Part shown: piece by piece, positions 1 through 64,000 of the stretch
How the letters are laid out: the number at the start of each line of letters is the position of its first letter
Position numbering within the stretch: position 1 is the first letter of the stretch
Assembly: GCF_900240295.1 (NCBI RefSeq)
Contig: NZ_OEQB01000008.1
Location: 1-64,000, forward strand
Length of the DNA stretch: 64,000 nucleotides
From: Megasphaera vaginalis (ex Bordigoni et al. 2020)
GTDB taxonomy: Bacteria; Bacillota; Negativicutes; Veillonellales; Megasphaeraceae
Direction: 5' to 3'
The notes under the pieces: model-generated
Seen by the model: the letters and a program-made list of their open reading frames with translations, nothing else
Database searches by the model: none
What the model was told of the DNA's origin: nothing
Position numbers and translations under genes: made by a program

Positions 1-9
1 GAGAGGAAT

Positions 10-123
10 TCAGTGACGATAGCTGTAGGGATCCACCTGTTCCCATACCGAACACAGCAGTTAAGCCTACAAACGCCGAACGTACTTGGGGGGAGGCCCC
101 CTGGGAGGATAGGAAGTTGCTGA
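10..123 (+). rRNA. rrf: 5S ribosomal RNA
   Basis: This is a 5S rRNA of about 114 nt. The ends TCAGTGAC (10-17) and GTTGCTGA (116-123) pair over eight positions as helix I, and the conserved internal segment CCGAACACAGCAGTTAAG is present around 49-66. It is the last gene of an rRNA operon whose 16S and 23S genes would lie before the window. A strong terminator follows directly. Confidence 0.96.
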
Positions 124-128
124 TTACG

Positions 129-167
129 AAAAAAGAGAGACACACGATCGTGTGTCTCTCTTTTTTT
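129..167 (+). terminator. Terminator of the rRNA operon
   Basis: A perfect 26-bp palindrome (135-160, arms GAGAGACACACGA) is flanked by six A and seven T residues. It ends the rRNA transcript and would work in both directions. Confidence 0.93.
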
Positions 168-182
168 GTCACCAATGGGGTG

Positions 183-301
183 TAACCACTAACTACTAAC
201 CACTAACTACTAACCACTAACTACTAACCACTAACTACTAACCACTAACTACTAACCACTAACTACTAACCACTAACTACTAACTACTAACTACTAACTA
301 C
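183..301. repeat. Heptamer tandem array TAACCAC/TAACTAC
   Basis: Seven uninterrupted copies of the 14-mer TAACCACTAACTAC (183-280) are followed by three copies of the 7-mer TAACTAC (281-301). This makes 17 heptamers TAACYAC with no other variation. The array lies between the rRNA terminator and the next promoter and is non-coding. Such exact arrays usually vary in copy number between strains. Confidence 0.97.
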
Positions 302-306
302 TCGCC

Positions 307-335
307 TTGCTAGTGTGCAGGTGATGTATTATAAT
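307..335 (+). promoter_or_regulatory. Sigma-A type promoter TTGCTA-17-TATAAT
   Basis: The -35 box TTGCTA (307-312) is 17 nt from the -10 box TATAAT (330-335). It begins 6 nt after the tandem array and would drive the small gene at 377, so a change in array length would alter what lies just upstream of the -35. Confidence 0.7.
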
Positions 336-376
336 AATCATATATTTTATGTTTTTTATTTTAGGGAGGTACGATT

Positions 377-727
377 ATGACGAAAGAAGAGTTAGTACAG
401 GTCGTTAAAGATATGATAGCAGCGCCTTCCTGTTATGGCGCGTTGAAAGAGCTGGGAGCGGAGTGGCTCAATGCAGTCGGCACGGAAAAAGAGGTCGCTG
501 TATTCAAGAAACTGCTCGCTGAAGTGGAAGGTGATATCATGCCTGTTGACGGAGTGATTGCCTTTGCGGGATCGTCGGCTGGCATCTCCCTTTTCGGCGA
601 AGAAAAAGCGAAAGCCCTTTTGGCGCATGCCGAAGAAATTAAGGCGGCAGGTGCTGTGTATTGCGATTGTCCGGCCTGTTCTGCCGGTATTAAACTATTA
701 GAAAATAAGGGCGTAATTCTGGGGTAA
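377..727 (+). CDS. Small conserved-looking protein with CxCxxC motif
   Basis: This 116-residue soluble protein follows a good ribosome binding site (GGGAGGT, 364-370). It is mostly helical by composition, with no signal peptide or membrane segment. The C-terminal part carries the cysteine motif CDCPACSAG (about residues 97-105), which suggests a metal site or redox disulfide, and there is one more cysteine at residue 19. I do not recognise the family with confidence. It is a single-gene unit: its own promoter lies upstream and a terminator hairpin follows at 746. A role as a small redox or metal-handling protein is inference from the cysteine spacing only. Confidence 0.8.
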   Translation: MTKEELVQVVKDMIAAPSCYGALKELGAEWLNAVGTEKEVAVFKKLLAEVEGDIMPVDGVIAFAGSSAGISLFGEEKAKALLAHAEEIKAAGAVYCDCPACSAGIKLLENKGVILG

Positions 728-745
728 GCAATTGGTTTTCATTAG

Positions 746-785
746 AGAACACGGCTGTGTTTTTGTACGGCCGCGTTCTTTTTTT
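746..785 (+). terminator. Rho-independent terminator
   Basis: The stem AGAACACGGC (746-755) pairs with GCCGCGTTCT (770-779) with one mismatch, and a T run follows. It ends the 377-727 transcript. Confidence 0.75.
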
Positions 786-809
786 GCATTATGTTCGGAC
801 AGGAGGATT

Positions 810-1337
810 ATGATGGCTCATATTTTACCTTTTAAGGGAATTTATCCTACCATTCATCATACTGCCGTGTTAGCTGACACGGCGGTCATCATCGGCGATG
901 TCACCTTGGGACCGGGTGTCAGTATCTGGCCGAATGCCGTTATTCGCGGTGATTTCAGTGCGATTACAGTCGGCGCTTACACGAATATACAGGATAACGT
1001 TACCGTTCACTCCGATATTCGCACGCCTCATCATATTGGCGATCATGTACTGATCGGACACAACGCCATTATCCACGGACAGTCCATCGGCGCCGGCGCG
1101 TTGATCGGTATGGGCGCCGTGCTGATGAGCTACAGCAGCATCGGTGAAAACTCCATTATCGGCGCCGGCACGATTATTACGCAGGGGAAACAAATCCCGG
1201 CCGATTCGCTGGTATACGGAAATCCCTTCCGTATTATCCGTTCCGTTACGGAAGAGGAAAAGGAAGAGACTCGCAAAGAAGTAGAGGCATATCACCAGTT
1301 GAGTTTGCAATATCCTATGTGGAAGGGGTCTTGGTAA
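810..1337 (+). CDS. Gamma-carbonic anhydrase-like hexapeptide protein
   Basis: This 175-residue protein belongs to the left-handed beta-helix family of gamma-class carbonic anhydrases and YrdA/PaaY-like proteins. Hexapeptide repeats run from about residue 20 to 150. The three zinc-ligand histidines of the family are visible in NVTVHSD and in GHNAIIHG. I chose the ATG at 810 because AGGAGG lies at 801-806; a longer reading from 732 would run through the preceding terminator. The stop codon overlaps the start of the alcohol dehydrogenase gene by one base, so the two are co-translated. Whether it hydrates CO2 cannot be read from the sequence, since many relatives have little or no such activity. 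Confidence 0.9.
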   Translation: MMAHILPFKGIYPTIHHTAVLADTAVIIGDVTLGPGVSIWPNAVIRGDFSAITVGAYTNIQDNVTVHSDIRTPHHIGDHVLIGHNAIIHGQSIGAGALIGMGAVLMSYSSIGENSIIGAGTIITQGKQIPADSLVYGNPFRIIRSVTEEEKEETRKEVEAYHQLSLQYPMWKGSW

Positions 1338-2425
1338 TGTTTTCGTATGAAATGCCGACGAAAGTATTTTTCGGCAGAGATTGTCTGCAACATTCGGGAG
1401 AAGCGATCAGCGCATTAGGGCATAAAGCCATGCTTGTAACCGGACGCCGTTCAGCAAAGGCCAATGGCGCACAAGATGCTGTGCAAGCGTGTTTGCGGAA
1501 CTTGGAAATAGACTGGTGCCTTTTTGATGAAGTTGAAAGCAATCCGTCGATTGAGACTGTGCGACGGGCCGCAAATTTGGCCAAGGCGGAAGCCTGTGAT
1601 GTTATCATCGCCATTGGCGGCGGTTCACCGATGGATGCAGGCAAAGTGATTGCGCTGCTTTGTACGAATACATTGGATGATGAACGTCTTTTTACAGGAC
1701 CCTATGCTCGGCCTTTGCCAATCGTAACGGTACCGACGACAGCGGGAACCGGTAGCGAGGTGACAAAAGTCGGCGTACTGACGAATCATTGTAAGGGGAC
1801 AAAGGAATCGGTTGCCGATCCCCTTCTTTTCCCGACTCTTTCTTATGTTGATCCGTCTTTTACGATGAGCGTCAGTGAGAAGGTGACGATTGATACCGCC
1901 ATTGATGCGTTGTCGCATGCCGTTGAAGGCTATCTTTCGAAAAGGGCGACGCCCATGAGTGACGTCTGGGCTGAAGAAGCGATGCGGTTTATCGGCGGCC
2001 ATCTGACGGAACTGAAAGGGAAGCTTCCCTATTCTGTGCGCGAAGATTTGTTGTACGGATCGATGTTGGCAGGGATTACGATTGCGCAGACGGGAACGAC
2101 GTTGGTACATGGCATGGGGTACCAGTTGACATATTATAAAGATTTATCCCATGGCCGTGCCAACGGGCTGCTGCTTCCCGCGTATATGGCGTTAATGTCG
2201 GAAACGATGCCGCATAAGACGGAACGCATATGGGATATCCTGAGCCTTTCCGGAATTACGGATTTCAGGGCGTTAATGGTTGATTTGATGCCTGAACACG
2301 TAGCGCTGACTGCGGCGGAAATCGATGCGTATGTGGAGTTGACCATGCGGAAGACCTCGGTGGCAGTAACGGCGTATCCTGTTACGGCCGCTGTCGTTGC
2401 CGAGTTGTACAAGAGTCTGTCGTAA
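1337..2425 (+). CDS. Iron-containing alcohol dehydrogenase
   Basis: This 362-residue group III metal-dependent alcohol dehydrogenase reduces aldehydes or oxidises alcohols with NAD(P)H. The N-terminal Rossmann-like part has the nucleotide-binding segment AIGGGSPMDAGK. The metal ligands are visible as Asp and His in DTAIDALSHAVEG, His in LVHGMGY and His in LSHGRANG. The start at 1337 overlaps the previous stop (TAATG) and has GGAAGGGG 9 nt upstream; an in-frame ATG at 1319 has no such site. In a fermenter it may regenerate NAD+, but the substrate cannot be told from sequence. Confidence 0.92.
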   Translation: MFSYEMPTKVFFGRDCLQHSGEAISALGHKAMLVTGRRSAKANGAQDAVQACLRNLEIDWCLFDEVESNPSIETVRRAANLAKAEACDVIIAIGGGSPMDAGKVIALLCTNTLDDERLFTGPYARPLPIVTVPTTAGTGSEVTKVGVLTNHCKGTKESVADPLLFPTLSYVDPSFTMSVSEKVTIDTAIDALSHAVEGYLSKRATPMSDVWAEEAMRFIGGHLTELKGKLPYSVREDLLYGSMLAGITIAQTGTTLVHGMGYQLTYYKDLSHGRANGLLLPAYMALMSETMPHKTERIWDILSLSGITDFRALMVDLMPEHVALTAAEIDAYVELTMRKTSVAVTAYPVTAAVVAELYKSLS

Positions 2426-2450
2426 GGCGTGGAAGAAATTTCGGCAGGTA

Positions 2451-2459
2451 TGATATAAT
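2451..2459 (+). promoter_or_regulatory. Extended -10 promoter TGATATAAT
   Basis: TG-A-TATAAT lies 45 nt before the U32 gene. No good -35 box is visible, which fits an extended -10 promoter. It probably starts the U32-mutS2-xpt unit. Confidence 0.5.
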
Positions 2460-2503
2460 AATAAACTAAAGTAGAGATTACCTTAAGCAAGAGGAGAAAT
2501 GCA

Positions 2504-4918
2504 ATGGCAGAATTATTAGCACCGGCAGGGTCGCTGTCGCATGTTTGGACGGCGATCAACGCCGGCGCCGATGCCGTTTATTTAGGCGGCAAAGCTTTCG
2601 GTGCCAGGAAATTCGCACATAATTTGGATCACCGTGAGCTGGAGAGAGCCGTTGAAACGGCGCATATGTTTGGCGTCAAGGTTTACGTGACTGTCAATAT
2701 CGTTATTGCCGATACGGAACGGGAAGACTTGAAAGCGTATTTGCAGTATCTGGACGTTATTGCCGTTGACGGGGTCATCGTCCAGGATCTTGCCGTCGCC
2801 GCACTGGCGCGTGATGTGGCGCCTGCGCTTCCGCTGCACGGCAGCACCCAGATGACTATTGCCGACCTGGCAGGCGTGCGGCAGTTGGAGGCCCTGGGAT
2901 TTACGCAAGTCGTTTTGGCAAGAGAACTGTCATTGCCGGAGATTTCCTCTATTTGCAGTCAAACGAAGATGGCCGTCGAGGTTTTCATTCACGGCGCTTC
3001 TTGTATGTCCTATTCGGGGCAATGCCTGATGAGCAGTTTTATGGGCGGCCGCAGCGGTAATCGCGGTTCTTGCGCGCAGCCCTGCCGCCTGCCATTCCGA
3101 CTCCTAAGGGACGACAAAGCGGTGACGACGAAGGACGTCTATTTGCTGAGCTTGAAAGATCTGTGCGCGGCAGCGTATATTCCGGACCTCGTGGCCGCCG
3201 GCGTTTCGTCCTTTAAAATTGAAGGCAGAATGAAAAATAACGGGTATGTCCGAAATACGGTTTTCGCTTATCGGCGCATTTTGGATTCCTGTACGTTGCC
3301 GGAGCGAAAGCGGCAAGAAGCTGTAGAAGAAGGCCTTCAACTGCTCAGGGAAACATTTAATCGTTCCTATCAGGCAGATTTTTTGGCCTACACGGTCGGG
3401 AGGAAGACCGTTACGGAAGGGGAGAGCGGCAACAGGGGCATGTATGCAGGCGTCTTGTTGGAATGGAACGAAAGGGAAGGACTTGCCGCGTTGACAACGG
3501 AGCTTCAGGCCGGAGATATCGTCAAGGTCTGTCATTCCGACGGCAGAGAACGAATTGATGAAATAAAAGCCGTCAATCCGTCAAAGGAGAAGGGGAGTAT
3601 CCTGGAATTTCGCTGCCGTGATTTGTTTCCGGGGGATTTGTATCGCCTCGCGCGGCAGACGGATCGGGAACAGTCCGCTGAAGCGCTGCGGCAGTCGATC
3701 CCGCTGTATTGCCATTTGGGAACGACTGCCGACGGTCGTTTGGTTCTCACTGTTTGGGATGAAGCGGGGCATAGCGGCGAAGTTTATTCCGCTTATGTGC
3801 CGGAACCGGCGCATAAGCGTCCGGCGACGCGGCTTTGGCTGAAGACACAGCTTGACCGGTTGGGCGACACCGTTTTTTCATTGGCCGATGCAACCATATG
3901 GGATGAAACGATGATGATTCCCTCCAGTGTCATCAATGAGTTGCGCCGTCGAGCTGTTGAGTTGATGAAAGCGGAAATACGCGGCGAGTATAAACGCCCC
4001 CGCAGCGGTCAGGCCGTTTCTCTGGCCAGCCCCGTCAGCGGGGAGGCGCTGGAGGCTATGGAGGTTACGGTCCGTTGTGACACGGTTGCGGCTGTAAAGG
4101 CAGCTGCCGCCAATGGCGCTGATCGGGTCATTTTCGGCGGTGAATCCTATCATCACCGCCCGTTCGGAATCGCCGAATGGCGTGAAGCCGCCGCCGCCGT
4201 ACGTGCCTACGGCTGTCAGTTATGGGCGTCGACGCCGCGGATAGAACGGCAAGAGAATGCGGAGGCCGTCAGCAGAGAATTGGCGCTTGCCGCCGCTTGC
4301 CATATAGACGGCGTATATATCGGCGCCTTAGGCGCTATGGAATTGTTGCGGCAGCTGCGTATCGACTTGCCTGTTAACGGCGATATGTACTTGAATATTT
4401 TTAATGCGACGGCAGCAGCGTATGTAGCCATGGGTTGTACGGGTCTTGCTCTTTCACCGGAACTGACGCTGCGGCAAATCGGAGAAATCGCGGCAGAGCT
4501 TGCTGTTCCCGTGGAGATCTGCGTTGCCGGCCGGCAGGAATTGATGGTAACGGAATATTGTCCTATAGCCGCATTTGCCGGCACAGGTCGGAAGCGGTCA
4601 TGTCCCGCTGTCTGCATGACCGGGCATTTTTCGTTGGCAGACAGAAAAGGTGAATCATTTCCGCTTATGACGGATCAATATTGCAGGACGCATATTTTAA
4701 ACGGGAAAGAGCTGAATATAGTTCCTTATTACCGCGACCTGCAAAAAATGCAGGCGATGCGCTTGCGGCTCGAAGCTCGCGGCTGCAGTCCGCAGTGGGT
4801 TGCGGCGACAGTGCGTCAGTACCGGAAAATTTGTGACGGTACGGAAACGATGCTTTTTACCAAAGACGACAGACATGTCACGCGCGGACATTTCTTTCAC
4901 AGCATTATAGGAAAGTAG
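2504..4918 (+). CDS. Peptidase U32 family protein, RlhA/TrhP type
   Basis: This 804-residue cytoplasmic protein has the U32 core in its first ~330 residues, starting MAELLAPAGS. The family signature is present as EVFIHGASCMSYSGQC followed by GNRGSCAQPC. The long C-terminal half matches the layout of RlhA (YdcP) type proteins with an added DUF3656-like region. Characterised members (E. coli RlhA and TrhP) hydroxylate 23S rRNA or tRNA rather than cut proteins, and the cysteines likely hold an iron-sulfur cluster. AGAGGAGAAA lies just before the ATG at 2504. Only 13 nt separate it from mutS2. Function as an RNA hydroxylase is inferred from family knowledge; an old 'collagenase' label would be misleading. 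Confidence 0.88.
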   Translation: MAELLAPAGSLSHVWTAINAGADAVYLGGKAFGARKFAHNLDHRELERAVETAHMFGVKVYVTVNIVIADTEREDLKAYLQYLDVIAVDGVIVQDLAVAALARDVAPALPLHGSTQMTIADLAGVRQLEALGFTQVVLARELSLPEISSICSQTKMAVEVFIHGASCMSYSGQCLMSSFMGGRSGNRGSCAQPCRLPFRLLRDDKAVTTKDVYLLSLKDLCAAAYIPDLVAAGVSSFKIEGRMKNNGYVRNTVFAYRRILDSCTLPERKRQEAVEEGLQLLRETFNRSYQADFLAYTVGRKTVTEGESGNRGMYAGVLLEWNEREGLAALTTELQAGDIVKVCHSDGRERIDEIKAVNPSKEKGSILEFRCRDLFPGDLYRLARQTDREQSAEALRQSIPLYCHLGTTADGRLVLTVWDEAGHSGEVYSAYVPEPAHKRPATRLWLKTQLDRLGDTVFSLADATIWDETMMIPSSVINELRRRAVELMKAEIRGEYKRPRSGQAVSLASPVSGEALEAMEVTVRCDTVAAVKAAAANGADRVIFGGESYHHRPFGIAEWREAAAAVRAYGCQLWASTPRIERQENAEAVSRELALAAACHIDGVYIGALGAMELLRQLRIDLPVNGDMYLNIFNATAAAYVAMGCTGLALSPELTLRQIGEIAAELAVPVEICVAGRQELMVTEYCPIAAFAGTGRKRSCPAVCMTGHFSLADRKGESFPLMTDQYCRTHILNGKELNIVPYYRDLQKMQAMRLRLEARGCSPQWVAATVRQYRKICDGTETMLFTKDDRHVTRGHFFHSIIGK

Positions 4919-4931
4919 GCGTATCAATAGA

Positions 4932-7295
4932 ATGAATAACCGAAGTATCCGCATTCTCGGATTTTATCAAATACAGAATATGCTCATTCAGCTGGCGCCT
5001 TCCAAGGTGTCGAAAGAGATCGCCAAGCATTTGCGTCCCAGCAGTGATGCGGATATGGTCCGGACAAGTCTGAATGATACGGAAGAAGCCCTGCATTGTC
5101 TGCAACGTGAAGGAACGGCTCCTTTCGGCGGCATTACCGAAATTAGGCCGGCTTTGGAAAAAGCGAAACGCAGTGTGACTTTGGAAGGTTATGAATGCGT
5201 CGATATTTGGCTGAACTTACAGCGCTACGGCGAAATTCACCGTTTTTTTTCCGAGAAAAGGGAAGCGTACAGTCAATTAGCGGAGCGAGCTGAAGGGATT
5301 GCCGATTTCACGATGCTCATTCATTCTTTTGCTTCCGTATTTGACAAGGACCACCAGTTGCGCGACAATGCGTCTCCTGAATTGCTCCGTCTTCGCAATC
5401 GCATCAATGATCTGGAGCGGCAGACAAAGCGATATATGAACGGCGTTCTCAACAATAAGGAGTATCAGAAATATTTTCAGGATGTTTTGGTAACAGTTCG
5501 CAATAATCGGTATGTCGTACCGATCAAGCAGGAATACAGGCACGCTTTTCCCGGCATTGTTCACGATACCTCTGCCAGCGGCGCGACGCTCTATGTAGAA
5601 CCGTTGGCCATTGTGCAGGCGAATAATGACTTACAAACGGCACGCTTAGGCGAGAGCAGGGAAATTGAGCGGATCTTTCATCGACTTACGGCCGCCGTCG
5701 CCGAGGAGTATGAAGCGATCCGCACGGCGACGCAGGCAGTGGGGCAGCTGGAATTCGCTTTTGCCAAGGCTCAGCTGGCTGTTCGCATGAAAGCGGTCAG
5801 ACCTGAAATATCGCCGACAGGCACAGTCAAACTCTATCAGGCCAGGCACCCCTTAATCGACGGCGACTGCGTTGTTCCGAATACGATCTTTCTCGGCGGC
5901 GATTACCGGATATTGCTGATTACGGGGTCAAATACCGGCGGGAAGACGGTTGCCATGAAAACGTTGGGGCTAATCGTTTTAATGCACCAGGCGGGACTGT
6001 TCATTCCGGGTCTCGACGGTTCGGAATTGCCGGTTTTTCGCAACGTTTTTGCCGATATCGGTGACGAACAGGATATTGCGCAAAATTTAAGCACCTTTTC
6101 CAGTCACATGAAGCAGCTCATTTACATCATTAACCACAGCGGTCCCGCCGATCTGATTCTGGCTGATGAGCTCGGTTCGGGAACAGATCCGGCCGAAGGC
6201 AGCGCCATTGCCATTGCGATCATGGAAGCACTTTATGAAAAGGGCGCGCTCGTCATGGTTACGACCCATTACAATGATTTGAAAAACTATGCCTATCAGA
6301 CTGCCGGCATTGAAAACGGCCATGTCGAATTTGATGTGGAAACGTTGCGTCCTACGTATAAGCTCCGCATCGGTTCCGCCGGCAGCAGTCACGCTTTCAG
6401 CATCAGCGAGCGTCTCGGCATGCCGTTGCCGGTCTTGGCTAAGGCGCGGGAACTGCGCAGCCGGTCGCAAGATGTTGATATGGAAGCGATTTTGACCAAG
6501 CTCAATGCGCAATCTCAGCAAATGGATGAAGAACAACAGCAGCTGGAGCAACGATTGGCTGCAGTGCGGCAGCTGGAGGCGGAATTGCGTCACGAAAAGG
6601 ATAAAGCGGCGGAAAAACGGCAGGACATCATTGCCGCCAGCAGGCGTGAAGCGATGGAATTAAAGCGGAGCCTGCGCTTGGAATCGGAGCGGATCATCCG
6701 CGAATTAAAACAGCAGGCCAGAGAAGGCGGAGAAAGTGACAGAGCCAAGGCGATCGATAAAGCGCGCCGCGCTGTTCAGCAGATCTCGTTGCCGGCAGAG
6801 GAAAAGCAGCGGCGTGATCCGGTCGATATGGCTCGGCTGAAGGTGGGGCAGCTAGTCTTTATTAATTCTCTTGACGGTTTGGGAACGGTTACGGAATGCA
6901 GAGGAAAGAAGGCGACCGTCTCTGTTCGAGGGATGACTGTGCGGGTGACGGATAAGGATATTAGCGCACCGTTTTTGGAAGAATTGAAACAGGAACGGCG
7001 GGCTGAAAAGAAAGCGGCGGCAGAATCGTCATTCAGGCCTGTACGGACCGTTCAGGTCAACACGGAAATCAACATTATCGGCAAGACGGGACAGGAAGCG
7101 ATTCCTCTGGTGGAGCGTTTTTTGGATCAGGCGTTATCGGCAGGCTTCAGTCCTGTGCGTATCATTCACGGCAAAGGAAGCGGCGCATTGCGACGACAGA
7201 TTCACGATTTTTTGTCGGAACAACCTTTTGTCACGCGTTTCGCACCGGAAGATTCGCAAAATGGCGGCGACGGAGTGACGCTTGTTTACTTTTAG
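4932..7295 (+). CDS. mutS2: Endonuclease MutS2 / ribosome-rescue ATPase
   Basis: This 787-residue protein has the full MutS2 layout: N-terminal clamp/core, a MutS-type ATPase with Walker A GSNTGGKT (about residues 333-340) and the following DELGSGTDP Walker B segment, a long charged coiled coil (about 515-625), a KOW-like region and a C-terminal Smr domain (about 710-787). The Smr domain keeps the HGKGSGALR motif. Unlike MutS, MutS2 lacks the mismatch-binding domain. It was described as anti-recombination nuclease and, in Bacillus, as a factor (RqcU) that splits collided ribosomes. It lies in an apparent operon between the U32 gene and xpt. Confidence 0.95.
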   Translation: MNNRSIRILGFYQIQNMLIQLAPSKVSKEIAKHLRPSSDADMVRTSLNDTEEALHCLQREGTAPFGGITEIRPALEKAKRSVTLEGYECVDIWLNLQRYGEIHRFFSEKREAYSQLAERAEGIADFTMLIHSFASVFDKDHQLRDNASPELLRLRNRINDLERQTKRYMNGVLNNKEYQKYFQDVLVTVRNNRYVVPIKQEYRHAFPGIVHDTSASGATLYVEPLAIVQANNDLQTARLGESREIERIFHRLTAAVAEEYEAIRTATQAVGQLEFAFAKAQLAVRMKAVRPEISPTGTVKLYQARHPLIDGDCVVPNTIFLGGDYRILLITGSNTGGKTVAMKTLGLIVLMHQAGLFIPGLDGSELPVFRNVFADIGDEQDIAQNLSTFSSHMKQLIYIINHSGPADLILADELGSGTDPAEGSAIAIAIMEALYEKGALVMVTTHYNDLKNYAYQTAGIENGHVEFDVETLRPTYKLRIGSAGSSHAFSISERLGMPLPVLAKARELRSRSQDVDMEAILTKLNAQSQQMDEEQQQLEQRLAAVRQLEAELRHEKDKAAEKRQDIIAASRREAMELKRSLRLESERIIRELKQQAREGGESDRAKAIDKARRAVQQISLPAEEKQRRDPVDMARLKVGQLVFINSLDGLGTVTECRGKKATVSVRGMTVRVTDKDISAPFLEELKQERRAEKKAAAESSFRPVRTVQVNTEINIIGKTGQEAIPLVERFLDQALSAGFSPVRIIHGKGSGALRRQIHDFLSEQPFVTRFAPEDSQNGGDGVTLVYF

Positions 7296-7337
7296 CGGCA
7301 GCAATTTGATGAAGGTATAGTGAAGGGGCAGATAGAG

Positions 7338-7916
7338 ATGAAAGAGTTGGAAGAAAAGATTTTGCAGGACGGGACAATCATTGATAATCGTATTTTGAAA
7401 GTTGATAATTTTTTGAACCAACAAATTGACGTTTCCCTGATGCTGCGCATGGGGCAGGAACTTGCCGCAAAGTTTCGCGATTGTAAGATTGATAAGATCG
7501 TGACGATCGAGTCTTCCGGCATTGCCGTGGCAATGGCGGTCTCCATCGCCTTAGGTAACGTCCCCGTCGTTTTTGCCAGAAAAAAAGCGTCGCTACTGAT
7601 GAACGACGGCATGTATATGACGGAAATCTATTCTTATACCAAAGAAGAGACCTATATGGCATCAATCAGCAAACGATTTATTGCCAAAGGCGAGGATATT
7701 TTGCTTATTGATGATTTTTTAGCCAGCGGTACGGCGGCGTTGGGACTGTCGCATTTAGTCGAAGCAGGCGGCGCCCATATTGCCGGGATCGGTATTGTCA
7801 TTGAAAAATCTTTTCAACCGGGACGGCATCTCTTGGAAGCGGCAGGCTTTCACGTTGAATCACTGGCGCGAATTCAGTGCTTTGAGAATAACCGGCCTGT
7901 CTTTGCACGGGACTGA
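7338..7916 (+). CDS. xpt: Xanthine phosphoribosyltransferase
   Basis: This 192-residue enzyme converts xanthine and PRPP to XMP for purine salvage. The PRPP-binding loop is clear as ILLIDDFLASGTA, and the N-terminal part (LEEKILQDGTIIDNRILKVD) matches the Xpt family; length is typical. The ATG at 7338 follows GAAGGGGC with good spacing. An in-frame GTG at 7320 has no ribosome binding site. In many Firmicutes xpt is controlled by a guanine riboswitch, but here only 42 nt lie between it and mutS2, so no such leader fits. Confidence 0.93.
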   Translation: MKELEEKILQDGTIIDNRILKVDNFLNQQIDVSLMLRMGQELAAKFRDCKIDKIVTIESSGIAVAMAVSIALGNVPVVFARKKASLLMNDGMYMTEIYSYTKEETYMASISKRFIAKGEDILLIDDFLASGTAALGLSHLVEAGGAHIAGIGIVIEKSFQPGRHLLEAAGFHVESLARIQCFENNRPVFARD

Positions 7917-7955
7917 AACAAAAAAACGCTCTAGAATCAGAGCGTTTTTTTGTTT
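7916..7955. terminator. Bidirectional terminator between xpt and the sirtuin gene
   Basis: The arms AAAAAAACGCTCT and AGAGCGTTTTTTT enclose a 6-nt loop. With A and T runs on both sides it serves xpt (plus) and the convergent sirtuin gene (minus). Confidence 0.93.
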
Positions 7956-7960
7956 CCGCT

Positions 7961-8683
7961 TTATATAACCAGTTGGCTGAATACGTTGCCGATGGCGTCG
8001 GAAATGACCAGATCGGCGGAGGTGTCAAAATCGGTCGGCGATTTGTTGATAAGAACCAGCTTATGCCCTTTGTAGTAGCGGATGAAACCGGCTGCAGGAT
8101 AGACGACGAGCGATGTGCCGCCGATGATCAGCATGTCGGCGTGACTGATGTAGTAGAGCGCTTGTTCGACGACGCTGTTGTCGAGGCCCTCTTCATAGAG
8201 GACGACATCGGGCTTGACCGGACCGCCGCAGGCATTGCAGACGGGAACGGAATCGGCAGCTTTCATATAGTGGGCGTCAAAAAATTTATGACAATGCTCG
8301 CAGTAATTTCGATGGACACTGCCGTGCAGTTCCAGCACGTTTTTACTGCCGCCTTTCTGGTGGAGACCGTCGATATTTTGCGTAATGACAGCTTTTAACT
8401 TTCCGGCCCGTTCCAATTCGGCGAGTTTCAAATGGGCGGCGTTCGGCCGGGCGTCGAGACAGAGCATTTTGTCGTGGTAGAAGCGGAAAAATTCGTCTTT
8501 ATTATGAACGTAAAACGTATGGCTGAGGATTGTTTCGGGACGGAATTTGTAGTGTTGATTATAGAGACCGTCAACGCTGCGGAAATCGGGAATGCCGCTT
8601 TCCGTCGAGACACCGGCGCCGCCGAAAAAAACGATATTATCCGATTCTTTGACCATAGCACAAAATTTTTCGATATCTGTCAT
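7961..8683 (-). CDS. cobB: Sir2 family NAD-dependent protein deacylase
   Basis: This 240-residue sirtuin removes acyl groups from lysines using NAD+. The NAD-binding motif GAGVSTESGIPDFRS is near residue 22, TQNIDGLHQ near 98 and the catalytic histidine in ELHGS near 117. Two CxxC pairs (CEHC, CNAC) hold zinc. Translation starts at ATG 8683 behind AAGGGGGAA. Only 15 nt separate it from the HD-domain gene upstream, so the two form an operon on the minus strand. The class (U or III) and acyl preference cannot be settled from the sequence by eye. Confidence 0.94.
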   Translation of the reverse strand: MTDIEKFCAMVKESDNIVFFGGAGVSTESGIPDFRSVDGLYNQHYKFRPETILSHTFYVHNKDEFFRFYHDKMLCLDARPNAAHLKLAELERAGKLKAVITQNIDGLHQKGGSKNVLELHGSVHRNYCEHCHKFFDAHYMKAADSVPVCNACGGPVKPDVVLYEEGLDNSVVEQALYYISHADMLIIGGTSLVVYPAAGFIRYYKGHKLVLINKSPTDFDTSADLVISDAIGNVFSQLVI

Positions 8684-8698
8684 TATCTGTTCCCCCTT

Positions 8699-9187
8699 TT
8701 AAATCGCAAAGGTATCCTGCAACAATGCGAGACCGCTTTTACTTTTGAAGAAGCGCTCTGCTGCAGCCATGATTCCCGTTGCTGTCAGACCGTCTTCATA
8801 AGCGTTGACCAGGAAATCGGCTTCCAGCAGAAGCTGCCAATCAATACCGTTTACACCGGTGTAGGTATGATGATGGCCGATGAGAAAACAGACGCGGTCG
8901 ATCAATGCGGCATCATCGGTCAGGCTGGTGAGTATCTTACGCGCTTCGACGGGGCCCGTCTTTTCTTGAAACTTACCGGCAGCGGAACCGTACTGTTTTT
9001 CCGCCTGATGAATTCCTATATCATGCAGAATCGCCGCCGTGTTCAGGATCTCTTTCGTTCTGCCGTCAATGCCTTCCAGGGAAGCAAGCAGATCGGCATA
9101 GGCATAGACCTTTAACAGGTGTTGTATGCGTCGGGCGTCTCCCCGGTCATAGGCGATCACTTTTTTCAAGAGTAATGCTGTATCCAT
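8699..9187 (-). CDS. HD-domain phosphohydrolase
   Basis: This 162-residue protein has the full HD metal site: His in RRIQHLLKV, His-Asp in AAILHDIGIH, His in LIGHHHTY and Asp in LLLEADFLVN. The family hydrolyses phosphate esters of nucleotides or similar compounds; the substrate is not known here. The start at 9187 is preceded by GGAAGAAGGG; an in-frame ATG 27 nt upstream has no such site. It is the first gene of a two-gene minus-strand unit with the sirtuin. Confidence 0.88.
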   Translation of the reverse strand: MDTALLLKKVIAYDRGDARRIQHLLKVYAYADLLASLEGIDGRTKEILNTAAILHDIGIHQAEKQYGSAAGKFQEKTGPVEARKILTSLTDDAALIDRVCFLIGHHHTYTGVNGIDWQLLLEADFLVNAYEDGLTATGIMAAAERFFKSKSGLALLQDTFAI

Positions 9188-9296
9188 TAGCACCCTTCTT
9201 CCTTTTGTTATCACTATATCATGATTATGATGATTCTGCCACCGATGGAAAAAAAGGCGAGAAACAGGAGTCGGATAAATATGAAATAAATGTCGT

Positions 9297-9321
9297 ATAA
9301 TTTCATATTATGAAATTTCAT
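9297..9321. promoter_or_regulatory. Operator-like palindromes upstream of the AGCS symporter
   Basis: ATTTCAT (9300-9306) and ATGAAAT (9310-9316) form an inverted repeat with a 3-nt centre, and ATGAAATTTCAT (9310-9321) is a perfect 12-bp palindrome overlapping it. The half-sites recur at the XRE/serine dehydratase promoter near 59925-59964. The rest of 9188-9462 is very AT-rich and holds no gene I can support. Confidence 0.5.
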
Positions 9322-9462
9322 ATTGAGGAAATAATTTGTAAAAAAATAGAGAAAAAAGGAAAAAAATAGGAAAATAAGAGATTTTTTTGGTAGATAATAA
9401 AATGATGATATAGAAAAAACCTATTCTATGCCAAATCAATAAGATATAATCAGGTATAATTA

Positions 9463-9491
9463 TTGACATTAAACAGAAAAAATATTACTAT
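9463..9491 (+). promoter_or_regulatory. Promoter TTGACA-17-TACTAT for the symporter
   Basis: A consensus -35 (9463-9468) is 17 nt from TACTAT (9486-9491). Transcription would begin near 9498 and leave a leader of about 90 nt. Confidence 0.72.
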
Positions 9492-9531
9492 TTCTATATA
9501 TGAAAACGAGTTTTATGTTTTGACTTGGCAA

Positions 9532-9556
9532 CGATTGCGTGCTGGGGGAGCAATCG
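9532..9556 (+). other. Leader stem-loop before the symporter start
   Basis: CGATTGC (9532-9538) pairs with GCAATCG (9550-9556) 13 nt ahead of the ribosome binding site. No T run follows, so it is not a terminator; it could affect mRNA stability or initiation. Confidence 0.4.
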
Positions 9557-9588
9557 GCCGGTCTCATCTAAGGAGAGGAAGATTTATT

Positions 9589-11028
9589 ATGGAGTCCAGT
9601 TTTTTTGATTCATTATCGCCTGTCGTTATGCCTGTTCTTGACTGGCTTGACGGGTTTTTGTATTACCCCGTTCTCGTTGTCGTGCTATTGATTGCCGGTC
9701 TGTATTTTACGTCGTTGACGGGATTGGTACAGTTTCGGATGTTTGCTGAAAGCATTCGCGTCGTCGCGGAAAAGCCGCAGACTGAAGGCGCCATTTCCTC
9801 TTTTCAGGCGCTGATGGTTTCCACGGCGTCCCGAGTCGGTACCGGTAATATTGTCGGTGTTTCGACGGCTATCTGTCTGGGCGGCGCCGGGGCCGTGTTC
9901 TGGATGTGGGTCGTAGCCGTTATCGGTGGCGCCAGTGCCTTTATTGAAAGCACCTTGGCGCAGATTTACAAAAAAAAGGATTCACAGGGCGGCAGCTACG
10001 GCGGTCCGGCGTATTATATCGAAAATGCGCTGCACAGTCGCTTTTTTGCCGTTATTTTTGCCGGATTGCTGATTATGACCTATGCAGTCGGTTTTAATCT
10101 GGTCGCTTCTTTCAACTTGCAGTCGACTTTTGCCGTATACAGCTTTTATAATCCCGATTCGACACCGATGGTGATTGGGGCCGTGTTGGCCGTTATTACA
10201 GGGTACTGCATTATTGGCGGCGGCAAGCGCATCGTTCATACTGCAGCGCTTATCGTTCCGCTCATGGGGCTGATTTATGTTCTTGCCGCCGTTATCGTCA
10301 TCATCATGAATATTTCAATCTTGCCGCACGTTTTCGCCATGATCTTGTCCGATGCCTTTAATTTTGAGGCCATTTTCGGCGGCATTTCCGGTTCCTGTCT
10401 GCTGTACGGCGTTAAGCGCGGTCTTTTTTCCAATGAAGCCGGTATCGGATCGGCGCCGAATGCGGCGGCCACGGCTGATGTCAGTCATCCCGTAAAACAG
10501 GGGCTGGTACAGATGCTTTCCGTCTTTATCGACACCTTGCTGATTTGTACGGCAACAGCGATGATGTGTCTTTGCTCGGGGATTCCTATTACGAAGGAAG
10601 CGGCCGGCGCCGTTTATGTGCAGCAGGCCCTGACCGTCGATTTTGGCTCTTTCGGTCCGCTCCTGGTTACGATTTGTATGGTGCTTTTTGCCTTCACGAC
10701 TTTGATCGGCAATTTGTTCTACGTTGATAATTGTCTGACCTATTTACACCGCAGAGAACCGAGTAAGGAATTCATGTTTGCTTATCGCATTATTGCAACA
10801 TTCATCATTTTCATCGGCGCCATTATGCCGATGGCCGCCGTCTGGGATGTGGCCGATATCTTCATGGCCGGTATGTGCTTGATCAATATCCCCGCATGCG
10901 CGCTTTTGGGCAAGACGGCAATTAAAGCTATGAAAAATTATGAAGAACAGAAAAAGGCGGGGAAGAATCCCGTGTTCAAGGCTGCCGATATCGGTCTCGA
11001 TTCGAGAGAACTGGATTTCTGGAAATAA
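9589..11028 (+). CDS. Alanine/glycine:cation symporter (AGCS family)
   Basis: This 479-residue inner-membrane transporter belongs to the AGCS family (TC 2.A.25), which imports small neutral amino acids with Na+ or H+. Family motifs are clear: ASRVGTGNIVGVSTAI near residue 80, GGSYGGPAYYIE near 140 and GLFSNEAGIGSAPNAAATA near 280. About eleven hydrophobic segments run through the chain. The ATG at 9589 follows AAGGAGAGG; upstream in-frame codons lie in the leader between promoter and start. It is a single-gene unit. Which amino acid is moved is unknown, but shared operator-like sites with the serine dehydratase locus hint at serine, alanine or glycine. Confidence 0.93.
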   Translation: MESSFFDSLSPVVMPVLDWLDGFLYYPVLVVVLLIAGLYFTSLTGLVQFRMFAESIRVVAEKPQTEGAISSFQALMVSTASRVGTGNIVGVSTAICLGGAGAVFWMWVVAVIGGASAFIESTLAQIYKKKDSQGGSYGGPAYYIENALHSRFFAVIFAGLLIMTYAVGFNLVASFNLQSTFAVYSFYNPDSTPMVIGAVLAVITGYCIIGGGKRIVHTAALIVPLMGLIYVLAAVIVIIMNISILPHVFAMILSDAFNFEAIFGGISGSCLLYGVKRGLFSNEAGIGSAPNAAATADVSHPVKQGLVQMLSVFIDTLLICTATAMMCLCSGIPITKEAAGAVYVQQALTVDFGSFGPLLVTICMVLFAFTTLIGNLFYVDNCLTYLHRREPSKEFMFAYRIIATFIIFIGAIMPMAAVWDVADIFMAGMCLINIPACALLGKTAIKAMKNYEEQKKAGKNPVFKAADIGLDSRELDFWK

Positions 11029-11052
11029 GCGAAACGAACCGGGCCGCTCAGG

Positions 11053-11085
11053 TGGCAAGATCTCCGGGAGATGCCGTTCTTTTTC
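11053..11085 (+). terminator. Weak terminator after the symporter gene
   Basis: GGC...ATCT and AGAT...GCC form a bulged stem around a CCGGG loop, followed by TTCTTTTTCTT. The stem is short, so this is a modest call. Confidence 0.4.
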
Positions 11086-11114
11086 TTGACAAAGGCGTCA
11101 ATAGCATTTACAAT
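11086..11114 (+). promoter_or_regulatory. Promoter TTGACA-17-TACAAT of ileS
   Basis: A near-perfect sigma-A promoter (TTGACA 11086-11091, TACAAT 11109-11114) starts the T-box leader. Confidence 0.85.
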
Positions 11115-11120
11115 TTGTCT

Positions 11121-11373
11121 ATATACAAGGCTTTCCTTGTAATATTACAGGTAAAAGCGATGAAAAAGACGGTCAATACGAAGGGTCTTGACAGCGAGCC
11201 GGAGAGAGTGGGAGTCCGGTGAGGACCGGTGTTGACAGATCACTTTGAAGCTGCAGCCGCGGGACGGCTGCCGGTTTGCACCGTTATCGGCATCAAGTGG
11301 CTGCTGCGGCAGTCAATAGGGTGGTACCACGGTGACTGGCGTCTTCGTCCCTTGCGGGGCGAAGACGTTTTTT
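11121..11373 (+). promoter_or_regulatory. T-box leader of ileS
   Basis: This leader of about 250 nt ends with the conserved T-box AGGGTGGTACCACGG (11318-11332) that pairs with the free acceptor end of uncharged tRNA. It is followed by a terminator stem (GTCTTCG 11341-11347 with CGAAGAC 11360-11366, then GTTTTTTG). A stem I region lies upstream, and an ATC triplet at 11239-11241 is a candidate isoleucine specifier. When tRNA-Ile is uncharged the antiterminator forms and ileS is read. The specifier assignment is by eye and less certain than the T-box itself. Confidence 0.93.
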
Positions 11374-11396
11374 GTTTATGTTGAGGAGGAAGGAAA

Positions 11397-14201
11397 ATGG
11401 ATTACGGTAAGACCTTGCATTTGCCGGAAACGGATTTTCCCATGCGCGGCAATTTGCCGAAACGGGAACCTGATTTTTTGAAGTTCTGGCAGGAAAACAA
11501 TATTTATGAAAAGCGTTTGAAAAAAAGAGAAGGGGCGCCGAAGTTTATCCTTCATGACGGCCCTCCATATGCCAACGGCAAACTCCATATCGGCCATGCG
11601 CTGAATAAAGTGCTGAAAGATGTCATTTTAAAATATAAAACACAAACGGGGCATTATACGAAATATATTCCCGGCTGGGATACGCATGGGTTGCCGATTG
11701 AGCATGCCGTTATTAAAGATACCGGGCTTAACCGACACGAAATGTCGCCTCTCGATCTGCGGAAACGATGCCATGACTATGCGTTGGAACGCGTTGCCGA
11801 GCAGAAGGCCGATTTTATCCGCTTTGGCGTGCTCGGTGATTGGGATCATCCGTACTTGACGCTTCTCAAACATGTCGAAGTAGCACAGATCGGCGTATTC
11901 GGCAAAATGGCCAAGAACGGCCACATCTACAAGGGGATGAAGGCCGTATACTGGTGTCCTCATTGTGAAACGGCGTTGGCAGAAGCGGAAATCGAATATA
12001 AAGAAGTCAAATCCTTCTCTCTTTACGTTCGCTTTAAGGCCGTTGACCTCGGTTGTCATGGGCCGCACGGTTTCGATTTGGATCATGTTTATGCGCTGAT
12101 CTGGACGACAACGCCGTGGACGATTCCCGCCAATCGGGCCATTTGCGCTAATGAAGAAATTGAGTACGTTTGGGTCAACGTAGGCGGCGACGCCGTGCTG
12201 ATGGCTAAAGAACTGGTTTCCTCAACACTGGCTGCGGCCAAGATTACGGATTACGTTGTCTTACCGGAGGTGATGACGGGCAAGCAGATTGAAGGCCTTG
12301 TCTTCCAGCATCCGTTCTATGGCGATCGTAAAGTTCCCGTCATTCTCGGCGCCCATGTCACACTCGAAAGCGGTACCGGTCTGGTACATACTGCGCCTGA
12401 TCACGGCGCGGAAGACTTTGATGCCTGTAAGAAATATGCGGCTTGGGATTTGGGGCCCATCGGTACTGTCGGTCCCGACGGCCGGTACACGAAAGCCGTG
12501 CCGCAGTATGAAGGCCGCTTCGTCCTTGATGACGATACCCAGGTTCAGATTATCAAGGATTTGGCGCATTGCGGCGCGCTGTTTGCCAAAGCGACGCTGC
12601 GCCATCAGTATGCCCATTGTTGGCGCTGCAAAAATCCGATTATTTACCGGGCGACGGAGCAATGGTTTTCTTCCGTCGACGGATATCGGCAGAAAGCGCT
12701 GGCCGCCATTAATCAGGTAAAATGGATTCCGGACTGGGGGCATGACCGCATTTACAATATGATTCGCGACCGCGGCGACTGGTGCATTTCCCGCCAGCGC
12801 GTCTGGGGTGTGCCGATTCCTATTTTTTATTGCAAAGAATGCGGAGAAGCTATCATTAATGACGAAACCATTGCACAGCTGCAGAAAATTTTTGCTGTAG
12901 AAGGTTCCGATGCCTGGTGGGCTCATACAGAAAAAGAATTGCTTCCCGAAGGCTATACCTGCCCTCACTGCGGCAGCGGAGAATTCCGCAAAGAAAGCGA
13001 TATCATGGATGTCTGGTTCGACAGCGGTTCGACACATCAAGGGGTTTTGTGCCATGATCCGGACTTGGATTATCCCTGTGAAATGTATTTGGAAGGCTCT
13101 GACCAACACCGCGGCTGGTTCAACTCGTCTTTGTTGACATCCGTCGCCATCAACGGATATGCGCCGTATAAATCGGTTTTGACCCACGGGTTTACTGTTG
13201 ACGGTGAAGGGCGTAAAATGAGTAAATCCGTCGGCAATACGGTGGCACCGCAGGAGATCATCGACCAGTACGGCGCCGACGTCATGCGGCTTTGGGTGTC
13301 ATCTGCCGATTATCAGGGAGACGTCCGTCTTTCGCCGAAAATACTGAAGCAACTCAGTGATGTGTATCGGAAGATCCGCAATACGTTCCGGTTCCTGTTG
13401 GGGAATTTGGCTGATTTTGATCCCGAAACCGACGCGGTACCTTATGCGGCAATGGAAGAGATTGATAAATGGGCGCTGCTGCGGCTGGAACAGGTTTTTG
13501 AAACGGTATCGGAAGCGTATGAAAATTACCAGTTCCATACGATGTACCACGCTATTCATAACTTCTGTACCGTTGATTTGAGCGCCATTTATCTGGATAT
13601 TATCAAGGATCGGCTTTACACGGAAAAAGCGGCGGCACCGATTCGCCGCAGTTCGCAGACTGCGATGTATCAGATTCTCGATACGCTGGTTAAAATCATT
13701 TCTCCTGTTCTTTCCTTTACGGCTGAAGAGGTCTGGCAGTATATGCCGGCAGTTTCCGGGAAAGAAGAAAGCGTACTGCTTACCGATTGGCCGCAAGCCC
13801 ACCCGGAATATCTGGATGCTGATCTGGCAGCCCGCTGGAACAAACTCCTGTCTTATCGCAGCGATTTGACCCGCATTCTGGAAGGCGCCCGCAAGGACCA
13901 TACGATCGGCCATTCTCTCGATGCGGCCGTCACGATTTATGCTGAAGGCGAGGCTTACGCTGATTTGAAGCCTTACGAAAAACGGTTGGCTACGCTTCTT
14001 ATTGTCAGTGAAGTCGTTCTCGTTAACGGGACGTCTCCCGTTGAGGCGGTGAGCGGCGCCGACCATCCCGACATGAAGGCTGTCGTCGTGCCGTCACCGC
14101 ATGCGCGGTGCGAACGCTGCTGGACGCACAGCGAAACTGTCGGTGCCGATGCCGACAGACCGACGCTCTGTGCTCGTTGCGCCGGCGTTATGAAAGACTA
14201 A
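11397..14201 (+). CDS. ileS: Isoleucyl-tRNA synthetase
   Basis: This 934-residue class I synthetase attaches isoleucine to its tRNA. The HIGH-type motif is in PYANGKLHIGHALNK (about residue 57-71) and KMSKS is in GRKMSKSVGN (about 605). The editing (CP1) domain lies between. The C-terminal zinc finger CERCW...CARC (about 900-927) is present, as in bacterial-type IleRS. GAGGAGGAAGG precedes the ATG. It is a monocistronic gene between its T-box and a strong terminator. Confidence 0.97.
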   Translation: MDYGKTLHLPETDFPMRGNLPKREPDFLKFWQENNIYEKRLKKREGAPKFILHDGPPYANGKLHIGHALNKVLKDVILKYKTQTGHYTKYIPGWDTHGLPIEHAVIKDTGLNRHEMSPLDLRKRCHDYALERVAEQKADFIRFGVLGDWDHPYLTLLKHVEVAQIGVFGKMAKNGHIYKGMKAVYWCPHCETALAEAEIEYKEVKSFSLYVRFKAVDLGCHGPHGFDLDHVYALIWTTTPWTIPANRAICANEEIEYVWVNVGGDAVLMAKELVSSTLAAAKITDYVVLPEVMTGKQIEGLVFQHPFYGDRKVPVILGAHVTLESGTGLVHTAPDHGAEDFDACKKYAAWDLGPIGTVGPDGRYTKAVPQYEGRFVLDDDTQVQIIKDLAHCGALFAKATLRHQYAHCWRCKNPIIYRATEQWFSSVDGYRQKALAAINQVKWIPDWGHDRIYNMIRDRGDWCISRQRVWGVPIPIFYCKECGEAIINDETIAQLQKIFAVEGSDAWWAHTEKELLPEGYTCPHCGSGEFRKESDIMDVWFDSGSTHQGVLCHDPDLDYPCEMYLEGSDQHRGWFNSSLLTSVAINGYAPYKSVLTHGFTVDGEGRKMSKSVGNTVAPQEIIDQYGADVMRLWVSSADYQGDVRLSPKILKQLSDVYRKIRNTFRFLLGNLADFDPETDAVPYAAMEEIDKWALLRLEQVFETVSEAYENYQFHTMYHAIHNFCTVDLSAIYLDIIKDRLYTEKAAAPIRRSSQTAMYQILDTLVKIISPVLSFTAEEVWQYMPAVSGKEESVLLTDWPQAHPEYLDADLAARWNKLLSYRSDLTRILEGARKDHTIGHSLDAAVTIYAEGEAYADLKPYEKRLATLLIVSEVVLVNGTSPVEAVSGADHPDMKAVVVPSPHARCERCWTHSETVGADADRPTLCARCAGVMKD

Positions 14202-14212
14202 CGATTTACGGT

Positions 14213-14254
14213 AAAACGCTCCTGCAAACCGTCGGTTTGCAGGAGCGTTTTTTA
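14213..14254 (+). terminator. Terminator of ileS
   Basis: An 18-bp perfect stem (AAAACGCTCCTGCAAACC and its complement) around a GTC loop is followed by a T run. Confidence 0.93.
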
Positions 14255-14256
14255 TC

Positions 14257-14289
14257 AAAAAAAGCGTCCTCTCTTGAGGACGCTTTTTT
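14257..14289. terminator. Terminator between ileS and the DUF1858 gene
   Basis: The stem AAAAAAGCGTCCTC pairs with GAGGACGCTTTTTT. With A and T runs it works both ways and mainly ends the minus-strand gene at 14294. Confidence 0.88.
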
Positions 14290-14293
14290 GCAG

Positions 14294-14497
14294 TCAGTCT
14301 TTTTCGGCGATACAATCGTTCAGGTCGGCGATGAGCGCATCGACGTCAATTCCGTGCGCGCCGGCGCCGTCGCCGATCGTTTCGAAATGGGAAGCCATGC
14401 AGCCTACGCAACCTAGCCCATAGGACTGGAAGATTTCAATAATCTGCGGGTATTTCTGTACTGCTTCAATAATACCTGTGTCTTTCGTAATAGCCAT
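14294..14497 (-). CDS. DUF1858 redox-disulfide domain protein
   Basis: This 67-residue protein is a stand-alone DUF1858 domain. Members have a short helical fold with a CxxC pair, here CVGC at about residues 30-33 in GLGCVGCMAS, and are often found fused to or near hybrid-cluster and other redox proteins. The start is well supported by GAGGAGG on the minus strand. It has its own extended -10 promoter and terminator, so it is a single-gene unit. A role in thiol or metal-cluster redox chemistry is inferred from the motif. Confidence 0.9.
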   Translation of the reverse strand: MAITKDTGIIEAVQKYPQIIEIFQSYGLGCVGCMASHFETIGDGAGAHGIDVDALIADLNDCIAEKD

Positions 14498-14555
14498 ATT
14501 TCATTCCTCCTCAGAGAGTAGCAGCAGTTTTGCCGAAAACCATCGGGATGTGTTC

Positions 14556-14564
14556 ATTATAACA
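14556..14564 (-). promoter_or_regulatory. Extended -10 promoter TGTTATAAT of the DUF1858 gene
   Basis: On the minus strand TG-T-TATAAT lies about 60 nt before the gene's start. No clear -35 is visible. Confidence 0.5.
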
Positions 14565-14597
14565 TACTTTACCGTCTTGACTAGTGGCAAATACAAC

Positions 14598-14624
14598 AGC
14601 TGAAGAAATAAAACGCCTTCAGCT
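14598..14624 (-). terminator. Possible terminator of the phosphoesterase gene
   Basis: AGCTGAAG and CTTCAGCT form a perfect 8-bp stem around an 11-nt loop just after the minus-strand gene. The T content after it is only moderate. Confidence 0.4.
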
Positions 14625-14646
14625 ATGATTCGCGACGGTCAATTCC

Positions 14647-15963
14647 TTACTTTCGAACTTCGGCCGTATCGAGGAGCGTGCCGTCAGGCAGAAAGGCCTG
14701 GAAGCGAAGGCTGTCATCCGTCGCTTCCAAGGTCAGGTAGTTGTCGGTTTCCGGTTGCGGCGCCAGATACTCGTCGAGGGCATGTTGCTTCCAAAGCGAA
14801 GGATAGCGAACGTTGCCGGCGACGCCGGTCAGGATGTACAGCGGGCCGGCGTCGTCACGGCGGAAGTTTTTGATATGACCGCGATTGCGGTACGTATGCA
14901 GATGAGCGGAGAGGACGACGTCGATGCCGGCGGCGTCAAAAAGGGGCATGAAGGTTTTGCCTTCTTCGGAAAAGCCTTCTTCCCGCGGTGTCGATCTGGC
15001 TTCCGGATTAAAGGCATATTGGAGCGGGTCCTTGTGCATCAAAACGACTTTCCACTTTTTTTCGCTTCTGGCGACGTCTTCTTTGAACCAGGTGATCTCG
15101 TCCGCTTCGAGGGACGGTTCAAAGTCGGCCAATTCCGAAAATTGCGTATTGAGAACGATAAAATGCACGTTGCCGTAGTCAAAGGAATAAAACTGATTGG
15201 CATAGGCTTTGTTGCCGTTATCCGGCAGTGCAAACAGATGTAAATATGTTTCCGGCATGCAGACTTGCCAGTTTTTGTCATAGGTCTCATGATTGCCTAC
15301 GAGGGGAACGACGGGAATGGCGGCGATCATATTTTCGACGGCTTCAAACCAGGCATTCCATTGATACGTGTCCTGGCCGTTGTCGACGAGGTCACCCATG
15401 TTAATGAAAAAGCTCGCGTCGCCGTTTCGTTGCCAGGCCGCTCTTGCCGTTTCCGTCCAGACCGCGTAGTCGCTGGATTGGGAGTCCGGGTAAATAAGGG
15501 CTTTGAAGGCGGTGCCTGACGCCGTTTTTAAGGGGAACCAGGGGCTGCGTTTACCGTTTGTACCGATACGGTATTCGTATTCCGTACCGGCGGTCAAGCC
15601 TTTGATGAGCGCACGGTGGATGAACGTCGTCTGCCCGTTATCTGTAAAGGACTCTTCGGCGGCGGGCAAGGTGCGGACCGTCTCGTCGCCGTTGACGCGA
15701 TAGTCGACGACTGCGTCCGGCTCAGACACGGCCGATTGCCACATGATCGTCCGCGACGTCGTACTGTCGGCTGTAATTACTTGACGGATATTTACGGCGT
15801 CGACGGCGTCCAATAATTCGTAATGAGCGGCTGCAGCCTTTGTCGCCCGCAACGTCTGTTGTGTGACCGTTTTGGCGCCGGGGACAAACAGGTAGGTGCC
15901 GACGGCGGCTATGACGGCGACGGCGGCCAGGCTCAAATAAGTTCGTTTGGAAAGGAAGACCAA
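14647..15963 (-). CDS. Membrane-anchored metallophosphoesterase, purple acid phosphatase-like
   Basis: This protein of about 438 residues starts with a hydrophobic segment (SLAAVAVIAAVGTYLFV) that should anchor or export it. A fibronectin-like N-terminal domain (about 60-150, with RTIMWQS and TAGTEYEYRIG) precedes a calcineurin-type phosphoesterase domain. Metal-site motifs are GDLVDNG, GNHE and AHLHTY, in the order seen in purple acid phosphatases. I prefer a TTG start at 15963 because AGAAGGTG lies 7 nt upstream and the signal segment then sits at the extreme N-terminus. The longer ATG reading from 16047 has no ribosome binding site. The likely role is hydrolysis of phosphate esters outside the cytoplasm; the substrate is unknown. 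Confidence 0.85.
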   Translation of the reverse strand: MVFLSKRTYLSLAAVAVIAAVGTYLFVPGAKTVTQQTLRATKAAAAHYELLDAVDAVNIRQVITADSTTSRTIMWQSAVSEPDAVVDYRVNGDETVRTLPAAEESFTDNGQTTFIHRALIKGLTAGTEYEYRIGTNGKRSPWFPLKTASGTAFKALIYPDSQSSDYAVWTETARAAWQRNGDASFFINMGDLVDNGQDTYQWNAWFEAVENMIAAIPVVPLVGNHETYDKNWQVCMPETYLHLFALPDNGNKAYANQFYSFDYGNVHFIVLNTQFSELADFEPSLEADEITWFKEDVARSEKKWKVVLMHKDPLQYAFNPEARSTPREEGFSEEGKTFMPLFDAAGIDVVLSAHLHTYRNRGHIKNFRRDDAGPLYILTGVAGNVRYPSLWKQHALDEYLAPQPETDNYLTLEATDDSLRFQAFLPDGTLLDTAEVRK

Positions 15964-16073
15964 TAAGATGCACCTTCTTCGTATGAAATGGGGGATATAA
16001 CGTATTATAAAACAGCGTACCCCGGCGGCGTCAAGCAGTGGAACCATGCTTGTTTACAATGACCGGCCATGCC

Positions 16074-16103
16074 TTGACAGCAGCGGCGGAAAGGCGCTAA
16101 AAT
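16074..16103 (+). promoter_or_regulatory. Promoter TTGACA-18-TAAAAT of trpS
   Basis: TTGACA (16074-16079) and TAAAAT (16098-16103) lie just ahead of the T-box leader. Confidence 0.8.
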
Positions 16104-16109
16104 ATGGCA

Positions 16110-16369
16110 TATACAGTAATGTCTATGAACGGGAGTAAGTACCGATATTTCACCCCTTTGCAGCGAGTCGGCGGCAGTGAGAGCCCGACAGGAAGCAATA
16201 TTGGGAATGGGCCCGGGAGATGCGGCCCGAAGTCAGTAGGCGCCGCCGGCGTTCCGTCGTTACGGGATGAAACACACGCAAGTGTGTGAGCCGGGCTTTG
16301 CGCCAACCGGGGTGGTACCGCGGAAACTATTCCTTTCGTCCCTTTTTTGGGGATGGAAGCTTTTTTTTT
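16110..16369 (+). promoter_or_regulatory. T-box leader of trpS
   Basis: The T-box GGGTGGTACCGCGGAA lies at 16311-16326 and is followed by a terminator stem (CTTTCGTCCC with GGGGATGGAAG, then nine T). Stem I has a GAATGG segment in which TGG (16208-16210) is a good tryptophan specifier candidate. Uncharged tRNA-Trp would allow read-through into trpS. Confidence 0.93.
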
Positions 16370-16382
16370 AGGAGGAATTACG

Positions 16383-17366
16383 ATGTCAATTATTTTTTCC
16401 GGCATTCAGCCGAGCGGAAATCTTACGTTGGGAAATTATCTGGGAGCACTGCGGAATTTTGCCAAAGTGCAAGACGGCAATGAATGTTATTATTGCGTTG
16501 TCAATCAACATGCTATTACGGTGCCGCAAGATCCGCAAATGCTTCATGCGAGAACACGCCAGCTGGCGGCTATCTATCTGGCTGCCGGGCTGGATCCGGA
16601 TCAATCGACGCTTTTCGTGCAGTCCGAGGTTCCTGAGCATGTGCAGCTCGGCTGGATCATGACGACCTTGTCCTATGTCGGCGAATTGGAACGCATGACG
16701 CAGTATAAAGATAAGGCGGCGAAGCGGGGAGATTCCATTCCTGCGGGGCTGTTGACCTATCCGCCGTTGATGGCGGCAGATATCCTCTTGTATCAGACCG
16801 AACTCGTACCTGTCGGCGATGATCAGAAACAACATATGGAAATTACCCGCGATTTGGCGCAGCGGTTTAATCGCCTTTACGGTGAAGTCTTCACGATTCC
16901 CGATATTCTGCTCGCCCACGACGGAACGCGCGTCATGAGTCTGCAAGAGCCGACGAAGAAGATGAGCAAATCCGATGAGAATCAGACGGCGACGATCTAC
17001 CTTCTCGACGAGCCGAAGGACATCGAAAAGAAGATCAAGCGGGCGCAGACGGATAGTGAAAATGCCGTTCGCTATGACGTCAAGGCCAAACCGGGCATTT
17101 CCAATCTGATGGACATCTACGCGGCCGTTACGGATCAGTCGCATGAGGAAATCGAAGCGGCTTACGCGGGAAAAGGCTACGGCTCGTTCAAGAAGGACGT
17201 TGCCGACGCCGTCATTTCCGTTCTTGAACCGATCCAGCAGCGCTACGCCGCGTTGGTGGCGACGCCCGAACTGGACGATGTGCTGACGAAAGGAGCTGCC
17301 AAAGCCCATGCCAAAGCGGCTGCAACGTATGAAAACGTTATCCGCGCCATGGGGCTGTACCGGTAA
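16383..17366 (+). CDS. trpS: Tryptophanyl-tRNA synthetase
   Basis: This 327-residue class Ic synthetase charges tRNA-Trp. The HIGH-equivalent is in GIQPSGNLTLGNYLGA at the N-terminus and KMSKS in KKMSKSDENQ (about residue 197). The ATG at 16383 follows TAGGAGGAA; an in-frame ATG at 16347 lies inside the leader terminator. Length is usual for bacterial TrpRS. The next gene starts 6 nt after its stop, so yfbR is probably read from the same T-box-controlled transcript. Confidence 0.97.
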   Translation: MSIIFSGIQPSGNLTLGNYLGALRNFAKVQDGNECYYCVVNQHAITVPQDPQMLHARTRQLAAIYLAAGLDPDQSTLFVQSEVPEHVQLGWIMTTLSYVGELERMTQYKDKAAKRGDSIPAGLLTYPPLMAADILLYQTELVPVGDDQKQHMEITRDLAQRFNRLYGEVFTIPDILLAHDGTRVMSLQEPTKKMSKSDENQTATIYLLDEPKDIEKKIKRAQTDSENAVRYDVKAKPGISNLMDIYAAVTDQSHEEIEAAYAGKGYGSFKKDVADAVISVLEPIQQRYAALVATPELDDVLTKGAAKAHAKAAATYENVIRAMGLYR

Positions 17367-17372
17367 GAAGCG

Positions 17373-17966
17373 ATGAAAAGTCATTTTTTTGCTATCCTGG
17401 GGCGGATGAAATTCATTCGCCGTTGGAGCCTGATGCGGAATACGGAGGAAGAGAACATTCAGGAACACACGCTCCAAACGGCAATGATCGCCTATCACCT
17501 CTGTCTCCTGCGCAATACCTATTTCGGCGGCAAAACGGATCCGGCCAGAGCGGCCGTCTTGGCGATGTATCATGACGTGGCCGAAGTTTTTACAGGCGAC
17601 ATGCCGACACCTGTCAAGTATTTTAATCCCCTGATGCGCCGTACGTACGGCGAAGTGGAACGATTGGCACAAGAACGGCTGCTGCAAACGCTGCCGGTCG
17701 AGCTGCAGGACGCTTATGAACCGCTTATTTGCCGGGCTGAAGACGACGTCCTGTGGCCTTTGGTAAAGGCTGCCGATACCCTCAGCGCGTATGTGAAGTG
17801 CCTTCAGGAAAAGAATGCCGGCAACCGTGAATTCAATGCAGCTTATGTGACGATCGGCGAAAAGCTGCAAAGTCTCAAGATGCCTGAAGTTGACCTGTTT
17901 CTGCGTGACTATGCGCCGAGCTTTCTGTTGTCCGTCGATGAGATCAACGGCGGTAATGATGCGTAA
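17373..17966 (+). CDS. yfbR: 5'-deoxynucleotidase, YfbR type
   Basis: This 197-residue HD-domain enzyme aligns along its whole length with E. coli YfbR (199 residues) as I remember it. Shared parts include KSHFFA, RWSLMRNTE, NIQEHTLQ, LAMYHDVAEVFTGDMPTPVKYFN and LVKAADTLSAYVKCLEE-like sequence. YfbR removes phosphate from deoxyribonucleoside 5'-monophosphates. The HD metal ligands are His in QEHTLQ, His-Asp in YHDVAE and Asp in KAADTL. It follows trpS by 6 nt with only a weak ribosome binding site, which suggests translational coupling. Confidence 0.93.
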   Translation: MKSHFFAILGRMKFIRRWSLMRNTEEENIQEHTLQTAMIAYHLCLLRNTYFGGKTDPARAAVLAMYHDVAEVFTGDMPTPVKYFNPLMRRTYGEVERLAQERLLQTLPVELQDAYEPLICRAEDDVLWPLVKAADTLSAYVKCLQEKNAGNREFNAAYVTIGEKLQSLKMPEVDLFLRDYAPSFLLSVDEINGGNDA

Positions 17967-17995
17967 GTCAATGTAAGTCGGGGAGGATCCTTTCA

Positions 17996-18397
17996 ATGAC
18001 ACTCAGTTTGTTTTGGTCCCGTTATCTCGTTGAGCTTCACGCGGAGCATCTTCGCAAGATTGATGAAGAATACCGCTTTTTAATAGCCAAGGAGAAATGG
18101 TCATGGTTTGTTTCCAAGATTCCTGAAGACATACAAATCCGTATTTTGCGCGGTCACAATCACGGTCCGTCGTCCTGGACCTGCCGCATGTGGCTTAATC
18201 AGATGCTGGCGTGGTTGAAAGAAGATAAGCCGCAGGCTGTATATGAGGCGGTTGCGGCGCGAATCCGCGAGCTCGATAATAAAGGCGCCGATTATTTTGA
18301 AAAAACAGCGGCCCGCAGCCTTTCGCAAGAAGAGCTTGCCGCCTTTCGCAAGGCCGGTTATTTTTTATGCGATCAGCAGCGGCAGACAGAATATTGA
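17996..18397 (+). CDS. Unrecognised 133-residue protein
   Basis: This protein follows a good ribosome binding site (GGGAGGATCC). It is soluble and rich in Trp, Arg and Glu, with no signal peptide. It opens with LFWSRYLVELHAEHLRKIDEEY and contains RILRGHNHGPSSWTCRMW and KGADYFEKTAARSLSQEE. I do not recognise a family. It lies 29 nt after yfbR and 12 nt before the NfeD-like gene, so it may belong to either unit. The codon use looks like its neighbours and the ORF is probably real. Confidence 0.72.
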   Translation: MTLSLFWSRYLVELHAEHLRKIDEEYRFLIAKEKWSWFVSKIPEDIQIRILRGHNHGPSSWTCRMWLNQMLAWLKEDKPQAVYEAVAARIRELDNKGADYFEKTAARSLSQEELAAFRKAGYFLCDQQRQTEY

Positions 18398-18409
18398 GGA
18401 GGTAAAGAG

Positions 18410-19714
18410 ATGAACAGAAAGCGCGTACGGCAGTGGATGCAGCGGCTTTGTCTGCTCCTTCTCTGCCTTTTATTGGCGCCCTTCGCTTATGCTGCCGGAG
18501 ATGTGCATGTTATTGCCATTGACGGAGAAATAGACGGCACCCAGGTCGCTTTGGTGCAGCGTGTATTGGCCGATGCGGCGGACAATGATGACGCCGCCGT
18601 CGTCGTGTCGGTCAACACGCTCGGCGGCAGGGTGGACAGTGCTTTGAAGATTCGCGATGCGTTGCAGCAGGCGTCGATACCGACGATCGCGTATATTCCT
18701 TCGCGAGCCTGGTCGGCAGGTGCGCTGATTGCCCTTTCGTGCCGGCATATTGTGATGGCGCCCGGCAGCAGCATCGGGGCGGCGGAGCCGATTCCCGACA
18801 CGGAAAAAAATATTGCCGCCTTACGGGCGGAGTTTGCCGCGACTGCAGGCCGGACCGGCCACAATCCCCGCGTCGCCGAAGCGATGGTCGATAAAACCTT
18901 GGGATTCCCAGGCTATGCCGAACCGGGGCAATTGCTTTCGCTGACGGACAGGCAGGCGGCGGACCTGGATATTTCTGAAGGCAGTGCTGCCGATGTCGGC
19001 GCCGCTCTGGGCCTTTTCAGCCTGGGCGACGCACGGCTGATCTATGAGGAACGCGGCCTTCGTGACGGAGCCGTCGGCGTTTTGCAATATGAATATGTGC
19101 GCATGGTGCTGGTTGCGCTTATTTTGATGGCGATTCTGGCCGAAATCAAGACGGCCGGCATCGGCGCCGGTCTGGTTACGGCCGTGTTGTTGGGCGCGAT
19201 GCTTTTTGTCAGCGGCGACGGCTCCTTTGCCGATTCGCTGAAAATCGGCGCGGCCTTTATCGGCTCGCTGGTTCTTATCGCGCTGGAGCTCGTTACGCCG
19301 GGAGTCGGTATTTTCGGCATCAGCGGCGTTATACTGTTGTTCGCCAGTCTGTTCTACCTGCTGGGGGCTACGGCGGAAGCGGTCTATCTTTTGGCCTGCG
19401 CTGTCCTTATTGCGGCGATTTTCTTTGTCCTCGTCGGCCGCCGGCTGCCGCAGAGCAGACTGCTTAATAAATTGGCGCTAAAAGACCGTTCGACGAAGGA
19501 AAAGGGATATTCCTCGCAAGAGGACAAAAGCCGTTTTCTCCATCAAGAGGGAACGACGATCACGATCTTGCGCCCTGCCGGTACGATCCGTATCGGCAAA
19601 GAACGGGTTGATGCCGTTACGGACGGCGCGTTCATCGACAGGGACACGCCGGTTCGCGTCGTTCGTATCGACGGCGGCTGCGTCGTCGTAGAGCCTAGTG
19701 TGAAAGATTGTTAA
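18410..19714 (+). CDS. NfeD-like membrane serine protease
   Basis: This 434-residue protein has a signal peptide (CLLLLCLLLAPFAYAA), a ClpP/SppA-like protease domain (about 30-215), about five membrane helices (230-345) and a C-terminal OB-fold NfeD domain (about 370-434). The protease region shows VNTLGGRVDSALKIRDAL and a serine in RAWSAGALIALSC, in the place of the catalytic serine of archaeal NfeD homologues. Long NfeD proteins are regularly encoded beside flotillin-like proteins, as in yqeZ-floA of Bacillus, and here floA follows after 15 nt. A role in membrane organisation or membrane-protein turnover is likely. Confidence 0.92.
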   Translation: MNRKRVRQWMQRLCLLLLCLLLAPFAYAAGDVHVIAIDGEIDGTQVALVQRVLADAADNDDAAVVVSVNTLGGRVDSALKIRDALQQASIPTIAYIPSRAWSAGALIALSCRHIVMAPGSSIGAAEPIPDTEKNIAALRAEFAATAGRTGHNPRVAEAMVDKTLGFPGYAEPGQLLSLTDRQAADLDISEGSAADVGAALGLFSLGDARLIYEERGLRDGAVGVLQYEYVRMVLVALILMAILAEIKTAGIGAGLVTAVLLGAMLFVSGDGSFADSLKIGAAFIGSLVLIALELVTPGVGIFGISGVILLFASLFYLLGATAEAVYLLACAVLIAAIFFVLVGRRLPQSRLLNKLALKDRSTKEKGYSSQEDKSRFLHQEGTTITILRPAGTIRIGKERVDAVTDGAFIDRDTPVRVVRIDGGCVVVEPSVKDC

Positions 19715-19729
19715 GGAGGAGGGAATTCT

Positions 19730-20764
19730 ATGTCACTCATTTCATTTTTGGCAGTGCCGATCATCGTCATCATCGCGGCGGTCGTCATTATCTCGTTGTT
19801 TCTCCATTTCGTACCGCTCGGGCTTTGGATTTCAGCGATGGCCGCCGGCGTTTCCGTCGGGATCGTCAATCTGATCGGCATGCGCCTGCGGCGTGTCGTG
19901 CCGTCAAAAATTATTTTGCCGCTAGTAAAATCGAATAAAGCCGGTCTCGATATCAACGTCAATCAGTTGGAAGCCCATTACCTGGCCGGCGGCGATGTGG
20001 ATCGCGTTGTCGACGCCTTGATTGCAGCTCATCGAGCGGCCATGTCGCTCACTTTTGAACGGGCCTGCGCCATCGATTTGGCAGGTCGTGATGTCCTGGA
20101 AGCGGTGCAGATGAGCGTTAATCCGAAGGTTATCGAAACGCCGTTTATATCGGCAGTGGCGCAAAACGGGATTGAGTTGAAAGTACGGGCCCGTGTAACC
20201 GTTCGTGCCAATATCGACCGTCTCGTCGGCGGCGCCGGAGAAGCGACGGTCATCGCCCGCGTCGGCGAGGGGATCGTTACCAGCGTCGGCTCGGCGAGCG
20301 ATCATTCGGAGGTTCTGGAAAATCCCGATGAAATCTCAAAAACGGTTTTAAATAAGGGGCTCGACGCCGGCACGGCGTTTCAGATCTTGTCCATTGATAT
20401 TGCCGATGTCGATGTGGGACGCAATATCGGCGCCAGATTGCAGACCGACCAGGCCGAAGCCGATAAGCAGATCGCGCAGGCAAAGGCCGAAGAACGGCGG
20501 GCCATGGCTGTGGCCAAGGAACAGGAAATGCACGCCTACACGCAGGAAATGCAGGCGAAAGTCGTGGAAGCACAGGCCGCCGTGCCGTTGGCGTTGGCGC
20601 AGGCCCTGAAAGACGGCAATATGGGCGTTATGGATTACTATACGATGAATAATGTCTTGGCCGATACGAAGATGCGTACGGCAGTTGCCGATGCGGGCAT
20701 GCCGCCGGTACAGGGCGGAGAGATCAGGACGAAAACGACACATGCGAATCGCGAAGAAGATTAG
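19730..20764 (+). CDS. floA: Flotillin-like protein FloA
   Basis: This 344-residue protein starts with a hydrophobic hairpin ([23 protein letters not shown] and a second segment ending near residue 45), then an SPFH domain and an Ala/Glu-rich coiled coil (about 230-290, [18 protein letters not shown]). GTVRAN-type SPFH sequence is visible as [20 protein letters not shown]. FloA forms patches in functional membrane microdomains. TAAGGAGGAGGG precedes the ATG. It is coupled with the NfeD-like gene, as in other Firmicutes. Confidence 0.95.
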
Positions 20765-20772
20765 GAGGGCTT

Positions 20773-21180
20773 ATGGAGTGGATCTGGTTGGTCATTCTCT
20801 TTATCGCCTTCTCTGCCTTGCCTGACTTGCTGCGCAAAAAACGCCGCTACAAACCGCGGCAAGTGCCGACGCCAAGGCCGCGACAGGACGCGGAGAAGGA
20901 TGCCGCCGCGCGGCGCGAAGGGCCGCAGCCTGAAAGCAGACGGCCGGCGCCGTTGCACGTGTCGGACGAGGCGCCTGCCGAAAGGGCGGGACGATCGCCG
21001 CAGACAGAAGTAAGCGCGGTGACGGTACAATCGCAAACGACGGCGGTCAAGACCTTGCGCGAAGTCGCTTCCGAACAGGCTTGGAGCCGCCTGACACCGC
21101 CACATCGCGCACTTTACAGCGGCCTCATCTGGTCGGAGTTGTGGCAGCCGCCGGTGGCTGTACGGAGAAAGAGGAAGTAA
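20773..21180 (+). CDS. Small single-pass membrane protein, disordered tail
   Basis: This 135-residue protein has one N-terminal membrane helix (WIWLVILFIAFSALPDLL) followed by a basic, Pro/Arg/Ala-rich and probably disordered stretch, and a short conserved-looking end (LTPPHRALYSGLIWSELWQPP). I do not recognise it. Eight nt separate it from floA and only 3 nt from the hydrolase, so it is part of the nfeD-floA operon. The position recalls yqfB after floA in Bacillus, but I see no similarity. A link to FloA patches is inference from position. Confidence 0.75.
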   Translation: MEWIWLVILFIAFSALPDLLRKKRRYKPRQVPTPRPRQDAEKDAAARREGPQPESRRPAPLHVSDEAPAERAGRSPQTEVSAVTVQSQTTAVKTLREVASEQAWSRLTPPHRALYSGLIWSELWQPPVAVRRKRK

Positions 21181-21183
21181 ATT

Positions 21184-21906
21184 ATGATTGAAGAAAGACG
21201 GCTTACCATAAAAGGAATCCCCTGCCTGTCCGTTGTTGCCGATACGGCACCGAAGGGCGTGATCATTTTTTATCACGGCTGGTCGTCAACGAAGGAACTG
21301 CAGTCCCTTCGCGGCCGGATATTGGCGGCTTACGGGTATGATGTCCTGATTCCCGAAGCGGTCCATCACGGCGAACGGGGGACGATCGATTACACGGCGC
21401 CGGAAGCTTATGCGCTGTTTTGGAAAACGATCTTGCAGAATGTGGAAGAAGCGGGATGTCTTCTCGATTATATCGGCGGAGCATATCCCGACTTGCCGGT
21501 TTTTGTCATGGGGCATTCGCTCGGCGGTTTTTCCGCCTTAGGCGTGCTGACTTGGCAGGAACGGGTGCAGGCCGCCGTCGCGCTCAACGGTTCAGGCTGG
21601 TGGAACGAGTCGGAACGACGCTTTCGTTCGGCGCTGCATATAGATATTCCCGAAGGATACGAAGCGCTGCTGGCAGAAATCGATCGGTATGATCCGTATG
21701 GGCATACAGAACGGTTGGCAGGAAAAGCCGTTCTGGCTCTGCATGGCGGCAGTGATCCTACGGTGGATAAGGAGGCGCAGCTCCTGTTTGTTGAGAAACT
21801 GCGGCGGCAAGGACTGGCGTGCAGCCTGATCCTTTACGAGGGCTTGGGGCATTTCGTTACAACCAATATGTTGGGCGATGCCTTGTCCTGGCTGGAAACG
21901 ATATAA
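21184..21906 (+). CDS. Alpha/beta hydrolase, esterase type
   Basis: This 240-residue cytoplasmic hydrolase has the oxyanion region HGWSS near residue 31, the nucleophile elbow GHSLGGFSA near 109, the acid in GGSDPTVD near 196 and the catalytic histidine in GLGHFVT near 222. It resembles prolyl-oligopeptidase-like esterases such as YitV. The substrate is unknown. It is the last gene of the nfeD-floA unit and its stop codon abuts a very strong terminator. Confidence 0.9.
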   Translation: MIEERRLTIKGIPCLSVVADTAPKGVIIFYHGWSSTKELQSLRGRILAAYGYDVLIPEAVHHGERGTIDYTAPEAYALFWKTILQNVEEAGCLLDYIGGAYPDLPVFVMGHSLGGFSALGVLTWQERVQAAVALNGSGWWNESERRFRSALHIDIPEGYEALLAEIDRYDPYGHTERLAGKAVLALHGGSDPTVDKEAQLLFVEKLRRQGLACSLILYEGLGHFVTTNMLGDALSWLETI

Positions 21907-21955
21907 ATAAAAACATGCCATTTGCTGCAATTGCAGCAAATGGCATGTTTTTATT
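21906..21955. terminator. 50-bp perfect palindrome terminator
   Basis: A 50-bp perfect palindrome centred at 21930/21931 (arms end in AACATGCCATTTGCTGCAA) starts at the last base of the hydrolase stop codon and ends in TTTTTATT. It ends the nfeD-floA operon. From 21956 to 22177 I see no gene. Confidence 0.92.
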
Positions 21956-22177
21956 GCCGTCGGTAACGGCTGTAGGCGGCGCAGTGCGCATAAAGATTGG
22001 AGTGCAAAGAGCTGATTATGATGATAAAGAGGCGCTTCCGGCAGTCTTGACGAGAAAGAATGCGCCGCACTTATTTGGGCATAGGGCAGGAAGGGAAATT
22101 AAGAATGATTTTTTAAAAGATACGGATCGCACAGGGTGACTAACGTCTGTATCCGGTATCAACAGCGTGTGTTTTTA

Positions 22178-22206
22178 TTGACAGTGAAAGATGAATGTGA
22201 TATTCT
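22178..22206 (+). promoter_or_regulatory. Promoter TTGACA-17-TATTCT of the zinc lipoprotein gene
   Basis: A perfect -35 (22178-22183) and TATTCT (22201-22206) lie about 60 nt before the start. I see no clear Zur box, though one would be expected for a zinc uptake gene. Confidence 0.75.
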
Positions 22207-22268
22207 TTTTTAGCAAACGCGGATGGTTTGCATTTGCAATTTTAAAAAGACAAAGGGAGATGATGATC

Positions 22269-23183
22269 TTGAAAAAATGGATCACGGCGCTGTTGGGAGC
22301 CGCATTAATGGTAACGATGCTGGCAGGTTGCGGCCAAGACGGTGCCAACGCGGATAAGGCCCAGTCGGGCGAAAAGCTGCAGGTAGCCGTAAGTTTTGAC
22401 GCCGTAGGGGAATTTGTCAAAGCTGTCGGCAAAGATAAAGTGACGGTTAAGACGATTATTCCTGCCGGAACGGAACCCCATGAGTTTGAACCGACGACAA
22501 AAAGCCTGAAGGATATGGCCGGCGCCAAGGTGTTTGTGTATAACGGTTTGGGAATGGAAAGCTGGAAGGACAAAGCCGTCGAGGCGGCAGGCAACGATAA
22601 ATTGATACAAGTCGACGCGTCCAAGGGCGTTCAGCCGATAGTCAATGAAGATGAAGAAGAAATCAAAGAACATGGGCAGTATGATCCTCACTGCTGGCTA
22701 AGCCTTTCCTGCGCGCAGATCGAAGTCCGCAATATTGCCGACGGATTGATCCAGGCGGACCCGAAAAATAAAGATTTTTATGAAAAAAATGCGCAAGAAT
22801 ATATGGCGCAGCTGAAAGCGTTGCAAGACGAATATGTAGGCAAGTTCCAACATGTGCAGAAGAAACAATTCGTGACCGGTCATGCGGCGTTCGCCTATTT
22901 GTGCCGTGATTTCGGCTTGGAACAGAATAGCGTTGAAGATGTTTTTGCCGCAGGTGAGCCGAGTAGCCAGCAGTTGGCCGAATTGACCGATTATTGCCGC
23001 AGAAATCAGGTAACTACCATTTTTGCCGAAGACATGGTCAGCCCTGCCGTTTCCGAAACGCTGGCCAAGGAAGTCGGCGCTAAGGTGGAACCGATCGAAA
23101 CGATGGAAAGCAATGAAAAGGGAGAGTCGTATTTGGATCGGATGAAAGAAAACTTGGAAAAGATTTATACCAGTTTAAAATAA
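22269..23183 (+). CDS. znuA: Zinc/manganese ABC transporter substrate-binding lipoprotein
   Basis: This cluster A-I (ZnuA/AdcA-like) binding protein of about 304 residues has a lipoprotein signal peptide ending in the lipobox LAGC. Metal-site residues are visible: His in GTEPHEFEPT, His in YDPHCWLS, His in TGHAAFAYLC and an acidic ligand region FAEDMVSP. AAAGGGAG is 9 nt from the TTG at 22269; ATG codons at 22260 and 22263 are too close to it. The usual partner genes for the ATPase and permease do not follow: a terminator and an amidase gene come next. Zinc is more likely than manganese because of the acidic/histidine-rich loop EDEEEIKEHGQYDPH. Confidence 0.9.
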   Translation: MKKWITALLGAALMVTMLAGCGQDGANADKAQSGEKLQVAVSFDAVGEFVKAVGKDKVTVKTIIPAGTEPHEFEPTTKSLKDMAGAKVFVYNGLGMESWKDKAVEAAGNDKLIQVDASKGVQPIVNEDEEEIKEHGQYDPHCWLSLSCAQIEVRNIADGLIQADPKNKDFYEKNAQEYMAQLKALQDEYVGKFQHVQKKQFVTGHAAFAYLCRDFGLEQNSVEDVFAAGEPSSQQLAELTDYCRRNQVTTIFAEDMVSPAVSETLAKEVGAKVEPIETMESNEKGESYLDRMKENLEKIYTSLK

Positions 23184-23310
23184 TCGATTTATTAAGGAGT
23201 TTTACGTAAAGAGAGTCCTGCGCAGTCGTTTTATGTGCCGGAATGCGGCCCGTACACGGCACGTTCAGGTGTCGCGGCGCTGCCGTAAACAGCGAAGAAA
23301 CGAGGTTCAC

Positions 23311-23350
23311 GAAGAGAGTGGCTCCCAGGCGGAGCGGCTCTCTTTTGTTT
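23311..23350 (+). terminator. Terminator after the zinc lipoprotein gene
   Basis: GAGAGTGGCTCC pairs with GGAGCGGCTCTC with one mismatch and one wobble, then TTTTGTTT follows. Between the gene end and this hairpin lies 127 nt with a second stem (GTGCCG 23235-23240 with CGGCAC 23257-23262) but no gene. Confidence 0.7.
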
Positions 23351-23391
23351 GACCTGCTGCGACAGGAATTTGGAGAAGCGGGAGGGTCGAT

Positions 23392-23988
23392 ATGGGGCGA
23401 AGAGATTTTTTGAAAAGGACAGCGATGGTCTTGGCCGCTGTCATGGCATTCCCCCTGACAGCATCGGCAAAGGGAGGCACGGGGCGAAGACGCGTCAAAG
23501 CGCCGCCTGTCGTCAAAACCGAGTTGGCATTCAGCGAAAAGCTGATACGCCGCCGCATGACGTCAATGATCATCATCCACCACGCCGGCGGGCCGGATCG
23601 GGACGTCGGTGCCGCCGACATACATGCCTGGCATTTGGCGAACAAATGGGCCGGTGTCGGCTATCATTTCATCGTCAGGAAAGACGGCACGATCGAAGCC
23701 GGCAGACCCATGGATATGGTCGGCGCCCATTGCCTGGGCGCTAATGATGTCTCCGTCGGTATCTGCGCCGCCGGAAACTTTGAAACGGCGAAGCCTTCGG
23801 CGGCGCAGCTGCAGTCTGTCGCCAATTTAACGGCATATCTTTGTGATCGCTATGATTTGGAACCGAGCCGGCGCACTATCGTCGGCCATCGCGATCTTTG
23901 CCGTACAGAATGCCCCGGTAATAATCTGTATGGGCGACTGCCGGCAATACGGCAGGGCGTCCGCCGGTTTTTTGCAGATATGCGTTGA
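23392..23988 (+). CDS. Tat-exported N-acetylmuramoyl-L-alanine amidase
   Basis: This 198-residue amidase_2/PGRP-type enzyme cuts the bond between muramic acid and L-alanine in peptidoglycan. The N-terminus has a twin-arginine signal, GRRDFLKR followed by a hydrophobic stretch and an ASA cleavage site. The zinc ligands are His in MIIIHHAGG, His in IVGHRDLC and Cys in TECPG; the VGYHFIVRKDGTIEAGRP segment is typical. GGGAGGGTCG precedes the ATG. Export through the Tat pathway means it folds, and likely binds zinc, in the cytoplasm first. Confidence 0.92.
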   Translation: MGRRDFLKRTAMVLAAVMAFPLTASAKGGTGRRRVKAPPVVKTELAFSEKLIRRRMTSMIIIHHAGGPDRDVGAADIHAWHLANKWAGVGYHFIVRKDGTIEAGRPMDMVGAHCLGANDVSVGICAAGNFETAKPSAAQLQSVANLTAYLCDRYDLEPSRRTIVGHRDLCRTECPGNNLYGRLPAIRQGVRRFFADMR

Positions 23989-24015
23989 AAACGAAATGAA
24001 GCGGGAACGGAATAG

Positions 24016-24050
24016 AAGAGCGGCCTTGTCAGCGAGGCCACTCTTTTCGT
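24016..24050 (+). terminator. Terminator of the amidase gene
   Basis: AAGAG-C-GGCCT pairs with AGGCC-A-CTCTT around an 8-nt loop, followed by TTCGTTTT. Confidence 0.7.
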
Positions 24051-24156
24051 TTTATGCTATTTATGGTACAATAACTCAATAGCAAGATTTTTACGATCAC
24101 TGCTAGTGTTGTGATGTGTTCATCTCATATATAAGCACCTTTAGGAGGCACGGAAG

Positions 24157-25425
24157 TTGGAGAAGCTTGTTGTTCATGGTGGTAAGCCGCTGCATGGGAC
24201 AGTTCGCGTCAGCGGTGCGAAGAATGCTGTGTTGCCCATTATTGTCGCATCCATGTTGGGCGTGACGAAAAGTACATTAACGGAAATTCCCAAGTTGGAT
24301 GATGTTCATACTGTTTGTGACGTCATCCATTCTTTAGGCGTAAAAATAGAAAATCCCTGTAAAGGAACGCTCGTCTTGGACGGCAGTAATTTGAACAATT
24401 CCGTTGCTCCATATGATCTGGTGCGCCGCATGCGCGCGTCTTTCCTGGTTATGGGGCCGTTGCTGGCGCGGCAACGGCACGCCAAAATATCTCTTCCCGG
24501 CGGCTGTTCCATCGGCGCCAGGCCGATCGATCTCCACTTAAAGGCTTTCGAAGCGATGGGAGCGGTCATTGATCTGGCCGACGGCGATATAGAAGCATCC
24601 GTTCCCGACGGCCTGAAGGGGGCGCAGATATATCTTGATTTTCCCAGTGTCGGCGCGACGGAAAACATCCTGATGGCGGCGTCTATGGCAGAAGGGCGGA
24701 CCATTCTCGAGAATGCCGCCGAAGAGCCGGAAATCGTCGATTTGGCGACGTATTTGAACAGTATGGGCGCCAATATTCGCGGCGCCGGTACGAATGTGAT
24801 CCGCATCGAAGGCGTAAAGGAGCTGCACGGCGCTTCTCATTCCGTTATCCCCGACCGCATTGAGGCCGGAACCTTTATGGTCGGTGCGGCCATGACGGGC
24901 GGCAACGTTTACGTGGAAAACGCCTTGTCGGAACATTTAAAGCCGTTAGTCGCCAAGTTGAAAGAAGCCGGCGCCACCGTTGAAGAAGAGATTGAAGGGA
25001 TTCGCGTCATCGGCAGCAGCGATTTAAAGCCTGTCGATATCAAAACATTGCCTTATCCCGGTTTTCCGACGGATATGCAGGCCCAGTTTATGGCGTTGAC
25101 GACGATTTGCAAAGGAACGAGTGTCGTCACGGAAACGGTTTTTGAAAACCGCTTCATGCATGTTGAAGAATTCAAACGTATGGGCGCCAAGATCCGCATC
25201 GAAGGGCGCAGCGCTATTGTCGAGGGCGTGCCCCACCTGCAGGGGGGACGCGTCAATGCGACAGATCTCCGCGCCGGTGCCGCCTTGGTCATGGCCGGAC
25301 TCGTTGCCGAGGGGAAGACGGAAATCGGCTCACTCTATCATATTGACAGGGGTTATGACAATTTTGTGTTAAAATTGCAAAGGCTAGGTGCAGATATTGT
25401 CAGAATCAATAGCGACGAAGAATAA
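24157..25425 (+). CDS. murA: UDP-N-acetylglucosamine 1-carboxyvinyltransferase
   Basis: This 422-residue enzyme makes the first committed step of peptidoglycan synthesis. The N-terminal SGAKNAVLP motif holds the catalytic lysine, and the PEP-reactive cysteine is in [14 protein letters not shown] (about residue 115), the residue attacked by fosfomycin. Length is typical. Translation starts at TTG 24157 with TAGGAGG 9 nt upstream. The next gene, an MreB paralogue, overlaps its 3' end by 38 nt. A -10 like TACAAT at 24067-24072 may be its promoter. Confidence 0.96.
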
Positions 25426-26482
25426 GAAAACTATACATGCCTTGTCGCCGTTGCGGTACTTGTCGCCTGCTTACTGGCTGGGAACGGACGTTGCCATCGA
25501 TTTGGGGACGACAAATATTATCGTCTATGTAAAGAAACGCGGCGTTGTCGTCAATGAACCGTCCGTTATTGCCGTTGACACAACGGACTACCGGATTGTC
25601 GCCATCGGTCAGGAAGCCAAGGCGATGATCGGCAGATCGCCGCGCAATATTCGGGCCTATCATCCGCTGCAATACGGCGTCATTGCCGATTATGACGCAA
25701 CGGAGTATATGCTGCGATATTATATCCGCAAGGCTATTGGCCGACAGCTTTTCTGCAAGCCGCGGATGATCATCTGCGTACCCTCGGGCGTTACTAATGT
25801 TGAACGCCGTGCCGTCATTGAAGCGGCTATTCAGGCGGGGGCCAGAAAGACTGTCGTCATGGAAGAGCCCTTGGCGGCGGCTCTCGGCGCCGGCCTTGAT
25901 ATTGCCGCTTCCAACGGCTCCATGGTGATCGATATGGGCGGCGGTACGACAGATGTGGCCGTTCTCAGTCTCAGCGGCATCGTTATCAGCGAGTCGCTGC
26001 GTATCGGCAGCCATACCTTTGATGAAGCGATCATCCATTATTTGGAAAAAATAAAGCATATTACAGTCGGCTACCATACGGCGGAAGAATTGAAGACGCT
26101 GATCGGCACGGCGTTGCCTGACGGCCGCAATCTGACGGCAGACGTGCGGGGCAGGAGTACGGAAACGGGTCTGCCCACGACTGTCGACATCGATTCACAG
26201 GAAATTCGCCTGGCCCTGCAGGAACCGATCGAACGGATTCTGCGGACAGTCGTATCCATTTTGGAAAAAACTCCGCCAGAACTGGCTGCCGACATTGCCG
26301 ATCACGGCATTGTCCTGACCGGCGGCGGCATGCTCCTGGACGGGTTTGACCGGCTCATTTCCCGAACGACGGGGATGGCGGCATACCTCAGTGACGATCC
26401 GCTTTTGTGCGTCGTTAACGGCGCCGGCAAGGCCCTTTTGGAACTGGACCGGCTGAAGGACAGTTTTGAAGATTTACGATAG
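25388..26482 (+). CDS. MreB/Mbl-type cell-shape actin homologue
   Basis: This protein of about 364 residues has the actin-fold phosphate loops of Mre[14 protein letters not shown] (phosphate 1), [15 protein letters not shown] (phosphate 2) and [12 protein letters not shown] (adenosine). [14 protein letters not shown] is also typical. It carries about 35 extra residues before the first motif, longer than classical MreB. The true start is uncertain: GTG 25388 has AAAGG close upstream, while TTG 25397 has AGGTG 6-7 nt upstream. Either start lies inside murA, so translation is coupled. MreC and MreD do not follow, so it may be a second, non-canonical copy such as Mbl. Confidence 0.9.
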
Positions 26483-26493
26483 GAGGAAAAACA

Positions 26494-26787
26494 ATGAAAA
26501 AAGAATATAAAGTATTGGCGGCGTTAGGGTTGGCAGGTTCTTTGTTCAGTGCGCCGGCGACGGCGGCCGATGTGCCGTATACATCCGTATTGAGCGGTAA
26601 CGTCGTTTCCGTCACGCCTGTCGGTACAGCCGTTAAAGAAGGCGATGTTCTGGTGACGGTCGATTCCCTGGCAGGCCCCATGGCGGCGGCTCGCGCCAAC
26701 GGCGACGGAACGGTGAAAAGCGTTCACGTGGCGGCAGGCGCTTCCGTCGAATCGGGCGCAGTTGTCGTCGTATTGGAAGAGAAATAA
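26494..26787 (+). CDS. Secreted biotinyl/lipoyl-like domain without the lysine
   Basis: This 97-residue protein has a signal peptide (VLAALGLAGSLFSAPATAA) and then one biotinyl/lipoyl-like beta-barrel. The barrel pattern is visible: SGNVVSVTPVGTAVKEGDVLVTVDS, then NGDGTVKSVHVAAGASVESGAVVVVLEE. In carboxylase carrier proteins the turn between the halves is AMKM with the modified lysine. Here the aligned stretch is LAGPM and the lysine position is glycine (residue 61). So it cannot be biotinylated there, in line with an extracytoplasmic place where the ligases are absent. It sits between the MreB paralogue and the S55 protease. The function is unknown; single-barrel modules like this occur in HlyD-type adaptors. 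Confidence 0.82.
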   Translation: MKKEYKVLAALGLAGSLFSAPATAADVPYTSVLSGNVVSVTPVGTAVKEGDVLVTVDSLAGPMAAARANGDGTVKSVHVAAGASVESGAVVVVLEEK

Positions 26788-26790
26788 GCG

Positions 26791-28773
26791 GTGAACATGA
26801 TGGGAAAACGGTTTCTTTCCGTATTGGCGGCTTGTGCGGCCGCCCTTTGCCTGAACGCTTTTTCAGCGCCCGGAACGGCAGCTGAAGAGTTCATGAATAT
26901 ACAAGACCTCGAACCGGGGATGACAGGCTATGCCAAGACCGTTGTTCACGGCAGGAAAATTGAGACGTTTCCCGTAGAGATACTCGGTGTTATGAAGAAC
27001 AGCGGGCCTTCGGGAGACCTGGTTCTGGCAAGGTTTTCCGGCGATTTGATGCAGGAAACCGGCGGGATCGCGCAGGGCATGAGCGGCAGTCCCGTGTACG
27101 TGAACGGCAAACTTGTCGGCGCCGTCGCTTACGGCTGGTCATTTACGAATTCAAAAGTCGGCATGATCACGCCGATTGCGGATATGGTGAAATTGTGGAA
27201 TGTACCGACGAAGGAAGAAATCCGGCCTTTCAATGCGCGAGAAGCAGGACTGATACCGATAGCTACGCCGCTGATGGCTTCCGGGTTTGACGGGATTTCA
27301 CTGGAGTGGATGAAGGGAAAGTTGGCGCAGTATCATTTCGTCCCCGTTAGTACGGCGACGGCTGCCGGCGATGAAACGGCGTGGCCCCTGGAGCCGGGCA
27401 GTTCCGTGGCGGCGGCTTTCGTCAACGGTGACATGAAGCTCGGCGCCATCGGCACCGTAACTTATGTTGACAGTGACCACATCGTCGCGTTCGGACACCC
27501 CTTTCTGAAGCGTGGCAGCATGGATTATTTCATGCATAATGCCTATATCTTTACGATCGTCAATAACCTGCAGAGTTCATTTAAATTAGGGTCCATCGGC
27601 TCGGAAGTCGGCTCAGTGCTGCAGGACCGCGGCGCCGGAATCGCCGGCGTCTGCAATCAGTTGGCGCCGGGTATCCCCGAATTCATTCGCGTACGGGACA
27701 ACGACACCGATACGGAAAGTCTGCGGCACGTGAAACTCATTGAAGACAATGAACTGACGCCTGTCCTGGCGGCGACAACCGTATATAACACGGTGAATAA
27801 GACGATTGATCGCAACGGCGGCGGCACGGCGTCGCTGACGTATACGATCCGTTCCGCCGAAGGCAGGGACAAGGATATTACGCGTCACAATATGTATTAT
27901 TCCGAAGATAACATTAATGAGAAAAGCATCGATGAATTATATACCGTGTTGGATATACTGAAACACAATGAATTCATCGACTATCCCGTTCTGGACATAG
28001 ACATGAAGGTCGATATTACGCAGGCCAGAAAATCGGCGCGTATTATTGACGCGACAGCCGGTCCCGTCGTCGTTAGTCCCGGTGATACGGTTTATTTCAA
28101 GGTGACGCTCCACCCTTTCCGCGGTGAAGACGAGATCAAGGAAATGACCTTTACCGTGCCGAAAGACCAGCCGAAGGGGGACATGATTCTGGAAATTCGC
28201 GGCGGCGGCGTCGTACCGTTGCCGTACCTGATCGAAAAACAGCGGTATAATCTGACGGACGAGATTATTGAACGGCTTCGCCATTACAAGAATTTTGCTG
28301 ATTTGAAAAAGGAAATTGAAACGGAAGACGCCAATAACGACTTGGTTATCGAAATCCTCGAAAGAAACGTCAGCATGATCAATGACAATAAGAAGACCGC
28401 TCCGAAAGCAAAAATTCAGGGAAAAGAGCAGGGTGATGCAGCGAAAGATATGCTCAAGCCTCATAAACAGTTGCTAGGTGACGAAAAAGCCAAGGAAGCC
28501 AAAGCGCGCCTGGCGACGCCGTATATCGTCAAGGGAGACGGGCAGCTGACGATCAAAGTCGTCGGCACGAAGGAACGGGACGCCATACTGAAGAAGAACC
28601 ACAAACTGCAGCAAGGCAAAGCCCTGATCAGTGAAGAGGAAAAGGCCGACGGAGAAATGCAGTCGACTACTGCCGGTATTGCATCCGATGAAGCCGGCGA
28701 CGATGCGGGCGGCGATAATTCCGACGCCAGGCGCAATGCCAGGCTGAAGACGATTTTTGACGCGGCTGAATAA
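26791..28773 (+). CDS. SpoIVB-type (S55) serine peptidase, exported
   Basis: This 660-residue protein has a signal peptide and then an S55 peptidase domain (about 33-320). The catalytic serine is in GIAQGMSGSPVYV and the histidine in DHIVAFGHPF. The second half holds beta-rich and long charged helical regions, ending in an acidic tail. In spore formers SpoIVB cuts SpoIVFA to release sigma-K. Here no sporulation genes are near, and the neighbours are envelope genes. GTG 26791 is the first start; ATG 26797 or 26800 are equally possible since the ribosome binding site is weak. Work in the periplasm or on the outer membrane is inferred from the signal peptide and context. Confidence 0.88.
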   Translation: MNMMGKRFLSVLAACAAALCLNAFSAPGTAAEEFMNIQDLEPGMTGYAKTVVHGRKIETFPVEILGVMKNSGPSGDLVLARFSGDLMQETGGIAQGMSGSPVYVNGKLVGAVAYGWSFTNSKVGMITPIADMVKLWNVPTKEEIRPFNAREAGLIPIATPLMASGFDGISLEWMKGKLAQYHFVPVSTATAAGDETAWPLEPGSSVAAAFVNGDMKLGAIGTVTYVDSDHIVAFGHPFLKRGSMDYFMHNAYIFTIVNNLQSSFKLGSIGSEVGSVLQDRGAGIAGVCNQLAPGIPEFIRVRDNDTDTESLRHVKLIEDNELTPVLAATTVYNTVNKTIDRNGGGTASLTYTIRSAEGRDKDITRHNMYYSEDNINEKSIDELYTVLDILKHNEFIDYPVLDIDMKVDITQARKSARIIDATAGPVVVSPGDTVYFKVTLHPFRGEDEIKEMTFTVPKDQPKGDMILEIRGGGVVPLPYLIEKQRYNLTDEIIERLRHYKNFADLKKEIETEDANNDLVIEILERNVSMINDNKKTAPKAKIQGKEQGDAAKDMLKPHKQLLGDEKAKEAKARLATPYIVKGDGQLTIKVVGTKERDAILKKNHKLQQGKALISEEEKADGEMQSTTAGIASDEAGDDAGGDNSDARRNARLKTIFDAAE

Positions 28774-28807
28774 AAAAATTCCTTTCTTTAGAAAGGAATT
28801 TTTTTTG
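28774..28807. terminator. Terminator after the S55 protease gene
   Basis: AAAAAAATTCCTTTC pairs with GAAAGGAATTTTTTT around TTTA. It separates the MreB/S55 unit from the mla cluster. Confidence 0.93.
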
Positions 28808-28880
28808 AAAAGAAAGGGAAAAAGAGCTTGAAAGGCTCCTTTTTAATTGATATTTATGCTCTGTCATGATATCATCTAAC

Positions 28881-28916
28881 GTGAGGAAACTGAGGCTGGT
28901 ATTTAAGTTTCCTCAC
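28881..28916. promoter_or_regulatory. Perfect 11-bp inverted repeat upstream of mlaE
   Basis: GTGAGGAAACT (28881-28891) and AGTTTCCTCAC (28906-28916) are exact complements with a 14-nt centre. It lies 28 nt upstream of the mla promoter's -35. It may be an operator or envelope-stress site; the T content after it is too low for a good terminator. Confidence 0.5.
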
Positions 28917-28943
28917 AGTTTTCTAACAATTGACGCGCCTTGT

Positions 28944-28972
28944 TTTACAGGGTCCGCCAATAATGGTATAGT
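28944..28972 (+). promoter_or_regulatory. Promoter TTTACA-17-TATAGT of the envelope cluster
   Basis: TTTACA (28944-28949) and TATAGT (28967-28972) lie 35 nt before mlaE and probably start the mlaEFD-tolC transcript. Confidence 0.65.
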
Positions 28973-29006
28973 TAGGTGTATTAATATGTAATGAGGAGGC
29001 GTGTTC

Positions 29007-29771
29007 GTGCAGGTTTTACTGGAGAAAATAGGACGGTTTACGCTGCATGTTTTCGCGCAAGTAGGCGTTCTCGCCATGCTTTTTGTGGAGACCTTGCGGC
29101 AGCTGCCGAAAATCCGGCGCTCGCTGACTGTCGCGCAAATGGCTCATTTAGGCGTCAATTCCCTGCCGATCGTCAGCCTGACCCTGCTGTTTGCAGGGAT
29201 GGTCATGACGCTGCAGATCGTCGATATTCTGCTCCGCTACGGCGCCCAGTCGACGTTGGGCGGTATCATGTCCGTGGCCATGGGGCGCGAATTGGGACCG
29301 ATACTGACCGGCGTTGTCGTAGCCGGACGGGTCGGTGCGGCTATGACGGCCGAAATCGGTACGATGAAGGTCACGGAGCAGATTGACGCGCTCCGTTGTA
29401 TGGCGACGAATCCGATCTCCTATCTCGTCGTTCCCCGTTTTGCCGCTTGCGTGATCATGGTACCGATTCTTACTTTTTACGGGTATCTCATCGGTACGGG
29501 CGGCGGCTATGCCGTTGCTATCGTCAGTGCCGGATTGAGTCACTTTACCTATATTAATTCGATCGAATTATTCACCAAAGTCAGCGATATCGCTTTCGGC
29601 ATGATCAAGGCCATGTTTTTCGGCGGCATTATTTCCCTCGTCGCCTGTTATGAGGGAATGCACGCCAGAAGCGGCGCCGAAGGGGTCGGAGAGGCGACGA
29701 CGCGGTCTGTCGTGACGTCGATAATCTTTATTTTCATTTGCAATTATTTATTGTCCATTATTTTGTATTAG
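29007..29771 (+). CDS. mlaE: MlaE-type lipid ABC transporter permease
   Basis: This 254-residue inner-membrane permease belongs to the MlaE family that moves phospholipids between the membranes. The family signature is clear in GRELGPILTGVVVAGRVGAAMTAEIGTM followed by EQIDALRCMATNP. About five to six membrane segments are visible. I chose GTG 29007 because GAGGAGG lies 7 nt before it; GTG 29001 is too close. mlaF follows 8 nt later and mlaD after that, forming one operon. Confidence 0.94.
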   Translation: MQVLLEKIGRFTLHVFAQVGVLAMLFVETLRQLPKIRRSLTVAQMAHLGVNSLPIVSLTLLFAGMVMTLQIVDILLRYGAQSTLGGIMSVAMGRELGPILTGVVVAGRVGAAMTAEIGTMKVTEQIDALRCMATNPISYLVVPRFAACVIMVPILTFYGYLIGTGGGYAVAIVSAGLSHFTYINSIELFTKVSDIAFGMIKAMFFGGIISLVACYEGMHARSGAEGVGEATTRSVVTSIIFIFICNYLLSIILY

Positions 29772-29779
29772 GAGAAGCT

Positions 29780-30532
29780 ATGATACGTCTTCAGGATGTG
29801 ACCGTCGCTTACGGCGAAAACGTCATCTTGAATCATATTGACCTGGACATTCGTGATGGCGAAACCCTGGCCATACTCGGCGCCAGCGGTTCCGGCAAGA
29901 GCACGATCCTGCGGCTCATCATCGGCCTGCAAAAACCGAACAGCGGTTCCGTGTGGATTGATGGGCAGGATATTACGTCCTATAATGAGGATGAGCTGGA
30001 TAAGGTGCGGATGCGGATGGGCATGGTCTTTCAATATTCAGCCCTTTTCGATTCCCTGTCCGTCGGTGAGAACGTCGCCTTCGGGCTGCGGCAGCACCGC
30101 CGTTTGCCGGAAGCGGAAGTGCAGGCCGTGGTCAGGGAAAAGCTGCACCTCGTCGGGTTGGACGGCATTGAACAGATGATGCCGAACGATCTTTCCGGCG
30201 GCATGAAGAAGCGCGTCAGTCTGGCTCGGGCGATTGCCTTGGAGCCGCAGGTTATCCTGTATGACGAACCGACGGCGGGACTTGATCCGTTGCGTTGCCG
30301 GGATATTAACCAACTGATCGTCGATACGCAGCGGCACCTGCACACGACATCCGTCCTGGTCACACATGACATGGAGTCGGCTTTTTATGTGGCAGACCGG
30401 ATGGCGCTGCTCGTTGACGGTACCTTCCGCTTGATCGCAGCGAAAGACGAATTTCAGCATACAAAGAACAGGGATGTACAACTGTTTATTCATGGCGGCG
30501 TACTTCCTGAAGAAGGAGAGAGAGCCATATGA
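29780..30532 (+). CDS. mlaF: MlaF-type ABC transporter ATPase
   Basis: This 250-residue ATPase has Walker A GASGSGKST, signature LSGGMKKR and Walker B VILYDEPTAGLDP. The sequence SGGMKKRVSLARA is typical of the MlaF group. The start at ATG 29780 is supported by AGGAGAAG just before; an upstream in-frame ATG lies inside mlaE. Its TGA overlaps the ATG of mlaD by four bases. With MlaE and MlaD it should form the inner-membrane lipid transport complex. Confidence 0.95.
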   Translation: MIRLQDVTVAYGENVILNHIDLDIRDGETLAILGASGSGKSTILRLIIGLQKPNSGSVWIDGQDITSYNEDELDKVRMRMGMVFQYSALFDSLSVGENVAFGLRQHRRLPEAEVQAVVREKLHLVGLDGIEQMMPNDLSGGMKKRVSLARAIALEPQVILYDEPTAGLDPLRCRDINQLIVDTQRHLHTTSVLVTHDMESAFYVADRMALLVDGTFRLIAAKDEFQHTKNRDVQLFIHGGVLPEEGERAI

Positions 30533-31764
30533 ATTGGAGTGCAGAAGCGAAAGTCGGCCTGGTCACTATCGTCGGCGTTTTGCTGTTTACCTTTGTCGTT
30601 GTTTCTCTGGCGCATACGGAGGTTTTCGGAAAGCCGGGCTATCCGCTGCATATCCTGTTCAAGGATGCCAACGGGCTACATCCGGGAAACTCCGTTCGCT
30701 ATGTCGGCGTCAATGTCGGGAAAGTGGAGAGCGTGACGCCGTCGAAGGATGGTGTCGACGTCAGGATCAAGTTGAATAAGGGAACGGAAATTCCCCGCGA
30801 TTCGAAAGCGTCGATTACGACGGACGGTCTTTTAGGGGAAAAGATCGTTTCCATCACAGCCGGTGAAGATCGTGAAAATCTGGCGGCAGAAGGCGACTAT
30901 TTGAGCGGCAGTGATGCTAAGACCGTCAACGATATGATGAAGAGCGCCGATAAATTGCTGACTAACGTCAATCTGATGATGCGTAATGTCAATACGGTTA
31001 TTGGCGATGAAAAGACGCAGGCCGCCATGCGCGGCTCTCTGCAGAATCTGGAAGCGCTGACAGGCAACGCCAACGGCATGATGGAAGCAAATGCCGGTAA
31101 TGTGCAGCAAATGACGGCCAATATGGCCGCCATGACGACGGCGCTGAACGAGTCGGTGCAGCGTCTGGACGGTGACGGCTCCCTGTCCGATAATATGCGG
31201 GCCACTGTGGGGAATATCAAATCCATATCCGACCGTTTTGAAAACATAGCCCGTTCCATGGAGAGTATTGCAACGGATCCGCAAAGCAGTGCCGATATCA
31301 AGACGACGCTCCGCAATACGGCGCAGATATCGGACAAGGTCAACCATTTTTTCGGCGGTAAAGGCGACATCAAAATGGACGGCGATGTGGGCCTGTTATA
31401 TAACGATACGAAAAATGAAAGCCGTGGTCACGTAAATTTTAAGGTGTACCGCGGCAATACATTCGCTCTGCTGGGAGCTGAAAATATTGGCGGCGGTACG
31501 GGGCTGGATTTGCAATATGGGCGGCGAAGCCGTTTTTTTGACAGTCGTATCGGCCTGATCAACGGTGATCTCGGCGGCGGCTTGGATTTCTTTGTCGATA
31601 AACCGTTCCGCTTGTCTTTGGAAGGATATAATCCTGATGACTGGCGGTATCGGCTGAAAGCGCAGTTCCGCCTGACTTCGAATATGTATCTTTTCGGCCA
31701 GTTTACGCGGCCCATGGACCGCAGTGACGGCGGCAATTATTACGGTATCAATTATGTCTTTTAA
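30529..31764 (+). CDS. mlaD: MCE-domain protein MlaD with C-terminal barrel
   Basis: This 411-residue protein has one N-terminal membrane helix (residues 9-28), one MCE domain (about 37-115, with HILFKDANGLHPGNSVRYVGVNVGKV), a long Asn/Met-rich helical stretch (about 125-280), and a C-terminal part of alternating strands ending in YYGINYVF. The last residue is phenylalanine, as in many outer-membrane barrels. E. coli MlaD has only 183 residues. In Veillonella parvula a long MlaD with an outer-membrane barrel has been reported as a bridge across the periplasm, and this protein fits that description. The helical part would span the gap between membranes. Confidence 0.93.
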   Translation: MNWSAEAKVGLVTIVGVLLFTFVVVSLAHTEVFGKPGYPLHILFKDANGLHPGNSVRYVGVNVGKVESVTPSKDGVDVRIKLNKGTEIPRDSKASITTDGLLGEKIVSITAGEDRENLAAEGDYLSGSDAKTVNDMMKSADKLLTNVNLMMRNVNTVIGDEKTQAAMRGSLQNLEALTGNANGMMEANAGNVQQMTANMAAMTTALNESVQRLDGDGSLSDNMRATVGNIKSISDRFENIARSMESIATDPQSSADIKTTLRNTAQISDKVNHFFGGKGDIKMDGDVGLLYNDTKNESRGHVNFKVYRGNTFALLGAENIGGGTGLDLQYGRRSRFFDSRIGLINGDLGGGLDFFVDKPFRLSLEGYNPDDWRYRLKAQFRLTSNMYLFGQFTRPMDRSDGGNYYGINYVF

Positions 31765-31806
31765 ACAAAGACGGTCAGTTATTATGAACATGTGGGGGGA
31801 TCCTGA

Positions 31807-33378
31807 ATGAACAAGCATTTGTATACACGTATTTTGACGGCAATGGTGATTACTTCCATCGGTACGGCTGCATCTGCGGCGGCGCCCGTTCAGCCTGTCG
31901 CCTTGGAACAGCCGGTAACGGCCAATACGCAGGTTGCCGCCGGTCAGGCCGATCAAGCGGCGCGGCAGGCAGCGGCGGCGAAGCTCATTGCTGAGAGAAA
32001 CGCCGATGTACCGCCTGCTTTACGGGAGGAACTGGCGCAAAAAATTCAGCAAGATATGCAGAAGCTGGCAGCCAAAGCGGCGAAGCAGAAAGAAGCCGAT
32101 CCGGTCATCGTCGTAGGGCACGTAGCTTCGAACCAGGCTGTCGAATTGAACCTGCCGAAGACCGTGCAAATGGCTCTCGATTATAATCGCGATATCAAAA
32201 TGGCGCATTATAGTTTGAAGTCGGCCGAATACGCCATTGATGAAGCCCGGGCCAGTAAAATGCCGCAACTGGATTATACATGGAGCAGCAGCCGTGCAGG
32301 CAGCGCATCGACAAATACCGTTAATAAGTTTACCAACGGATTGTCCTTGACGCTTCCGCTCTACACAGGCGGCAAAGCGGAAGGGAATATTGCCGTTGCT
32401 CAATTGAGCAAGACTTCGGCGCAGGAAGAAGTTCTGCGCGTCGAACAGGAAACAAAGCTGAATGCCATTTCCGCCTATTACGGTCTGCTGGCATACGAAG
32501 AATTGCAGGACGTGTACGACGAATCGGTGACCAATTTACAGGGGCATGTTGATAACGTATCGGCCCGTTATAACGTAGGTACCGTTGCCAAGGTAGACGT
32601 GCTTTCCTCCGATGTGTCCCTGGCCAATGCCAAGACGGACGCCGTAACGGCTGCCAATAACGTGGCCAACGCCGAAGCCAGCTTGAATAATATTCTGGGG
32701 CTGCCGGTGCAGACCAAGTTGGTTTTGGCCGATCACCGCCTGCCCTTCAATGAATACACGATATCGCTGGAAGAGGCGATTGATTATGCCATGAAGTATC
32801 GTCCTGACGTATTGCAGGCCGGTTTGGCCGTGCAGGAAGCGGAAGAGACGATCGGCATTGCCGAAGCCGGTCATCGTCCGACTGTCAGTATCGGCGCTTC
32901 CAACGGTTGGAGCGATACGTCCTTCCCCGGTTGGGATAATCGTGACTGGGCCATTACGGGCGGTGTTTCGTACAGCCTGTACGACGGCGGCGCTACGAAC
33001 GCCAAGATCAAGGAAGCGAAACAATCGTTGCTGACAGCAAGGGAAAATGAGCAAAAAGTGCGCGAGTCCGTACAACTTGAAGTAAAAAAAGCTTATTTGG
33101 ATATCCGCAGCGCGGCGCAGAAAGTGGAAGCGACACAGACCGTTATCAATCAGGCTGAAGAGAACTTCAAGATTCAATCTGTCCGCTATCAGGCCGGCGT
33201 CGGCATCAATCTGGATGTCCTCGATGCGCAGCTCAGCCTGAATGAAGCGAGAACCAATAATATCCAGGCGTTGTATGATTATAATGTCGGAATCGCCACG
33301 TTGGAACAGGCTATGGGGGTAGATGTCCGTTCCGGCGTCGTCATTCCGTCCGGCACGATAAATACGGTTGTTCAGTAG
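31807..33378 (+). CDS. tolC: TolC-family outer-membrane efflux protein
   Basis: This 523-residue protein has a signal peptide ending near SIGTAASAAA, an Ala/Gln-rich linker of about 90 residues, and the duplicated outer-membrane efflux domain. Repeat features are clear: SLTLPLYTGGKAEGNI and later GVSYSLYDGGATNAKI, each at the start of a barrel hairpin, with long helices between. TolC trimers form a channel across the outer membrane and periplasm. No inner-membrane pump or adaptor gene is close; the neighbours are MlaD and TamB, so a role in lipid or envelope traffic rather than drug export is possible. Confidence 0.93.
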   Translation: MNKHLYTRILTAMVITSIGTAASAAAPVQPVALEQPVTANTQVAAGQADQAARQAAAAKLIAERNADVPPALREELAQKIQQDMQKLAAKAAKQKEADPVIVVGHVASNQAVELNLPKTVQMALDYNRDIKMAHYSLKSAEYAIDEARASKMPQLDYTWSSSRAGSASTNTVNKFTNGLSLTLPLYTGGKAEGNIAVAQLSKTSAQEEVLRVEQETKLNAISAYYGLLAYEELQDVYDESVTNLQGHVDNVSARYNVGTVAKVDVLSSDVSLANAKTDAVTAANNVANAEASLNNILGLPVQTKLVLADHRLPFNEYTISLEEAIDYAMKYRPDVLQAGLAVQEAEETIGIAEAGHRPTVSIGASNGWSDTSFPGWDNRDWAITGGVSYSLYDGGATNAKIKEAKQSLLTARENEQKVRESVQLEVKKAYLDIRSAAQKVEATQTVINQAEENFKIQSVRYQAGVGINLDVLDAQLSLNEARTNNIQALYDYNVGIATLEQAMGVDVRSGVVIPSGTINTVVQ

Positions 33379-33407
33379 CGGCAGGCATTGCCGCTCAACT
33401 ACAGGGG

Positions 33408-33438
33408 GAGAGAATTGTGATGATGCAATTCTCTCTTT
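33408..33438 (+). terminator. Possible terminator after tolC
   Basis: GAGAGAATTG and CAATTCTCTC form a perfect 10-bp stem around 8 nt, followed by a short TTTGT. It may be partial, with read-through to tamB. Confidence 0.5.
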
Positions 33439-33469
33439 GTGTTGTCTTTACAGGCAGGAGAGGTAACGG

Positions 33470-36400
33470 ATGAAACGACAATGGATCGTGCCGGTCATAG
33501 CCGCCATATGCGTACTCTTTGTTGCGGCCTTTACAGCAGGGAGAGGGCTGTGGCTGCCTCAGGTGACCGCATTGGTGCAAAAAACTGCAAATGAAAGTAT
33601 AAACGGTACGGTATCGTTTGCCGGCTTGGATGTTTCTCTTACCGGTCATGTCATCGTCCGGGAGCCTGTAGTGAAAGATCGGCAGGGACACATTACGGTG
33701 GAAGCGCAGTCTGTCGACATTACGCTGAATCCGCTGCAGCTGCTGCGGCGCAGTCAAACGGCGGCGATCGTCGATACTGTCGACATCAACGGCGCCGTCG
33801 TCCATCTTTGGCAAAATGATCGGACTCAGGCGTGGAATATAGAATCGTTGGTTAAGCCGAACCGGGATCAGACCGATTCCGGTTTTCGCGGTACCGTTAA
33901 CGTTCATGACGGAACCGTGCGCGTGCAGCTTCCCGATTATTCCGTTTTCATCGGCACGAAAATCGAGGGAGCCGTTTCCTTCAGCGATTATCCGGGCCTT
34001 GCTGCCGATGCGACGTTCCTGGCAGATGATCAAAAGATATCGCTGTCCGGGCACTATCGGTCGAAACGGCAGTTCGATCTGACCGTGAATGGGGAGGCCC
34101 TTGAACTGAAGAGGCTCATGCCTTTTATGCCGGCAACGATTGCCGTCAAGATCACGGCAGGCAGGGCGGAACGGATTCGGCTGCGTGCCGTGCAGAGTCA
34201 TAACGGGTTGTCGTTGAGCGGGCAGGCCGATCTCAAGGACGGTGCGGCGCAGGCTTACGGCTGCGAACTGTCGGAACTGTCCGGACGGCTGCAGCTGGAC
34301 GGCCGCGACGTTATTCTGAAACAGCTTACAGGCGCTGTTAACGGTCAGTCCGTTACCGTCGGCGGCGTCATCAAAACGGATACGGGCGCGCCTGTCTTCA
34401 ATCTGGATATTACGGCGCCGCAGCTCTCGGCAGATGCCTTTCGCAGTTTTTTGGCCGATTTGCCGTTAAGCGGTACGGCCGGGTTTACGGGAACCGTTTG
34501 GGGAACCGTCGATAACTTGCGTTTACAGGGAAATGTGACGCTGCATGACGCTTCTTATGACGGCCTTTTGATTGAACATGCCGGCGCCGTTGTCCGGTAT
34601 GACGGACAGCGCGGCAGCCTGGATGATCTGCACGCTGCCGTAGCCGGCGGAACGGTCAGCGGCAGCGGCACATATGACAAAGAAACGGGCGCTGTCGCAG
34701 TGACGGCGCATGCCGATTCCGTCGATTTGAGCCGAATCCCGCAGCTTCCGGTTTCCTTGCTCGGCGTCGTCTCCGGTGACGTGACTCTTGCCGGCAACCT
34801 TAACGATTTGCCGGGCTTGACTGCCAGGGGATCCCTATCGGCCGGGGCGTTGTCGTACGACGGCATAGAAGTCGATTCGGCAGCAGGTGATGTTTTTTAT
34901 CAAGATGGCGTTATTACGTTGCAAAACGGTACGGCTGCCGTCGGCGACGGCGTCATTCATGCAGATGGCGCTTATCATCTGGCGAACGGTGACGGAGCCG
35001 CTTCCTTTACGGCGGAGAAGGTTCCTTTAGCCATTTTCGCTTCTTATTTGGGAACGCCGCTGAGCGGCACCGTTTCGGCGGCAGGGCATATTTCCGGCAG
35101 CGAACCTCGTTGGGACGTTGTCTTTACGGCGTCTTCCGGTGAGGCGGCGGGAATGCCCTTTGATAGGCTTGAAGGTTCTTTACTGGGGACGGGAACTGCC
35201 GTTACGATTCCGCAAGTAGCGTGGTATTATCAGGACGGCAGTCATCAAGCGTCCGGTACGGCGGATCTTGGCAGCCGGCGCCTTGACTTTACGGTACAGA
35301 CGAAGCACATGCGTCTCGAACGGCTTCTGCCGGCTATCGGCAAAGCGGATTTGCCGCTTACCGGCTGGCTTGATAATACGCTGACCGTCAGCGGTACCGT
35401 TGATGACCCGCAGGTCGCGGGGGCGGTGGAACTGACCGACGGTTCGGCAGCAGGTTTTCTGTATCAGCAGGTACGCGCCGATTATCGTTACGCCAACGGG
35501 GTACTTCTGGTTCAGAACGGGATGATTTCCGCTTACGATGCCGTACTGAACGTGGCTGGATCGATCGGCGACGCGCTGGATATCCGGATTTCGGGAAATA
35601 ACCTGGACGTATCGCGGCTCATGCCGCAAGAGGGACCCAAACGGTCAGGGATTCTTGCGGTCGAAGGGCACATCGGCGGTACGCCTGCTGCTCCTGTAGG
35701 TTCGGGCACGATTCGTGCCGACCGGTTGGTCATCAACGATATACCCATTACGGATGTGAGCGGCGATATCGGCTATTTCGGCGGAATTCTGCGTTTGACA
35801 AATTTCCATTTTAAACAAAATAACGGTGTTTATGAAGCCAATCTCAGCCATAATCCCGCTACCGGCTGGATCATGGCAAGAGCTTCCGTAACGGGCGGTG
35901 AACTGGCCGACCTGATCGGTCTGACCACGTTGCCGTTGACGAAGGTCAGCGGTAAATTAGACGGCAAGATAGCGCTCGACGGAACTGTCGACGCGCCGCA
36001 GGTCAAGGTTACGGGAACGATCAGCGGCGGCGTCATGGACGGGTATGCCGTCGCTCCCGCCGATATCAATGTCACCTACGCGGATGATACGCTGCAGATC
36101 AATGCGCTGACCCTTTCCGTCAGCGGCGGCGGTTTATTGGCCGCCAGAGGAACGTACGCTATGCATGGCCCCGTTTCCATGCAGATAGCCGGTAAGAATT
36201 TTCCGTCCCGTATTTTATTGGATGTCTTGGGAAAAGATACTGTTCCCGTCGATACAACGCTCGATTTTGCCGTTGTGCTCAGCGGTACGGGCGACGCTCC
36301 CGATGCCGATATTTCGGCACTTTTGCAAGGCGGTACGATCAACGGCATTTCCTTTACGGAAGCGGCGGGACTGATGAACGTCAAAAACGGCGTGATCGAT

Positions 36401-37756
36401 CTTCACCAGGCCTATATTGCGCGGGACCCGTATCGTGTCAGCGCCTCCGGAAAGATTCCCTTGGCGGCGATCAAAGGGGACGGCGCCGATCAATCTGTCG
36501 ATTTGAATATTAAATTGGATCATGCCGGCTTGGATGCATTGACCTTTTTGACGCCGTTAGTCGAGACTGCCGACGGACCGATGGAAGGGCAGCTGCATTT
36601 GACGGGTAATCTTCTTGCACCGCAAATTAACGGGGCCGTTACGGTTAAAAACGGTTCGGTGAAAATCAAGGGCGTGGCGGATCCCCTGGAAAATATAAGT
36701 GCCGATATTCTTTTTAACGGAACGACGGCGACCGTTTCCAGCCACGGTACGATGGACAAGAGCGGAAAGGCCGACAAGGGATTTTATGACCTGAAAGGCC
36801 AGGTCGGTTGGGACGGTCCGGTTTTGACGAAGTACGAAGGAACGCTGCTGTTCAATCAGCTTCAGTTGGACAGCGATTATTATAAAGGGCCCCTTAACGG
36901 TGAATTGTCGATTACAGCGGGCGAAGCTTTGCCGAAGTTAAGCGGTACCGTTACGGTGGAAAATACGAAACTGGATATTCCGCTGAATTTCGCGTCGGGA
37001 AACAGCGCCGTCGACATGGAACTCGATCTTTCCGTCACGGCCGGAAAGAATGTCCGTTTCTATCATTCCGGCTTGTATGACCTGTTAGTTGACGGTTCCG
37101 TTCATTTCGGCGGGACATTGTCGAATCCCGTTCCGTCCGGGCATTTTGACGTGCAGAGGGGGAACATCCATTACTTGGATACGGATTTCCGTTTGACCAA
37201 AGGCCGCGCCGAATTTACGCAAGAAGGAACGTTGTTGCCGTACATCAATGTCGAAGCTTTCAGCCGCGTCAGTCACTATCGGATCTTTCTGACCCTGCGC
37301 GGCATGGCCGACGCCATGGACCTGATTTTGCGGTCCGATCCGCCGCTGACCAAGCAGCAGATCATCTCCTTGATTACGTTGCATAACGGCAACGGCCATA
37401 ACAGCTCTTTGGACAAAGAAGATCTGTCGGGCCTGCTGGGAACGGGGCTGCGTATGACGCTGAACAGTCTGGGAATTACGGAGGGATTGAAAAACGCCCT
37501 CAAGCTGGATATGCTTACGGTTACGACAGGGTCGCTGGATCTTAACGAGAAGAATGCAAAAGTCGGTGAAAATTATTACAATATTGAAATGGGAAAATAC
37601 TTATTTAACGATTTCATGATAACTGCGGCTTTCGGCTTGAATCATAATGACAACCGTGTCGGTTTGCAGTATGATTTAGGGAGCATGTTCAGTATCAATG
37701 CTTGGAAGTCTGAAGATAACGCTTTTATCGGCGGTATGTACCGCTACACGTTTTAA
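33470..37756 (+). CDS. tamB: TamB/AsmA-like envelope lipid-transfer protein
   Basis: This 1428-residue protein has an N-terminal membrane anchor (VPVIAAICVLFVAAFTAG), a very long run of beta-strand repeats rich in Gly, Thr and Asp, and a C-terminal DUF490 domain (about 1100-1428) ending in MYRYTF. This is the layout of TamB, a bridge-like protein forming a hydrophobic groove from inner to outer membrane. In Negativicutes TamB is thought to be a main route for lipid supply to the outer membrane. CAGGAGAGG precedes the ATG. The sigma-factor gene starts 17 nt after its stop, so the two are likely co-transcribed. Confidence 0.93.
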   Translation: MKRQWIVPVIAAICVLFVAAFTAGRGLWLPQVTALVQKTANESINGTVSFAGLDVSLTGHVIVREPVVKDRQGHITVEAQSVDITLNPLQLLRRSQTAAIVDTVDINGAVVHLWQNDRTQAWNIESLVKPNRDQTDSGFRGTVNVHDGTVRVQLPDYSVFIGTKIEGAVSFSDYPGLAADATFLADDQKISLSGHYRSKRQFDLTVNGEALELKRLMPFMPATIAVKITAGRAERIRLRAVQSHNGLSLSGQADLKDGAAQAYGCELSELSGRLQLDGRDVILKQLTGAVNGQSVTVGGVIKTDTGAPVFNLDITAPQLSADAFRSFLADLPLSGTAGFTGTVWGTVDNLRLQGNVTLHDASYDGLLIEHAGAVVRYDGQRGSLDDLHAAVAGGTVSGSGTYDKETGAVAVTAHADSVDLSRIPQLPVSLLGVVSGDVTLAGNLNDLPGLTARGSLSAGALSYDGIEVDSAAGDVFYQDGVITLQNGTAAVGDGVIHADGAYHLANGDGAASFTAEKVPLAIFASYLGTPLSGTVSAAGHISGSEPRWDVVFTASSGEAAGMPFDRLEGSLLGTGTAVTIPQVAWYYQDGSHQASGTADLGSRRLDFTVQTKHMRLERLLPAIGKADLPLTGWLDNTLTVSGTVDDPQVAGAVELTDGSAAGFLYQQVRADYRYANGVLLVQNGMISAYDAVLNVAGSIGDALDIRISGNNLDVSRLMPQEGPKRSGILAVEGHIGGTPAAPVGSGTIRADRLVINDIPITDVSGDIGYFGGILRLTNFHFKQNNGVYEANLSHNPATGWIMARASVTGGELADLIGLTTLPLTKVSGKLDGKIALDGTVDAPQVKVTGTISGGVMDGYAVAPADINVTYADDTLQINALTLSVSGGGLLAARGTYAMHGPVSMQIAGKNFPSRILLDVLGKDTVPVDTTLDFAVVLSGTGDAPDADISALLQGGTINGISFTEAAGLMNVKNGVIDLHQAYIARDPYRVSASGKIPLAAIKGDGADQSVDLNIKLDHAGLDALTFLTPLVETADGPMEGQLHLTGNLLAPQINGAVTVKNGSVKIKGVADPLENISADILFNGTTATVSSHGTMDKSGKADKGFYDLKGQVGWDGPVLTKYEGTLLFNQLQLDSDYYKGPLNGELSITAGEALPKLSGTVTVENTKLDIPLNFASGNSAVDMELDLSVTAGKNVRFYHSGLYDLLVDGSVHFGGTLSNPVPSGHFDVQRGNIHYLDTDFRLTKGRAEFTQEGTLLPYINVEAFSRVSHYRIFLTLRGMADAMDLILRSDPPLTKQQIISLITLHNGNGHNSSLDKEDLSGLLGTGLRMTLNSLGITEGLKNALKLDMLTVTTGSLDLNEKNAKVGENYYNIEMGKYLFNDFMITAAFGLNHNDNRVGLQYDLGSMFSINAWKSEDNAFIGGMYRYTF

Positions 37757-37772
37757 CTGGGAGGCCGAATCC

Positions 37773-38417
37773 TTGCTGAATGCGTATATGGAGGAACTGC
37801 GAAAAATTTCATTATTGCCGGCAGCGGAAGAAAGGGCGCTTTGGATCGCTTATAAAGATCGGTCTGACGCGGCGGCACGGCGTTGTCTTATCGAGCACTA
37901 TCAGCCCCTTGTTTTCAGAGAGGCTATGCGTTGGCACCTCTCTGCCGACGTATTGGCAGATGCGCTGCAGGAAGGTACGTTGGGACTGATTGAGGCGGTG
38001 GAACGCTATGACTATCGGCGCGGCGTCGCTTTTTCCGTTTTTGCCGTGCATCGTATTCGCGGTGAGATCATTGATTTTCTGAACCGCGAAGGAAAGGGAA
38101 AGGCCGCCTTATCTATTGATGAACCCGATGAAAATGGCATCACGCTGGCCGAATTGCTTTCCGACGGCAGTGAAGATTTGGCCGATCAGACCGGCAGAAA
38201 ACTATTGTTTGAACATGTTTCGGCCATGCTGCCGCGATTGCCGGAAAAAGAAAAATTGGTCGTCGAAGGCGTTTATCTTCATGATCGGCAGCAAAAGCGG
38301 CTGGCAGAAGATCTGGACGTCAGTCTGCCGTATATCTATCGCTTGCAGAAACGGGGCATACGGCGTGTGCGCGGTATGCTGAGCCGTTTTATTCATGAAA
38401 GCAAAAATGATGAGTAA
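37773..38417 (+). CDS. Sigma-70 family RNA polymerase sigma factor
   Basis: This 214-residue sigma factor starts at TTG 37773 behind GGGAGG (37760-37765). Region 2 is clear: EHYQPLVFREAMRWHL, then DALQEGTLGLIEAVERYDYRRGVAFSVFAVHRIRGEIIDFLNR, typical of group 3 (SigF/SigB/FliA-like) factors. Region 4 with a helix-turn-helix is at about 160-205 (LAEDLDVSLPYIYRLQKRGIRRV). It is about 40 residues shorter than the usual group 3 length, so region 3 is reduced. It lies between tamB and the bamA unit, which suggests control of envelope genes; that link is inference. No anti-sigma factor is obvious, though the next gene is a membrane protein. Confidence 0.9.
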   Translation: MLNAYMEELRKISLLPAAEERALWIAYKDRSDAAARRCLIEHYQPLVFREAMRWHLSADVLADALQEGTLGLIEAVERYDYRRGVAFSVFAVHRIRGEIIDFLNREGKGKAALSIDEPDENGITLAELLSDGSEDLADQTGRKLLFEHVSAMLPRLPEKEKLVVEGVYLHDRQQKRLAEDLDVSLPYIYRLQKRGIRRVRGMLSRFIHESKNDE

Positions 38418-38555
38418 AATGATGAAAAATTGATATTTCGGAAAGATATTCAGTGGAAATGTACGATAACTCCGAATATTAACTTGTTGACAGTTGTTTT
38501 AAATCGCCCTGCCTTTCGGGATATTATGAACATGTTGAAAGGAGAGTAAGAGCAT

Positions 38556-39119
38556 ATGAGCAAGGCAGACAGCGACAAGGCGACGCGCGTCCGATCGGCA
38601 AAAGAATGGCTGGAAAAAGCGGAACGCTCTTTCAACGATCAGTCCGATATCAAAGGGGAACTGAGTTTACTTTTGGCCGAAGCGGAAATGAAAAACTTGC
38701 GCAAAAATCACGGTGCAGGTCAGAAAGTATTGCGCTTGGGGGCTTTTGGCACGGCGCTTTTCCTTGTTGCGGCTTTTTTCTACCTCTGGCCGGCGCGCGC
38801 GCCGGTTCCGGCCGTACCGCCGCCTGCGGTGCAGTCGGCGAGTGTGGAAAGTGCGGCGGCACGGACGATAAAGAAAGAGTCTGCTCCTGTTCAACCTGCC
38901 CCTTTGCCGGCAGCGGTTCCGCAGCCGCCGCCTCAGGAATCGGAGCCGGTAATTGACGAAAGGGAGACTGTTCCGGCAACCGCTACTGCCGTTATGGCGA
39001 ATTCGGTAGCTGAACAACATAGTAATGAGAGTGCCGGTCAGGCGGTTCTTACGGACCGGCAAGTGGAAGAAGCGGTACAAGCAGGTCGGCATACACTGCG
39101 CAGTACACAGAAAAAATAG
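38556..39119 (+). CDS. Single-pass membrane protein, Pro/Ala-rich, before bamA
   Basis: This 187-residue protein has a cytoplasmic N-terminal part (about 60 residues, with VRSAKEWLEKAERSFNDQSDIKGELSLLLAEAEM), one membrane helix (VLRLGAFGTALFLVAAFFYLW) and a Pro/Ala/Glu-rich periplasmic tail. AAAGGAGAG precedes the ATG. I do not recognise a family. The layout (charged helical N-terminus, one helix, flexible tail) is one that anti-sigma factors can have, and it follows a sigma factor gene by 138 nt. It also precedes bamA by 17 nt. Both links are positional only. Confidence 0.8.
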   Translation: MSKADSDKATRVRSAKEWLEKAERSFNDQSDIKGELSLLLAEAEMKNLRKNHGAGQKVLRLGAFGTALFLVAAFFYLWPARAPVPAVPPPAVQSASVESAAARTIKKESAPVQPAPLPAAVPQPPPQESEPVIDERETVPATATAVMANSVAEQHSNESAGQAVLTDRQVEEAVQAGRHTLRSTQKK

Positions 39120-39136
39120 GTAACGGAGGCGTATTT

Positions 39137-41473
39137 ATGAATACACAGAAGAAAAAACTTCTGACGACAATGATTTTGAGCGCAATGATAACTTGTCCCG
39201 TATGGGCCGAAACAAGCGACGCCGGTACGACGGGGTATGAGCCCTTTGCAGAAGGGCAGAACACGACGGTAAAGGCGGCGGCTCCGCTCCAGGAAAATGA
39301 ACGGGCAGCTGTCAATGCGACGGTTATGGAAAAGACGGATGCTACGGCGACGGCCGCGATGGCAGGTGCGCAATCGGGGCTGACCGGCTACGAAACGCCG
39401 GAAGAATTGGCGGCTATCCAAAACGGCAGCGCCGTTCCCGCGGCGGCAACGACGCCTGCCGCAAGCTCCGCCGCAACGCCTGCGGTAACGACGCCTGCGG
39501 CAACCGCCAACACCGGGCTGACCGGTTACGAAACGCCGGAAGAAATCGCCGCCAGACAAAATGGCGCCACTGCTGCGGCCGCACCGGCTGAGGAGATAGC
39601 TCCGCAGCAGGCTCCGGCAGAAACGGCGACCGAAGAAAATACGGCTGCCGGTGTGCTGGCTGAACCGCCTAAGGGCGCCGTACCCTATATCGGCGGGTTA
39701 GGCGAAGTGCAAGTCGATTCTTCTCTGCCCAAGTACCCGATAGCGATACTTTCACAGGCGCAGGAAGCGGCGTTACCTTACGGCAATTTGGTCAGCGATA
39801 CGGCGATGGCGCCGTATGTCGGCAAGGTTGCCGCATCCGTGGCAATCAGCCCGCTGCCGGATCAGGCGATCGGCGAAAAAATAAAGCCGCGCCTGGCTAT
39901 GCGTGCCGGTGATACGATCGATTTGAATTATTTGCGCCACGACTTGAATGTCATCGGTTCAACGGGGCTGTTTTCCGCTGTCGTGCCGCAAGTCGCGGAA
40001 ATACCGGAAGGCGTTGCGCTGACCTATGCCGTGCAGATGAATCCTATCGTTCACGGCATTGAAATCAAGGGGAATGAATCGATCAAAACGGAAGATCTGA
40101 TGAAGGCGATTCATGTGCAGCCGGAGACCGTTCTGAATTCGACGATTCTCAGCAAGGATGTATATGAAATCAATACGATGTTGGCCAATTCCGGGTATTT
40201 GATGAGCCACATTGATTCCGTTCATATCGACGATCAAGGTATCCTGCACATTGATATGACAGAAGGTCATCTGGAAGATGTCATTGTCAGAGGCAATACG
40301 AAAACGAAGACACGTGTCATTACGCGGGAAATGCGCATGAAGAAAGGCGACGTGTTTAATAAGGCTCAGGCCAGCCGCAGCGTGCAGCGGATTTATAATA
40401 CCGGCTATTTTGAAGACGTCAACGTTCGTCTCCTGCCGGGGCGTAAAAATCAAAATGACGTCATCATGGAAATCGACGTGGCCGAACAGAAAACGGGTAC
40501 CGTTACTATCGGTGCGGGCTATTCCCAGTCAGACGGTCTGGTCGGCATTCTCGGCTTGAGTGAAACGAATCTGCGCGGTACAGGCGATAAGGCGAATATC
40601 AACTGGGAGTTCGGCGGCCATACGCATTCCAAATATAATTATACTTTCGGTTATACGCATCCGTGGCTTAACGATCACGGCGATTCCATCGGATTCAATA
40701 TCTTCAACCGTGAAGGAGAGTACGAAGATTACGATGAAAAGGGGAATTCCGTATCCCAGTATGATAAGAAAACGTCAGGCTTCAATATCACTTACGGCCG
40801 TGTCCGCAGTGAATATGTCAGCGATTTTGTAACGGCAGAGTCGAAAAAGACGGAATATACAGGCTGGGAAGGCAGCGGTTATGACTATAAGGATTATCCC
40901 ACGTATTTAGCAAATAACTTCGGTCGCACGAACAGTCTTTCGTGGTCCCATGTCTATGACAACCGCGATAACGTTTATGACCCGACGTCAGGTAAGCGCC
41001 TCTCCTTTACGACGACTTGGGCCGGGCACGGCTTGGGCGGTGACTTTGATTACTATAAGTTTCTTGCCGAAGAACGGCTCTATTATAAAGTCGGCAGTTC
41101 CCAGGTCATTGCTGTCCGCCTGATGGGCGGGATCGCAGACGGTGATATGCCGTATAATGATCTCTTCACCTTGGGCGGCGCCGATACGCTGCGCGGTTAT
41201 GAAGACGATGAATTCCGCGGCAATAAGATGTATGCCGCGACGATCGAGTACCGGTACCCCATCGTCAAGAAGGTGCAAGGCGTCGTATTTGCCGATGCCG
41301 GTTCGGCATGGGGCGGCACGGAAAATATTCCGTGGTACCATGAAAGCAAAGGGATCCATTATTCCGGCGGTATCGGTTTCCGGGTCACGACGCCGATCGG
41401 GCCGATCCGTCTCGATTACGGTGTAGGTTCTGAAGGCGGCAAGTTCCACTTCAGCTTCGGCGGCAAGTTCTAG
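39137..41473 (+). CDS. bamA: Outer-membrane protein assembly factor BamA
   Basis: This 778-residue Omp85 protein inserts beta-barrels into the outer membrane. After a signal peptide (MILSAMITCPVWA) comes an Ala/Thr/Pro-rich extension to about residue 190 with three TGYE motifs (residues 32, 83 and 129). Three POTRA domains follow (about 200-445), then the 16-strand barrel from about 448. The lid-loop motif is present as TLRGYEDDEF and the chain ends in HFSFGGKF, an aromatic-ended strand. E. coli BamA has five POTRA domains and no such extension. It heads the unit bamA-41482-skp genes-lpxD-lpxL. Confidence 0.96.
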   Translation: MNTQKKKLLTTMILSAMITCPVWAETSDAGTTGYEPFAEGQNTTVKAAAPLQENERAAVNATVMEKTDATATAAMAGAQSGLTGYETPEELAAIQNGSAVPAAATTPAASSAATPAVTTPAATANTGLTGYETPEEIAARQNGATAAAAPAEEIAPQQAPAETATEENTAAGVLAEPPKGAVPYIGGLGEVQVDSSLPKYPIAILSQAQEAALPYGNLVSDTAMAPYVGKVAASVAISPLPDQAIGEKIKPRLAMRAGDTIDLNYLRHDLNVIGSTGLFSAVVPQVAEIPEGVALTYAVQMNPIVHGIEIKGNESIKTEDLMKAIHVQPETVLNSTILSKDVYEINTMLANSGYLMSHIDSVHIDDQGILHIDMTEGHLEDVIVRGNTKTKTRVITREMRMKKGDVFNKAQASRSVQRIYNTGYFEDVNVRLLPGRKNQNDVIMEIDVAEQKTGTVTIGAGYSQSDGLVGILGLSETNLRGTGDKANINWEFGGHTHSKYNYTFGYTHPWLNDHGDSIGFNIFNREGEYEDYDEKGNSVSQYDKKTSGFNITYGRVRSEYVSDFVTAESKKTEYTGWEGSGYDYKDYPTYLANNFGRTNSLSWSHVYDNRDNVYDPTSGKRLSFTTTWAGHGLGGDFDYYKFLAEERLYYKVGSSQVIAVRLMGGIADGDMPYNDLFTLGGADTLRGYEDDEFRGNKMYAATIEYRYPIVKKVQGVVFADAGSAWGGTENIPWYHESKGIHYSGGIGFRVTTPIGPIRLDYGVGSEGGKFHFSFGGKF

Positions 41474-41481
41474 GTTGCCCT

Positions 41482-42777
41482 ATGAAACGGCATATACTAC
41501 GGTGTGTCTTTCTGTTCTTGGTGATGCTGTTCAGCGGCGCCGGCTTGGCTGCCGCCACTGCCGTGACAGCCGTCGACGTTCGCCTTTCCTCTACGGGAGA
41601 GGCGATTCCGCCGTTGGTCGAAAAGCGCATTGCAGCGAGTATTCAGACGATTGGGCGGCATGTGTTTGTCGGCCAGGATGATGGCGTCATAGCGGATCAG
41701 CAAGAGCAATACAGACGCACAGTCAATGATATTGTCAATCGTGTCCTCATCGGGTATACCGTTGAGGACATCCGTATTGCTCCGGGACAGGAGACGGTAT
41801 TAGAAGTGCAGATCCGTCCTTGGGGCGAAACGATTCATGCAGTTCATACGAATTTCGATTTCGGTTCTTTGCCGGCGATGGGAAGAGAGTTGGCGCTGCG
41901 TGATCTGCAAGGTGCCGACACCTTCATCGAACAACTGCTGATCGGCTTGCCTGTCGATGCCCTGGACTGGGCCGGCGGCGCGGCGAAAAGCGTACTGGAA
42001 CAAGAATTGGAAACGATGCTTCCGGAGTTTTATCCGCGCATCATCATCACGCCCGGAGAAGAAGCGACCGTTGCCGTTTATTTTTTGCCGAAGCTGCCTG
42101 TTGTACGCAACGTTTATGTTGATCTTGAAGCGGAAAATTTGCCGAAAATTATTTTTCTCAACGCGCGGCAACAGACGGAACGCCGTTATGGCGGATTAGC
42201 CGGACTGCCTGTTGCCTTCGTACAGCGCCATGCCGGTGATGTGCAGGAGGATTTGCGGAAAACACTGGCATCGCAATGGGTTATCCGCAAGTACAAGCTC
42301 CGCGTTTTGCCGACTGTCGAGATGGGTGAAAACATGCGAATCCATCTTCGTTCAGAAACGGATTTTTATGATATCCAGGCGGCTGCGTACATTGATGTGA
42401 ACCGCCGTGAAGGAGACGGCTACAAGGGTGATGAGAACACGGTACTGAAAGCGCATTTCGGCCGCAAGCTCGGGGTCCATCACGAATTTTACGGTGAAGT
42501 GGAATTCAAGCCTTCGGCGCTGACGTGGAATTTCATTCCCGGTTATTTTTATCGCAGCGGGCCTTTCCGTGCCGGTTACCAGTATGAAACGGAAGACGGC
42601 AGTCATCATCTCTGGCTGCGGCAAGAATTGAACCGACGGTTTTACGGCAGGTATGACCACGATTTGACGCACCACGATAATGAATTCGCACTGGGATATA
42701 AGATCCACGATTATATCGGCTTGGAATATGTCGTTGCCGACCATGATCAGTGGCTTCGTGTGATTGGTTATTTATAA
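41482..42777 (+). CDS. Predicted exported envelope protein next to BamA
   Basis: This 431-residue protein has a signal peptide (CVFLFLVMLFSGAGLAAA). The first half alternates helices and strands in a way that recalls POTRA-like repeats (TVEDIRIAPGQETVLEVQIRPWG, EEATVAVYFLPKLPVVRNVYVDLE). The last ~150 residues are rich in amphipathic strands with aromatic residues, for example FYGEVEFKPSALTWNFIPGYFYRSGPFRAGYQYE and YDHDLTHHDNEFALGYKI. A small outer-membrane barrel is likely. I recognise no named family. It starts 8 nt after bamA with a weak ribosome binding site, so translation is probably coupled to bamA. Confidence 0.82.
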   Translation: MKRHILRCVFLFLVMLFSGAGLAAATAVTAVDVRLSSTGEAIPPLVEKRIAASIQTIGRHVFVGQDDGVIADQQEQYRRTVNDIVNRVLIGYTVEDIRIAPGQETVLEVQIRPWGETIHAVHTNFDFGSLPAMGRELALRDLQGADTFIEQLLIGLPVDALDWAGGAAKSVLEQELETMLPEFYPRIIITPGEEATVAVYFLPKLPVVRNVYVDLEAENLPKIIFLNARQQTERRYGGLAGLPVAFVQRHAGDVQEDLRKTLASQWVIRKYKLRVLPTVEMGENMRIHLRSETDFYDIQAAAYIDVNRREGDGYKGDENTVLKAHFGRKLGVHHEFYGEVEFKPSALTWNFIPGYFYRSGPFRAGYQYETEDGSHHLWLRQELNRRFYGRYDHDLTHHDNEFALGYKIHDYIGLEYVVADHDQWLRVIGYL

Positions 42778-42805
42778 TTTTTTGAATAAAAGGAGAACAA
42801 CAATT

Positions 42806-43291
42806 ATGATGTCAGAAATGGGTAAGAAAAAAAATGTTAAAATATTTTCTGCTGCTGTAGCGTTTATTTTTGTCTTGAGCGTTGCCGCAATCGCCATCAT
42901 GCAGACCGGGAATCCCGTCAATGCCGCGCCGTCGAGCAATATCGGTGTTGTTGATATGAGCAAAGTATTTTCTCCGGACAGCGAAGACTTGGCGAATGCA
43001 CAAAAACAATATCAGGCGGCTTCACAGGAAATGCAGCAGAAATTTGAAAGTCAGTCCGCCAATATGACTGATGAACAGAAACAGCAACTTTATTTGCAGA
43101 TGCAACAGGAAATGTCACAGAAACAGGAAGAAATTCAAAAGGGGCTGCAAGATAAGGTTGACAGCGCCGTCAGTGATGTTGCCAATACGAAGAGCCTGAG
43201 CCTCGTCGTCGATAAACGCGTCGTTCTTTACGGCGGGACGGATATTACGGAACAGGTAGCCAAAAAATTGAGCGGTTCTTCTTCGCAGTAA
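42806..43291 (+). CDS. Skp/OmpH-family periplasmic chaperone (copy 1)
   Basis: This 161-residue protein has an N-terminal hydrophobic segment (IFSAAVAFIFVLSVAAIAIM) with a possible cleavage site near NAA. The OmpH family start is GVVDMSKVF, then a Gln/Met/Glu-rich coiled coil (about 65-125) and the end SLVVDKRVVLYGGTDITEQVAKKL. Skp trimers hold unfolded outer-membrane proteins in a tentacle cage. ATG 42806 follows AGGAGA at good distance. It is the first of three related genes in a row. Confidence 0.9.
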   Translation: MMSEMGKKKNVKIFSAAVAFIFVLSVAAIAIMQTGNPVNAAPSSNIGVVDMSKVFSPDSEDLANAQKQYQAASQEMQQKFESQSANMTDEQKQQLYLQMQQEMSQKQEEIQKGLQDKVDSAVSDVANTKSLSLVVDKRVVLYGGTDITEQVAKKLSGSSSQ

Positions 43292-43304
43292 GCAAGGCGA
43301 TCGT

Positions 43305-44252
43305 ATGAGACGGAAATATGCAGTTGTTCTGGGCGTATTGATCATTGCGGCTATCGTTGCTGCCGGTATTTGGTATTCGTATGCTCGCGGCGCGGTTTTT
43401 TCCAAAGCGACCGCTTCTTCCGCACGGGGCCTTACGTATGCATACGTTGACTTGGAGCATGTCGTTATGAGCCATCCGCGCTACAGTACGTATCATCGCC
43501 TGGAGATGGAATATAATTCGCTGTTGGCACAGTATCGCTTTGAGCAGTGGAATTATTCGCGGCAGGCTTCGTTGGCCGATAAAGCGCTGGATAAATTTGC
43601 GCTTACCGACGGACTGGCCGGCGCCGCCTTAGATCAGGAGCTGCAGGCCAAAGTGGCAATTAAACAGACTGAACTGAATGACCGTTTACAGCGTCGTTAT
43701 GAGGAACTGATGAAGGCTCACCGGAAAAACGGGCCGTTATTAACGGAAGAAGAGAATTTGCGCGTCGTTAATTTGCAGTTGAAATTACAGACGGCTTCTC
43801 TTACTGCGGCAGAGCGGCAGGCGGTTCAGGCGGAATTGCAGGGATTGCTGCAAAAAAGCGACAAGACGAGCGCTGATGCGGCGGTGCCGGAAGACGTGAC
43901 GACGGCGATGGCGGCAGAGAAGGAAAAAGCCGCTGCGGAGCTGACGGCCTATGCCGAAGATGTAAAGAAAGAATTGCAACAGCGCCGTGACGACGGTCAC
44001 GAACTTTTTGCCGCGCAGATGGGAGCTTTGGGCGAGCGGCCGGATCCGTCTGTTTGGAACAATGAGTGGAAGGAAAAGTTGGAAGCTAAAGAAGGGGAAA
44101 TGAAGGCGGAAAAAGAGGCCATCATGACCGATATCCGTGAAAAAGCGGCCGCCGTTGCCGAAGAGCAGGGGATTGATATGGTTTTCAGCGAATACTTGGG
44201 CACCGGCACGGCGTTGGATATAACGGATGACATTATTGCCAGACTGGCATAA
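43305..44252 (+). CDS. Membrane-anchored Skp-like coiled-coil protein (copy 2)
   Basis: This 315-residue protein starts with a membrane helix (VVLGVLIIAAIVAAGIWYSYA) and has long charged helical stretches (about 60-260). The start of the mature part, LTYAYVDLEHVVMSHP, matches the GVVDMSKVF start of OmpH proteins. The end, IDMVFSEYLGTGTALDITDDIIARL, matches the last strand and helix of the other two copies. So it is an OmpH-type protein with the coiled-coil arms roughly twice as long. The helix lacks a clear cleavage site, so it may stay bound to the inner membrane. It lies 13 nt after copy 1. Confidence 0.82.
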   Translation: MRRKYAVVLGVLIIAAIVAAGIWYSYARGAVFSKATASSARGLTYAYVDLEHVVMSHPRYSTYHRLEMEYNSLLAQYRFEQWNYSRQASLADKALDKFALTDGLAGAALDQELQAKVAIKQTELNDRLQRRYEELMKAHRKNGPLLTEEENLRVVNLQLKLQTASLTAAERQAVQAELQGLLQKSDKTSADAAVPEDVTTAMAAEKEKAAAELTAYAEDVKKELQQRRDDGHELFAAQMGALGERPDPSVWNNEWKEKLEAKEGEMKAEKEAIMTDIREKAAAVAEEQGIDMVFSEYLGTGTALDITDDIIARLA

Positions 44253-44266
44253 CAGGAGGCTTATTG

Positions 44267-44686
44267 ATGAAGAAATCAGGAAAACGATTAGCGGCGGCAG
44301 CACTTTTCATGCTGACGACAGCATTGTTGTCAGGTTGCGGCGGTGAAGATAAAGTCGGCGTCGTCGACATGACGCGGGTACAAAAGGAAGCGCCTATTGT
44401 TCAGCAATATAAGCAGAAGACCGATGAAAAACGGGAAGCTGCCAATAAAGAGCTGCAGGAAGCGCAACAATCCATGTCGGCAGAGGATTTTCAGAAAAAG
44501 GAACAGCAAGTCAAGCAGGAATTAAATATTTATGCTGCCAGCATGCAGCGTCAATTTTTATCGGATATGCAAAGCAAACTCGGTGATATTGCCAAGGAAA
44601 AGAATGTCGGTATCGTTGTCGTGAAGTCTGCCGTTCCGCAAGGCGGTATCGATGTGACGGACGATTTGATCGCGAAGATGAAGTAA
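44267..44686 (+). CDS. Skp/OmpH-family lipoprotein (copy 3)
   Basis: This 139-residue protein has a lipoprotein signal peptide with lipobox LLSGC (cysteine near residue 24). The mature part is a compact OmpH domain: KVGVVDMTRVQKEAP, a Gln/Glu-rich helical hairpin (about 45-105), then VGIVVVKSAVPQGGIDVTDDLIAKM. It would be lipid-anchored, unlike classical soluble Skp. CAGGAGG gives ATG 44267 a good site. It lies directly before lpxD, as skp does in Proteobacteria. Confidence 0.9.
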   Translation: MKKSGKRLAAAALFMLTTALLSGCGGEDKVGVVDMTRVQKEAPIVQQYKQKTDEKREAANKELQEAQQSMSAEDFQKKEQQVKQELNIYAASMQRQFLSDMQSKLGDIAKEKNVGIVVVKSAVPQGGIDVTDDLIAKMK

Positions 44687-44702
44687 AAAGGAGTTGTACA
44701 TC

Positions 44703-45725
44703 GTGAAAAAAACAGTACGCGAATTGGCACAATTGCTGAATGGATCCGTTGTTGGCGATGAAACCAGGGAAGTCAGTGATGTAAAGGGACTGGCAGAGGC
44801 CGGCGTAAGCGACGTCACCTTTGCCGTCGATCCCTATACGGAATATTTGCCGCAGATTCATGCCGGCGTTATTATCGTCGAAAAAGAAGTGCCTGCCGGC
44901 GACAATACGCTGATCGTCGTTGCTAATCCCCGCTTGGCTTTTTCGCAGCTCCTCGTGCTTTTTCATCCGCGTCAATCCGTTGTTGAAGGGATTCATCCGA
45001 CGGCCGTTATCGGCGAAGATACACAGCTTGGCAGCGGTACTGCCGTAATGGCTTATGCCGTTATCGGCAAAAATGTACAGATCGGCGCCGATTGCACGAT
45101 ATATCCCTTTGTCTTTATTGGCGATCAGGTAACGATCGGCAGCGGTTCCACTATTTATCCCGGCGCCGTTATTCATGAAAACAGTGTTCTCGGCGAACGG
45201 GCCGTTATTCGGGCTCATGCCGTTATCGGCGGAGAAGGGTTCGGGTTCGCGACGAACGAAGGCAAACATACACGGATTCCTCAGATCGGGAATGTAGCTA
45301 TCGGTGACGATGTGGAAATCGGAGCCTGTACGACGATCGATAACGCCACGCTGGAGAGTACCAAAATCGGCAGCGGTACAAAAATCGATAATCTCGTCCA
45401 TTTGGGGCATAATGTCGAAATCGGTGAAGATTGTTTTCTCATTGCGCAGACCGGGATCGCCGGCAGCACGAAGGCGGGGAACCATGTCATTTTCGCCGGA
45501 CAGACAGGCTGTACCGGTCATGTTACCATCGGCGACAACGCCGTCTTTGCCGGTAAATCGGGCATCGTCGGCAATATCAAGGCGAATACGGTCAACGCCG
45601 GTTTTCCGGCACGTCCTCATATTGAATGGAGCCGGATGCAAGTCCACTTAAAGCGGCTGCCGGAAATGGCAAAGACGATTAAGGCGTTGGAAGCCCGGTT
45701 GGCAGCTTTGGAAAAAAAGGATTGA
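44703..45725 (+). CDS. lpxD: UDP-3-O-acylglucosamine N-acyltransferase
   Basis: This 340-residue enzyme adds the N-linked acyl chain in lipid A synthesis. The N-terminal uridine-binding domain is at about 1-100, followed by a left-handed beta-helix of hexapeptide repeats (about 105-300) and a short C-terminal helix. The conserved histidine region is NLVHLGHNVEIG and GGEGFGFA is typical. GTG 44703 lies 9 nt after AAGGAG. The presence of lpxD and an lpxL-type gene indicates that lipopolysaccharide is made. LpxA, LpxC and FabZ genes are not in the window. Confidence 0.95.
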   Translation: MKKTVRELAQLLNGSVVGDETREVSDVKGLAEAGVSDVTFAVDPYTEYLPQIHAGVIIVEKEVPAGDNTLIVVANPRLAFSQLLVLFHPRQSVVEGIHPTAVIGEDTQLGSGTAVMAYAVIGKNVQIGADCTIYPFVFIGDQVTIGSGSTIYPGAVIHENSVLGERAVIRAHAVIGGEGFGFATNEGKHTRIPQIGNVAIGDDVEIGACTTIDNATLESTKIGSGTKIDNLVHLGHNVEIGEDCFLIAQTGIAGSTKAGNHVIFAGQTGCTGHVTIGDNAVFAGKSGIVGNIKANTVNAGFPARPHIEWSRMQVHLKRLPEMAKTIKALEARLAALEKKD

Positions 45726-45740
45726 AGAAGGTACGCTCTC

Positions 45741-46667
45741 ATGTATATATTGATGAAATGTCTGAGTTTTTTACTCTGTCATCTCCCTCTTTCCTGGAGT
45801 CATGCATTCGGCCGCTGGCTGGGGCATTTCTTTTGGGCCTTCGTTCCCAAGAAGAGGAAGCTCTTGGCGCAGCGGCAGATCCTGGATTGCGCTATTACAG
45901 ATGATCCTGACGAAGCGATGGCGATCGGCAAGGCCAGCGCCCTGCGTTTTGGCCCGATGATCGTGGAAGTCTTGCTCTTTCCGCGGTATCGCGGCAGAGA
46001 AAAGCTGCGTGAAATAGTCGAGATCAGGGGCAGAGAATACCTGGATCCACTCATCGAAAATCCGGCAGGCGGTGTCTTTATGGCTTCCCATGCCGGCAAT
46101 TGGGAGCTCCTGGGCGCCGTTATGGCGACAGAAGGGCTGCGCTTGATTTCTGTTGCGCAAGAGCAAAACAATGCCGGCGCCGATCGCTTTATCAATGAGT
46201 ACAGGCAGATGCAAAAGCAGCACGTAACGTATAAAACCGGTATTCGAGATATGATCCGCTTTTTGCGGGACGGTTATTATATCGGACTCTTAATGGATCA
46301 GGACCCTGGTTATGCCGGCATTATGGTAAAACTTTTCGGCAAGGATACGCTCACTGCTGACGGACCTGCGAAATTCGCTGTATTGGGTAACTACCCCGTC
46401 GTGCCGGTGTTCATTCATGAAGACCGGCCATACCACCATTGCATAGAAGTATTGCCGCCTGTATATCCTTTCGCATGTGACAAAGAATACACGAAAGAAG
46501 AAAAAAAAGAACGCACGTATTCGCTGACGCAGGAATTGAACCTGATCCTGGAAAACCGTATACGGACGTATCCGGAAGACTGGTTCTGGCTCCATAATCG
46601 TTGGAAATGGACAGACCGGTATAAGGCGAAAAAAGCCGGGAAAAATGAAAAGGAAAACAGCATATAA
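45741..46667 (+). CDS. lpxL: Lipid A biosynthesis acyltransferase
   Basis: This 308-residue inner-membrane enzyme of the HtrB/LpxL family adds a secondary acyl chain to lipid A. An N-terminal hydrophobic segment is followed by the catalytic HxxxxE motif in SHAGNWELLGAV (about residue 114), then MDQDPGYAG and FFGKxxLTADGPAKFA-like sequence (KLFGKDTLTADGPAKFA), and the end WFWLHNRWK. It is the last gene of the envelope unit and a terminator follows directly. The acyl-chain preference cannot be told. Confidence 0.92.
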   Translation: MYILMKCLSFLLCHLPLSWSHAFGRWLGHFFWAFVPKKRKLLAQRQILDCAITDDPDEAMAIGKASALRFGPMIVEVLLFPRYRGREKLREIVEIRGREYLDPLIENPAGGVFMASHAGNWELLGAVMATEGLRLISVAQEQNNAGADRFINEYRQMQKQHVTYKTGIRDMIRFLRDGYYIGLLMDQDPGYAGIMVKLFGKDTLTADGPAKFAVLGNYPVVPVFIHEDRPYHHCIEVLPPVYPFACDKEYTKEEKKERTYSLTQELNLILENRIRTYPEDWFWLHNRWKWTDRYKAKKAGKNEKENSI

Positions 46668-46676
46668 ACTATAATT

Positions 46677-46712
46677 AAAAGAGACAACTGCACAGCAGTT
46701 GTCTCTTTGTTT
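46677..46712. terminator. Terminator after the lipid A acyltransferase gene
   Basis: AGAGACAACTGC pairs with GCAGTTGTCTCT around ACA, followed by TTGTTT. It ends the bamA-lpxL unit. Between here and 46923 I see no gene. Confidence 0.88.
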
Positions 46713-46923
46713 AACCGGACAGGCGAAAATCATCTGATATTTCGGTTCTGATAACTGACTGCGTTACGGATAATCGCTTTTGCAAGATGAGCGATGTCGA
46801 AGGCGGAGATGATCACTTAAGAAAGGCGTTTAAAAAAATCTATTTTCTCTCCCATAGAGGGAGCGCTTTTCGGTTGACGGTTAGAAAAAACTGCCCGGCA
46901 GTATGGCATCGGTTTTTCTGCAA

Positions 46924-46987
46924 AAATACGTATGCCCTGTCATGTATACCGGCGGAAGAAGTTGCCGGATATGCATGGCAGGGCATA
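46924..46987 (-). terminator. Very long hairpin ending the minus-strand gene
   Basis: TATGCCCTG (46931-46939) pairs with CAGGGCATA (46979-46987), and pairing continues inward to CCGGC/GCCGG with two wobbles and one bulged base, about 23 pairs in all around a 10-nt loop. Read on the minus strand it follows the gene at 46996 and is followed by CGTATTTTTG, so it most likely works as a terminator. Confidence 0.65.
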
Positions 46988-46995
46988 TCTACGAA

Positions 46996-47355
46996 TTACT
47001 GCGTTTGAGAAGGCGGCTGCGGCTGACTCGGATCCAACCGCCAAGTATTGCGCAACACTCTGAAGTTGATGTCCGTCCATTTTTTTTGAATGTCCTGTAC
47101 CGATTCATTCAGGGAGTAGAGAAGATTATTGTAATTATTATAATCTTGTTCCAATTGGGCAATTCGAAATTCCTGGATATGGGAAAGGTTTTTCAATTCA
47201 ACGACTTGCACGATGAGATACGATATGCAGAGCAGTTGGAGAAGTATCACGGCCAGGAGAGAAAAAGACAGTACGGCGAGCTTTTTCGGATCAGCACAGC
47301 GCTGCTGCAGCAACGAAAGGATATGATTCAAGATATTTTTAGGCGTGGAATACAA
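46996..47355 (-). CDS. Small membrane protein with coiled coil
   Basis: This 119-residue reading has one strong membrane helix (LAVLSFSLLAVILLQLLCISYLIV, about residues 26-49), a heptad-like polar region (about 50-95, with EFRIAQLEQDYNNYNNLLYSLNESVQDIQKKW) and a short Pro/Gln-rich end. I recognise no family. TTG 47355 is the only reasonable start and its ribosome binding site (GGAAGG) is somewhat far. It starts 27 nt after the end of the LysR gene on the same strand. The membrane-plus-coiled-coil pattern makes this strand more credible than the overlapping plus-strand frame. Confidence 0.6.
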   Translation of the reverse strand: MYSTPKNILNHILSLLQQRCADPKKLAVLSFSLLAVILLQLLCISYLIVQVVELKNLSHIQEFRIAQLEQDYNNYNNLLYSLNESVQDIQKKWTDINFRVLRNTWRLDPSQPQPPSQTQ

Positions 47356-47382
47356 GGTGAGAACATCCTTCCGCTGAAAAGT

Positions 47383-48294
47383 TTACATATTAGAAATAGT
47401 GCGGGCTTTATTGCGGACAAAATCAAGCCAAAGCTGAGCGGCATGAGAAAGGTAATGGCCGCGCTTCCAAATGACATAGAGCACGTGCATGATTTCCGGT
47501 TCCACTAAAGGCCGGACCACGACGGAATCATAAATACGGGGCGACGTTTCCTTATTCGGGCAGAGCCGGCTTGGCAGCAGAGCGACCCCCAGGTCCGCGA
47601 CAACTGTTTGAATCATCAGATCGCGCTGACTCGTTTCAAAAACGATTTTAGGCTGAAAACCTATTTTTTTGCAGTTTTGAATGATCTCGTCATGGAGGTT
47701 AAAGTCATCTCGATACAAGACCAGCGATTCATTGGCCAACTTTTTCAACGGAATCGTCTTTTCTTTGCTGAGCACATTATTTCGATGAATGATAACGTGC
47801 ATCGGATCCTGGCTTAAAAAGAATGATTCAAATTCTTTTTCCTTTGGTTGTGTACACACGATCCCTAAATCGATCAGGCCTTCTTGGACGCTGATTTCTA
47901 CTTTCTTGGAACCGTGTTCGTATAAATCCAACTCTATTTGCGGATATTCCTGCTTGAAAGCGCCGAGAAGATTGGCGAAAATAGGCGCGCCTGTAATCGG
48001 CGGCAAGCCGATCAGGACCGTACCTTGTTCCAATTTGAACTCATTTTCGAAGTCGACCTTTAAATGCTCAAACATAAAGACGACACGTTTGGCATGCGTT
48101 AAAAATATGGCGCCTGCATCGGTGAGTTCAACGGCTTTGGCGTTGCGCATAAAGAGGACGACACTCAGTTCCTCTTCCAAGGCTTTGATGGTACGGCTGA
48201 TGGCCGACTGCGAGATATGCAGCGTTCGAGCCGCTTTGCTGAAAGATTTTTTGTCGGCAACCTCCACGAAATATTTGAGATGATGAAAATCCAT
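47383..48294 (-). CDS. LysR-family transcriptional regulator
   Basis: This 303-residue regulator has the N-terminal winged helix (HHLKYFVEVADKKSFSKAARTLHISQSAISRTIKALEEEL) and a periplasmic-binding-like effector domain (about 90-295). It is divergent from the pyruvate:ferredoxin oxidoreductase gene with 438 nt between. LysR proteins usually control a divergent neighbour, so control of pyruvate oxidation is a natural hypothesis. The effector cannot be read from the sequence. Confidence 0.93.
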   Translation of the reverse strand: MDFHHLKYFVEVADKKSFSKAARTLHISQSAISRTIKALEEELSVVLFMRNAKAVELTDAGAIFLTHAKRVVFMFEHLKVDFENEFKLEQGTVLIGLPPITGAPIFANLLGAFKQEYPQIELDLYEHGSKKVEISVQEGLIDLGIVCTQPKEKEFESFFLSQDPMHVIIHRNNVLSKEKTIPLKKLANESLVLYRDDFNLHDEIIQNCKKIGFQPKIVFETSQRDLMIQTVVADLGVALLPSRLCPNKETSPRIYDSVVVRPLVEPEIMHVLYVIWKRGHYLSHAAQLWLDFVRNKARTISNM

Positions 48295-48732
48295 ATTGCC
48301 ACCTCCCGGAATAATAGATACTGAAAAAGTATATGTTTACCAAATGACACATATTGATATTGAAAACGGTATGAGACGTCTATTGAATTCCCATTTTTTA
48401 AGGAATATAATTAAGTGGTAGAAGAAAGTTACAAAGTCGTTCGGGTATATTGGTCCGGAGCTAAAAATAAAAGTGTTGTTTTGCGAATTGGTAATATCAC
48501 TATAATAATATTACATATTTAGTATAATAGCAATACTTTATTGAAGGTTTCCTGAACTGTCTTATGTTGTGATTGCAGTAACATATAGACACATGTATTG
48601 CATACTTATGCGGAATGTATTTTGTATACAGTATATGCGCGGATGACAATGGGCTTTTAACTTTGTCTGAACAGTACGGTTTCGCCGTATTGTCAATTAT
48701 TTTGAACTCAAATAAAGGAGCGTGTTTTTTCT
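48295..48732. promoter_or_regulatory. Control region between the LysR gene and the PFOR gene
   Basis: This 438-nt AT-rich stretch holds no gene. An inverted repeat GTAATAT (48491-48497) / ATATTAC (48508-48514) surrounds a TATAAT and is a candidate LysR site. A second small dyad GCATA-CT-TATGC is at 48600-48611. TTGTAT-17-GACAAT (48622-48650) is one possible PFOR promoter. A stem ACAGTACGG (48671-48679) with CCGTATTGT (48684-48692) lies in the leader, 22 nt ahead of the ribosome binding site. The exact promoter is uncertain. Confidence 0.5.
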
Positions 48733-51700
48733 ATGAGCAAATTTAAAACCATGGATGGTAATGAAGCGGCTGCATGGGCGTCCTATGCATTTACCGAAGT
48801 TGCTGCAATTTACCCGATTACACCGTCTTCTCCTATGGCTGAACATGTCGATGATTGGGCAGCTGCCGGTATGAAAAACCTTTTCGGCAGCACCGTAAAA
48901 GTCGTTGAAATGCAGTCTGAAGCCGGTGCAGCAGGTGCGTTCCACGGTTCTTTGCAGGCCGGTGCCATGACCACCACATATACAGCTTCGCAAGGGTTTT
49001 TATTGATGATTCCGAATATGTATAAAGTTGCCGGCGAATTGCTTCCCGGTGTCTTCCATGTAGCTGCTCGTGCTTTGGCTAATCATGCGTTGAGCATTTT
49101 CGGCGATCACCAGGACGTCATGTCCGCTCGCGCTTCGGGATGCTGTCTTTTGGCCGAATCCAATGTACAGGAAGTAATGGATCTGGCCGGCGTTGCTCAT
49201 TTGGCCGCTCTGAAAGGCCGTTTGCCTTTCATCAACTTCTTTGACGGTTTCCGCACATCCCATGAAATTCAAAAAGTTGAAGTCATGGATTTTGAAAACT
49301 ATCGCGATTTGGTAGATTGGGATGCGTTGAACGATTTCCGCAAGCGCGCCTTGAATCCGGATGCTCCTCAGGTTCGCGGCACTGCTGAAAACCCGGATAT
49401 TTACTTCCAGCATTGTGAAGCAAATAACAAGTTCTACGAAGCGATGCCGGACATTGTTGAAGAATACATGGATAAGATTTCTGAAATCACCGGCCGTACA
49501 TATAAGCCTTTCAATTATGTAGGCGCTCCTGATGCGGAACGCGTTATCGTTTCCATGGGTTCCTTATCGGACGTTGTAAAACAGGCTGTCAAATATCTCG
49601 TCGGTCAGGGCGAAAAAGTCGGGGCCATCAACGTTCATCTCTATCGTCCGTTCTCGGCCAAGCATTTGGCCGCCGTATTGCCGAAAACGGTTAAAAAGAT
49701 CGCCGTTATCGACCGTACGAAAGAACCGGGTTCTCTCGGTGAACCCCTTTATTTGGACATCGTCGATTATGTCAAGGAAAGCGGTCTGGCCATTGATTTG
49801 ATTGGCGGCCGTGCCGGTCTCGGCTCCAAAGACGTTGTTCCTGAAGATATTCTCCCCGTCTTTGAAGAACTCAATAAAGAACATTCTCTTAACGGCTTTA
49901 CGATCGGTATCGTTGATGACGTTACGAATCTTTCCCTGGCACGGGCACCGAAGATGCCGATGGATCTGACGGGCCTGACATCTTGCAAATTCTGGGGATT
50001 CGGCTCCGACGGTACTGTTGGCGCCAATAAATCGGCCATCAAGATTATCGGCGACCACACGGACATGTATGCTCAGGCATATTTTGCCTATGATTCCAAG
50101 AAATCCGGCGGTGTCACGATTTCTCACTTGCGGTTCGGGACACAGCCGATTGAAATGCCGTATCTGATTGACGCAGCCGACTACATTGCCTGCCACCGTC
50201 AATCTTATGTACGTCGCTTCGATTTGCTCCGCGGCGTTAAAGACGGCGGTACGTTCATGCTGAACTGTACCTGGACGGACGAAGAATTGGAAAAAGAACT
50301 TCCTGCAAAGATTAAACGCGATATCGCTAAGAATCACGTTAAGTTCTACACGCTGAACGGTGATGCCATCGGCCAGAAACTCGGCCTCGGCACGCGTATC
50401 AACATGGTTATGCAGGCTGCTTTCTTTGCCTTGGCAAAGGTTATTCCTCTCGAAGATGCCGTTAAATATTTGAAAGACTCCATTGTCAAGAGCTATGGCA
50501 AGAAGGGGCAGAAGGTTGTTGACATGAACTGGGCTGCCGTTGATGCCGGTGTCGGTGAATTCCATGAAGTACAGTATCCTGCTTCTTGGGCTGATGCTGT
50601 TGATGAAGTGGTAGCGGGCCGTCCGACGAGCGAATATTTTGAAAATGTTGCAGCGCCCGTTCTCGGTCAGATCGGTGATGATTTGAAAGTATCCGACTTC
50701 GTAGGTCGTGAAGACGGTACGATGCCGTCGGGCACTTCTAAATTTGAAAAAGCCGGCCCGGCTCTGCATGTACCGGCTTGGGACAGCGAAAAATGTATCG
50801 GTTGTACGCAGTGCTCTTTTGTATGTCCTCATGCTACTATTCGCCCTGTTTTGACGACAAAAGAAGAAACGGCTGCAGCTCCGGCAGGGTATAAAGTTGC
50901 TCCGAAAGCAAAATCTGGCAAAGAATATGATTTCGCGATTGTCGTTGACCAACTTGACTGTCTCGAATGCGGCAGTTGTGTAAATGTTTGCCCTGTCAAG
51001 GCGTTGACGATGGTACCGAATACGGACGAAGAACGCGCTAAGATGGATCTTTGGTACTATGGCACGGAAACGGTAACGCCGAAAGCTAATCCGCAGAACA
51101 AGAAGACCGTTATCGGTTCTCAGTTCGAAACGCCTCTCCTCGAATTCTCCGGCGCTTGCGCCGGTTGCGGCGAAACACCGTATGTCAAACTCGTTACGCA
51201 ACTCTTCGGCGATCGCATGATGATTGCCAATGCAACGGGCTGCTCCTCCATTTGGGGTGCATCCGCTCCGGTTGCTCCGTATACGACTAATGCCGCAGGT
51301 CATGGTCCTTCCTGGGCGAACAGCCTTTTCGAAGATGCTGCTGAATTCGGTCTCGGCATGTTCATCGGTGTAGATAAGGTTCGTCAGGATATGGCTGCTA
51401 AAGTTGAAGAAGCCAAAGCTGTTGCTTCTCCGGAACTTCAGGCTGCTCTCAGCGACTGGGCTGCCAACCTCATGGAAGGCGAAGGGAGCCGTGAACGCGC
51501 TGATAAAGTGGAAGCTCTCCTGAAGGCTGAAGCTGCAGGCAAGGCAATCCTCGAAGAATTCCTCGAAAAGAAACAGTTCCTCGTAAAACGTTCCCACTGG
51601 ATCATCGGCGGTGACGGCTGGTCCTACGATATCGGTTACGGCGGTGTCGATCATGTCCTCGCTTCTGATCAGGACATCAATGTCCTTGTTCTCGATACGG

Positions 51701-52248
51701 AAGTATATTCCAATACGGGCGGCCAGTCTTCCAAGGCTACGCCGACGGCTGCTATCGCGCAGTTCGCCGCATCCGGCAAGCGGACGAAGAAGAAGGACCT
51801 CGGGATGATGGCTATTTCCTACGGATATGTCTATGTGGCTCAGGTATCCATGGGAGCCGATAAGAATCAGCTCATGAAAGCAATCAACGAAGCTGAAGCG
51901 TATCATGGCCCGTCTCTCGTTATTTGCTACGCTCCTTGCATTAACCACGGTATCCGCAAGGGCATGGGCAAGAGCCAGGAAGAAGAAAAACTCGCCGTAT
52001 CCTGCGGTTACTGGGATCTTTTCCGGTACAATCCGGATCTGGCAGCTCAAGGCAAGAATCCGTTCAGTCTCGATTCGAAAGAACCGGACTACACGAAGTT
52101 CCAGGAATTCCTCCAGGGAGAAGTTCGTTATGCTTCCTTGGCAAAGGCGTTCCCCGATATGGCACAGTCTCTTTATGAAAAGACTGAAGCCGACGCTAAA
52201 GCCCGCCGTCAGACATATGTACGTTTCCAGAGCGGTTTTGAAGGCTAA
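48733..52248 (+). CDS. nifJ: Pyruvate:ferredoxin (flavodoxin) oxidoreductase
   Basis: This 1171-residue homodimeric-type enzyme splits pyruvate and CoA into acetyl-CoA, CO2 and reduced ferredoxin. The domains run in the usual order: YPITPSSPMAE at the start, the CoA/transketolase-like domains, a two-cluster ferredoxin domain with CIGCTQCSFVCP (about 690) and CLECGSCVNVCP (about 745), then the thiamine-diphosphate domain with CAGCGETPY (about 815), GCSSIWGAS and GDGWSYDIGYGG. Codon use is more restricted than in its neighbours, as expected for a very highly expressed gene. AAAGGAG lies 12 nt from the ATG, a slightly long spacing. It is monocistronic with a strong terminator. Confidence 0.97.
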   Translation: MSKFKTMDGNEAAAWASYAFTEVAAIYPITPSSPMAEHVDDWAAAGMKNLFGSTVKVVEMQSEAGAAGAFHGSLQAGAMTTTYTASQGFLLMIPNMYKVAGELLPGVFHVAARALANHALSIFGDHQDVMSARASGCCLLAESNVQEVMDLAGVAHLAALKGRLPFINFFDGFRTSHEIQKVEVMDFENYRDLVDWDALNDFRKRALNPDAPQVRGTAENPDIYFQHCEANNKFYEAMPDIVEEYMDKISEITGRTYKPFNYVGAPDAERVIVSMGSLSDVVKQAVKYLVGQGEKVGAINVHLYRPFSAKHLAAVLPKTVKKIAVIDRTKEPGSLGEPLYLDIVDYVKESGLAIDLIGGRAGLGSKDVVPEDILPVFEELNKEHSLNGFTIGIVDDVTNLSLARAPKMPMDLTGLTSCKFWGFGSDGTVGANKSAIKIIGDHTDMYAQAYFAYDSKKSGGVTISHLRFGTQPIEMPYLIDAADYIACHRQSYVRRFDLLRGVKDGGTFMLNCTWTDEELEKELPAKIKRDIAKNHVKFYTLNGDAIGQKLGLGTRINMVMQAAFFALAKVIPLEDAVKYLKDSIVKSYGKKGQKVVDMNWAAVDAGVGEFHEVQYPASWADAVDEVVAGRPTSEYFENVAAPVLGQIGDDLKVSDFVGREDGTMPSGTSKFEKAGPALHVPAWDSEKCIGCTQCSFVCPHATIRPVLTTKEETAAAPAGYKVAPKAKSGKEYDFAIVVDQLDCLECGSCVNVCPVKALTMVPNTDEERAKMDLWYYGTETVTPKANPQNKKTVIGSQFETPLLEFSGACAGCGETPYVKLVTQLFGDRMMIANATGCSSIWGASAPVAPYTTNAAGHGPSWANSLFEDAAEFGLGMFIGVDKVRQDMAAKVEEAKAVASPELQAALSDWAANLMEGEGSRERADKVEALLKAEAAGKAILEEFLEKKQFLVKRSHWIIGGDGWSYDIGYGGVDHVLASDQDINVLVLDTEVYSNTGGQSSKATPTAAIAQFAASGKRTKKKDLGMMAISYGYVYVAQVSMGADKNQLMKAINEAEAYHGPSLVICYAPCINHGIRKGMGKSQEEEKLAVSCGYWDLFRYNPDLAAQGKNPFSLDSKEPDYTKFQEFLQGEVRYASLAKAFPDMAQSLYEKTEADAKARRQTYVRFQSGFEG

Positions 52249-52268
52249 GAATAAAAGCGATATGCTTG

Positions 52269-52302
52269 AAAAAGAGGACTCCATATGGAGTCCTCTTTTT
52301 TT
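52269..52302. terminator. Terminator of the PFOR gene
   Basis: A 32-bp perfect palindrome (AAAAAGAGGACTCCAT and complement) ends in seven T. Confidence 0.93.
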
Positions 52303-52789
52303 GCTGGAATAAGCCTTGCTATCAGGAACGGGATCGCGTATATCGGATTTCATGGGATGGCCCACCGTTTAAAGCGATATAAGATTTTTAAATCATGGAA
52401 GCCGGAAGTCACGCCGGTTCGTATTAACGATATGGAATCTGTTGATACGGAACCTGTCGCCGGTGTTCCCAGTAACGTGCCCGGTAAGGAGCGTAGTAAA
52501 CGGGGAGGACAAGCGTTATGGCGCCGGACGATGGTAAGCCGTCTATTGTCGGGATCCGAGCAAAGGGGCCCATAAAGAGGGGATAACCATTTTCCGGGAT
52601 CACAGACTGCCTCTGTCTGGAGGCGATCATCAGGAGAGTAGGAACGTCCGTATTGCCGATAAACGCCTGGCTACGTCATGGGAAGCGAGAGTATATAGCG
52701 CGGCGGGCAGTCGACAGAGCGGCATAAATAGGTCGAAAGCGGGGATGGCGGAAACGTAGATAGGACATTCAGAAAGTATGTGTGCAGGT
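52303..52789. other. Non-coding or decayed stretch between PFOR and thiolase
   Basis: This stretch of about 490 nt has no well-formed gene. The minus strand holds a 68-codon frame (52630-52424) whose end is rich in Tyr, Pro and Arg (VYYAPYRARYWEHRRQVPYQ) like the tails of small exported proteins, but there is no signal peptide or ribosome binding site in frame. A 96-codon plus-strand frame begins inside the PFOR terminator and is not credible. It may be a gene remnant. Confidence 0.35.
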
Positions 52790-52830
52790 AAAAAGAAAGA
52801 CAGGACATCATGTCCTGTCTTTCTTTTTTT
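52790..52830. terminator. Terminator of the thiolase gene
   Basis: AAAAGAAAGACAGGACA pairs with TGTCCTGTCTTTCTTTT around TCA, with A and T runs on both sides. It lies 22 nt after the minus-strand thiolase stop. Confidence 0.93.
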
Positions 52831-52851
52831 GATTCCCTGTGTGAAAGAATC

Positions 52852-54036
52852 TTATTTGATCCGTTCGACGATGCAAGCCGTACCCTGGCCGCCGCCGATG
52901 CAGAGTGTAGCCAAACCATAAGTGCCGTCAACTTCCTGGAGACCGTAGAGAAGTGTAACGAGAATACGGGCGCCAGATGCACCGATCGGGTGTCCGATCG
53001 CAATAGCACCGCCATGGATGTTGACTTTATTCATGTCAAGACCGAGCTCACGGCAGCAATATACAGCCTGTGCTGCAAAGGCTTCGTTTGCTTCGATAAG
53101 ATCGAGTTTGTCGCCTGTCAAGCCGGCTTTTTCAAGGGCTTTGCGGGAAGAGGGAACGGGGCCTGTACCCATGATAGCGGGATCAACGCCGGCAGAAGCG
53201 TAGCTTACGATTTTGGCAAGCGGCTTAATGCCGAGTTCTTTGGCTTTGTCAGCAGACATGACGACAAATGCGGCAGCGCCGTCGTTGATGCCGGAAGCGT
53301 TACCTGCCGTAACCGTGCCGCCGTCTTTTTTGAATGCCGGTTTTAATTTGGCGAGACCTTCGACTGTTGTGCCTTCGCGAGGGAATTCGTCCGTATCAAC
53401 GATAATGTCGCCTTTTTTGCCGTGAATGACGACGGGAACGATCTGCGTTTTGAATGCGCCGCTCTTAATGGCTTCACAAGCTCTGACCTGCGAACGGCAG
53501 CCCAAAGCATCTTGATCTTCGCGGGTTACATTAAAGCGTTCGGCAACGTTTTCTGCCGTCATACCCATGTGATATTGATTGAAAGCGTCCCATAAGCCGT
53601 CTTTAATCATTTCATCAACGAATTTGCTGTCGCCCATACGATAGCCCCAACGAGCTTTTTGTACGAGATACGGAGCCATCGACATGTTTTCCATGCCGCC
53701 TGCTACGATAATATCAGCGTCACCGGCTTTGATCATCTGTGCTGCCAACGATACGCAACGAAGACCGGATCCGCAAACTTTGTTAATTGTCATGGCCGGG
53801 GTTTCGATGGAAAGACCGGCTTTGATCATTGCCTGACGAGCAGGATTCTGTCCGAGGCCTGCCTGGAGAACATTGCCCATTACGACTTCTTCAACGGCTT
53901 CCTTCTGGATACCGGCCCGTTTGATTGCTTCTTCAATAACGACAGCGCCGAGATCTACGGCAGGAACGTCTTTGAAAGCTCCGCCATATTTACCAACAGC
54001 TGTACGGCAAGCGCTTGCGATTACTACTTCTTTCAT
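52852..54036 (-). CDS. thlA: Acetyl-CoA C-acetyltransferase (thiolase)
   Basis: This 394-residue thiolase joins two acetyl-CoA into acetoacetyl-CoA, the entry to butyrate and longer acids. The acyl-binding cysteine is in [11 protein letters not shown] (about residue 88), followed by the family motifs [27 protein letters not shown] and the second cysteine in [18 protein letters not shown] gives ATG 54036 a good site. It is transcribed alone, away from other beta-oxidation-type genes, and has an operator-like dyad in its promoter. With PFOR nearby this part of the window serves acetyl-CoA supply and use. Confidence 0.96.
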
Positions 54037-54082
54037 CTCATAACCACCCTTTCTGAATGCGAAAATAAATTAGGTATACTTT

Positions 54083-54112
54083 TTCATACAGTAGATGAAT
54101 CTGCTGTTTCAA
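54083..54112 (-). promoter_or_regulatory. Thiolase promoter with dyad filling the spacer
   Basis: On the minus strand TTGAAA (54112-54107) and TATGAA (54088-54083) are 18 nt apart. That spacer is exactly an imperfect palindrome, CAGTAGAT-GA-ATCTGCTG on the plus strand (7 of 8 arm positions match). A regulator bound here would sit between the -35 and -10. Confidence 0.5.
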
Positions 54113-54325
54113 ACATGAATATGATCGGACAATCCGGTAACGTCATAAATTCAGCAACTGCTGTAAAATATGAGTTCCAAATTTCACAATCTCTACATAC
54201 ATATAGTATATTTTTTCACAAAGAAAAGCAAGAGGAAAAAGGAGATATTCCTATGCTGATTAGTCATTGAATGATAAGATGCAAGGCGTAAAAAGAATGC
54301 TTAAATTTGGACTGGCCGAAAAAGG

Positions 54326-54408
54326 GAAAAATAAAAGCAGCAGTTCCTCTTATCGAAGATATGGTTCATAAAAATCTCGATATCGATAAGAGTAGGACTG
54401 CTGCTTTT
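54326..54408. terminator. Long hairpin ending the small-peptide operon
   Basis: AAAAGCAGCAGTTCC (54333-54347) pairs with the segment ending ACTGCTGCTTTT (54397-54408), and a second block CTCTTATCGA with TCGATAAGAG extends the stem; two bases bulge between them. Read on the minus strand it begins 17 nt after the first small ORF and is followed by ATTTTTCCCTTTTT, a good terminator. Confidence 0.75.
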
Positions 54409-54425
54409 GCCATGCCATTTTCCAC

Positions 54426-54509
54426 TTAGAACATATTAACGATGAAGCTGTAGCTCATCAGAATGCCGAGGGAAATAATCAACTTGAAATTTCCGTTTAA
54501 ACCGCTCAT
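54426..54509 (-). CDS. 27-residue membrane peptide A (unrecognised)
   Basis: This small ORF encodes 27 residues: a short polar start (MSGLNGNFK) and then a hydrophobic segment with the core SLGILMSYSF (residues 13-22) and the end IVNMF. AAAGGAGC lies 8 nt before the ATG, an ideal ribosome binding site. It is the second gene after peptide B on the minus strand, 60 nt apart, and is followed by a long terminator hairpin. Peptide B shares 20 of 27 residues. Fourteen of the 20 shared residues use different codons in the two copies, so the protein rather than the DNA has been kept. The peptide should insert into a membrane. I know no matching family. Confidence 0.75.
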   Translation of the reverse strand: MSGLNGNFKLIISLGILMSYSFIVNMF

Positions 54510-54569
54510 AGGGAAAGCTCCTTTCTGTCTGTAAATGCAATTAAATGAATATTCATAAGCTTAATTACT

Positions 54570-54653
54570 TTATAGCATATTGACAACAAAACTATAACTC
54601 ATTAAGATTCCGAGTGATATAACTAATTTTACGTTTTCATTTAACTGTGTCAT
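54570..54653 (-). CDS. 27-residue membrane peptide B (unrecognised)
   Basis: This small ORF encodes 27 residues: polar start MTQLNENVK, then a hydrophobic segment with the same core SLGILMSYSF (residues 13-22) and the end VVNML. The ribosome binding site GAGGTGA is 8 nt before the ATG and matches the anti-Shine-Dalgarno sequence over seven bases. It is more AT-rich than peptide A (for example TTA and AGT codons where A has CTG and AGC), which suggests an old duplication. Possible roles include a toxin-like peptide, a signalling or antimicrobial peptide, or a small subunit of a membrane complex; nothing in the sequence decides between them. Confidence 0.75.
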   Translation of the reverse strand: MTQLNENVKLVISLGILMSYSFVVNML

Positions 54654-54708
54654 TGTATGGTCACCTCTTCGTGATACAAATTCGAGATACATATGATTTA
54701 TAGTAAAC

Positions 54709-54780
54709 AGATAGATAAAACAAAATCTAAAACGTTTAATCTATCTAAAATCATAATAGCACTAGCCATAAAAAATACAA
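54709..54780 (-). promoter_or_regulatory. Promoter and dyad upstream of the small peptides
   Basis: On the minus strand TTGTAT (54780-54775) and TATTAT (54758-54753) are 16 nt apart. Just downstream, AGATAGAT (54709-54716) and ATCTATCT (54739-54746) form a perfect 8-bp inverted repeat with a 22-nt centre, lying near the expected transcript start and in the leader. It could be an operator or a leader stem. The leader to peptide B would be about 90 nt. Confidence 0.45.
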
Positions 54781-54801
54781 TAGGCATCTTAGGCATTAAT
54801 A

Positions 54802-54914
54802 CACACTCAAAATGATGCAAATGCAATTGTTGTTTTTCCGGTTATGCCAAATTAAGTTACAGGACAGATAAATGTCGGTGTTTTAACTGAAAAAGGCGGA
54901 ATTAAAAAAGATTG
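54802..54914 (+). pseudogene. Possible decayed coding fragment
   Basis: One plus-strand frame reads NDANAIVVFPVMPN, a stop, then VTGQINVGVLTEKGGIKKD and another stop. Both pieces look protein-like, but there is no start, no ribosome binding site and no recognisable family. The stretch 54530-55050 is far more AT-rich than the rest of the window. Outside the small peptides I see nothing else in it. Confidence 0.25.
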
Positions 54915-55070
54915 AAAAATATAAAATATGTATAAATTTTCTAAAAATATTCAAAACTTTAATTGTTTAAGAAGAATAGCGATACAGAAAGGCAGGCCTT
55001 CCCTCGACAGCCGGAAGGGAACATCATATAATAAATAAAAGCTTAAATAAAGATTGAAAAGGAGAAAGAA

Positions 55071-55676
55071 ATGGGGTTTTTAGATGCCTTTTATCAGAAT
55101 AAACCGGCCGAATCGGGAAGCGATAAGATTTATAATCGCGCTTATCGGCTTTTTAATTCGCCGGAAGAGCAAAACCAATTGTTGCCGGAGAACATCAGAA
55201 ATGCTTTGTTACAAGGACGAAACTGCGATGAAATAGATGGTAGCGGCGAATTTGGCAAGGTCCCGACCAATCCGATTCCCGTTAACGGGAGCTTTGGAGA
55301 ATGGAGTTATTTATCCAAGTTGCGGTTAGCCGATACCGGCGGTCGGCTTTTTTTTCATAAAGTCCGCACAATCGGTGATGTAGATGTGTTTGTCGTCGTT
55401 AGCGGCAGCGGCAAACATGCTGCCCTTTTATATTTTGATCCCGGACATCCAAGGCCGTCGGGCTATTGCCCTGAAGGGTATATCCTGGAACGGGAGGCTG
55501 TTTTTCCGCGCGGTATTACCACTACGTATCCGGAGTTCCCAAAAGGATTGTACGGGCGCATCAAGAAGGAAGCAAAACAGCGGCTCCATGTCGACATTGC
55601 CGAAAAAGAAGCGAAACAGATCGCCGTTGCTGAAGTCCGGAAGGCGTTGCGTCAGTTAAAGGGGTACGAATCATGA
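55071..55676 (+). CDS. Unrecognised 201-residue protein
   Basis: This soluble protein follows AAAGGAGAAAG. It has no signal peptide or membrane segment. Notable stretches are NGSFGEWSYLSKLRLADTGG, VDVFVVVSGSGKHAALLYFD and GHPRPSGYCPEGYILE, then a basic helical end. I do not recognise the family. The next gene overlaps it by four bases (ATGA), so it is translationally coupled to the VTT-domain membrane protein. A function linked to that transporter-like protein is only a guess. Confidence 0.8.
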   Translation: MGFLDAFYQNKPAESGSDKIYNRAYRLFNSPEEQNQLLPENIRNALLQGRNCDEIDGSGEFGKVPTNPIPVNGSFGEWSYLSKLRLADTGGRLFFHKVRTIGDVDVFVVVSGSGKHAALLYFDPGHPRPSGYCPEGYILEREAVFPRGITTTYPEFPKGLYGRIKKEAKQRLHVDIAEKEAKQIAVAEVRKALRQLKGYES

Positions 55677-56359
55677 AACGGAAACCGATTATTGAGTCGA
55701 ACCGATGGTTGCAAATTGCCGTTTGCATCATTCTCTTGCTGATCTTTGTGGCCGTTCATTTTTTTATTCCCGATTTTTATCACAACTTGGTGGTATTGAC
55801 GACGAGCGGAAATATTCGCGGTCTGATCGGCTATATCGGCTCCTTCGGCTACGGTGCGATGGCTATCAGTATTTTCATGATCGTTTTGACCAACATGACC
55901 GGCCTGCCGTCATTGCCTTTTCTCATTGTCAACGGCATCATGTTCGGGTTAATTCCCGGCATCATTATTTCATGGATCGGCGAGTTTCTGGGCAATGAAG
56001 CGGGGTTTCTGATCATGCGAACCGTTTTGCGCGGCTACGCGCAGCGCTTGATTGAAAAGAGCAATATGCTCAGCAAAATTGATTCGTACAGTACGATAAA
56101 GAATGTCGCTATTGCCAGAGCGATCCCGTATTCCCCCAACGTTCTCTTTACTGCCTTGATAGCGATGAGCAAGATCGGCTTTCGTGACCATACGGCGGCG
56201 ACTTTTGTCGGTAAATTGCCTGCCGTCGTCATTGAAGTTTGGTTGGGGCATGACTTGATTCATATACAACAGCATGGCGGACGTTTACTGGTTCTCGTGA
56301 TGGGGATTGCCGTGGCTTACGGAATTTATCACTATTACAAGCGGAAAAAATCCACATAA
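55673..56359 (+). CDS. TVP38/TMEM64-family (VTT domain) membrane protein
   Basis: This 228-residue protein has about five to six hydrophobic segments and the VTT/SNARE-associated region. It shows the re-entrant motif pattern GLPSLPFLIVNGIMFGLIPGIIISWIGEFLGNEAGF and the second half ARAIPYSPNVLFTALIAMSKIGFRDHTAATFVGKLPAVVIE, typical of the DedA/TVP38 superfamily. Some members move lipids such as undecaprenyl phosphate or phosphatidylserine across the membrane. The substrate here is unknown. It overlaps the upstream unknown gene by 4 nt and is followed 10 nt later by the dNTPase gene. Confidence 0.88.
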   Translation: MKRKPIIESNRWLQIAVCIILLLIFVAVHFFIPDFYHNLVVLTTSGNIRGLIGYIGSFGYGAMAISIFMIVLTNMTGLPSLPFLIVNGIMFGLIPGIIISWIGEFLGNEAGFLIMRTVLRGYAQRLIEKSNMLSKIDSYSTIKNVAIARAIPYSPNVLFTALIAMSKIGFRDHTAATFVGKLPAVVIEVWLGHDLIHIQQHGGRLLVLVMGIAVAYGIYHYYKRKKST

Positions 56360-56369
56360 AGGAGGAACG

Positions 56370-57614
56370 ATGAAAGGGTCTTTTGCGAGTGTGCGGATGG
56401 ATGAGCAACATCCTCATTGGCGACAGGCAGTCGCCAGAAAAGGGCGTCTTTATCGGCGTGAAGGTGATTTTCGTACCGAGTTCGGACGGGACTACACGCG
56501 GATTATTCATTCGACGGCATACAGTCGGCTGAAACACAAAACACAGGTTTTTTTCACGACGAAGAATGATCACATTTCGACGCGTATCGATCACGTTAAC
56601 CAAGTGAACTCCGTCAGCAGCACGATCGGGCAGTTCTTGGGACTGAACACGGAGTTGATCGGGGCGATCGCGCAGGGCCATGATTTGGGGCATTCCCCTT
56701 TCGGGCATTTGGGAGAACGGGTGTTGTGGGAAATCAGTAAGAAGGAATTGGGGGAAACGTTCTGGCATGAACGGCAGGGGTTGCGTGTAGTCGATTCCAT
56801 TGAGACCTTGTTGGATCCTGCCGGCAGAACCAGCAATCTGATGTTGACGTATGCCGTTCGTGACGGCATTATCAGTCATTGCGGCGAAGTGCGGCAAACC
56901 GTATTGCGGCCGCGACGGGAAGGCCTTGATCTGGACGTGATCCGTCGCCCTAATGAGTATGAACCGTACACCTGGGAAGGCTGTGTCGTCAAAATTGCCG
57001 ATAAGATCGCTTATCTTGGCAGAGATATTGAGGACGCCGTCAGGTTGCACATCCTTAAAGAGGACGGGCAGCCGCTGAAGGAGCTGTTGCGGCAATTGAA
57101 CAGTCATCTGCGGATGAATCTCCAATCGGTTACGAATACAGCCATTATGTATCCGCTGGTAACGGATATTTGCCGCGAAAGCACGCCGGAAAAAGGGTTG
57201 GTCTTGTCGGCGTCACATTTGCAACTTATGGATACAGTCATGAAATTTAATTACCAGCATATTTATCGCAGCAAACGGTTGGAAATTTACCATGCTTACG
57301 CTCGTCTGATATTGGAATCAATTTACTCTCTTTTAAAAGAATGCTATGCCGGCGACGGAACCTTAGACAATCTTCGCCTTCTGCAGCACGATTACCCGAC
57401 GCTGGGACGTCATTTTCTGGAACGGATGTACAAGTTGTCCGACGTCGGCAGGAAAACGGCGCTGCACGATAAATTCGGCAACGATTTCGGCAATACCGTG
57501 CTCTATCGCATCAGCTCGACGGAGCGCGATTACCGAATTGCCTGTATTGATTACATCGCCGGCATGACGGATACGTATGCGGAAAAAATATTTGTCGAAA
57601 TGACGACTTTTTAG
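56370..57614 (+). CDS. dgt: dGTPase-like dNTP triphosphohydrolase
   Basis: This 414-residue HD enzyme hydrolyses dNTPs to nucleoside and triphosphate. RDYTRIIHSTAYSRLKHKTQVF is the typical N-terminal region, followed by the HD motifs His in RIDHVNQV, His-Asp in AQGHDLGHSPFGHLGE and a later Asp in IADKIAYLGRDIEDA. AAAGGAGG precedes ATG 56370; the longer in-frame ATG at 56307 lies inside the membrane-protein gene. It likely shapes dNTP pools; whether dGTP or all dNTPs are used is not visible. Confidence 0.92.
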   Translation: MKGSFASVRMDEQHPHWRQAVARKGRLYRREGDFRTEFGRDYTRIIHSTAYSRLKHKTQVFFTTKNDHISTRIDHVNQVNSVSSTIGQFLGLNTELIGAIAQGHDLGHSPFGHLGERVLWEISKKELGETFWHERQGLRVVDSIETLLDPAGRTSNLMLTYAVRDGIISHCGEVRQTVLRPRREGLDLDVIRRPNEYEPYTWEGCVVKIADKIAYLGRDIEDAVRLHILKEDGQPLKELLRQLNSHLRMNLQSVTNTAIMYPLVTDICRESTPEKGLVLSASHLQLMDTVMKFNYQHIYRSKRLEIYHAYARLILESIYSLLKECYAGDGTLDNLRLLQHDYPTLGRHFLERMYKLSDVGRKTALHDKFGNDFGNTVLYRISSTERDYRIACIDYIAGMTDTYAEKIFVEMTTF

Positions 57615-57670
57615 TCTCGGTGTGCTACAATGTAGGGCATAGTTGGCAAGTCGGACAAAAGGAGGAACGC

Positions 57671-57904
57671 ATGAGAGATTTACCGCAAGAAAAGGAAATT
57701 TGGCTTCATTTCAAGGGAGGTACGTACCAGATCATCACCTTGGCCGAACATACGGAAACGGGTGCTCAATTCGTTATTTACAAAGCGCTGGACGGAAATC
57801 GGAAGACCTATGCCAGGCCGCTGAAAGAGTTTATGGGCGAAATTGACAGGAATAAATATCCGAAGGCGGAACAAGATTACCGCTTCGTGCTTCGCAAACG
57901 ATGA
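57671..57904 (+). CDS. DUF1653 domain protein
   Basis: This 77-residue protein matches the DUF1653 pattern, a small beta-rich domain: HFKGGTYQIITLAEHTETGAQFVIYKAL, then TYARPLKEFMGEID. The function of the family is unknown. ATG 57671 has GGAGGAACG just upstream; a longer reading from 57620 lacks one. It follows dgt by 56 nt. Confidence 0.9.
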   Translation: MRDLPQEKEIWLHFKGGTYQIITLAEHTETGAQFVIYKALDGNRKTYARPLKEFMGEIDRNKYPKAEQDYRFVLRKR

Positions 57905-57920
57905 GATTAGAATATTTTTC

Positions 57921-57950
57921 TTGACAGCGTGCGTATATATTTGATAAAAT
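57921..57950 (+). promoter_or_regulatory. Promoter TTGACA-18-TAAAAT of infC-rpmI-rplT
   Basis: A perfect -35 (57921-57926) and TAAAAT (57945-57950) lie 16 nt after the DUF1653 stop codon and start the translation-factor operon leader. Confidence 0.85.
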
Positions 57951-57972
57951 AAATTCGTTAAAATCAAGCAGA

Positions 57973-58064
57973 GGCTATCCGCTTCTCACCTTACACGACG
58001 TTACGTTACTAGGGTTTATGTTGTACGGTAAGAGCGGATAGCCCATGCTGTCCGTTCTTTTTTT
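57973..58064 (+). promoter_or_regulatory. L20-type leader attenuator of infC
   Basis: Two exclusive structures are visible. GGCTATCCGCT (57973-57983) is exactly complementary to AGCGGATAGCC (58033-58043) as a long-range stem. GAGCGGA (58032-58038) instead pairs with TCCGTTC (58051-58057) to make a terminator followed by seven T. Firmicutes control infC-rpmI-rplT by binding of ribosomal protein L20 to the leader, with premature termination when L20 is in excess. That L20 is the ligand here is inferred from family knowledge. Confidence 0.82.
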
Positions 58065-58080
58065 ATGGAGGTGAAAGACG

Positions 58081-58596
58081 ATTAGTAAGGAACAGCGTAT
58101 TAACGAACAAATCAGAGCCCGTGAAGTCCGCGTAGTAAGTGATACGAACGAACAGCTTGGCGTCATGTCGCTTCGTTCAGCTCTGCAGATCGCTGAAGAA
58201 CGCCGGTTGGATTTGGTTGAAGTTGCTACGAATGCCAAACCGCCTGTCTGTCGTATTATGGATTATGGCAAGTATCGCTACGAACAGCAGAAACGCGAAA
58301 AAGAGGCTAAGAAGAAACAAAAAGTGCTGACGTTGAAAGAAGTCAAATTACGGCCCAACATTGAAGACCATGATTTCAACGTCAAAAAGAAGGCTGCAGA
58401 AAAGTTTTTAGGTGAAGGCAGCAAGGTCAAGGTGACGATCATGTTCCGCGGCCGTGAAATGAGCCATCCTGAATTGGGCAGAAATTTGCTGATTCGTTTC
58501 GCTGATGAACTGAAAGAACTTGCACACGTAGAAAAAGAGCCGAAAATAGAGGGCAGAAACATGACGATGGTTATGGCTGTCAATAAGGTGAAGTAA
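58081..58596 (+). CDS. infC: Translation initiation factor IF-3, ATT start
   Basis: This 171-residue factor binds the 30S subunit and checks the start codon. The first codon is ATT (58081-58083), 6 nt after the strong ribosome binding site GGAGGTGA. From there the sequence is [19 protein letters not shown], the expected IF-3 N-terminus. Starting at the first ATG (58165) would remove 28 residues of the N-terminal domain. A rare ATT start is the hallmark of infC in many bacteria, since IF-3 rejects such starts and so limits its own synthesis. IF-3 motifs [21 protein letters not shown] and [14 protein letters not shown] are present. rpmI and rplT follow. Confidence 0.95.
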
Positions 58597-58613
58597 GAGG
58601 AGGATATTGTATC

Positions 58614-58811
58614 ATGCGGAAATTAAAAACCCGCCGCGCTGCGGCAAAACGTTTTTCCTTGACGGGAACCGGTAAATTCAAACGTGCGAAGGCTTATAAG
58701 AGTCATATCTTGGAAAAGAAATCTCAAAAACGGAAACGGAACTTACGTAAAGCGGCATTAGTGGCCAAAACCAATCTTGATGCCATTCGTAAAATGTGCC
58801 CGTACGCATAA
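58614..58811 (+). CDS. rpmI: Ribosomal protein L35
   Basis: This 65-residue basic protein has the L35 pattern [29 protein letters not shown] and the end [15 protein letters not shown]. It lies between infC and rplT, the conserved order, with AGAGGAGG before the ATG. Confidence 0.97.
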
Positions 58812-58852
58812 GCTGTCGTAGTTTGCAATTGTAAATTGGGAGGAATCATATA

Positions 58853-59203
58853 ATGGCTAGAATTAAAGTCGGTGTTACAGCACACGCTCGTCATAAAAAA
58901 ATCTTGAAAATGGCTAAAGGCTATCGCGGTACGCGCAGCCGTCTCTTCAAAAAAGCAAACGAAAGTGTCATGAAGGCGCTTTTCTATGCTCGTCGTGATC
59001 GTCGCACGAAAAAACGTGAATTCCGCAAATTGTGGATTGCCCGTATCAATGCCGCGTCCCGTGCCAACGGTATGAGTTACAGCCGGTTTATCTGCGGTCT
59101 CACGAAGGCCGGTGTTATCGTTAACCGTAAAATGCTCGCCGATCTCGCTGTCAATGATGCAGCCGGGTTTGCAAAATTGGTAGACGTAGCCAAAGCACAG
59201 TAA
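58853..59203 (+). CDS. rplT: Ribosomal protein L20
   Basis: This 116-residue protein of the large subunit starts [19 protein letters not shown] and has the long basic N-terminal helix and the end [21 protein letters not shown]20 is needed for early 50S assembly and in Firmicutes binds the operon leader as repressor. TGGGAGG precedes the ATG. Confidence 0.97.
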
Positions 59204-59213
59204 GAGACAGAAT

Positions 59214-59247
59214 AAAAAGGTCTTGCCTTTAAGGCAAGACCTTTTTT
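59214..59247. terminator. Terminator of infC-rpmI-rplT
   Basis: AAAAAGGTCTTGCCTT pairs with AAGGCAAGACCTTTTT around one T, followed by a further T. Confidence 0.93.
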
Positions 59248-59301
59248 GCATGTAAGGCGGCATTGCAATCAAGCGGCAGTTTTTTTCCGGACGGGGTACT
59301 G

Positions 59302-59859
59302 TCAAAGTTTGGGGTAATACATCATTACGAAGACAGCGGCTGTGTCCAGGCTGTCGTTGGAATACCAATGCGGTTTATCGCCGGGAAAGTGGAGAACTTC
59401 ACCGGCCGCTGCCGTCAGATTTTCATCGGGAAGGTGCAGCGTGATGTTGCCTGATGCAATAAAGGCATACTCTTCGACACCGGCATAATGGACTTGTTTG
59501 GCTGTACAGCCGCCTGGCTGATAAGTACAGGTATATAATTCAATCCCTTTAGACTCGTCAAATTCCATGAGCGGATGATAAATGCAGCCTGTTTCATCAT
59601 CGCCGACAGATGTCGCGACAGGCCGATAAATGACGGCCCCTTGCGTTCCTTGCGGTTTTAAGAAAAAATTCAGCGGTGTCTTCAACGTATTTGCTAAATT
59701 CCACAATATCGAAATTGAAGGATTTCTGATACCTCGTTCAATTTCGCTTATCATGCTTTTGCTGACACCGGATGCCGCTGAAAGCGATTCTAAAGTCAGG
59801 TTTCGCTGTTTGCGGATAAATTTGAGATTACTCCCAATATTTTCACTAATAGTATCCAT
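59302..59859 (-). CDS. XRE-family regulator with cupin domain
   Basis: This 185-residue regulator has an N-terminal helix-turn-helix (LKFIRKQRNLTLESLSAASGVSKSMISEIERG) and a C-terminal cupin domain (about 105-180, with YQPGGCTAKQVHYAGVEEYAFIASGNITL and HFPGDKPHWY). Proteins of this build often bind small metabolites in the cupin barrel and control catabolic genes nearby. ATG 59859 has GAGGTG 7 nt upstream; the longer ATG at 59892 has none. It is divergent from a serine/threonine dehydratase, with large dyads between, so it likely controls that gene and itself. Confidence 0.92.
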   Translation of the reverse strand: MDTISENIGSNLKFIRKQRNLTLESLSAASGVSKSMISEIERGIRNPSISILWNLANTLKTPLNFFLKPQGTQGAVIYRPVATSVGDDETGCIYHPLMEFDESKGIELYTCTYQPGGCTAKQVHYAGVEEYAFIASGNITLHLPDENLTAAAGEVLHFPGDKPHWYSNDSLDTAAVFVMMYYPKL

Positions 59860-59899
59860 AAAACACCTCACATATGACACTTGCCAAAACAAGAATAAT

Positions 59900-59969
59900 A
59901 GACTATAATTCCGTTATAAAGGAAATAATTTCATTATATAGAAATTTCGATATAATGAAATTATAGTCT
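59900..59969. promoter_or_regulatory. Nested dyads between the XRE gene and the dehydratase
   Basis: ATAATTTCATTATAT (59925-59939) and ATATAATGAAATTAT (59950-59964) are exact inverse repeats of 15 bp around a centre containing the palindrome GAAATTTC (59941-59948). AGACTATAATT (59900-59910) and AATTATAGTCT (59959-59969) form a second exact 11-bp pair. TACAAT (59975-59980) follows as a likely -10 for the dehydratase. This looks like a multi-site operator for the cupin-XRE protein. Confidence 0.7.
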
Positions 59970-60018
59970 TAGTATACAATAAATAGCGCAAGTATTCCAG
60001 CAAAGGAGCGTGAGTGGC

Positions 60019-60963
60019 ATGCAATTGTATTCGCAGACACCGCTAATTGAATTATTCAGTCAACATGCACAGGGCCGCAAGGTGGCGGTAAAAATGGATG
60101 CCTGGCAGCCGTCGGGATCGTTTAAACTGCGCGGTATGGAACGACTGTGCAGGCAGGCTGTAGCTGACGGAGCGGCTTGTCTCATTTCTTCATCGGGAGG
60201 CAACGCCGGTCTCTCCGCAGCCTATGTCGGTCATAAGTTAGGGATACCGGTTACTGTCGTCGTGCCGAAATCGACGGATCAGGAGACTGTTGCACTGCTG
60301 CGTGCACAGGGAGCGGAAGCCATTATTTATGGTGACGTCTGGGATGAAGCCGATGCCTATGCGCGGGAACTTTTGGCAAATCGACAGGGCGCTTATATCC
60401 CGCCTTTCGATCATCCTCTTCTTTGGCAAGGACACGCAACACTCGTCGATGAATTAAAAGAACAATGTGACAGCCAGCCTGACTGTATTATCCTTTCCGT
60501 AGGGGGCGGCGGTTTATTCTGCGGCGTCATGGAAGGGCTGATTCGCAATGGTTGGACAGACACGGTTGTTATTGCGGTGGAAACAGAAGGAACAGCGTCC
60601 TTAGCCGCCGCAGTCAAGGCAGGTCATTTGGTAGCGCTTAACGGCATTCATTCGGTGGCGACCAGTCTCGGCGCGCAGAAAGTGGCCCAACAGGCTTTGG
60701 ATTATGCGCTGCAATATCGGGTTGTCCCTTGTATTGTCAGTGACGCCGCCGCGGTGCGGGCCTGCCTTCGCTTTGCCGATGAGTGCCGTACCTTGGTGGA
60801 ACCGGCTTGCGGCGCTTCTTTGTCTGTCGTGTATGATAATTTACCGCTGTTGAAGCCATATAAAAATATTGTTGTAGAAGCCTGCGGCGGCTCTAAAATC
60901 AGTTTGAAAAAGCTTCTTCATTATCAAAAAGTCTACGGGCTGGAAAGGTCCGAAAAGAATTAG
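60019..60963 (+). CDS. L-serine/threonine dehydratase, PLP type
   Basis: This 314-residue fold-type II PLP enzyme resembles eukaryotic-type serine dehydratase. The PLP lysine is in WQPSGSFKLRG (about residue 37), SSSGGNAGLSAAYVG holds the substrate carboxylate, and SVGGGGLFCGVMEG binds the phosphate. The end EACGGSKISL is also typical. It would turn L-serine to pyruvate and ammonia (or threonine to 2-oxobutanoate), feeding PFOR. ATG 60019 lies 10 nt after AAAGGAG, while GTG 60010 is too close. Serine as main substrate is likely but not certain. Confidence 0.9.
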   Translation: MQLYSQTPLIELFSQHAQGRKVAVKMDAWQPSGSFKLRGMERLCRQAVADGAACLISSSGGNAGLSAAYVGHKLGIPVTVVVPKSTDQETVALLRAQGAEAIIYGDVWDEADAYARELLANRQGAYIPPFDHPLLWQGHATLVDELKEQCDSQPDCIILSVGGGGLFCGVMEGLIRNGWTDTVVIAVETEGTASLAAAVKAGHLVALNGIHSVATSLGAQKVAQQALDYALQYRVVPCIVSDAAAVRACLRFADECRTLVEPACGASLSVVYDNLPLLKPYKNIVVEACGGSKISLKKLLHYQKVYGLERSEKN

Positions 60964-60989
60964 GCCCCTTTATTTTCAAGGTTGCCGTG

Positions 60990-61030
60990 AGAACGGCAGG
61001 CACAAAGAAATTTTGCCTGCTGTTCTTTTT
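60990..61030. terminator. Terminator of the dehydratase gene
   Basis: AGAACGGCAGGC pairs with GCCTGCTGTTCT with one wobble around a 12-nt loop, and a T run follows. It lies between convergent genes. Confidence 0.85.
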
Positions 61031-61101
61031 GCTGCTGATAGAGCTCTCTCTCTCTGTACCGTGTGAATACCGCCTGTGTTCATAGCACGATCCGGTCATG
61101 C

Positions 61102-61959
61102 TTACAGCAAAAGGGCTTGCTCCAGTTTTTGCGGTACCGTATTTGGATTGCGCGTAATGTAGTAGCTGTCGACTTGAGGCGGCGCAAAATCAAGCAGGGG
61201 AATTGAACGAAGGCGGCGCTGAATGAGTTCTTCTTCAATCAAGCTTTCTGGCAGAAAGGTATAGCCAAGGCCGGCGGCAACGTATTGGGGCAGCTTCGTA
61301 CTGTTGTCTATTTCTATGGGAAAACGATGATGTTTGGGGAAAAGGTCGCGAATGTAAAGGCCGACGCCTTGCAGGGCGAAATTGCAGAATAAGTAATCGA
61401 TTGTCTGCAGATCGCGCTGGTAAATGCCGTTTCTGTATTCATCATTGGCGGCGGCGCAGACGAGGTGCATCGTGTCACAGTGGTAGGGGCGACAGATAAA
61501 GCCTTCTTTGTATAGAGACGTGAAAGAAAAAACGGCGTCAAGAAGACCGCTTTGCAGCATTTCCAACATTTCCTTCGTATGACTGATCGTAATTTCAACA
61601 GAGACAGGCGGTTTTGCCGTCAAATAGGCAAGCAATTTCTTTTGCAAGTGACATTCATAGATCGTATTGGTCGTTCCCAGACGAATCTGCCGCGTATAGG
61701 CAGGTGCCAACTGTAATTCCTGCAGGGCCTTTATTTCCAATTCGACAAAGCGTTGCGCGTAGTCGAGGAATGTGTTTCCTTCTCTCGTCAGTTCTACTTG
61801 TTTGTGGTTGCGCGTGAATAAGGCCGTACCCAGTTCCGATTCCAGATCGCGGATCCGATTTGTAACTGTCGATTGGGCAACGAAAAGTTGTTGGGCTGTT
61901 TTGGTAAAATTTTTGATCTGCGCCAGCGTAATAAAGGTGCGCAGCGTGATTGTATCCAT
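61102..61959 (-). CDS. LysR-family regulator divergent from lysA
   Basis: This 285-residue regulator has the winged-helix start ITLRTFITLAQIKNFTKTAQQLFVAQSTVTNRIRDLESELG and the effector domain. The divergent neighbour is a diaminopimelate decarboxylase gene. In E. coli LysR, the founding member, activates divergent lysA with diaminopimelate. The same arrangement here, with an inverted repeat just upstream of the lysA -35 box, suggests a similar job; the effector is inference. Confidence 0.92.
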   Translation of the reverse strand: MDTITLRTFITLAQIKNFTKTAQQLFVAQSTVTNRIRDLESELGTALFTRNHKQVELTREGNTFLDYAQRFVELEIKALQELQLAPAYTRQIRLGTTNTIYECHLQKKLLAYLTAKPPVSVEITISHTKEMLEMLQSGLLDAVFSFTSLYKEGFICRPYHCDTMHLVCAAANDEYRNGIYQRDLQTIDYLFCNFALQGVGLYIRDLFPKHHRFPIEIDNSTKLPQYVAAGLGYTFLPESLIEEELIQRRLRSIPLLDFAPPQVDSYYITRNPNTVPQKLEQALLL

Positions 61960-61980
61960 GGCACATACCTCGTCATTCGA

Positions 61981-62041
61981 ATATCAAATCAATCTTATTG
62001 ATATAATCTATTTTACAAATTACCTTGCACTATTATATAAT
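61981..62041 (+). promoter_or_regulatory. lysA: LysR-type operator and lysA promoter
   Basis: ATATCAA (61981-61987) and TTGATAT (61998-62004) form an inverted repeat with a 10-nt centre. TTTACA (62012-62017) and TATAAT (62036-62041) make a promoter with 18-nt spacing. The repeat ends 7 nt before the -35 box, the usual place for LysR activation. Confidence 0.65.
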
Positions 62042-62120
62042 AAACGTGAAAAAGAGACAAGAATGGATGGATATAAGGGAAAGAGTTGCAGGTTTTTGCA
62101 GAAAGGATGGAATCGTTGTC

Positions 62121-63374
62121 ATGAATGAAAAGAAAGTGCCTTTTACGGAAACGCAGATTCGCGAGATTATAAAGCAATATCCGACGCCTTTTCATATTTA
62201 CGATGAAAAAGCGATTATTGATAATGTCCGTAAGCTGATCAATGCTTTTTCTTGGGCGTATGACTTCAAAGAATATTTTGCTGTCAAGGCGACGCCGAAT
62301 CCGTATATCATGCGCCTGCTCCAAAATGAAGGCGTAGGTGCGGACTGCAGTTCTTTGCCGGAATTGATTCTTTGTGAAAAGGTCGGCATCGGCGGCAGAG
62401 ATATCGTTTTTTCATCAAATGATACGCCGTACGAAGAGTATCAAAAGGCATTGGAAATGGGTGCGTTGATCAATTTAGATGATATTTCGCTGATTGATTA
62501 CTTGGAAGAAAACGGGCCGTTGCCGGAATGGATGTGTGTCCGCTATAATCCCGGCCCGTTGTTGCAGGGCGGCAATGATATTATCGGTGTGCCGGAAGAG
62601 GCTAAATACGGTATGACGCGGGAGCAAATCTTTGAAGCTCTCACGATTCTTCAGACGAAAGGCGTAAAGCATTTCGGCCTGCATACGATGGTCGTGTCCA
62701 ATGAACTCAATGCCGGCGGCCTGATTCATACGGCCAAAATGATGTTTGAATTAGCTGCCGAAGTTCATCACACTTTGGGCATCGATATTGAATTCCTCGA
62801 TTTCGGCGGCGGTATCGGACTGCCGTATCGTCCGGAAGAAAACTTTGTCGATTACGCTGAACTCAGCGCCGGTATTCGGCGGTATTTTGAAGAGATTATG
62901 GAGCCTGTCGGACTTCACCGAACGCGCATTTCCTTCGAATGCGGCCGCGCTATTACGGGGCCTTACGGGTATTTGGTGACGACGGCGATTCACCATAAGC
63001 ATATTTGGAAAGAATATATCGGCGTCGACGCTTCTATGGCCAACTTAATGCGTCCCGGCATGTACGGTTCTTACCATCATCTGACGGTTATGGGAAAAGA
63101 AGAAGCGCCTCTCGATCATGTTTATGACGTTACCGGATCGCTTTGCGAAAATTGCGATAAATTTGCAATTGACCGTAAGTTGCCGAAAATCGAAGACGGT
63201 GATATCCTGGCTATTCACGATACCGGGGCGCACGGTCATTCGATGGGATTTAATTATAACGGCAAGCTCCGTTCGGCAGAACTGTTGCTTCATGAGGATG
63301 GTACGGTGACGCAGATCCGCCGTGCGGAAACCGTTGATGATCTTTTTGCCACAATCGATTTTTCCGCGTTATAA
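62121..63374 (+). CDS. lysA: Diaminopimelate decarboxylase-like enzyme
   Basis: This 417-residue fold-type III PLP decarboxylase converts meso-diaminopimelate to lysine. The PLP lysine is in EYFAVKATPNPYIMRLL (about residue 56), then FSSNDTPYEEY, LDFGGGIGLPYRPEE (glycine loop) and FECGRAITGPYGYLV. The C-terminal region has GSLCENCDKFAIDRKLPKIEDGDILAIHDTGAHGHSMGFNYN, typical of the family. I chose ATG 62121; in-frame starts at 62025 and 62067 have no better ribosome binding site. Other PLP decarboxylases of this fold are possible but the active-site CENCD motif favours LysA. Confidence 0.92.
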   Translation: MNEKKVPFTETQIREIIKQYPTPFHIYDEKAIIDNVRKLINAFSWAYDFKEYFAVKATPNPYIMRLLQNEGVGADCSSLPELILCEKVGIGGRDIVFSSNDTPYEEYQKALEMGALINLDDISLIDYLEENGPLPEWMCVRYNPGPLLQGGNDIIGVPEEAKYGMTREQIFEALTILQTKGVKHFGLHTMVVSNELNAGGLIHTAKMMFELAAEVHHTLGIDIEFLDFGGGIGLPYRPEENFVDYAELSAGIRRYFEEIMEPVGLHRTRISFECGRAITGPYGYLVTTAIHHKHIWKEYIGVDASMANLMRPGMYGSYHHLTVMGKEEAPLDHVYDVTGSLCENCDKFAIDRKLPKIEDGDILAIHDTGAHGHSMGFNYNGKLRSAELLLHEDGTVTQIRRAETVDDLFATIDFSAL

Positions 63375-63388
63375 ACAGGTATTGCAGC

Positions 63389-63429
63389 AGAGTCTGCCGT
63401 AGGTAAAGTATACGGCAGACTCTTTTTTT
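63389..63429 (+). terminator. Terminator of lysA
   Basis: AGAGTCTGCCGTA pairs exactly with TACGGCAGACTCT around 9 nt, followed by seven T. Confidence 0.92.
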
Positions 63430-63509
63430 GTCCGGTTTTGTATGCCTCTTGCAGGAAAATGTGATAAGATACTGGTATCATCAGTTGCCGCCGGAAGGAG
63501 AGAGGAGCA

Positions 63510-64000
63510 TTGATCCAGTTATATACCTTGTTTACAGGATTCCAAATTACGGTAGCCGTCGTTTTGTTCCTGTATGTATGCCGGTTTCGCCGGCAGTGCA
63601 TCTGCTCCGTGTGGACTTTTTTTTCTGCTCACGTTATGTATTTACTTTGGGCTGCAGCGATTATTTGTTATTATGCCCAGGCTTTATTTATGACGCTTTT
63701 GTGGTTTCTTCTCGGCGTGTTGATCGGTGGCGCAGTTTCCTTTTATCATCGCGATAAATTACCGCATTTTCGTTATTTTGCCGATATCGGAAAATTGCAA
63801 TGCCCGCCTTTGAAGGGGACGCCGCTTTTTTATGCAAGTTGGCTTTTCTTTTTTATTGCCATTCAGGTATTTGCTTTTTATTATCCTCTGTATCTGTTGT
63901 CGTGGCTTATCCAGATCGGTCTTGGCACCGTTACCGGATTTTTTACCGGACTTTTATGGGGATGCGGCATAGCGTCTTTTTTTAGGGCCTCTTGGGAAGA
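63510..64000 (+). CDS. Multi-pass membrane protein, cut by window end
   Basis: From TTG 63510 an open frame runs 163 codons to the window end with no stop. AAGGAG lies 9 nt upstream. It is strongly hydrophobic, with about five segments: LFTGFQITVAVVLFLYV, FFSAHVMYLLWAAAIICYY, FMTLLWFLLGVLIGGAVSF, SWLFFFIAIQVFAFYYPLYLLSW and GTVTGFFTGLLWGCGIA. Short basic loops (YHRDKLPHF) lie between. I do not recognise the family from this part. The reading lacks its 3' end. Confidence 0.7.
   Translation, partial: MIQLYTLFTGFQITVAVVLFLYVCRFRRQCICSVWTFFSAHVMYLLWAAAIICYYAQALFMTLLWFLLGVLIGGAVSFYHRDKLPHFRYFADIGKLQCPPLKGTPLFYASWLFFFIAIQVFAFYYPLYLLSWLIQIGLGTVTGFFTGLLWGCGIASFFRASWE

Follow-up and report, generated by a model that had tools for sequence, protein, structure and literature searches.

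Most of what is known about the periplasmic transit of outer-membrane proteins comes from E. coli, in which both SurA and a single free periplasmic Skp diffuse. The Skp of that organism (OmpH family; structures 1u2m and 1sg2) consists of a small body with long helical arms. An OmpH triplet in diderm Firmicutes is already in print (Antunes 2016; Poppleton 2017): in V. parvula, vpar_0528-30 form a triplet behind bamA and vpar_1840 is one extra, unlinked Skp (PMC5491611), although the available parts of that description do not mention anchors, long arms or a class-wide fixed order. Bacteroidota encode two Skp paralogues, SkpA and SkpB of the extended type 9 (T9SS) translocon (8gl8), in one operon but with different roles; skpA lies at the bamA locus, and its product exceeds E. 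coli Skp in length (PMC10994853, PMC12611786). These bacteria are an earlier-known case of Skp paralogues at a bamA locus that have taken on separate and even structural roles. A functional parallel is V. parvula MlaD, a long inner-membrane-anchored protein that does the job of the diffusing proteobacterial MlaC (PMC10665443), although it is an unrelated protein whose cargo is lipid rather than protein. Terrabacterial diderms are reported to have neither Lol nor BAM accessory lipoproteins, and canonical SurA was not found in the genomes searched here. If the Skps of these bacteria were tethered to the inner membrane, the organization of their protein delivery would differ from that of E. coli.

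We analyzed a window of 64,000 nucleotides from Megasphaera vaginalis (a genome of 2.2 Mb in 17 contigs, whose nearest named relatives are Megasphaera species), in which three OmpH genes lie behind bamA. The features are as follows.

33470..37756, + strand: TamB (Pfam TamB, 8.1e-45).
37698-38417, + strand: sigma-70-family gene.
38556-39119, + strand: single-pass membrane protein of 187 aa, without a Pfam match.
39137..41473, + strand: BamA, an Omp85 barrel with POTRA domains (Pfam Omp85 7e-51 and POTRA 1.4e-28; NCBIfam TIGR03303 2.2e-88).
41482-42777, + strand: protein of 431 aa, without a Pfam match.
42806..43291, + strand: OmpH1, 161 aa, short-armed OmpH/Skp paralogue at position 1 (Pfam OmpH 3e-14, 53.9 bits).
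42842..42901, + strand: N-terminal helix of OmpH1 (about residues 13-32), hydrophobic and conserved, which may be an uncleaved anchor (hydropathy, N-terminal identity).
43305..44252, + strand: OmpH2, 315 aa, long-armed OmpH/Skp paralogue at position 2 (Pfam OmpH 7.6e-7; AlphaFold2 mean pLDDT 88.7; VIA Z 11.6 to 1u2m).
43317..43382, + strand: predicted transmembrane anchor of OmpH2, about residues 5-26 (model helix 2-32; hydropathy and alignment).
43482..43730, + strand: predicted outgoing arm helix of OmpH2, residues 60-142, 83 residues (AlphaFold2 secondary structure).
43746..43865, + strand: predicted arm tip of OmpH2, helices 148-162 and 168-187 (AlphaFold2 secondary structure).
43890..44168, + strand: predicted returning arm of OmpH2, helices 196-243 and 248-288 (AlphaFold2 secondary structure).
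44267..44686, + strand: OmpH3, 139 aa, short-armed lipoprotein OmpH/Skp paralogue at position 3 (Pfam OmpH 4.7e-8, 33.8 bits).
44327..44338, + strand: lipobox of OmpH3, LSGC (LLSGC in the sequence), with its Cys conserved across the class.
44694-45725, + strand: gene resembling lpxD (hexapeptide repeats, by eye), directly after OmpH3.

The three OmpH open reading frames (ORFs) are separated by gaps of 13-14 nt, with ribosome-binding sites visible in the sequence; OmpH1 starts at an ATG with AAGGAG upstream. An additional, unlinked OmpH is encoded on another contig of the same genome (C4:142360-142695). The arrangement thus differs from that of E. coli in having three linked copies that are anchored or anchor-like, one of them with arms of roughly double length, and a further, unlinked copy of the soluble type. 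The triplet of V. parvula SKV38 is arranged behind bamA as in the window. Our searches of the open-access literature found no account of the anchors of the triplet, their interchange or the long arms; what is new here is the anatomy of the triplet (order, anchors, and arms), while the triplet itself was known.

The sequence-only reading had described a tandem Skp-like trio, and a structural model, a protein tree and, for two of the copies, Pfam bear this out. OmpH1 and OmpH3 scored above the curated cutoff of Pfam OmpH (PF03938; 32.4 bits), and OmpH1 also matched E. coli Skp 1sg2 (phmmer against PDB, E value of 0.0019). OmpH2 fell just below the cutoff at 29.9 bits, and 31 of its 63 orthologues matched Pfam OmpH at an E value of ≤0.001; in profile matches of OmpH2, apolipoprotein coils compete with OmpH. 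An AlphaFold2 model of OmpH2, computed as a single chain with the 63 orthologues (pTM of 0.56), places a long helical hairpin between an N-terminal strand and a C-terminal strand/helix, which together form the body. The best four VIA matches of this model were all Skp/OmpH structures (1u2m, Z of 11.6; 1sg2, 11.1; 8gl8_C, which is SkpA, 10.9; 4kqt, 9.7), with rmsd values of 3.2 to 4.8 over 106 to 143 residues, and coiled coils reached at most 9.3, in a match list from which a family may be missing without thereby being excluded. Foldseek E values for the model were weak (best, 0.06). We rejected the alternative of an unrelated coiled coil for OmpH2 because Skp structures ranked above coiled coils in the VIA comparison. 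The predicted fold of copy 2 is therefore that of Skp, and in the OmpH tree both copy 2 and copy 3 cluster with their class-wide orthologues, so that the relatedness of both to OmpH, on which the earlier reading depended, stands.

That the arms of copy 2 are about twice those of copies 1 and 3, as had also been proposed, is supported by the model and by protein lengths. In the model, the order of elements is an anchor helix (residues 2-32), a strand (45-47), the arms, a second strand (292-294), and a helix (307-314); at 1.5 Å per residue, the outgoing helix would measure ~124 Å. Median lengths for positions 1, 2, and 3 were 159, 312.5, and 141 aa, respectively (92 loci), with ranges that are rough because some ORF starts are misplaced (e.g., in L044, L058, L098, and L102). 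The anchor leads straight into the body, so, judging from Skp structures, the arms of OmpH2 should point away from the membrane. The extra length of Bacteroidota SkpA, in contrast, is reported as a C-terminal extension of a periplasmic protein (PMC10994853, PMC12611786).

The triplet was examined at 100 Negativicutes bamA neighborhoods and the window (101 loci). Exactly three OmpH ORFs lay behind bamA at 92 of them, and the short-long-short order was likewise found at 92 of 101; two loci had two ORFs and seven had none. The long middle copy is the one missing from the two-copy loci, which belong to M. hutchinsoni (L050/L173) and to L118. In the 1.3-Mb genome of L118 (G105), a whole-genome search recovered copies 1 and 3 alone, without an unlinked OmpH. 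Where the triplet was absent, L084 and L127 each represent a second Omp85 locus in a genome that carries a triplet at its other Omp85 locus, and at L085, L091, and L099 the contig ends close behind bamA. The OmpH matches for L124 and L139 are grouped away from bamA, as a short, a long (344-aa frame), and a short copy on G111:C22 and as two short copies ~1.5 kb apart on G154:C17. A set of named Negativicutes, which shares genomes with the first set and is not added to it, had three copies at 74 of 79 loci. tamB lay upstream of the bamA locus at 90 of 93 loci. Outside the class but within the phylum, 20 bamA loci had three copies in 4 cases, two in 7, one in 7, and none in 2. Four loci outside the class (L145, L146, L147, and L149) have a long OmpH copy of 222 to 613 aa, with uncertain starts.

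A tree of 217 OmpH proteins (58 genera per position, 33 outgroup proteins, and 10 unlinked copies) partitioned positions 1, 2, and 3 with two changes, which is the minimum; it was built on 117 columns, and many of its forks are unresolved. Outgroup second copies fell on the position 2 side, and two outgroup third copies fell with position 3. By this sequence tree, the three positions are ancient paralogues that specialized long ago. The unlinked OmpH copies and the reduced genomes show turnover among OmpH copies.

Anchors were called by hydropathy and sequence patterns. The lipobox claimed for copy 3 is real and its Cys is present at 94 of 94 Negativicutes loci, a count that includes ten rows that failed the automatic post-cysteine hydropathy rule and in which a plain lipobox is visible. 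Position 2 carries either a lipobox (48 of 92 loci) or a transmembrane helix (44 of 92), and all 92 have one or the other. These counts follow four hand corrections (L045, L046, L137, and L113): a Cys within the hydrophobic core was not counted as a lipobox in L045 and L046, and L137 was treated as transmembrane. On the BamA tree, the position 2 label requires at least 5 changes (6 with L113 labeled as transmembrane), compared to a mean of 31.2 for shuffled labels. In family f12, copy 2 has 11 to 35 residues ahead of the transmembrane helix, which is how a type II anchor, unlike a signal peptide, typically begins; we take this family to be Selenomonadaceae, since six of six named Selenomonadaceae copies are also of the nonlipobox kind. 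Position 3 of outgroup triplets has a transmembrane helix in three of four cases and a lipobox in one. Lipid anchors and transmembrane helices replace one another within the class at position 2 and between classes at position 3, which suggests that attachment is kept while its chemistry changes. The claim of three kinds of membrane attachment is thus accurate as a snapshot of the window's own lineage, but it does not hold as a rule, since the anchor type of copy 2 varies between lineages. At the sequence level, neither copy 2 nor copy 3 has the cleavable signal without an anchor that characterizes a canonical soluble Skp.

Position 1 is less clear-cut. Its most hydrophobic 19-residue stretch has a median hydropathy of 2.66 (94 loci), compared to 2.35 for position 2 proteins of the transmembrane type and 1.74 for the unlinked OmpH (20 loci), all 20 of which have a short, signal-like N terminus running straight into the first strand. 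Identity within the N terminus versus the mature part is 0.427 versus 0.462 at position 1, 0.282 versus 0.390 at position 3, and 0.167 versus 0.247 at position 2, and one Phe in the position 1 N terminus is kept in 89 of 94 proteins. Because this N terminus is unusually hydrophobic and nearly as conserved as the mature part, it may be an uncleaved anchor. A loose AxA-like pattern is nevertheless present in 80 of 94 copy 1 proteins (it is absent from the listed Veillonella-type sequences of groups g5 and g11), and by that pattern most of them could be cleaved. The description of copy 1 as signal-like therefore holds for a hydrophobic N terminus, but this segment is more hydrophobic and more conserved than an ordinary signal peptide.

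In the Acidaminococcaceae-like family f16, copy 1 has a lipobox-like Cys inside the hydrophobic N terminus (e.g., IFVLGC; loci L104, L110, L115, L118, L121, L132, L134, and L137). Copy 1 of f16 may be lipidated; the Cys sits in the hydrophobic core, where we treat the automatic lipobox call as an error. A position 1 lipobox called in L086 was false and arose from an upstream extension of the ORF.

Which membrane holds the lipid anchors bears on any mechanism. LolA was found in none of 120 Negativicutes genomes, with a positive E. coli control, and Lgt is present in the window's own genome. The available part of a V. parvula study likewise reports that no outer-membrane lipoproteins or Lol homologues were identified (PMC10665443). 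Together with the interchange of lipid and transmembrane anchors, which points to a shared (inner) membrane for copies 2 and 3 and not to separate stations, these results favor the inner membrane, where the lipid anchors probably stay. Opposing this is the only localization datum that we found: all four V. parvula Skp proteins were reported in the outer-membrane fraction (PMC5491611). TamB was in the same fraction, so the fractions may be mixed. No SurA_N match above the cutoff was obtained in 60 genomes (one weak match lay below it), and Skp-type proteins may therefore bear more of the chaperone load than they do in E. coli.

We favor, at a probability of about one-half, a reading in which the ancient OmpH/Skp paralogues are inner-membrane-tethered holdases that catch barrels at Sec and present them to BamA. 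The copies would not diffuse but would be attached on the periplasmic side of the inner membrane, with lipidated copies retained there, and each would form a trimeric jellyfish with its body near the membrane and its arms outward. Unfolded barrels would be caught as they exit Sec, copy 2 would serve larger or longer clients or reach further, and clients would then be presented to the single BamA; the unlinked OmpH would act as a free Skp. The tether and the arms are drawn from sequence and models, and the remainder of this mechanism is drawn from established Skp knowledge. The absence of copy 2 from two small genomes, where it must be dispensable, counts against such a tethered array. In E. 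coli, Skp can cause barrels to be inserted wrongly, into the inner membrane (PMC4817254); a membrane-bound Skp would then be a hazard, and a tethered Skp would need control. The available text of a 2026 review states that no direct contact between Skp and BAM has been demonstrated (PMC13067283). A broader version, in which outer-membrane protein passage in diderm Bacillota is tethered and nondiffusive and an anchored array of three Skps, with the long arms of copy 2 extending far across the periplasm, bridges Sec to BamA and replaces SurA, is offered tentatively and is in our estimate doubtful; such a fixed bridge would resemble the bridge-type MlaD found in these bacteria. The genetic tractability of V. 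parvula makes the tether idea directly testable.

Other explanations place the copies elsewhere or give them other work. The outer-membrane fraction data would fit BAM accessory lipoproteins that replace BamB-E, with the lipid-anchored copies arriving at the outer membrane through some uncharacterized pathway and copy 2 spanning from the inner membrane. The genes lie directly behind bamA, and BamBCDE homologues were reportedly not found in diderm Firmicutes (PMC5007114). We consider this explanation unlikely: the Lol delivery route expected of BAM accessory lipoproteins is not represented by LolA in any of the genomes searched, and lipid anchors interchange with transmembrane helices, which cannot place a protein in the outer membrane. 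A purely structural role, in which the paralogues are parts of an envelope-spanning BamA-TamB machine and not holdases, draws on the Flavobacterium type 9 translocon, where SkpA, the third-ranking VIA match of copy 2, serves as a scaffold and shares its operon with a second, essential Skp (PMC10994853). The conserved linkage to tamB and bamA is in keeping with such a machine. Copies 1 and 3 are of ordinary Skp size, however, and the copies show turnover; we consider a structural machine quite improbable.

The sequence-only reading had itself inferred a relay or mixed oligomers moving barrels from the inner membrane to BamA. Its foundation, three specialized and mostly membrane-attached OmpH paralogues beside a single BamA, survives, but the relay as proposed is not supported: no LolA was found in 120 genomes of the class, anchors switch type, and copies 2 and 3, being probably on one membrane, would offer no gradient of stations. 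Close spacing of the tandem genes and body elements common to both ends of each protein are what handover from copy to copy, or heterotrimers, would lead one to expect. A 2-fold difference in arm length, on the other hand, would make mixed cages uneven, and two genomes have lost copy 2 while keeping copies 1 and 3, so that a three-step relay is not obligatory; we regard both forms of the idea as very unlikely. Simple redundancy, with three plain soluble Skps in the periplasm that have long or unusual signal peptides and no functional tether, would account for the AxA-like pattern in most copy 1 proteins. It is hard to reconcile with the invariant lipobox of position 3, the lipobox or transmembrane-like segment in every copy 2, the cytoplasmic tail ahead of the copy 2 helix in family f12, and an unlinked copy that shows what an ordinary signal looks like in these bacteria, and we give it very little credence.

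Three further genes surround bamA. At 93 Negativicutes loci with enough flanking sequence, the sigma gene, the 187-aa membrane protein, and the 431-aa protein were all present at 78, all absent at 12, and partly present at 3. The sigma gene showed 9 independent differences on the BamA tree, of which 8 were shared with the 431-aa gene and none were opposite (sign test, P = 0.0078); for the 187-aa membrane protein, 8 of 8 were shared. The 187-aa protein has a conserved cytosolic N terminus (GELNLMLAQAEM consensus), one membrane span, a variable Pro-rich periplasmic stretch, and a conserved C-terminal motif, AGxxLRGQ, a layout that from sequence would suit an anti-sigma factor. The 431-aa protein lies behind bamA at 83 of 101 Negativicutes loci by profile; a profile search of PDB gave no match, but its model (pLDDT of 92.6) has three POTRA-like repeats and a ten-stranded barrel, with Foldseek similarity to TamA/BamA (7e-11) and a VIA match of the barrel to the designed TMB10_163 (Z of 13.6). 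Its predicted layout is that of an Omp85-like protein with a small barrel. We found no account of this module around bamA in the open-access literature. A reasonable guess is that a sigma/anti-sigma pair and an outer-membrane sensor are built around bamA as a candidate envelope-stress sensing module. The module's genes lie on either side of bamA, are gained or lost as a set, and have been lost in the Veillonella-type group g5.
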